Source: a virus
Length of the DNA: 24,593 nt
Reading direction: 5' to 3' (one strand)
IMG/VR virus record: IMGVR_UViG_3300027978_000022
Location: 1-24,593 of that record
In this document: in pieces, positions 1-24,593 of the stretch
Layout of the letters: each line of letters starts with the position of its first letter
Position numbering within the stretch: position 1 is the first letter of the stretch
Program-made: the position numbers and the translations under genes
The notes under the pieces: generated by a model
What the model was told of the DNA's origin: nothing
Databases searched by the model: none
What the model saw: only the letters and a program-made list of their open reading frames with translations

Positions 1-1135
1 AGGTGGTGGAGGTGCTGCTGGCCTAGTAAACGGTACAGGTACTGACACATTACAATCTGCGGCTGCACTAACAACAACTGCTGCAGATGCAAGTGGTAAT
101 TACTCTATCGCATTAGGTGAAGGAGCATCTGCTACAAGACAAGAGTCTGTAGCAATAGGACAAAACGCTGCAGCAAATGGTGGTGGTTCAGAAGGTAGTA
201 TTGCCATCGGTGCAGGCGCTGTTGCATCAGCTAACAGAGGTATTGCAATTGGTATTAACGGAACTACTAATTCATCAGAAGGTATTGTAATCGGTGACGA
301 TGTAGATATTTCTGCTTCAGATAGATCTGTAGGTATTGGTAACGCTATTAACCTATCAGGTGGTAGTGATAAAGTAGCAATCGGTACTTCAGCTTCTGTT
401 ACAGGTACTAGAGGTTTAGCATTCGGACAGAACGCAAGCGCAACTGCAAGCGAAGCTATTGCAATAGGTTACAATGTAACGGCTGCAAACGCTTCAACAC
501 TTTCAGTAAAAGCACTAGAAACACAAACAGATTCAACACCAACTGCAGGTGGTATTATTATGTCAGATGCAGGTGGTACAGATAGAAGACTTAACATTGA
601 TGCTGATGGTAACCTACAAGTAGATAGTAATACAGTTAATAAAGCATTTTCAACAGGTAGATACTCTGGTATTAGCACAGACTTTAGTTGTGATACTATT
701 CAGTCTACAGTCCTAATTCCAGGTGGTACATTTAAAGCTGGCGACATTCTACAATTTAATGGAATGGACCAGGGTGCTGGTGGTACTGGATGGTGTTATA
801 CTTCATGGTGGTTAAGTACTAATGGTACTATCGGTAATGCTGGTGTAGAAACTATGAATATCGCTCAAACACAAACCTCTTCTGCTGATTGGAAATCAGG
901 TTATCAAAAGACTATTTACGTCCACACTGCAGACGGTACAGGCGCTGGTTCAACTGTTTGGCCAGGCTCTGATGTATCTGACGTATATAACGCAGGTCCT
1001 ATAACTGGTGGAGATACCATTCAAACTAAAGCTGTTGACTGGACTAGTGACATATACTTAGTAAGTAGAATCTGTATTGATAATACTGGTACTACATATA
1101 CTAATCACGGTGGAGTTATTAGAAAGATTAACTAA
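1..1135 (+). CDS. Phage fibre/adhesin protein with YadA-like head repeats (5' end outside window)
   Basis: The reading frame is open from base 2 to the stop at 1133-1135, so the start lies upstream and 377 residues are visible. The first ~165 residues contain repeats of the form S-(I/V)-A-(I/L)-G (SIALGEGA, SVAIGQNA, SIAIGAGA, GIAIGING, AIAIGYN), the signature of the left-handed beta-roll head of trimeric autotransporter adhesins such as YadA. In phages this fold makes trimeric fibres. After a linker rich in Thr and Gly comes a different C-terminal domain of about 190 residues (GTFKAGDILQFNG, several Trp and Cys), which could be the receptor-binding tip. The gene ends just before a strong terminator and is therefore last in its transcript. 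It is clearly related to the gene that begins at 23778. The fibre role is inferred from the fold and the phage context; a head decoration fibre is an alternative. Confidence 0.75.
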   Translation, partial: GGGGAAGLVNGTGTDTLQSAAALTTTAADASGNYSIALGEGASATRQESVAIGQNAAANGGGSEGSIAIGAGAVASANRGIAIGINGTTNSSEGIVIGDDVDISASDRSVGIGNAINLSGGSDKVAIGTSASVTGTRGLAFGQNASATASEAIAIGYNVTAANASTLSVKALETQTDSTPTAGGIIMSDAGGTDRRLNIDADGNLQVDSNTVNKAFSTGRYSGISTDFSCDTIQSTVLIPGGTFKAGDILQFNGMDQGAGGTGWCYTSWWLSTNGTIGNAGVETMNIAQTQTSSADWKSGYQKTIYVHTADGTGAGSTVWPGSDVSDVYNAGPITGGDTIQTKAVDWTSDIYLVSRICIDNTGTTYTNHGGVIRKIN

Positions 1136-1186
1136 AAGAATAACAAAGTAACTATTCCCTTAATAGTTGTTTATGTTTGGCCGAAA

Positions 1187-1214
1187 GGGCTCTACGAAAG
1201 TAGGGCCCTTTTTT
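1187..1214 (+). terminator. Rho-independent terminator after the fibre gene
   Basis: GGGCTCTAC, a GAAA tetraloop and GTAGGGCCC form a 9-bp stem with one U-G pair, followed directly by six T. It lies 51 bases after the stop of the fibre gene and closes that transcript. The U-G pair works only in the plus-strand RNA. Confidence 0.9.
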
Positions 1215-1220
1215 AGTATA

Positions 1221-1260
1221 AAAAGAAAACCCTAACAGAATGGCTAAAAAACTGTTAGGG
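1221..1260 (-). terminator. Hairpin that looks like a minus-strand terminator
   Basis: CCCTAACAG (1230-1238) and CTGTTAGGG (1252-1260) form a perfect 9-bp stem with a 13-base loop. On the plus strand nothing T-rich follows. Read on the minus strand, the stem is followed by TTTTCTTTTT (1229 down to about 1220), which is a good terminator tail. It would stop transcription entering from the right, although no minus-strand gene is visible between 1261 and 1865. It may insulate the two regions or end a minus-strand RNA. Confidence 0.55.
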
Positions 1261-1272
1261 CTCTAAACAAAA

Positions 1273-1339
1273 TGTCAATCTACCATTAAAAAACAAACGA
1301 GAATTCTAAAAAGTAAAATAAAGAATTAGTCGATTGACA
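1273..1339. repeat. Nested inverted repeats in the gene-free region
   Basis: TGTCAATC (1273-1280) pairs with GATTGACA (1332-1339). Inside it AATTCT (1302-1307) pairs with AGAATT (1322-1327). A further pair, GTTTCAA (1366-1372) and TTGAAAC (1408-1414), flanks the next stretch. All are perfect, but they are AT-rich with long loops. They could be operators, RNA helices or chance. No ORF covers this region. Confidence 0.35.
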
Positions 1340-1407
1340 CTTATTATATATCGTCTTACTAAAAGGTTTCAATTTATTTTAAACTATTTTAGTCAAACGC
1401 CTTTTTT

Positions 1408-1437
1408 TTGAAACTTAACGGATATATAACATATAAC
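1408..1437 (+). promoter_or_regulatory. Possible promoter for the structured region
   Basis: TTGAAA (1408-1413) is followed after 18 bases by TATAAC (1432-1437). Both boxes match the sigma-70 consensus at five of six positions. The predicted start of transcription (about 1443-1445) coincides with the first helix of the structured region at 1442. The boxes do not match the usual Bacteroidota -33/-7 pattern, so if the host assignment is right this may be fortuitous. Confidence 0.3.
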
Positions 1438-1441
1438 AATC

Positions 1442-1830
1442 GATACCTGCTCCAAGCAGACCATCCATGAGGCGCATAGTATTAGTGGATTAGACATCGG
1501 GTTAAAGAACTACACTCTTGTAATAATAGAGAAACATAGTGGTTTAAATGTCCCCGGTAGTATCAAATAAGACTTATAGTATAAGATTGAGGGTAGGATT
1601 ACAATGGACTAAGGAACCACCTACGGAGGCTAAAGACGGCTTAATCGAAATCATAAGTTAATATCGCACCTAGTAATAGAATGTCAAACACTAAGGGGCA
1701 AGTAATGTAAACTACTAAGGGGTTAACTAAATAACTAAAAAGAATAGCTTATCTAAACCCAGTCTGAAATGATGATAACATCTTCGATGTATATCATCGA
1801 ACGGCATCGGCGTGGAACACGCGATTGCCG
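1442..1830 (+). ncRNA. Probable structured RNA or long structured leader (family not recognised)
   Basis: No ORF of useful size lies here, but perfect helices nest in an orderly way. GATAC (1442-1446) pairs with GTATC (1560-1564) and encloses three arms: CTGCT/AGCAG (1447-1459), ATCCA/TGGAT (1463-1490), and a long arm at 1493-1552 built from GACAT/ATGTC, TTAAA/TTTAA, ACTA/TAGT and CTCT/AGAG. CGGG (1498-1501), inside that arm, can pair with CCCG (1553-1556) outside it, a possible pseudoknot. Further helices are CTTAT/ATAAG (1573-1585), GATTGAG/CTTAATC (1585-1591 with 1640-1646, one G-U), GTAGG/CCTAC (1593-1624), AGTTAA/TTAACT (1656-1728), a hairpin at 1771-1798 and a GC-rich 12-bp hairpin with two bulges at 1802-1830. 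ACTAAGGGG occurs twice, about 25 bases apart. Four helices contain or extend by U-G pairs in the plus reading, against one in the minus reading, which favours the plus strand. The stretch could be a free ncRNA, the leader of the gene at 1866, or part of a packaging site. I looked for tRNA, tmRNA, RNase P and group I intron cores and saw none. Confidence 0.45.
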
Positions 1831-1865
1831 AAAACAACTAACATAGAAAAGCTAATATATATTGT

Positions 1866-2339
1866 ATGAGATTAGATATAGATACACTTAAAGTTAAAGT
1901 ACCTAGATGCGTAAAGACTAAAGATGAAAGCATTGCTATTTTATTTGCATTCATACGTAGAATTATACTTGAGTATGACCTAGGTGGAGAATGGGTAGAT
2001 ATGTACGGTTCTGACATTAGAAAGATATTAGACCGAATGGATGATAACATACATGACTACTTAATGGAATATGTAGATTCAAGTGAATGCAAAATAGTTC
2101 AGCTTAGTAGAGAGCATTATGTATTTAAATTAAAGAACTGGAGAAGACATGTAAACGCAGTACCAATAACAAAACATAAAAACATTACTAGATGGGCTTA
2201 CCTTATGGGCTGTACTAACTATAACTTATTAGAAAAAGATGGCTTGAACTTAGATGATAAAAAAAGACCACACTACACCGGCATGTTTAGATACGACAGA
2301 GATCTCTTCATCTTCGGTAAAGATGACCTCTATGAATAA
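1866..2339 (+). CDS. Hypothetical phage protein, 157 aa, first gene of the packaging operon
   Basis: I do not recognise this protein. It is mixed alpha/beta in appearance, rich in Asp, Arg and Lys, without membrane segments or cysteine motifs; only three Cys are scattered through it. It follows the structured region directly (ATG 35 bases after the last hairpin) with no Shine-Dalgarno sequence. Its last codons overlap the start of the sigma-like gene by 8 bases, so the two are probably translationally coupled and used together. Upstream position in a late operon would fit a regulator or packaging accessory, but nothing in the sequence proves this. Confidence 0.7.
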   Translation: MRLDIDTLKVKVPRCVKTKDESIAILFAFIRRIILEYDLGGEWVDMYGSDIRKILDRMDDNIHDYLMEYVDSSECKIVQLSREHYVFKLKNWRRHVNAVPITKHKNITRWAYLMGCTNYNLLEKDGLNLDDKKRPHYTGMFRYDRDLFIFGKDDLYE

Positions 2340-2859
2340 ATTTATAGGAGAGTATTACGAAGCCATAGTTCTTATGAGTAAGAAGATATGTAGATCTAGT
2401 AAAGAGTATGAAGACGTTGCGCACTTTGCTATTGAACAATTCATGACACATGAGCGTGGACAAGAGATTGTAGATAGTGGTAGAGGTATGAACTTCTTAT
2501 CTGGTATTATGTGGAGATCATTTAACTCAAGTACTAGTCAATACCATACTCTTTACAGACAGAAAGGCAGAGTCTTTGGAATGGGTATGATCAACCAAAA
2601 CATTAGTGACGATGAAGTATATGACTATGAGCAAGATGATGCAACAGAGGCTATCCAAGGCATCCTAGAGGATATGCAAACAGGTGGTATTGAGTTGTGG
2701 TTCCGTTCAATACTATTTCAGATGTGGATTAAAGAGGGTAACTTCTCAGAACTTTCGCGTGTAACTAATATACCTAGAACAAGTATTGCAAAAGCAGTAG
2801 GAGAAGCAAAGATCTATATCAAAGCAAAACTAAAAGAAAATGGAATAAGCTATGAATGA
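2332..2859 (+). CDS. Sigma-factor-like protein of phage, 175 aa
   Basis: The ATG at 2332 is preferred because it overlaps the upstream stop by 8 bases; a longer in-frame form from 2254 would run deep inside the previous gene. Residues 1-75 are helical and include WRSFNSSTSQYHTLYR, similar to a block seen in sigma-like proteins that precede terminase genes in Bacteroidota phages. An acidic linker (about 92-108) follows. Residues 125-168 form a likely helix-turn-helix (NFSELSRVTNIPRTSIAKAV) resembling sigma region 4. It may redirect host RNA polymerase to late promoters, such as the repeated element at 4960 and 12489; that link is inference. The alternative is a non-sigma DNA-binding protein or a terminase partner. 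Its 3' end overlaps the next gene by 8 bases. Confidence 0.5.
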   Translation: MNKFIGEYYEAIVLMSKKICRSSKEYEDVAHFAIEQFMTHERGQEIVDSGRGMNFLSGIMWRSFNSSTSQYHTLYRQKGRVFGMGMINQNISDDEVYDYEQDDATEAIQGILEDMQTGGIELWFRSILFQMWIKEGNFSELSRVTNIPRTSIAKAVGEAKIYIKAKLKENGISYE

Positions 2860-3079
2860 ACTGGTACAAATGATAGGGTTTGCATGTCTAGCCTATATAG
2901 TAGTAGACTTTATTAGTCACTTTGAATTAAAATGGTTACCAAACAAACCATTTAGATGTGATATGTGTATGGCAGCATGGATGAGCGTAGGTCCGTTCTG
3001 TGCACAGTTTGGATTAATAGGCATACTTTACGCAGCTATATCCGGCGTACTCGCCAATTTACTATATAAATATATTTAG
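2852..3079 (+). CDS. Small membrane protein with a CxxC motif, 75 aa
   Basis: Two hydrophobic segments (about residues 5-22 and 52-73) flank a short loop containing KPFRCDMCMAAW, with Cys36 and Cys39 spaced as in metal-binding or redox knuckles. The start overlaps the end of the sigma-like gene (ATGAATGA), and the next gene begins 2 bases after the stop. Small proteins of this layout, with a PF-C-x2-C core between membrane helices, occur in phage genomes without a known role. Bilayer topology is predicted from hydrophobicity only. Confidence 0.65.
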   Translation: MNELVQMIGFACLAYIVVDFISHFELKWLPNKPFRCDMCMAAWMSVGPFCAQFGLIGILYAAISGVLANLLYKYI

Positions 3080-3081
3080 AT

Positions 3082-3279
3082 ATGAAACCAGAACACAGAC
3101 AATGGGTAAAAGATAATATGTTAATCTTTACTACAAGTAGAAGACTAACCGATGAAGAGCATAGAATGATCTTTGAGATAGTTAGTGATGTAACAAACAC
3201 ACCAACCAAGGCTACAAAGTGTGGCCGCTGCGTAACAACAGCTAAAAATAATATAATGTTTCACTATGGAAGAGTATAA
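3082..3279 (+). CDS. Small hypothetical phage protein with CGRC motif, 65 aa
   Basis: A helical N-terminal half is followed by TKATKCGRCVTTAKNNI, with Cys47 and Cys50 forming a CxxC pair in a basic stretch. This could bind one metal ion, possibly in a dimer, or contact nucleic acid. It begins 2 bases after the stop of the membrane protein and overlaps the next small gene by 14 bases, so it is part of the same coupled run leading into terminase. The plus-strand sequence TATAAATA lies just upstream, inside the preceding gene. No function can be assigned. Confidence 0.65.
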   Translation: MKPEHRQWVKDNMLIFTTSRRLTDEEHRMIFEIVSDVTNTPTKATKCGRCVTTAKNNIMFHYGRV

Positions 3280-3424
3280 AGTCTACGAGACTAAAAAAAC
3301 AAAGAAGTACACATTCAAACCAACAGGAGAATATGTAGCTATAATTAAAGCAACCAACAAGTCACATGCACAAGCAGCATTAGACGGATTAAATAAAGCA
3401 CTAAAAGAAGATGGGATCATTTAA
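3266..3424 (+). CDS. Very small basic protein, 52 aa, between CGRC protein and TerS
   Basis: This frame fills exactly the space between its neighbours: it overlaps the upstream gene by 14 bases and the small terminase gene by 14 bases. The protein begins MEEYKVYETKKTKKY and continues with a beta-strand-like basic half and a helix (SHAQAALDGLNKALKE). Such reciprocal overlaps are typical of real phage genes and unlike a chance frame. The first half resembles small conserved phage proteins with a single beta-alpha unit, but I cannot name a family. Confidence 0.65.
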   Translation: MEEYKVYETKKTKKYTFKPTGEYVAIIKATNKSHAQAALDGLNKALKEDGII

Positions 3425-3728
3425 AGGAGGAGACGAAAACATAAACAGAGCTGGTAAGAAGAAGGGTACCCTTAACAAGAACACCAGAATGATTAGAGAA
3501 GCGTATCAGAAGCTAACTGAAGATAACCTAGACAATATGTCTCGATGGGTATCTCAAGTAGCCAGTGAAGATCCGGCCAAAGCGCTAGACATCATGATAA
3601 AACTATCAGAATATATTATACCTAAGTTAGCAAGAACAGAACTAAGTGGTAATGATGGAGAAGATCTATTTAAAAACATTTCATTTAAGTTTGGACCTGA
3701 CGCTAACGACTCAGAAGCCAGAGACTAA
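3411..3728 (+). CDS. terS: Terminase small subunit, 105 aa
   Basis: The protein opens with GGDENINRAGKKKGTLNKNTRMIREAYQ in outline: the N-x-x-G-K/R-x-K-G-x-x-N-K-x-T pattern common at the N-terminus of small terminase subunits of this type. A helical middle part (residues 28-75) suited to ring formation follows, then an acidic tail. It ends at 3728 and the large subunit starts at the next base, the classic terS-terL pairing. Its role would be to recognise the packaging start on concatemeric DNA and to regulate the large subunit. The length is at the short end for the family. Confidence 0.75.
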   Translation: MGSFKGGDENINRAGKKKGTLNKNTRMIREAYQKLTEDNLDNMSRWVSQVASEDPAKALDIMIKLSEYIIPKLARTELSGNDGEDLFKNISFKFGPDANDSEARD

Positions 3729-4955
3729 ATGGAATTCACAGGCTTCACACCACATACTAAACAAAAGGAAATGATTAACTCTATATTAGAGAGTAAGTCA
3801 AAGTTCCATGTAGCCTGTGTAGGTAGACAGTTCGGTAAATCCTTAATGGCAATGAACCTAGTTCTATACTGGGGTATTAACAAGGGACCTGCAAAGATCC
3901 TATGGGTTAGTCCGGTATACAGTCAAACAGATAAAGTACAGAAAGAACTGATGGCTGCCATTGGAGATAGTGGCTTAGTAAAATCGTGCAACTACTCATC
4001 AAATGAAATAACTTTAAAGAATGGTACGCAGATCTTATTCCGTTCAGCAGAGAGATACGATAACATTAGAGGACTTACATGTGACTACGGAGTAATAGAT
4101 GAAGCAGCCTTCTGTAAAGATGAAGCATGGCAAGAGGCTATCCGTCCAGTCTTTATGGTCCGCGGCAAGAAAGTACTATTCATCTCCACACCAAAAGGTA
4201 AGAACTTCTTCTATGACTTATATCAATTAGGAGTAAGCGAAGACTACCCACAATACTGTAATTACACAGGGACATCATACGACACACCATACATAGATCC
4301 AATAGATATTATGGATGCAAAGAAGACACTGCCAGAGAATGTATTCAAACAAGAGTACATGGCAGCCTTCATAGACTCAGGAGGTGAAGTGTTCTCTAAC
4401 TTAGATAAGAATACATTTACACAATACCCTAGACCACAAGGCAAGATCTTCTGTGGTATTGACTTAGGTAAGCAGGAGGATTATACAGTAGCTACCTTCC
4501 AAGACTCAAGAGGTAATGTAGTAGACATCTATAGATCTAATGCACAAGAGTGGACGACGATGGTTAATGAGATACTTATCAGGATCCGTAAGCACAACGC
4601 TACCGTAATGGTGGAAGTAAACTCTATTGGTGATGTGATATTCGAAATGATTAAACGACAGTGGCAAGACACACATCCATTTGTTACTACCTCTAAGTCT
4701 AAACAGGAGATCATCGAGGGACTCATACTTGATATGAATGACACCGCAATTACTATCCCAGATGTTGGGCTATTCTCATGGCTTTACAACGAGCTCTCTA
4801 TGTTTACATATAGTTACAATCCTAAGACAAGATCGATTAAGTATGGTCACCCAAGTGGCCAGCACGATGATACGGTGATCTCGCTGGCAATTGCAAATTA
4901 CAATCGTAAGCAAAACAAAACTATGGGTACCTATGCTGTGATGGGAGGCCGATAA
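3729..4955 (+). CDS. terL: Terminase large subunit (packaging ATPase and nuclease), 408 aa
   Basis: This is the packaging motor. The ATPase domain shows a Walker A of the phage type, GRQFGKS (residues 32-38), Walker B VIDEAA (122-127, catalytic Glu125) and a coupling motif FISTPKG (151-157). The RNase H-like nuclease domain has its metal-binding acids at Asp245 (GIDLG), Glu296 (VEVNS) and Asp380/Asp381 (HDD near the end). All key residues are present and the length is usual, so the gene looks intact. It abuts terS without a gap. The following gene is separated by 42 bases that hold the repeated 38-base element, so transcription is likely reset there. Confidence 0.95.
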   Translation: MEFTGFTPHTKQKEMINSILESKSKFHVACVGRQFGKSLMAMNLVLYWGINKGPAKILWVSPVYSQTDKVQKELMAAIGDSGLVKSCNYSSNEITLKNGTQILFRSAERYDNIRGLTCDYGVIDEAAFCKDEAWQEAIRPVFMVRGKKVLFISTPKGKNFFYDLYQLGVSEDYPQYCNYTGTSYDTPYIDPIDIMDAKKTLPENVFKQEYMAAFIDSGGEVFSNLDKNTFTQYPRPQGKIFCGIDLGKQEDYTVATFQDSRGNVVDIYRSNAQEWTTMVNEILIRIRKHNATVMVEVNSIGDVIFEMIKRQWQDTHPFVTTSKSKQEIIEGLILDMNDTAITIPDVGLFSWLYNELSMFTYSYNPKTRSIKYGHPSGQHDDTVISLAIANYNRKQNKTMGTYAVMGGR

Positions 4956-4959
4956 ATAT

Positions 4960-4997
4960 AGTAATTCATTTACCGAGTAACTTATATTTAATAGTAT
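4960..4997 (+). promoter_or_regulatory. Copy A of a 38-base repeated element, candidate late promoter
   Basis: This stretch and 12489-12526 agree at 31 of 38 bases without gaps. Two blocks are identical: AGTAATTCA at the left and TTATATTTAATAGTAT at the right, separated by a variable 13 bases. The right block contains TATATTTA, seven of eight positions of the Bacteroidota -7 box TAnnTTTG. The spacing of the two blocks is promoter-like. The ATG follows directly at 4998, so transcripts would be nearly leaderless if this is a promoter. Confidence 0.55.
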
Positions 4998-5663
4998 ATG
5001 GGAGTAACAGTTAACATTAACAATAAGAAGTGGGCAGTACCTACAAGGGTAACCATTGAAGAATGGCAAGGCCTTCAACAGTGGGAGTTCACTAACCAGG
5101 CTCACTGGCCATGGATAGTACAATCTATTAGTAACTACACAGCCCAGGAGTTTGATAACGCAGACCCTGATAGTATGCAACTGTTCATTGGCTTTATTAT
5201 AGCAGCCTCTAATAAGAGAACACTAAAGGTACAGCCAGACTTTAATACACTAAACTTTGGTGAGTTTGTAGACTTAGACTGCTACCTCTCATTAGGTACC
5301 GAGAAGAATATACAAGAGATACTTGAAGTATTAGGAGTAGACACACCATGGGCCGACGAAGCCCTAGCAGTAATAGACCAATACATTAAGTGGCGTACAA
5401 CTATCTATAAGCAATACGCAGAACTGTTTGGCCTTAACAAGGATGGCGGACTACCTAATGATGATGAGGCAATGTATGACCCTAAAGAAGTGTCAAGAGG
5501 TTGGTACCAAGTAATATGTGAACTAACAAACTGGGATGTACTAAAGATGGACGCAATCACAGAGGAGCCGCTACACAAGATACTAACATACTTACAGATC
5601 AAAAAGGAGAAAGAGACTAAAGAGGCACAAGAGGCCCGTAAAATTACAAATAAGAAATTATGA
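4998..5663 (+). CDS. Putative tail assembly chaperone-like protein, 221 aa
   Basis: The N-terminus is a short beta region (VTVNINNKKWAVP), followed by a helical body and a lysine-rich C-terminal helix ending in KKEKETKEAQEARKITNKKL. The segment ICELTNWDVLKMDAITEEPLHKILTYLQIKKEKE resembles the C-terminal part of tail assembly chaperones, where a helix is followed by a charged tail. No slippery site or overlapping second frame was found, so the usual programmed frameshift of such genes is not evident. It starts right after the repeated element and overlaps the next gene by ATGA. Position at the head of the tail block supports a tail assembly role, but the family assignment is tentative. Confidence 0.4.
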   Translation: MGVTVNINNKKWAVPTRVTIEEWQGLQQWEFTNQAHWPWIVQSISNYTAQEFDNADPDSMQLFIGFIIAASNKRTLKVQPDFNTLNFGEFVDLDCYLSLGTEKNIQEILEVLGVDTPWADEALAVIDQYIKWRTTIYKQYAELFGLNKDGGLPNDDEAMYDPKEVSRGWYQVICELTNWDVLKMDAITEEPLHKILTYLQIKKEKETKEAQEARKITNKKL

Positions 5664-6706
5664 CATATAAAGAAATCATAAACAGATTTAGATCAATCAC
5701 TGATAACCACCTAATGCTACAAGACTTTGGGTATGGAGATCTTAGTGACCTGAAGTATGTGAGTCAATTAGGTACTGAGGAGGAGCGAGTAAGCTACCCT
5801 TACCTGTATCTGTTACCATCAAGTAGTAATAGAGCCGGACCTGTAATGAACTACTCATTCAATATGATAGTCATGGACATGGCAAGACCAGAGGATGGGG
5901 CTGACACTGACAAGTACGATAACTACGTGACGATCCAATCACAGTGCCAACAGTACATCGATGACGTGTTAGCAAGACTCTACTACTTCTACAAGGACCA
6001 ACCTGAGATTACCTTAACTGGTATCACATACACTCCATTCAAAGAGAAGTACCAAGATGTAGTAGCGGGCATGACAGCAACTATAACAATACAAGTACCA
6101 ACACCACTTAATGAATGTGTTGCACCGTACGGTCCTATGCCAGGTGAAATATTCGTACAATACAACATAGTACCAGACGCTGACTTTACAACAGGAGGCT
6201 TTCCTCCATTTGCTACAAAGGTTATAGACTCATTAGAGACTACTAGTATAAGACCTATAGATTTTACAATTCCAGGACAAGTAGCGTTTAACCCTAATAG
6301 AAACTCCGCCAACGTTGGTCAAGGGTATTTCTATAATACATTATACACAGACTTAAAGGCAGAAGTAGAATTTAGCATGACAATAGAGTGTACACAAGAC
6401 TTTCCAGCAGCATTTGATTTTAGTACAGTAACTCTAAGTTTTTACGATGGCTCATTTGCAAACACTACTGTTTGGCCTACAATAACTGCAGTAACAGGCA
6501 TGCCACCATCAGTACCTCAAGGTCCTTTAGCCGGCGATCAATTTACTATTACTACCACAGCACCATTTGTAATACCTGTAAATCAACATACAAATACTAA
6601 TAGTGCAGTAGGTGGTCCTGTAATTACAGTTAACAACACATGGACTCCTGGTATTAACTTGTACTTTAAAGGTATTAGTGGACAAATAACATATAAAGCA
6701 ATATGA
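5660..6706 (+). CDS. Tail completion/terminator-like protein with extra C-terminal domain, 348 aa
   Basis: Residues 1 to about 155 look like the tail completion proteins of Bacteroidota phages: a helical start (MTYKEIINRFRSITDNHLM), a conserved YPYLYLLPS strand, NYSFNMIVMD, a Q-x-x-C-x-x-Y-I-D-D helix and TPFKEKYQDVVAGMTATITIQVP. These proteins cap the tail tube where it meets the head. After the usual end, a second domain of about 190 residues follows (FTIPGQVAFNPN, FSMTIECTQD, NVGQGYFYN), beta-rich and Thr-rich, which may be exposed on the neck. The gene overlaps both neighbours by ATGA. The extension is longer than needed for tube capping and is the unusual part. Confidence 0.55.
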   Translation: MTYKEIINRFRSITDNHLMLQDFGYGDLSDLKYVSQLGTEEERVSYPYLYLLPSSSNRAGPVMNYSFNMIVMDMARPEDGADTDKYDNYVTIQSQCQQYIDDVLARLYYFYKDQPEITLTGITYTPFKEKYQDVVAGMTATITIQVPTPLNECVAPYGPMPGEIFVQYNIVPDADFTTGGFPPFATKVIDSLETTSIRPIDFTIPGQVAFNPNRNSANVGQGYFYNTLYTDLKAEVEFSMTIECTQDFPAAFDFSTVTLSFYDGSFANTTVWPTITAVTGMPPSVPQGPLAGDQFTITTTAPFVIPVNQHTNTNSAVGGPVITVNNTWTPGINLYFKGISGQITYKAI

Positions 6707-7104
6707 CAGTAGATGAACTAGTAGCAGACTTAGGGATGCTTGGCCAAGAACTCTCAGACCCTCAGTCCTTATTGACTGAGATAGCAGAGCCTATTGTAGC
6801 TGAGATGAAACGTAGAGCACCGGTAGACACTGGCGCCTTGCGTAACTCTATTGGCTATGAGATCAATGGGACCGAGCTTAGCTTTGACATGTTATACTAT
6901 GGTATGTTTCAGAACTACGGTGTAAAGGGTACCGATGACGACAGAGGCTTACCAGTTCCATTTGGCTTACTGCCACCTAGAGTCGGTGATCGCTATTCAT
7001 TTACTAAGAGAAGGTTCGGGCTAAGACCACAGACCTTCTTTAACTATGATACAATAACAAATACAATAACAGACGGTATAGCAGACTTTACCGCAGACTT
7101 CTAA
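6703..7104 (+). CDS. HK97 gp10-like head-tail connector, 133 aa
   Basis: The diagnostic stretch MKRRAPVDTGALRNSIGYEI (residues ~34-53) is the hallmark of the HK97 gp10-like family of neck/tail completion proteins. The usual length is 110-150 residues, so it is complete. The C-terminal part (FGLRPQTFFNYDTITNTITDGI) matches the expected end with a large aromatic-rich helix. It joins the portal-connector complex to the tail. It overlaps the preceding gene by ATGA and is followed after 4 bases by the next tail gene. Confidence 0.75.
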   Translation: MTVDELVADLGMLGQELSDPQSLLTEIAEPIVAEMKRRAPVDTGALRNSIGYEINGTELSFDMLYYGMFQNYGVKGTDDDRGLPVPFGLLPPRVGDRYSFTKRRFGLRPQTFFNYDTITNTITDGIADFTADF

Positions 7105-7108
7105 AACT

Positions 7109-8569
7109 ATGGCAATAACAACATCACAAACCCCGTACAGACCATTTGATATGGCCTATGGTGCAAATACTATTACACTTAATGGTATTACACCTTCACA
7201 ACAAAAGTATGCCTTACAGATCACTGTAGTGGGTCAGACGACACCGATCGCAGATATTAGACAATCGCCTAATAGATATGCAGTAGCTATCTTTGATATA
7301 CAGAATATCTTACAGACACAGGTACAACCTACTATTAATAATGTAGATGGACTACACTATGTCTCTAGTGGATTTGCAGCACAGAATACAAGAATGCAGA
7401 TAGCCAACGGAGAACTAGTACAATACCAGATTGCATATACCACAGAGACTAACGGGCAATTAGATGCACCGTTTGAAGTGTCACCTATTATTTACACAAC
7501 ACTCGGAGGTAGTAAAGAGTATTGGCAAGTACCCTATGATGAAGGCGCAGAGTTTATACCTATTGTAGATGCTGATGCAAGTGGATGTACCGATATTAAC
7601 TATTGGGCTAGACCACTCTCAGATAACACATGGACTATCTCTGATCAAGATACAGGAGATGACTTCCTTACGGCCAACGGAGGTTACTCTTCACCAGGTG
7701 GTATTGATGTTCACAATGTTTATAGTGATGATCAGTGCACCAAATCCTTTTGGCAGACCCCATTTAGAATCTCATCACCCTATGCACCTAACACAGCGGT
7801 ACAGGGCATCGAGGGTTTTTGGATACTGCAATGTAATGCTGCAGGTAATATACAGGGTACTAACTTCTTGCCTAATACTCAATCGAGTGGAGGTGGACCT
7901 AATATATCATTAGGACAGGGACTCATACCATCTGGTAACTTTAATGTAATCACACTTGCAACAGGACCTGCTAACTTTCCACTAGGTAATCTAATGTCAA
8001 CGACTACTCACTATTATATAGTGCCAGTCTTATACTCACCTAGTTCATGTTCTCCAGATCCACAAGCACAGGCTAATGTGATGAATGAGTCAGCATGGAG
8101 AACACAGAGGTATAACATCTTAGAGAAGCCATGTAATGATTATCCACATGTACAGTTTGCCTGGTTAAACTCAGAGGGCTTCAGAGATCAATTCACCTTT
8201 ACTAAGAGAAATGAGAAGAAGATAAATACTAAGAAGAATAACTTTCTTAAAGAAGCGGCCGATTACAATGACACTAGATATATTGTTGATAAGCAATCAA
8301 GAGGGTTCACAACCTACTCACAGACTATTAAAGAAGACTGGACTGCTACATCAGGGTATATGAATGACGAGGAAGCGGCTAACCTAGAGTATATGTTTAG
8401 ATCGCCACAAGTTAATGTAAGGTTCTCTACCGGTGAATACGCAAACCAGTGGTTACCTATTAATCTTATTAGTAGTTCATACACTGAGAAGACTTATAGA
8501 AAAGACAGGTTATTCCAATATACAGTTAACTATAAGTTAGCTAACAATATCAAATCACAAAGAGGATAA
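7109..8569 (+). CDS. Distal tail/baseplate protein, 486 aa
   Basis: A long beta-rich protein. The N-terminal half reads like a structural domain (RPFDMAYGANTITL, AVAIFDIQNILQTQVQP). The C-terminal part includes FAWLNSEGFRDQFTF, then a charged helical linker, then TTYSQTIKEDWTATSGYMNDEEAANLEYMFRSPQVNVRF and VNYKLANNIKSQRG. The W-L-N-x-x-G-x-x-D-x-F-x-F stretch with a later Y-x-x-x-YK strand is seen in distal-tail-like proteins of Bacteroidota phages. It sits just upstream of the 1306-residue tail protein, and the pair probably forms the tail tip or baseplate. Exact equivalence to Dit is inferred. Confidence 0.5.
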   Translation: MAITTSQTPYRPFDMAYGANTITLNGITPSQQKYALQITVVGQTTPIADIRQSPNRYAVAIFDIQNILQTQVQPTINNVDGLHYVSSGFAAQNTRMQIANGELVQYQIAYTTETNGQLDAPFEVSPIIYTTLGGSKEYWQVPYDEGAEFIPIVDADASGCTDINYWARPLSDNTWTISDQDTGDDFLTANGGYSSPGGIDVHNVYSDDQCTKSFWQTPFRISSPYAPNTAVQGIEGFWILQCNAAGNIQGTNFLPNTQSSGGGPNISLGQGLIPSGNFNVITLATGPANFPLGNLMSTTTHYYIVPVLYSPSSCSPDPQAQANVMNESAWRTQRYNILEKPCNDYPHVQFAWLNSEGFRDQFTFTKRNEKKINTKKNNFLKEAADYNDTRYIVDKQSRGFTTYSQTIKEDWTATSGYMNDEEAANLEYMFRSPQVNVRFSTGEYANQWLPINLISSSYTEKTYRKDRLFQYTVNYKLANNIKSQRG

Positions 8570-8572
8570 GAC

Positions 8573-11500
8573 ATGATACAACTTAAGGTTTACAAAACAA
8601 AAGGAGATAGTAGTACAGCTCTCTTCTTAGATCTATATGACACTGAGCCAATTAAGTTGACTCTGTCTATTGAAGACATTACACAGGCTGATGCTACTTC
8701 AGTATTCTCTAAGACCTTTAGAGTTCCTGCTACTAGACATAACAACGACTTCTTTGAGAATGCGTATGAGGTAGACGGAATTGATTTTGATGTAACCCTA
8801 AAGAACTATGCAGAGATCTTAGTAGATGGAGCAGAGTTTAGAGAGGGACACATTAGACTACAGAAGATCTTTAGGAATCAAGACCTAGATCGTATAGATT
8901 ACGAGTTACTGTTCTTAGGTGAGACCAGAGACTTTAGTAGTACGATTGCTGAGAAGACTCTATGTCAATTAACAATGACAGACTTTAGTTGGGTTGGCCT
9001 ACCACAGAATTACACTAACGCCGCTGATTTTACAGGACCATTTACATATACTGATATAACACAGAGTTGGCTAGCATTTCCTGAAACTGCATCTATAACT
9101 GCAGGTTATGCCGATGGCGATATCATCATGCCACTTATAGATCATGGTAATACTTATGATGATGGAGATCCTGATCAGGGTACAATAGCCTTAGGTGGAG
9201 CAGGTAATGGTATTAGATCATTTACACACACAGCTAACTCGCTGACTCCAACAAGAATGAAGCCAATGTTTAGAGCTAAGAGAGTCTTAGATCAAATCTT
9301 TGAAGATGTTGGTTATACTTATTCATCTACATTCTTAAACTCTGATAAGTTCCACCAAATGTACATTAGTGCCTTTGGTAACAACGAACAGATTGGTATG
9401 GAGATCGATCAAGTAACTGGAACTAACTTTGAGTCTAACAACCCTACTAATGGTGAGAATGATGTTAATGCATTTATGTATAACGATAATGTTATTACTA
9501 ATATAGCAGGTAACTTTACAGTAGGTGCTTCTAATGTTAGTTCAGGTGGTAATGGTAGTTACTTTACATGTCCTGGTCCTTCAACTCTAGGAGGTAACTT
9601 TTATGTCATGCAATGTAGTGCAGAACTTAACGCAGAAGTAGAGAATTCAAATGGACCTAATACTACCGTACCTGCCTTTCTAAGACTAGTCGTTGTTAAT
9701 ACACCAGGTGGAACTATTCAAAGAACTCTAGCAACTGGTAATAATGCAGGTGGTGGAAGCACTTCAACAATTAACTTTGATTCACGTAACATACCTGCTG
9801 CGGATCAGCTACAAACAGGAGAGATTATTCAAGTTTACTTAGATACGTCAAGTGCTTTCGTAGATTATTCATACGCTGATAATACTTATTGGGATTGTAC
9901 CGCAGCACCTGGTGATTACTATGCGCCTCTAGATTTAGATTGTGAACATAAACAAATAGACTACGTTAAAGACATCCTTACTATGTTTAGGTTAGTAATG
10001 CAACCTGATAACAAGAGACCTAATAACTTTATTATAGAACCATGGCAAGAGTTCATCGGTAGTGGTACAACTTATGACTGGTCTCATAAACTACAAGAAG
10101 ATATGGACTCTGTCTTAGAGCCTCTGTTTAATACACAGTCGGCTACGATAGAATACTCTTTTGCACAAGATGAGGATTTCATTAATAAATTCCACTTCGA
10201 TAATAACAAACACCCTTATGGTTGGTTACAGTTTAATTCCACTAATGAGTTACTAAAAGGTACTCGTAAGATAGATGTAAAAGGTATTGCACCAACACCA
10301 ATAGATCAAATCTTAGATACTACTGGTAATCATCCAGAGCCTACATTTATCATACCAAGTATTGTAGAAGTAACAGGTGAACAGACCAGTTCGAATCCAT
10401 CTAGACCAGAACAGTTACCTCTTAAACCTAAAACTAGATTCTTATTCTATAATGGTAAGATACCTATTACAGTTAGTCAACATGAATGGTACCTAGATGA
10501 TAATGGCGTTGCAACAGTACAAACAAACTATCCACTAGTTAGTCCTTATGAGAACTGGCCAGTACAACAGACATCGTTAAACTTAAATTTCTCTAACGAC
10601 ACTAGATATTATATTAACCCATCGCCGGGTATAGGTTACTTTGACCAAGGTAGTACTCTATTCGATGAATACTGGTCACGTTATATTTCATCACTATATA
10701 ATAAGTCTAGTAGAAGACTAACCGCTAAATTTATCTTAGACAATACAGATCTACAAGATCTTACATTCGATGATGTTATCTTTGTAAACGGTAAGTACTA
10801 TAGACCTGAAAAGATTATAGATGCACAAGTAGGTGCTGAGACTGTAGTAACATGTCAACTAATTACTCTTAATGATCAGAGACCTATATGGTTAGACGAG
10901 CCATTAGATGGTTTCTCTGTAGTGGCCTCTAATACATCTTGTCTTGGTCAAGAGGGTGAAATACAAATAACAACTGAAGGTACGCCAGCGTTCACGTGGG
11001 AGCTGGATGTGAGTGGAGCTCAAGGTACTGTAAACCCTACAGGTAGTGCACCATTTACTTTTACAATAACTGCACCAGTAGGTGTTGATACACTTACAGT
11101 AACTGATTCACTTGGTAGAGTTGCAGTAGTACAAGTTAGCGTACCTGCAAGTACAGCGTCGCCAGTAACTAGTACACATACTACCGTCGATCCTACAGAC
11201 TGTACTACGCCTTGTAATGGTGAAATCGATGTAACACCAGCAGGTGGAGCAGGAGGACCTTACACTGTAACATGGTCTGATGCTTATGCTGGCGAAGATA
11301 GAACTGGCTTATGTCCTGGTAATTATCAGTACTATGTAGAAGACGTTAACGGATGTCAATCAGATGTTTACTCTGTAGATCTAACATGTCAAACAGAATT
11401 AATTGTATATCAGCTTAGAGAACACTTAAACAATTGTACTCAATCTAGTTCGGCTACGTATATTGCTAGTTCTATATCACAATTACCAATTAACCAAACA

Positions 11501-12493
11501 GTTACACTTAACGAAAGACAAGGATGTTATTACGTTCAGGCTGTAAGTACTGACACACCTCTATATACAATAGATGCATTAAATGTATCATGTGCAGCAT
11601 GTAATGGCGGTGGAACTCCATTATCTTATGAAGTAGAAGAATGTGGAGGCGCAGGAGATACTTATTATGCTAGTAGAACTGGAGCTACTCTTGTACCTGG
11701 AAATGTAGTAGAATTAAGTCTCGCTGGAGCTGCAGGTTGTTACGTAGTAATCGGTGATTCAACAAGTGTACATGATACTGATGTTACAGCAATATATGCA
11801 GATTGTGACACATGTTTAGGACCTCCTACTTTTAGGTATATCTTTAAAAGTTGTGATGGTTTATTTAATGATGCTATAGTATCTCCAGTACAATTAGCAT
11901 TAGGTTCTATTATAGATATTACACCAGGACCTGGTTGTGGTACGATAATTTCAAATACTAAAGTTCTTGGAACTGTTACATATACTAGTTCACTTTTATA
12001 TGAAGACTGTAATGCTTGTAACGGTGTAACACCACCACCTGCACAAAACTGTCACTTAATTGGAAATGGAGGTATAACAGTAGCACAAGGTACTTATACT
12101 TTTAATGGAATTTCATATGTTTGGACAGTTAAACCTGGTACTACGAGCTCGTATTGTGCAGAAGTTGGTTCTGTTGTAAAGACTTCCGGTACTGCGGTTA
12201 CAATTACCGATCAAGGTAATGCATGTACTCAACCAGGCGATTGCTTAATTGGCCCACCTCCTCCAAGTGTTTATACTATTGAAGATTGTGCAACTAGCGC
12301 TCTATTTACAATGGACGATCAAGGTAGTCAATTCCAAATAGGTGATGTAATACAGTATTATGCAAATACACAAGGAACAGGTGCTAGGTATTGTGGAACC
12401 GTCATAAACTATACAGGTACCACATTAAATGCATACTTAGCTAACCCATTTGTATCGTACTTCTGTGGAGACACAATACATTGTGCAGAGTAA
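8573..12493 (+). CDS. Large tail tip/fibre protein with Ig-like, SprB-like and Cys-rich repeats, 1306 aa
   Basis: The first ~780 residues are a tail-tip protein: the start (MIQLKVYKTKG, LTLSIEDITQADATSVFSKTFRVP, AEILVDGAEFREGHIRL) is typical of large baseplate proteins in Bacteroidota phages, and the part up to FDDVIFVNGKYYRPEKI resembles a hub-like beta domain. Residues ~782-860 form an Ig/PKD-like domain. Residues ~873-940 match a SprB-type repeat (C-N-G-E-I-D-V, YTVTWSD, TGLCPGNYQYYVEDVNGC). From ~942 to the end, about five divergent Cys-rich units of 70-80 residues follow, most with an early Cys, GCY/GCG in the middle and CxxC at the end (CAAC, CDTC, CNAC). The tail end is most likely surface-exposed and involved in adhesion to the host. 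No peptidase or glycosidase motif was seen. Confidence 0.65.
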   Translation: MIQLKVYKTKGDSSTALFLDLYDTEPIKLTLSIEDITQADATSVFSKTFRVPATRHNNDFFENAYEVDGIDFDVTLKNYAEILVDGAEFREGHIRLQKIFRNQDLDRIDYELLFLGETRDFSSTIAEKTLCQLTMTDFSWVGLPQNYTNAADFTGPFTYTDITQSWLAFPETASITAGYADGDIIMPLIDHGNTYDDGDPDQGTIALGGAGNGIRSFTHTANSLTPTRMKPMFRAKRVLDQIFEDVGYTYSSTFLNSDKFHQMYISAFGNNEQIGMEIDQVTGTNFESNNPTNGENDVNAFMYNDNVITNIAGNFTVGASNVSSGGNGSYFTCPGPSTLGGNFYVMQCSAELNAEVENSNGPNTTVPAFLRLVVVNTPGGTIQRTLATGNNAGGGSTSTINFDSRNIPAADQLQTGEIIQVYLDTSSAFVDYSYADNTYWDCTAAPGDYYAPLDLDCEHKQIDYVKDILTMFRLVMQPDNKRPNNFIIEPWQEFIGSGTTYDWSHKLQEDMDSVLEPLFNTQSATIEYSFAQDEDFINKFHFDNNKHPYGWLQFNSTNELLKGTRKIDVKGIAPTPIDQILDTTGNHPEPTFIIPSIVEVTGEQTSSNPSRPEQLPLKPKTRFLFYNGKIPITVSQHEWYLDDNGVATVQTNYPLVSPYENWPVQQTSLNLNFSNDTRYYINPSPGIGYFDQGSTLFDEYWSRYISSLYNKSSRRLTAKFILDNTDLQDLTFDDVIFVNGKYYRPEKIIDAQVGAETVVTCQLITLNDQRPIWLDEPLDGFSVVASNTSCLGQEGEIQITTEGTPAFTWELDVSGAQGTVNPTGSAPFTFTITAPVGVDTLTVTDSLGRVAVVQVSVPASTASPVTSTHTTVDPTDCTTPCNGEIDVTPAGGAGGPYTVTWSDAYAGEDRTGLCPGNYQYYVEDVNGCQSDVYSVDLTCQTELIVYQLREHLNNCTQSSSATYIASSISQLPINQTVTLNERQGCYYVQAVSTDTPLYTIDALNVSCAACNGGGTPLSYEVEECGGAGDTYYASRTGATLVPGNVVELSLAGAAGCYVVIGDSTSVHDTDVTAIYADCDTCLGPPTFRYIFKSCDGLFNDAIVSPVQLALGSIIDITPGPGCGTIISNTKVLGTVTYTSSLLYEDCNACNGVTPPPAQNCHLIGNGGITVAQGTYTFNGISYVWTVKPGTTSSYCAEVGSVVKTSGTAVTITDQGNACTQPGDCLIGPPPPSVYTIEDCATSALFTMDDQGSQFQIGDVIQYYANTQGTGARYCGTVINYTGTTLNAYLANPFVSYFCGDTIHCAE

Positions 12494-12526
12494 TTCAAAT
12501 GACTAATAATTTATATTTAATAGTAT
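12489..12526 (+). promoter_or_regulatory. Copy B of the 38-base repeated element, candidate late promoter
   Basis: It matches 4960-4997 at 31 of 38 positions, with AGTAATTCA and TTATATTTAATAGTAT identical. It starts inside the last codons of the large tail gene and its final two bases are the A and T of the tape measure start codon, a position shifted by 2 bases compared with copy A. The TATATTTA core lies 5 bases before the ATG. The same dual reading applies: a phage late promoter giving almost leaderless mRNA, or a translation-start element. Confidence 0.55.
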
Positions 12527-14330
12527 GGCAGATAAAGTAGTAAAAATAACCTTTGAGATCGACGGCCTAGAGCAGTCGGTCACAAACATAGATGATGCAA
12601 AAGCAGCGTTACAACAGCTAGAGACTCAAGCTAAGAAAACAGAGGATGCTGCTGAAAAGGCTGCTGATGGATTTGATGAACTTGGAGATGCTTCGAAGAA
12701 AGCAGCTGAAGGTGGTGAAGGAGCTGTCTCAGTACTTGATGAAGCTACTGGTGGTTTAGCTAGTAGATTTAAAAATGTAATAGTAGGTGTAAAACAAATG
12801 GGAGTTGCTCTAAAGGCCTCTTTCAAATCTGGTGTTGCAGGAGCAAGTTCATTAAAGAAAGGTATTGCAGCAACTGGTATTGGTTTACTAGTAGTAGCCT
12901 TAGCAGCTATCGTTGCCTATTGGGATGATATAGTTGGCTTAGTATCTGGTGTAAGTTCAGAGCAGAAGAAACTTAACGCAGAAGTAGAGGCTAATGTTGC
13001 ATCACAACAAGAAGCACTAGATGCAATCTCAGCACAAGAGAATAGTTTAAAGTTACAGGGTAAAACCGAAGCAGAGATCAGAGATCTTAAGATAGAGCAA
13101 ACAAATGAAGTAATTCAGGCTACTATCATGCAGTTAGAGCAAATGAAGAAGACCAAAGATGCACAGGTCGCAGCTGCTCAACGTAATCAAGATATTGCAC
13201 AAGGTGTTATTAGATTCTTAACGCTACCTATTACAATGTTATTAGCTACTGTAGATGCAATGACTGCTGCAGTTTCTATGATACCAGGTATTGATATTGG
13301 TACTAATCTAGAAGAAGGTTTTAGTGGTGGTATTGCTGGAATGATATTTGATCCTGAAGAGGTAGCATCAGAAGGTGACGCGACCATAAAGGAGACTGAG
13401 GCACAGCTGACTAAGCTTAAAAACTCTAGAGATGGTATGATACTCCAGGGTCAGAAAGCTGATCAGGATGCGGCTGACAAAGCGGCGGCAGATAGAGAGA
13501 AAATGAATGCTGATGAACTTGCAGCCGCAGAGAAACTTGCAGCTGACAAGAAAGCAATCAAAGATAAAGAAGATGCAGAAGCTGCAGCTAGATTAGCTAA
13601 AGAAATTGCAGATGCACAGATAGTTAAAGACCTGTTACAACAGGCTGACTTAGATCTAATACAATCTGCATACGACAGAGCACAAGCAGAATTAGAGATA
13701 CAAAGACAAGCTGATATTGAGAAGATCACACAAGCAGGAGCAACTGCAGATGAGATCGCTAGAATTAATCAGCAATATGATAACAAATCAAAGAAATTAG
13801 AACAAGAGAACTCTGACTTTAAAGAGGCTCTTAATGAAGCAGATGTAGATAACGCACTAGCCGCAGGTAGTCAAGTACTTGGAGGTATTATTAGTATCGT
13901 AGGTGAAGGTAGTGCTATTGGAAAAGCTGCGAGTTTAGCCCAAGTCGCGATAGATACTTACGGTTCTGCTACAGCAGCTTACAAGTCTGTAGTTGGTATA
14001 CCAGTCGTAGGACCTGCACTTGCACCAGTTGCAGCGGGTGTTGCAGTGGCCGCTGGACTAATGTCTGCAAAAAAGATAATGTCTGTAAAGACTCCAGGTA
14101 ATAAGTCGGCAGGAGCGCCTCCAGGTATATCTATACCCTCAGCACCTGCATTTAATCCTACTACTGCATTACAAGCTGGAGCAGATGCTGAACAAGACAA
14201 TACACAAGTAACACTAGGAGAACAAACAGGAAGCTCAGGACCTACTGTAGTAAGAGCATACGTAGTAAGTTCAGAAGTTACAGGACAGCAAGAGGCTGAT
14301 GCTAAAATAAATGACCTAGCAAGACTATAA
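12525..14330 (+). CDS. Tail tape measure protein, 601 aa
   Basis: Composition and layout are those of a tape measure: a short folded start (VVKITFEIDGLEQSVTNIDDA), Ala/Glu/Lys-rich coiled-coil stretches (about residues 25-65 and 290-440), and hydrophobic segments at about 115-132, 227-260 and 490-515 (GLLVVALAAIVAYW; VGPALAPVAAGVAVAAG). Such proteins set tail length, fill the tube and help DNA cross the host membrane. At roughly 1.5 Angstrom per residue it would suit a tail near 90 nm; this is an estimate from a general rule. The repeated 38-base element immediately precedes it. No lytic domain is visible. Confidence 0.75.
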   Translation: MADKVVKITFEIDGLEQSVTNIDDAKAALQQLETQAKKTEDAAEKAADGFDELGDASKKAAEGGEGAVSVLDEATGGLASRFKNVIVGVKQMGVALKASFKSGVAGASSLKKGIAATGIGLLVVALAAIVAYWDDIVGLVSGVSSEQKKLNAEVEANVASQQEALDAISAQENSLKLQGKTEAEIRDLKIEQTNEVIQATIMQLEQMKKTKDAQVAAAQRNQDIAQGVIRFLTLPITMLLATVDAMTAAVSMIPGIDIGTNLEEGFSGGIAGMIFDPEEVASEGDATIKETEAQLTKLKNSRDGMILQGQKADQDAADKAAADREKMNADELAAAEKLAADKKAIKDKEDAEAAARLAKEIADAQIVKDLLQQADLDLIQSAYDRAQAELEIQRQADIEKITQAGATADEIARINQQYDNKSKKLEQENSDFKEALNEADVDNALAAGSQVLGGIISIVGEGSAIGKAASLAQVAIDTYGSATAAYKSVVGIPVVGPALAPVAAGVAVAAGLMSAKKIMSVKTPGNKSAGAPPGISIPSAPAFNPTTALQAGADAEQDNTQVTLGEQTGSSGPTVVRAYVVSSEVTGQQEADAKINDLARL

Positions 14331-14340
14331 TATATACATT

Positions 14341-16083
14341 ATGAATAAAATAGTAGAACTAATAGTAAACATGGAGGAATTCGAATTCGAAGACCTTGGA
14401 GTAGAAGTACTATCTCTAGTAGATAGACCTGCTATTGAAGTAGAGTGGATGGCATTCGCAAAAGAATTAGAATTCAGAGAGAATCCAGATTGCCCAGATG
14501 GATGGGAACATCACATGCCTGACGGTTCATGGATGTGTGGTAAATCTATGGGTTACGTAGATAATACTGGCTTTGAGAAGTTCGAAACATTTTTTAATGA
14601 TAATATAGATCTATTTAAGAAACCAGGCGTTGGAGCTGCTGGAGACGGTGGTGTAGATCACGCAGAACAAAAGAGATTATTAACTGAAGCTGGTGTTAAC
14701 ACAGAATATCCGTTCGGTTACTGCTTCCAAGTAGCACAATTCTTATTTTATGCAGTAGGTGGTTACAGTAGTGACTATGACTTAAAATGTATTAAGGGAA
14801 TGCATTACCAAGTTGGCGGTGTAGACTTTCAGGCAACTCACTGGTATATTCAACACAAAGATAACAATACAATAGTGGACCTTACGGCATCCCAGTTCGA
14901 TGGCATACTAGATATTAATGATTACTATTCTAAAGGTACAAGAGCTAACCTGGGCTTCCCATATTACAACGTGGGCGACAAGAGAGTAGAGTTTGATGAA
15001 ACAGTACCAAGTTTACAAACACTTAAGCTATATAGTAAGTGGAGAGAGGATAACAAAGAGATACCAGTATTAGAAGACTACTACTCTAAAGCTAAATATG
15101 AAGAACTACGTAAAGAGTTTACAGAAGAATCATTTGCAGAATCTACTAATAAAGTAAATGATGAAATTACTGCATTTCAAAAAGCTGTCATAAAACTAGC
15201 CGAAGAAGTTGGTGAAACTATTGATCCATCAGAAGTAATTTATATAGATGGTACTAAAGAATCATTCGCAACCGTCGGTGATTTCTTACAAGGTGCTAGA
15301 GCCGTTGCGGCCTTAGGTGATCTACCAGCAAGTACACCGGCGCGTCTTGTATATAGATACGCAGGACCTTCAGGTCAAAGATTCTTTTGTAGAGTAATGA
15401 AATCGCTTAATAAGATTTATAGTAGAGAAGATATAACTAGAATGAATAGACTTAATCCAGGCTTTGGTCCAGGAGGTAGTAATTCTTATTCTATCTTCGA
15501 ATATGCCGGAGGCCCGAACTGCCAACATTATTGGGAAGAGTTAGTACAATTTCAGAATGGTAGTCAAAATGTTTTAGTAAGTAATGGTCCTGCACCTGGT
15601 GACGCTGGTAGATCTAAGAATTCAAATGATCCATCACCAACCGGAGCAGTATCAAACAACGCTTATCTAATGAGTAAGACATGGTCGTTCTCTGATGATG
15701 ACAAGATGATTGTTACCGGACCCGCGATGATACCTAGACAACTTATTACAAGAAAAGATGAGATGGGTAACGTATTTCATGTATACTTCTCTAGAGAGAC
15801 TATAGAAACTATTGCTAGAAAATTCTTAGCAGATAATAATCAACACAATACTGATGTAAACCATGATGGCGCTGTAACACAAGAAAATACGTTACTAGAG
15901 TCGTGGATCGTAGAAGATCCTAAGATGGATAAGTCAACAGCAATAGGATTCGATGTACCAGAAGGTACGTGGATGACGTCAATGAAAATTAATAACAAAG
16001 ATACCTGGAATAAAATCAAAGCTGGAGAACTTAACGGTTTCTCAGTAGAAGGTTCATTTTTAGAAGTCGTACAAAAGAATTAA
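14341..16083 (+). CDS. XkdF-like prohead protease with embedded Cys-His-Asp domain, 580 aa
   Basis: The two ends together look like an XkdF-type phage serine protease: residues 20-40 (GVEVLSLVDRPAIEVEWMAF) and 440-580 (SKTWSFSDDDKMIVTGPAMIP, FLADNNQHNTDVNHDG, SWIVEDPKMD, GFDVPEGTWMTSMKINN, GELNGFSVEGSF). His502 and Ser568 are the candidate catalytic pair. It would cut scaffold and head proteins during maturation, and it sits upstream of scaffold and capsid. Between the ends are about 400 extra residues. One part (about 105-240) has Cys128 (FGYCFQVAQFL), His167 (QATHWYIQ) and Asp180 (IVDLTASQF), an arrangement seen in papain- or transglutaminase-like folds. Another (about 335-405) has YRYAGPSGQRFFC and GGPNCQHYWEEL, a Cys/His-bearing module seen in related phage proteins. 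The usual XkdF length is far shorter. Confidence 0.65.
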   Translation: MNKIVELIVNMEEFEFEDLGVEVLSLVDRPAIEVEWMAFAKELEFRENPDCPDGWEHHMPDGSWMCGKSMGYVDNTGFEKFETFFNDNIDLFKKPGVGAAGDGGVDHAEQKRLLTEAGVNTEYPFGYCFQVAQFLFYAVGGYSSDYDLKCIKGMHYQVGGVDFQATHWYIQHKDNNTIVDLTASQFDGILDINDYYSKGTRANLGFPYYNVGDKRVEFDETVPSLQTLKLYSKWREDNKEIPVLEDYYSKAKYEELRKEFTEESFAESTNKVNDEITAFQKAVIKLAEEVGETIDPSEVIYIDGTKESFATVGDFLQGARAVAALGDLPASTPARLVYRYAGPSGQRFFCRVMKSLNKIYSREDITRMNRLNPGFGPGGSNSYSIFEYAGGPNCQHYWEELVQFQNGSQNVLVSNGPAPGDAGRSKNSNDPSPTGAVSNNAYLMSKTWSFSDDDKMIVTGPAMIPRQLITRKDEMGNVFHVYFSRETIETIARKFLADNNQHNTDVNHDGAVTQENTLLESWIVEDPKMDKSTAIGFDVPEGTWMTSMKINNKDTWNKIKAGELNGFSVEGSFLEVVQKN

Positions 16084-16084
16084 C

Positions 16085-16246
16085 ATGATAGCAGAAACTA
16101 AAGACTCAATAGCAAACCTAACTACTATCACAGCAGCAGGCAGTGCAATGGTAGACTTCAATAGTATATTAACCATGGCTCTGATCATTACAGGTATTGT
16201 ATTGAACATTATTAGAATTAGAGCACATAGAAATAAAAAAGACTAG
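16085..16246 (+). CDS. Small single-span membrane protein, 53 aa
   Basis: The ATG at 16085 follows the protease stop by one base. The protein has a polar N-terminus, one hydrophobic segment (about residues 26-45, ILTMALIITGIVLNII) and a strongly basic tail (RIRAHRNKKD). This is the layout of a small holin-like or pinholin-like membrane protein, but with one helix and no partner gene the role is uncertain. The gene ends inside the stem of the terminator at 16237-16262, where its stop codon overlaps that of the convergent minus-strand gene. Confidence 0.65.
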   Translation: MIAETKDSIANLTTITAAGSAMVDFNSILTMALIITGIVLNIIRIRAHRNKKD

Positions 16247-16266
16247 AATAAACTAGTCTTTTCTTT
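16237..16266. terminator. Bidirectional terminator inside two convergent genes
   Basis: AAAAGACTAG and CTAGTCTTTT form a perfect 10-bp stem with an AATAAA loop. T runs follow on both strands, so it can stop both the late transcript and the minus-strand cassette. The stop codons of the genes at 16085-16246 and 16243-16452 lie inside the stem and overlap each other. Confidence 0.85.
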
Positions 16267-16452
16267 TTGCATCAGGTTTTTATACTCACCATCCTTATTA
16301 TAGGTAATACCTTTTAGTATACACTTTATACTATTACGACCTAAGTCATACTGTTTACATAATGTATTAATACTAACATGGCCGAGATATTTCGCTCGTA
16401 CCATATTAGCATGCTCCATTGATAGTTTTGGTGGATTCTTTTTACCAGTCAT
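16243..16452 (-). CDS. Small helix-turn-helix protein, 69 aa
   Basis: Residues 9-50 (KLSMEHANMVRAKYLGHVSINTLCKQYDLGRNSIKCILKG) read as an AsiA-free, simple helix-turn-helix of the resolvase/transposase-type: a first helix, a turn with G-H-V-S, and a recognition helix ending in I-L-K-G. A basic C-terminal tail follows. It probably binds DNA as a small regulator. It starts inside the end of the upstream HTH gene (11-base overlap), implying coupled translation, and both share the same plan, so they may be a duplicated pair. Its final codons form half of the terminator stem. Confidence 0.65.
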   Translation of the reverse strand: MTGKKNPPKLSMEHANMVRAKYLGHVSINTLCKQYDLGRNSIKCILKGITYNKDGEYKNLMQKEKTSLF

Positions 16453-16591
16453 ATACTACTCTCTTTATAGATGACTGAGATCTTTTCATAATCTTTGCAA
16501 TTTGTGATAATGAGTATTTTTGTCTACGATATTCTCTGATCATTTCTTTTTCAGAGTCACTCATGTACGTGTGTCCTTTTGGTTGTTCCAT
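16442..16591 (-). CDS. Very small helix-turn-helix protein, 49 aa
   Basis: The frame runs from the ATG at 16591 to the TAA at 16442-16444. The protein contains SEKEMIREYRRQKYSLSQIAKIM in outline, then KRSQSSIKRVVYDW: a compact helix-turn-helix with little else, ending right after the recognition helix. It overlaps the 69-residue HTH gene by 11 bases, and its start lies 2 bases after the stop of the gene at 16594-16821, so the three are read together. DNA binding is the likely role; target unknown. Confidence 0.65.
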   Translation of the reverse strand: MEQPKGHTYMSDSEKEMIREYRRQKYSLSQIAKIMKRSQSSIKRVVYDW

Positions 16592-16593
16592 AA

Positions 16594-16821
16594 TTATTGA
16601 TTGTTTTTATTTAATTCGTAACTGTATTTCCTTGACGATAAAAATGCCATTGGTAATTCATTCATAATACTATCTCCAAGCGAGTCCCATTTAACACGGT
16701 AGTGAAACCCTTCATCAGGAACTCTAAATGGTCCTGCTGTTATTGTTCCAGTATCTAGGATCTGTTTTAGATTTCGATATTTAGCATGTTTAACGTGGTT
16801 AATTCTTTGTCCGATTTTCAT
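16594..16821 (-). CDS. Hypothetical protein, 75 aa
   Basis: Basic and small, with short beta-like stretches (TITAGPFRVPDEGFHYRVKWDSLG). The segment could form a small SH3-like barrel, but no family is recognised. The start at 16821 is preceded by the A-rich leader AAATAAAACAAACAAA, like the other genes of this cassette, which supports the chosen ATG. Function unknown. Confidence 0.6.
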   Translation of the reverse strand: MKIGQRINHVKHAKYRNLKQILDTGTITAGPFRVPDEGFHYRVKWDSLGDSIMNELPMAFLSSRKYSYELNKNNQ

Positions 16822-16831
16822 TTTGTTTGTT

Positions 16832-17263
16832 TTATTTAGTTAATTCAATTGATTCATTCTCCTTTGCTACTTCTTCATCAATCATTTTTACTTGCATCTT
16901 CATAGAAGCTAAGAAGTAGTGTGCGAAGCCAAGTGCAATATCACATCTACGGGTATTTGATAAAACTCTAAATCCTTTACCTTCTGGATAGTCTCCAAAG
17001 AATTCTGCTTGTTTAGCTTCACAGTTAATATACTGATTCCAAGAATCTAATACTATATTCTTTCTAGTCCATGCAGCTGCTTGCTTTGTTTGTAGTGTAG
17101 GCTCCTCCATAAAGTCATGTTGATCTATAAATACTTGAAAGGTTTCATCAAAGTCTTTTTGTCTTTGTAAGTCACGTGCTTCCTCTTGTTCCGGAGTCGG
17201 ATTCATAAACACATCTAGTAATTCTTGTTTTTCTTGTTCTGTCATTGTTGGTACTTTTTTCAT
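16832..17263 (-). CDS. Hypothetical protein, 143 aa
   Basis: The ATG at 17263 (MKKVPTMTEQEKQELLDVF) is preferred because it has the cassette leader TTAAAAACAAACAAC directly before it. A longer form would need a GTG at 17332 and a low-complexity Asn/Lys-rich start. The protein is helical and acidic, with a central part WTRKNIVLDSWNQYINCEAKQAEFFG and a helix-rich end. No motif allows a functional call. It lies between the microprotein at 17335 and the 75-residue gene. Confidence 0.6.
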   Translation of the reverse strand: MKKVPTMTEQEKQELLDVFMNPTPEQEEARDLQRQKDFDETFQVFIDQHDFMEEPTLQTKQAAAWTRKNIVLDSWNQYINCEAKQAEFFGDYPEGKGFRVLSNTRRCDIALGFAHYFLASMKMQVKMIDEEVAKENESIELTK

Positions 17264-17334
17264 GTTGTTTGTTTTTAAATTGTTATTATAGTTGTTATAT
17301 GTATCTTTATTCTTTTGTTTCAATTGGTTCACAA

Positions 17335-17403
17335 TTATTTTGATCTTTTAAATAGTAGCCACCAAACTATGATGACTACTACTACTTCTCCTAGGCCTAC
17401 CAT
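17335..17403 (-). CDS. Hydrophobic microprotein, 22 aa
   Basis: The ATG (17401-17403) overlaps the stop of the upstream gene as TAATG, a classic coupling signal, and the frame ends with TAA at 17335-17337. The peptide starts MVGLGEVVVVIIVWWLLFKR: one uninterrupted hydrophobic helix with a basic end, long enough to span a membrane. Phages encode such tiny membrane peptides as inhibitors, holin regulators or exclusion factors, but nothing selects among these. The overlap and the membrane-helix composition argue against chance; the short length keeps certainty modest. Confidence 0.45.
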   Translation of the reverse strand: MVGLGEVVVVIIVWWLLFKRSK

Positions 17404-17687
17404 TATGATAATCTTACACTAAGTTCAGGGTATTTAGCTTCCCATCTTTTATACTTAGTAAATTGAGTATCGTCAGGGTCACAACGTAAACCATATTGTA
17501 CATAGACTGATATTCGACCTACATATATTAACTCACAGGGGTTTGCATTAAGCCATCCACTACGACCATACTTGTCGTCTAAATACTTTACCGCTTGGTT
17601 TATAGTGTTAAACCTCGGATTTGTGTTTGTTGCGATAACTGTAAGTGTACCGCCTTCCATTGATTTCATTTGTTCTTGTGTTAACAT
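17403..17687 (-). CDS. Hypothetical protein, 94 aa, first gene of the minus-strand cassette
   Basis: It begins MLTQEQMKSMEGGTLTVIATNTN and continues with a helix (TINQAVKYLDDKYG) and short strands (LIYVGRISVYVQYGLRCD). The pattern suggests a small alpha/beta domain of unknown family. The leader AAATAAAAACAAACAA before the ATG is the clearest example of the cassette's initiation signal, and it is the first gene after the divergent intergenic region, so its promoter should lie there. It is coupled to the microprotein through a TAATG overlap. Confidence 0.6.
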   Translation of the reverse strand: MLTQEQMKSMEGGTLTVIATNTNPRFNTINQAVKYLDDKYGRSGWLNANPCELIYVGRISVYVQYGLRCDPDDTQFTKYKRWEAKYPELSVRLS

Positions 17688-17713
17688 TTGTTTGTTTTTA
17701 TTTGTTGTTATTA

Positions 17714-17719
17714 ATTATA
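17714..17719 (-). promoter_or_regulatory. Possible -10 box for the minus-strand cassette
   Basis: The minus strand carries TATAAT here, about 27 bases before the ATG at 17687. No convincing -35 box lies at the proper distance, and the sequence is AT-rich. TATATTAG, a 7 of 8 match to the Bacteroidota -7 box, lies a few bases upstream on the same strand as an alternative. Position, rather than motif strength, supports a promoter. Confidence 0.3.
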
Positions 17720-17740
17720 GTACTAATATACGAAATTAAA

Positions 17741-17773
17741 TTGACATAAAAAAATTAAATGGCAATTATTTTG
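17741..17773 (+). promoter_or_regulatory. Possible promoter for scaffold and capsid genes
   Basis: A perfect TTGACA (17741-17746) is followed 19 bases later by TTATTTTG (17766-17773), which matches the Bacteroidota -7 box TAnnTTTG at all but one fixed position. It points toward the scaffold gene at 17912 and would leave a leader of about 130 bases with several short inverted repeats (GCATCATGC near 17791). The minus-strand cassette upstream means the capsid block needs its own promoter. Confidence 0.4.
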
Positions 17774-17911
17774 CAAAAACTTTCGAAGAGGGCGCATCAT
17801 GCTAAAGCCACTATGCCATTAGAGCGCGTCTGTGAACTTATGTCAGTATGAGCCGAATATATACTTAGTAATGTCTGGATGTACCAGGCGTACTTAAATA
17901 AAACTAATATT

Positions 17912-18490
17912 ATGACAGTAAACGACATGGTTAAGAAGCTGAGAGTTATGCTCGCAGTTGACGCACCAGTAGTAGTTGAAAACAAATTTGCGGAAGCAAC
18001 TTTGGTTGACGGCACTGTGGTATATACAGATGGTGAATTAGAAGTAGGCGCTGCCTTACTAATAAGAACAGAAGAAGGCGAAGAGTCTCCTTATGCACCA
18101 GAAGGTATCCACGAAACTACTGATGGCAAGTTAATTGGTGTTGGTCCTAATGGTGAGATTATGGATATCTCAGAAGTTGAAGCAGAGGCTAAGCCCGAAG
18201 AAATTATCGAAGAGGTAATGGATGAGGTAGTAGTTGAAGCTCCAGTATCTGAAGAAGCTATGCCAGCAACTGCAGAGTTGCTAACTGGTATTGCAGAAAT
18301 GATAGCTCCATTCACTGAAGAGATCGCAGCATTAACTGAAGAAGTAACAGAACTTAAAGCTAAGTTCGCAGTGATTGCAGATGAACCTGCAGCAAAACCG
18401 ATTAGAAATTCATTTAGCGAAAACAAAGCTGCCGCTGATGAACAACTAAGCAAAAGAATGGATGCACTTAGAGCTATCCGAAACAAATAA
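17912..18490 (+). CDS. Scaffolding-like protein, 192 aa
   Basis: The start at 17912 (MTVNDMVKKLRVML) is preferred over an in-frame ATG at 17879 because of its A-rich leader (AATAAAACTAATATT). An N-terminal small beta domain (NKFAEATLVDGTVVYTDGELEVGAALLI, HETTDGKLIGVGPNGEIMDI) precedes a very acidic middle rich in Glu and Val, and a coiled coil (about residues 120-155, EEIAALTEEVTELKAKF), ending in a basic helix (LSKRMDALRAIRNK). This is the plan of scaffolding proteins in Bacteroidota phages, and the gene lies 25 bases before the major capsid gene. It should direct prohead assembly and be removed by the protease at 14341. Confidence 0.65.
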   Translation: MTVNDMVKKLRVMLAVDAPVVVENKFAEATLVDGTVVYTDGELEVGAALLIRTEEGEESPYAPEGIHETTDGKLIGVGPNGEIMDISEVEAEAKPEEIIEEVMDEVVVEAPVSEEAMPATAELLTGIAEMIAPFTEEIAALTEEVTELKAKFAVIADEPAAKPIRNSFSENKAAADEQLSKRMDALRAIRNK

Positions 18491-18515
18491 CTAACAAAAA
18501 TAAAAACTTAAAATT

Positions 18516-19424
18516 ATGGCATTTGGATTTGACGTAGCAGCATTGCCTGCTTATACAGACCAACTATCTTTAGATTTAATTTCAAAGGTAGTTTTAAAAA
18601 CTGACCTATTAGATTTCGTGGACTTGCGTTCAGGATTTTCGAGTGGCTCAGTTGCAATTAACTTAGTAGATGCAGACTTACCTGTATCTGCATTATCATG
18701 TGGATGGACTTCAGATGGTCAAGTAACTTACTCACAAGTAAACGTTACTATTGATTCATTACAGTCTAAAACAGAAATGTGTGTGGAAGACTTAAGAGCG
18801 AAGTATACTTCAGCTTTTATGAACCCAGGAACTGGAAATGACTTTATTCCCTTCGAAGAAGTTATATCTGAATCGTACGCAGACAAATTAAGAAAGTACA
18901 ACGAAGGTTACCTAATTAATGGAGCAGGTGCTGCAGGAACAGGAACTGGAATTAAAGCACAAGTTACTTCTGCAAACGGTGCAAACCTTCAAGGTGGCGT
19001 ACCAGCTGCATGGACTGCTGCTAACGCAGTAGAACAAGCATTAGATCTTTATGATGCAATCGATGAGTCTGTAAAAGACAGAGACGATTTAATCATGGTA
19101 GTATCTCCTGCTGCATACAGAGCATTAGTAAGAGGTTTAGTTGCTTCTAACTTATTCCACTTTGACTCAGTACAATCTAATGATATCTTAATCCTTCCAG
19201 GAACAAACATTACAGTTGTAATGTCTTCTGGTCTTGTTGGATCTGATTACAAAATGGCAGGTCCTGGTAAGATGATTATCGCTGCTACAGGTTTAACTGA
19301 TGAATTAGATACATTTAGATTTTTCTATGATGAAGCTGCAGACGTAATGCGCTTCAGAGCTGCTTGGAGGCTCGGAATTGGAATCGGAGAGGTAAATCTT
19401 TTCGCGACTAACGATATGGCATAA
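18516..19424 (+). CDS. Major capsid protein, HK97 fold, 302 aa
   Basis: Size and features suit an HK97-fold capsid protein: a short N-terminal arm, an E-loop region around residues 40-85, a spine-helix segment (PFEEVISESYADKLRKYNEGYLING), a P-domain/A-domain stretch (DRDDLIMVVSPAAYRALVRGLV), and a conserved end (FFYDEAADVMRFRAAWRLGIGIGEVNLFATND). It follows the scaffold by 25 bases with an A-rich leader (AAAACTTAAAATT). A strong UUCG hairpin follows, which can slow or stop transcription so that capsid messages dominate. No long N-terminal delta domain is present, in line with a separate scaffold gene. Confidence 0.85.
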   Translation: MAFGFDVAALPAYTDQLSLDLISKVVLKTDLLDFVDLRSGFSSGSVAINLVDADLPVSALSCGWTSDGQVTYSQVNVTIDSLQSKTEMCVEDLRAKYTSAFMNPGTGNDFIPFEEVISESYADKLRKYNEGYLINGAGAAGTGTGIKAQVTSANGANLQGGVPAAWTAANAVEQALDLYDAIDESVKDRDDLIMVVSPAAYRALVRGLVASNLFHFDSVQSNDILILPGTNITVVMSSGLVGSDYKMAGPGKMIIAATGLTDELDTFRFFYDEAADVMRFRAAWRLGIGIGEVNLFATNDMA

Positions 19425-19438
19425 GCCAAACAAATTAT

Positions 19439-19475
19439 GGTTAAGGGCTTCGGCCCCTAACCTTATTTAATTAAT
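19439..19475 (+). terminator. Terminator after the major capsid gene
   Basis: GGTTAAGGGC, a UUCG tetraloop closed by C-G, and GCCCCTAACC form a 10-bp stem with one A-C mismatch. A T-rich but interrupted tail (TTATTTAATTAATT) follows. It is probably a partial terminator or mRNA-stabilising 3' end, as the next structural gene starts only 32 bases downstream. Confidence 0.75.
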
Positions 19476-19493
19476 TAAAAAAATCAATATAAT

Positions 19494-20012
19494 ATGAGTT
19501 GTAGCAATTTAACAGCCGGCTTTCTAGATTTATGTAACGATTCCACAGGTGGAATTGAGAAGATTTATATAGCAAACGGACCGGTTCAATCAATCACACA
19601 GACAGCAGGTAACATTACCGCTATTACTGTGGGTGGCTCTGCTCTTGTACCAGCTGATTTTTATGTTTTCGAAACTCCGCGACAAGTAAGTTCTATTACT
19701 GAGACAACTACAGTATCTCAAGAAAACGGAACTTTATTCTTTGACCAACAACTAACAGCAGTATTCAATCAAATGAGTGCAGCTAAAAGAGACCAATTAT
19801 TATTACTCGCTCAAGCAACAACTATGGTAGTTGTAGCTAAAGACGGTAATGGAAATTACTGGTCGATAGGTGTTGAAAAAGGAGCATTCTTAGTAAGCGC
19901 AACCGCTACCAGCGGAACAGCATACGGAGATCGCAACGGATATGAAATCGTATTAGGTGGACTTGAAGCAAGCCCAATGTTTACAGTAGACGGTGCCATA
20001 GTGCAATCGTAA
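19494..20012 (+). CDS. Tail tube-like protein, 172 aa
   Basis: A beta-rich protein that opens with CSNLTAGFLDLCNDSTGGIEKIYIANG and continues with VTVGGSALVPADFYVFETPRQ in outline, a helix (QMSAAKRDQLLLLAQA), a strand VVVAKDGNGNYWSIGVEKGAFL and a closing SGTAYGDRNGYEIVLGGLEASP. The phrase GxxxGDxNGYxIxxxGxExxP is typical of tail tube proteins in Bacteroidota phages. It should build the inner tube through which DNA passes. Located away from the other tail genes, after the capsid gene, which is odd but not unique. The gene ends before a strong terminator. Confidence 0.6.
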   Translation: MSCSNLTAGFLDLCNDSTGGIEKIYIANGPVQSITQTAGNITAITVGGSALVPADFYVFETPRQVSSITETTTVSQENGTLFFDQQLTAVFNQMSAAKRDQLLLLAQATTMVVVAKDGNGNYWSIGVEKGAFLVSATATSGTAYGDRNGYEIVLGGLEASPMFTVDGAIVQS

Positions 20013-20034
20013 TTGTAAATTAATATAAATGAAG

Positions 20035-20065
20035 AACCCTAGCTTTAATTAGTTAGGGTTTTTTT
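20035..20065 (+). terminator. Rho-independent terminator after the tail tube gene
   Basis: AACCCTA (20035-20041) pairs with TAGGGTT (20054-20060) around a 12-base loop, and the T run covers 20059-20065. It ends the tail tube transcript. On the minus strand the same hairpin lies at the end of the convergent gene, whose stop codon falls in the loop, followed by a moderately T-rich stretch, so it may serve both. Confidence 0.85.
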
Positions 20066-20482
20066 ATGCTTACAATTTTTAGCATGGTATTGATAAAAGT
20101 TAGGTCCTCTACCTTGATGACCACAGTGCTCACATGTATTAACTACCTTAGCCATTTCAATACCACCTTTAGTTGCACCTTCTTTATGGTTACCTGGACT
20201 TGGAGGAACTTGACCTATAAAATGTGCAGTAGTTCTATTATTATGAGTAGACTTTATTCTTATAGTTTTATAGTGATCTCCTCGTTTATATCCATTAAGA
20301 TCTGCTAATTCCCATTCTCTATCTCCGACTACTTGCCATGTTTCTAAAACATCCGGACCTTCTATAGTCTCTATTAATATAGGTTCTATTCCATACTTTC
20401 TAAAGTTGTAAGTTTTTCTAGCTTTCCATTTTTTTGTAGCGCCAATTTTATGACCAGGTACTTCGTAAATTGTGTATATCAT
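20045..20482 (-). CDS. GIY-YIG-like homing endonuclease with zinc-binding end, 145 aa
   Basis: Residues 1-65 (MIYTIYEVPGHKIGATKKW, TYNFRKYGIEPILIE, GDREWELADLNGY) look like a compact GIY-YIG-type nuclease: paired beta-strands with a G-H-K-I-G core and a helix carrying acidic residues (Glu56, Glu58). The C-terminus holds Cys117 and Cys120 (CEHC) with His133 and Cys137 (YHAKNC), a zinc-binding unit found at the ends of phage homing endonucleases (CxxCGxxGxGxxxxxxHxxNC). It would cut DNA at a specific site and favour its own spread. It is free-standing between late genes, on the opposite strand, as such genes often are. The GIY-YIG motif is degenerate, so activity is uncertain. Confidence 0.55.
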   Translation of the reverse strand: MIYTIYEVPGHKIGATKKWKARKTYNFRKYGIEPILIETIEGPDVLETWQVVGDREWELADLNGYKRGDHYKTIRIKSTHNNRTTAHFIGQVPPSPGNHKEGATKGGIEMAKVVNTCEHCGHQGRGPNFYQYHAKNCKHKKTLTN

Positions 20483-20513
20483 ATAAGTTATAGCGGTTGC
20501 CTTAGGCTTTGTT

Positions 20514-21005
20514 TCAAATAACTTTCTTAGGTGACTTGTATTTTCTACCTTCTAACATAGCATTAAGGCTTTTTGCCATAGGGTAGTGTTGATCTGATAA
20601 GTATAAACCATGAAGCCGCTTTGCAAAGTGATATGGATGGCCGTCAATAGTCATTTCACCACGATAGTTAGCATATCTTATAGTTTTATCAATATCACAT
20701 GTCGGGTCAAATAACTCGCCTGTAACGCTAAATTTTACATCACAAAATATTTGATGCTCAAACCCAATCTCTACTATAGATTCTAATAAGTAATCTATTT
20801 TAGCGGGTACTAAAGGACCTGTAATAATTAAGTCTACATCACTAGTCTCTACATTAGATAATATACTACCAACTAAATAAAGGTTATAGTCTTCCCAATC
20901 AAGTTCTTTAATTTCTTTAAGTAGACCTTTTACTGATTTTAAGCCTTTTAATTTGTGCCAATAAGAGTTTGTGTATGTACCAAACTTAATCTTTTTATAC
21001 TCCAT
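20514..21005 (-). CDS. Nucleotidyltransferase-fold protein, 163 aa
   Basis: The ATG at 21005 (MEYKKIKFGTYTNSY) is chosen; an upstream ATG at 21113 would run into the divergent gene. Residues 42-61 contain L-V-G-S-x8-D-V-D-L-I, the active-site signature of the nucleotidyltransferase superfamily: Gly46-Ser47 to bind the phosphates and Asp56/Asp58 to bind metal. A third strand with acid could be FCDVKFSVTGE. Such minimal transferases can modify nucleotides, tRNA, antibiotics or partner proteins, and some are toxin or antitoxin components. The substrate cannot be deduced. It precedes the endonuclease on the same strand with a 31-base gap. Confidence 0.55.
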   Translation of the reverse strand: MEYKKIKFGTYTNSYWHKLKGLKSVKGLLKEIKELDWEDYNLYLVGSILSNVETSDVDLIITGPLVPAKIDYLLESIVEIGFEHQIFCDVKFSVTGELFDPTCDIDKTIRYANYRGEMTIDGHPYHFAKRLHGLYLSDQHYPMAKSLNAMLEGRKYKSPKKVI

Positions 21006-21060
21006 GTCAATTGTACTAGTTTCTATATTTATATATATAAAGCGAAATAAAACGCAGTCC
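21006..21060. promoter_or_regulatory. Divergent start region between nucleotidyltransferase and late genes
   Basis: Only 55 bases separate two divergent start codons. The plus strand has TATATTTA (21024-21031), the same core as in the two 38-base elements, 29 bases before the ATG at 21061; the flanks do not match the elements. The minus strand has TATATATATAAATATAG. The AT-richness makes chance matches easy, so this marks a likely promoter position rather than a proven site. Confidence 0.35.
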
Positions 21061-21435
21061 ATGACAATACTAGTACCAGAATTACAATTAACACAGCAGT
21101 TTACCGTTAACATACCTAATATGGTTGCAGGCGGTAGTCTTACGTTTCTGTTAACATCGCAGTATTCACATCAACCTATATCTTTATTAGTAAATAAGAT
21201 TGTTACATCTAATGCAAGGTATACTACACTAGAGGTTACATTCCCGACTGGCTTTGGTGACGAACATAAAAACGGGATATATAATTGGAGGTTAGTTCAA
21301 AACGCCATTACACTAGAAGCTGGATTAGTTAAAATAGTTACAGATCCGGGTGGTGGTTTAGGAATGACTGAATTTATTAGTACACCTGCAACCGAAGAAC
21401 GTGTTGCTGATGTATTCTATAGACCAAATTATTAA
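21061..21435 (+). CDS. Small structural protein upstream of portal, 124 aa
   Basis: The start at 21061 (MTILVPELQLTQQFTVNI) is preferred because an upstream in-frame ATG at 20971 lies inside the divergent nucleotidyltransferase gene and adds a hydrophobic stretch that looks artefactual. The protein is all-beta (GGSLTFLLTSQYSHQPISLLV, GIYNWRLVQNAITLEAGLVKIV) and ends near the portal start (8-base gap). Small beta proteins with a G-x-Y-x-W/Y-x-L...GL-x-x-V pattern accompany portal or fibre genes in Bacteroidota phages. Likely a virion part; the exact role is unknown. Confidence 0.55.
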   Translation: MTILVPELQLTQQFTVNIPNMVAGGSLTFLLTSQYSHQPISLLVNKIVTSNARYTTLEVTFPTGFGDEHKNGIYNWRLVQNAITLEAGLVKIVTDPGGGLGMTEFISTPATEERVADVFYRPNY

Positions 21436-21443
21436 AAGAAAAT

Positions 21444-22580
21444 ATGAGAAATACACCAGAAGGCATTTATTCAATTAAGGGATCAGAATTCCAAGCCATT
21501 GAATTACCAGACATTAAAGAAGTCCGTAGTAAAGATTACATGTATTACGGCAACCTAAACTTGTTCCCACAATCATTAATACAACTATATGACACTAGTG
21601 CCATGCACCATACTGCTGTTGATGCTATTACAGCTGGTATTGTCGGCGATGGCATCGAAATCATCGGTGATGAATACATTAACCAAAATGGTGAAACGAT
21701 TGAAGAGCTTTATGAAAAGATTTCGTTAGATTATGTATTATTTTCTGGTTATGCTATTAATGTAATATGGTCTAAGGATCGTACAAAGATTTCAGAGATT
21801 TATCACTTACCATTTAGTAATGTAAGATCAGGTAAACCTAATGAAGAAGATAAAGTAGAGAACTATATGTACTCTGCTGATTGGTCTAACCTAAGAAAAT
21901 ATCCATACCAAGAGTATAAAGCATTTGATCCTACAGATAATAAAGGTGACAATGCGTCACAAGTATTCTATTTCTATGGATATACTCCAGGAAATCAGGT
22001 TTACCCACTACCTAACTATGTAGCAGCGATGAATGATATTTCATTAGATGCACAAGTATCTAGATTCCACGCAAACAATATAGCAAATGGCCTAGCGCCA
22101 AGTATGTTTGTTAAGTTTAGAAATGGCGTGCCTTCACCAGAAGAGAGAAGAGATGTTTATCAAGAGATAGAAAAAACATTTACAGGAACAGAAAACGCAG
22201 GTCGTTTCTTTTTAAGTTTTTCAGAGGCCGATAAAACACCAGAAGTGACTCCAATTGAATCCGGAAACGATACATATTATTTAACCCTAGAAGAGCGTAT
22301 AAGCTCACGAATCTTAACAGCACATAGAATTACATCCCCATTACTATTGGGCATCAAGGACAGTGCCGGTTTTAGCTCTAACGCGGAAGAGATCAGAGTT
22401 GCGTATGCACACTTCGAAGGAACTGTAGTAGAACCTAAAAGAAAGAAGATATTGCAAGGCTTTGGTTACATGCTAAGATTAGCTGGTTACAACGTAGCTC
22501 TTAAAGTAAGACCTAACAAGCTAGTTAACGAAGCAGAGATCGAAGACACTGCACCACAAGAAAACATAGAATCACTATAA
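21444..22580 (+). CDS. Portal protein, 378 aa
   Basis: This is a portal of the compact kind. Typical stretches are the opening clip and wing regions (NLFPQSLIQLYDTSAMHHTAVDAITAGIVGDG), the YVLFSGYAINVIWSKD strand, the long stem helix region (DISLDAQVSRFHANNIANGLAPSMFVKF), and ISSRILTAHRITSPLLLGIKDSAGFSSNAEE, where HRI(T/P)-x-x-L-x-G is a strong portal signature. The dodecameric portal forms the DNA gate at one capsid vertex and docks the terminase. The gene is 8 bases after its neighbour and 1 base before the next, yet far from terL, which is unusual. Confidence 0.85.
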   Translation: MRNTPEGIYSIKGSEFQAIELPDIKEVRSKDYMYYGNLNLFPQSLIQLYDTSAMHHTAVDAITAGIVGDGIEIIGDEYINQNGETIEELYEKISLDYVLFSGYAINVIWSKDRTKISEIYHLPFSNVRSGKPNEEDKVENYMYSADWSNLRKYPYQEYKAFDPTDNKGDNASQVFYFYGYTPGNQVYPLPNYVAAMNDISLDAQVSRFHANNIANGLAPSMFVKFRNGVPSPEERRDVYQEIEKTFTGTENAGRFFLSFSEADKTPEVTPIESGNDTYYLTLEERISSRILTAHRITSPLLLGIKDSAGFSSNAEEIRVAYAHFEGTVVEPKRKKILQGFGYMLRLAGYNVALKVRPNKLVNEAEIEDTAPQENIESL

Positions 22581-22581
22581 T

Positions 22582-23169
22582 ATGGAAACAGTTTTATTAG
22601 TTAGCGAGCAGAGAATGAAAACGTGGACATCGTTAGACAACAATATTCGTATTGATGTACTAACACCGTCTATACTTCAAGCACAAGATATTTATATACA
22701 AGATACATTAGGCACACCTTTTTACAATAGATTAAAAGCCGGTGTCATTGCAAATGATTTAACAGCAAACGAATCAGCGTTCTTAAAAGATCTAGTTGGT
22801 CCGTGTTTAATTCAATATGCTCTATATCATTTGCTACCTAATTTAAAATACAAGATGGTCGAAGCTGGTATTGTAAACGGTACAAGTGAAGAAACACAAT
22901 CTACTACGCTAGAAGAGATGAAATATCTTAGAGAACAAGCGTTAGATGATGCACAATTTTACAACAATAGAATGCTAGAGTATTTACAACAGCATCCTAA
23001 TATGTTTACACTATATCAAAACCCGACTCCTAATGACGGAATGAATCCTAACAGAGACAATCCTTACTTTAGTGGTTTACAAACTAATATACCCTTAAGA
23101 AGAAATGACTTATACATCTACGCAGACTGCGGACTCGACTGTGACCCTGATTGTTCCAGCTGCAACTAA
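22582..23169 (+). CDS. Head-tail connector-like protein, 195 aa
   Basis: Helical, with a segment TPSILQAQDIYIQDTLGTPFYNRLKAG followed by FLKDLVGPCLIQYALYHLLPNLKYKMVEAG and a late helix (EEMKYLREQALDDAQFYNNRMLEYLQQHP). This architecture is known in head-tail connectors (adaptors) of Bacteroidota phages that bind under the portal. The C-terminus is Cys-rich (CGLDCDPDCSSC), suggesting a metal site or disulfide links. It starts one base after the portal stop, which fits cooperation with it. Confidence 0.65.
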   Translation: METVLLVSEQRMKTWTSLDNNIRIDVLTPSILQAQDIYIQDTLGTPFYNRLKAGVIANDLTANESAFLKDLVGPCLIQYALYHLLPNLKYKMVEAGIVNGTSEETQSTTLEEMKYLREQALDDAQFYNNRMLEYLQQHPNMFTLYQNPTPNDGMNPNRDNPYFSGLQTNIPLRRNDLYIYADCGLDCDPDCSSCN

Positions 23170-23213
23170 GAGTACAGTGGGTAACGCTAAGAAATTAAAA
23201 GTATACTTAAAAC

Positions 23214-23393
23214 ATGAAAGCAGTAACAGACAAAATACTAAGTAGATATATAAGCAGAAAGCTTATGGTCTTTGTTGTGGCTTGTTTTGGGCTCTTCTCA
23301 GAGACTTTAACAAGTTCTGATTGGGTTATTATAGCTGGAGTGTACATAGGTACACAGGGCGCAATAGACGCAATATCAAAATTAAAACAATAA
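23214..23393 (+). CDS. Holin-like two-helix membrane protein, 59 aa
   Basis: The frame runs from the ATG at 23214 to the TAA at 23391. A basic start (MKAVTDKILSRYISRKL) precedes two hydrophobic stretches (about residues 17-30 and 37-52: SDWVIIAGVYIGTQGAIDAI). The second stretch, W-x-x-I-A-x-x-Y-I-G-x-x-x-x-(I/V)-D, is common in small phage holins and related membrane proteins. It would lie in the inner membrane and may time lysis; no endolysin lies in the window. The downstream gene starts after one base. Confidence 0.6.
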   Translation: MKAVTDKILSRYISRKLMVFVVACFGLFSETLTSSDWVIIAGVYIGTQGAIDAISKLKQ

Positions 23394-23394
23394 T

Positions 23395-23751
23395 ATGGAT
23401 ATAAATAATGCAATTCAAGATTATGTACAATGTATTACTAATAATGCCGTAACAACACCTACAGGAGGTACTTGGCTTTCAGCATTGTGTCTATATTACA
23501 ATATAACAGAACCAGTAAATGGCAGTTGGATTCAAGCCTATTGTTTACACTTAGGTATAACTGCTACAGTAAATGGTTCATGGACTATTGCTTTAGCAAA
23601 CTATTACAGTATCGCACAACCTAAGAACGGGACGTGGTGGTATGCCATCGCTGATGATGCATGTAATGGAGCTCCGCCAGTAGGATCATTTATATGGAAC
23701 CTAAACTCAAATTTATGGGAGGCAGAAACAAGAACATGGTCACTAACATAA
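23395..23751 (+). CDS. Protein of four 18-residue tandem repeats, 118 aa
   Basis: Residues 22-93 are four consecutive 18-residue units with no gaps: PTGGTWLSALCLYYNITE, PVNGSWIQAYCLHLGITA, TVNGSWTIALANYYSIAQ, PKNGTWWYAIADDACNGA. The consensus is P-x-N-G-(S/T)-W-x-x-A-x-x-x-x-Y-x-I, with Trp27, Trp45, Trp63 and Trp81 in register. A partial degenerate unit may precede them. A short tail rich in Trp ends the protein. The pattern suggests a small helical repeat stack or solenoid; its position just before the fibre gene suggests a fibre base or an accessory. I do not know a function. Confidence 0.65.
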   Translation: MDINNAIQDYVQCITNNAVTTPTGGTWLSALCLYYNITEPVNGSWIQAYCLHLGITATVNGSWTIALANYYSIAQPKNGTWWYAIADDACNGAPPVGSFIWNLNSNLWEAETRTWSLT

Positions 23752-23777
23752 ACATAAATACAAACAAAAATTAAATT

Positions 23778-24593
23778 ATGGCAACATTAACAGGACAACA
23801 AATAGATCTATCTTATCAAGGTCTTTTAAAAACAAGTGATAACGCAGCTCTTTCAGCTACTGCTAAAGGTATCCAAGATGGTACAGGTGGAGCTACTAAT
23901 ATCGAGATGAGTAATACAGCAACTAACTTTGTTAGTGGTACTGTGGACTTTACAGGTAGTACTGTAAGTGGTTTACCAAGTAGTGCTGCTGGTTTAGAAT
24001 CAGGTACAGGTACTGACTCAATGCAATCAGCTGCAGCTCTAACAAGTACTGCTGCAGATGCATCAGGAACTAACTCTATCGCATTAGGTGAAGGAGCGAC
24101 TGCAAGTGCAGACGGTTCTGTAGCAATTGGAGAATCTACTACCGCAGACGGTGCAGACTGTGTTGCTATTGGTAGAGGCGCTAACTCAAACAGTGAATCA
24201 ATTGCAATTGGTGATGGTTCTACAAACGCAGTACAGAGATCAGTAGCAATCGGTAGATCTGCAACCGCAAATCAAAACGGTATTGCAATTGGTAACCATG
24301 CAGAAAACACGGGTGTTAGATCAATCTCGATGGCTTCATGTGCTCTTAACACACAAACTAACGCAGCTAATGATTCAGTAATGATTGTACCAGGTTCATA
24401 CGGTACAAGAGTAAACGCTGCGGCTGACGGATCTATTACTATTGGTGGTGCTAACACTGATTTAACTAGACAAACTGCAAACGCTGCAAATGGTATTGCA
24501 ATTGGATTTGATACGATATCAGACGCTTCAGGCGCTGTAGCTTTAGGTGAAGGGGTAACTGCCTCAACTGCAGATACAGTTTCAGTTAAAGCA
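23778..24593 (+). CDS. Second phage fibre protein with YadA-like head repeats (3' end outside window)
   Basis: The gene starts with an A-rich leader (CAAAAATTAAATT) and 272 codons are visible. The N-terminal ~70 residues (MATLTGQQIDLSYQGLLKTSDNAALSATAKGIQDG) form an attachment domain common in fibres of Bacteroidota phages. After GLESGTGTDSMQSAAAL begin the SIALGEGA, SVAIGES, SIAIGDG, SVAIGRS, GIAIGN and GIAIGF repeats of a YadA-like head. The frame is still open at the window end, in a segment (DTVSVKA) corresponding to the one that precedes the C-terminal domain in the first fibre gene. The two genes are paralogues; the C-terminal tip of this one is not visible. Confidence 0.75.
   Translation, partial: MATLTGQQIDLSYQGLLKTSDNAALSATAKGIQDGTGGATNIEMSNTATNFVSGTVDFTGSTVSGLPSSAAGLESGTGTDSMQSAAALTSTAADASGTNSIALGEGATASADGSVAIGESTTADGADCVAIGRGANSNSESIAIGDGSTNAVQRSVAIGRSATANQNGIAIGNHAENTGVRSISMASCALNTQTNAANDSVMIVPGSYGTRVNAAADGSITIGGANTDLTRQTANAANGIAIGFDTISDASGAVALGEGVTASTADTVSVKA

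Follow-up and report, generated by a model that had tools for sequence, protein, structure and literature searches.

The window, by which we mean the whole stretch of DNA analysed, is a 24.6-kb IMG/VR fragment of an uncultured marine tailed phage with 38% G+C. The closest portal among isolates is that of Nonlabens phage P12024S (30% identity), and a host within the Flavobacteriia is therefore likely; comparison with isolate phages by DNA similarity returned chance matches only. The genes referred to below, and the gap that precedes them, are as follows:

1136-1865: 730-bp gap between a tail gene (end 1135) and orf1
1866-2339, plus strand: orf1-class gene (157 aa), the constant downstream neighbour of the RNA described here
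3729-4955: TerL, of the ordinary terminase family phrog_2
12525-14330: tape-measure-like protein
21444-22580: portal

The gap holds no ORF of at least 60 aa and, as originally predicted, the stretch 1442-1830 is free of genes: no ORF of at least 60 aa overlaps it on either strand, and its indels relative to the related locus L006 are mostly not multiples of three. The protein encoded by orf1 had no Pfam or PHROG match, and a structure search with its AlphaFold model (pLDDT 79) gave weak winged-helix or replication-initiator-like matches, none of them significant. The small orf2 (2254-2859) has a sigma-factor-like look and no Pfam match, and P12024S carries a sigma-70 region 2 protein upstream of its terminase, at the place corresponding to orf2.

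Predicted fold and its conservation

The elements of the predicted RNA and its flanks, all on the plus strand, are listed by position:

1409-1437: promoter TGAAAC-N17-TATAAC with a tandem ATATATAA inside; transcription is expected to start near 1442
1442-1564: 5' domain, a four-way junction closed by helix A (1442-1446/1560-1564)
1447-1459: arm P1, hairpin CUGCU-CCA-AGCAG, unchanged in L006; GGUC-GCAA-GAUC at the same place in L178
1463-1490: arm P2, AUCCAU (1463-1468) with GUGGAU (1485-1490); positional counterparts in L006 and L178
1496-1558: arm P3, made of helices C (AUCGGG 1496-1501/CCCGGU 1553-1558), C2 (ACUAC 1509-1513/GUGGU 1539-1543) and F (CUCU 1515-1518/AGAG 1528-1531)
1565-1736: middle region of less certain structure, with hairpin GUAGG (1593-1597)/CCUAC (1620-1624)
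1691-1698 and 1715-1722: two CUAAGGGG repeats in the middle region
1737-1769: conserved 3' core AAAAAGAAUAGCUUAUCUnnACCCAGUCUGAAA, nearly invariant in the window, L006, L085, L063, L110/L091 and L096
1771-1798: 3' hairpin hp1, 42 of 42 cells paired in six sequences, 7 of 7 columns doubly changed
1802-1830: 3' hairpin hp2, 32 of 32 cells paired in four sequences, three columns doubly changed
1851-1868: second promoter-like element AATATATATTGTATGA, at the orf1 start codon

TerL relatives provided 80 loci. Three of them, L002-L004, do not differ from the window, and in the gap L006 and L085 share about 75-80% identity with it. The original prediction had proposed a comparison of folding energy with dinucleotide shuffles. 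On the plus strand the single sequence 1442-1830 folds only modestly better than its shuffles, 5 of 100 of which match it (z = -1.60), and the minus strand gives z = -1.50, so the decisive support is comparative. The consensus fold of the window and L006 outperformed column shuffles by a wide margin (z about -6; none of 200 reached it), and 14 stems of at least 5 bp with compensatory change were observed in this pair against 3.6 +/- 2.0 expected. The consensus was also better on the plus strand (-6.6) than on the minus strand (-4.6), the strand preference that had been claimed from the outset.

DNA pattern searches added L089/L110, L091 and L096, all with the common 3' domain. A covariance model of this domain (R1), built from four sequences, recognised the held-out L063 with 34.6 bits (E 7e-5) and, among the 71 loci of a loose pattern scan, had one match, L178, with 40.5 bits (E 3.5e-6). 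The 5' and middle regions of L178 are 61% identical to those of the window over 249 nt (E 8e-10), and by these matches L178 is identified as a third, distant RNA of the window type. The window-type comparison thus comprises three divergent RNAs, those of the window, L006 (~75%) and L178 (~60%). The helices of L178 were placed by hand, by position and order, because automatic alignment at 50% identity is unreliable; in most classes, pairwise stem counts from MAFFT alignments with L178 at this identity did not exceed those of shuffles.

Helix A reads GAUAC/GUAUC in the window, GACAC/GUGUC in L006 and AACGC/GCGUU in L178 (15/15 paired, three of five columns doubly changed). Helices C (18/18) and C2 (15/15) are fully paired in the three RNAs, as F (8/8) is in two, and each of these helices includes a doubly changed column; the counterparts of P2, compared by eye, are CCUC/GAGG in L006 and UCCAU/AUGGA in L178. 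Since L178 keeps helices A, C and C2, arms P1 and P2 and the terminal hairpins in the same order, the four-way junction enclosed by GATAC/GTATC had been drawn correctly; it is kept in the window, L006 and L178 through compensatory changes, as is the predicted long arm with its helices C and C2. The alignment of homologous regions, suggested earlier as a check, hence gave compensatory changes in A, C, C2, F, hp1 and hp2, and the two strong terminal hairpins of the prediction are present and covarying, hp1 completely so in six phages. The proposed CGGG/CCCG pairing exists and is supported by covariation. As it stands, however, it nests within the GAUAC helix and is not a pseudoknot; it would be one only together with GACAU/AUGUC, which is not kept in L006. 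The middle hairpin GUAGG/CCUAC is kept in L006, and the 3' core is slightly diverged in L178. These comparisons indicate that the predicted folded shape is conserved in related phages even though their letters differ.

Two further helices were considered and set aside. One of 10 bp (1537-1546/1708-1717) is shared with L006 and absent from L178, and it competes with the better-supported C2, so that it is taken as unproven. A long-range helix (1490-1495/1762-1767, UUAGAC/GUCUGA), a candidate for a group-I-like P7, is likewise kept in L006 and fails in L178.

A sister type with another 5' domain lies at the same genomic place in L063, L110/L091, L096, L032/L092, L033 and L040. This 5' domain consists of hairpin P1, a loop pseudoknot and helices a, b and c, and all its pairs are formed in six sequences: P1 36/36 (2 of 6 columns doubly changed), the loop pseudoknot 30/30 (1 of 5), a 36/36 (4 of 6), b 36/36 (5 of 6) and c 48/48 (6 of 8), one bulged base in helix c of L040 being ignored in the count. 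Helices a, b and c together give 120 of 120 paired cells and 15 doubly changed columns. Their strands follow the order a5', b5', c5', a3', b3', c3', which makes the three helices mutually crossing, either coexisting or alternating; with the covariation behind it, this is an unusual RNA topology worth solving. The window-type 3' domain stands under the sister 5' domain in four contigs (L063, L110, L091 and L096), and L032, L033 and L040 join the sister 5' domain to other 3' ends, so the predicted RNA is modular. These other 3' ends lie at 3650-3800 in L032, 3640-3790 in L033 and 3780-3920 in L040; in L032 and L033 two short hairpins come after a long A+T-rich one (TCTTTTTGGGTTATTTAATTAACCAAAAAAAGA).

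Promoters, the cargo slot and neighbouring genes

The promoter-like sequence from which transcription had been expected to begin at the foot of the first helix is real (1409-1437), and its motif recurs before related RNAs. In the related loci TGAAAC-N16..18-TATAA has 62 distinct copies against 5.2 expected under a first-order Markov model, a count made in the same set of loci from which the motif was derived. Across loci L008-L112 it stands before cargo and structural genes. A TGAAAC-type promoter stands immediately upstream of the RNA in the window (1409), L006, L085, L091, L096, L040 and L063, and its copies separate the RNA from the HNH gene in L096 or from another small ORF in L091; L032, L033 and L178 have no exact copy directly before the RNA. 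By this recurrence TGAAAC-N17-TATAAC is assigned as a putative group-specific promoter, ending at the first RNA helix. The product of orf2 may be the reader of the motif, and the motif itself could serve to map the transcription units of these uncultured phages.

The gap also contains a minus-strand unit (1372-1221), a candidate for a small RNA, in which about 110 nt and a strong intrinsic terminator come after a leftward promoter TTGAAAC-N17-TATAAT (1372-1343). The stem that closes it shows covariation (GUGUCAAUC/GAUUGACAU in the window, CUGUAGACGG/CCGUCUACAG in L112, GUGUAGAUUGG/CCAGUCUACAU in L008), the terminator stem covaries too, and plus-strand equivalents of the unit occur in L028, L038, L016, L018 and others.

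The arrangement around the structured RNA resembles that of a cis-acting leader, in which the nascent RNA would control transcription or translation of orf1 and later genes by put-like antitermination or a switch between competing helices. A promoter immediately precedes the RNA, a long operon in the same orientation follows it, the next gene is always of the orf1 class, and the RNA closes with two hairpins; no intrinsic terminator was recognised at its 3' end, so read-through into orf1 is possible. The competing helices needed for a switch would be C2 and 1537-1546/1708-1717, both kept in L006, but the second is missing in L178. Of nine RNA-bearing loci, seven have the element ATATA-N-TATR before the orf1-class gene; of 28 loci lacking the RNA, seven do (Fisher p 0.014, the loci being related and not independent); in L032, where the start of the orf1-class gene was called too early, the true start also has this element. 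Given this second promoter-like element behind the RNA in most RNA-bearing loci, transcription of orf1 and the packaging genes need not pass through the RNA, and most relatives carry the same genes without it. The put RNA of phage HK022, which acts in processive antitermination, is also much smaller, with two stem-loops in ~70 nt just behind an early promoter (PMC9378689), whereas hp1 and hp2 lie 3 nt apart and ~330 nt downstream of the expected start. On balance a leader role is possible but rather unlikely.

The RNA occupies a hypervariable slot between the tail-fibre genes and orf1 (1136-1865 in the window), in which HNH, GIY-YIG or DnaD-like/helix-turn-helix genes or the RNA are found. Only a minority of related loci carry it, and there it occupies the same position; of the relatives that share the terminase, most are without it, their slot being filled by HNH_3, GIY-YIG or helix-turn-helix genes. 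Such patchy presence favours an accessory function over an essential packaging site or an obligatory leader. In L085 a window-like RNA and orf1-orf4 (87-98% identical) are joined to a different terS-terL pair (47-53% identical), a recombination junction just downstream.

An HNH_3 gene precedes the RNA in L032, L033, L096 and L178 and fills the slot without the RNA in L010, L016, L018, L028 and L038, from which one might take the RNA for part of a selfish element, working with or derived from the homing endonuclease as a degenerate intron or recognition RNA. But the RNA stands without HNH in the window, L006, L085, L040, L063 and L091, models of group I and II introns gave no match at E up to 10, and in the RNA-bearing loci examined the RNA is intergenic and interrupts no gene. 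This origin is therefore quite unlikely.

The original placement of the RNA just before the terminase genes needs qualification: in the window terS and terL do follow the RNA, at distances of ~1.6 kb and ~1.9 kb, but its immediate neighbour, in the window and elsewhere, is the orf1-class gene and not the terminase itself. This proximity is what speaks for a packaging signal (pac/cos) or a packaging RNA. A packaging site would be present throughout the phage group, yet most phages that have a closely related TerL and an almost identical order of genes lack the RNA; the observed preference for the plus strand would not be needed by a site in the DNA; and in L178 the order downstream is orf1-class gene, portal, DUF6712 and terS, the last 2.7 kb away. 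We give this explanation hardly any weight. Of the three functions first offered, the large phage RNA fits best and the packaging-site element is disfavoured.

Proposed function and comparison with known RNAs

Scans of the window, L096, L033 and others against Rfam 15 gave no match at the gathering cut-off or at E up to 10, so the description as unrecognised, made before any database search, is borne out. Bacterial and archaeal genomes scanned with a pattern of the 5' domain yielded two contigs, and blastn of the RNA sequences against both found nothing. Together with the covariation and the recurrent promoter, this supports the main claim of an unrecognised structured RNA on the plus strand whose start coincides with the foot of the first helix. 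From these comparisons we regard as established a conserved family of predicted structured RNAs with its own putative promoter and a modular architecture, not in Rfam and known as a whole from about nine distinct sequences; 1442-1830 is probably a new kind of phage RNA.

As to its role, the reading we prefer, though with no better than an almost even chance of being right, is an accessory, modular noncoding RNA of ~390 nt, transcribed rightwards from its own phage-type promoter and most likely acting in trans. A separately transcribed trans-acting RNA is favoured because of the cargo slot, the minority presence, the orf1-class neighbour and the second promoter. It is further supported by covariation in three window-type and six sister-type RNAs, by the recovery of held-out and new members with the covariance model, by RNA-specific promoter copies and by the lack of an Rfam family. 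The missing 3' terminator, the inexact or absent promoter copy in L032, L033 and L178 and the small number of sequences count against it, as does the constant orf1-class gene 3' of the RNA, since pure trans cargo would not need orf1.

In the trans-acting reading, transcription would run rightwards from the promoter at 1409-1437, and the transcript would fold into the 5' four-way junction with one long arm, then the middle region, then a single-stranded 3' core and two hairpins. The exchangeable 5' domain would contact a specific partner, and the common 3' domain would anchor a shared factor and protect the 3' end. We infer separate accumulation, action in trans and this division of labour. More tentatively, we propose an undescribed class of modular RNAs in marine phages that probably infect Flavobacteriia. 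Its members would combine one common 3' domain with ornate 5' domains of unrelated kinds, exchanged within an arms-race cargo slot, and would act in trans on a target in the host or in a competitor. Close relatives with and without the RNA at one defined slot provide natural deletion pairs. To our knowledge, conserved tertiary architecture is known from only a small number of phage noncoding RNAs, and for the best of them, GOLLD and ROOL, the function is unsolved; the present family would be a smaller, modular addition to them.

Among known systems, the packaging RNA of phi29 is likewise a phage RNA near packaging genes, but the RNA described here has no Rfam match, is lacking in most relatives and accompanies a TerL of an ordinary family. 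The likeness to HK022 put RNA is confined to the position after a promoter and the paired hairpins (PMC9378689); the RNA studied here is 390 nt long, has a four-way junction and is followed by a further promoter-like element. Racr RNA-based anti-CRISPRs, which mimic CRISPR repeats, are also phage-encoded noncoding RNAs used in trans, the role we infer for this RNA (PMC10651486); no CRISPR-repeat-like feature was found here, there being no accepted Rfam match.

A multimeric RNA-only cage like those of GOLLD and ROOL was also considered and is very doubtful. The structured region of ~390 nt, between the promoter end (1437) and the orf1 promoter (1851), falls below the 600-nt length set for GOLLD, ROOL and OLE and compares with 659 nt for the ROOL studied and often more than 800 for GOLLD; the covariance models of all three in Rfam 15 gave no match at the gathering cut-off or at E up to 10, no tRNA gene was found in the 24.6-kb window, and the neighbourhood is an HNH cargo slot. 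What the RNA shares with GOLLD and ROOL is that they are phage-encoded and elaborately folded, with several pseudoknots (here in the sister type), and the conserved 3' region with a variable 5' region described for GOLLD is found in this RNA as well (PMC12286853).
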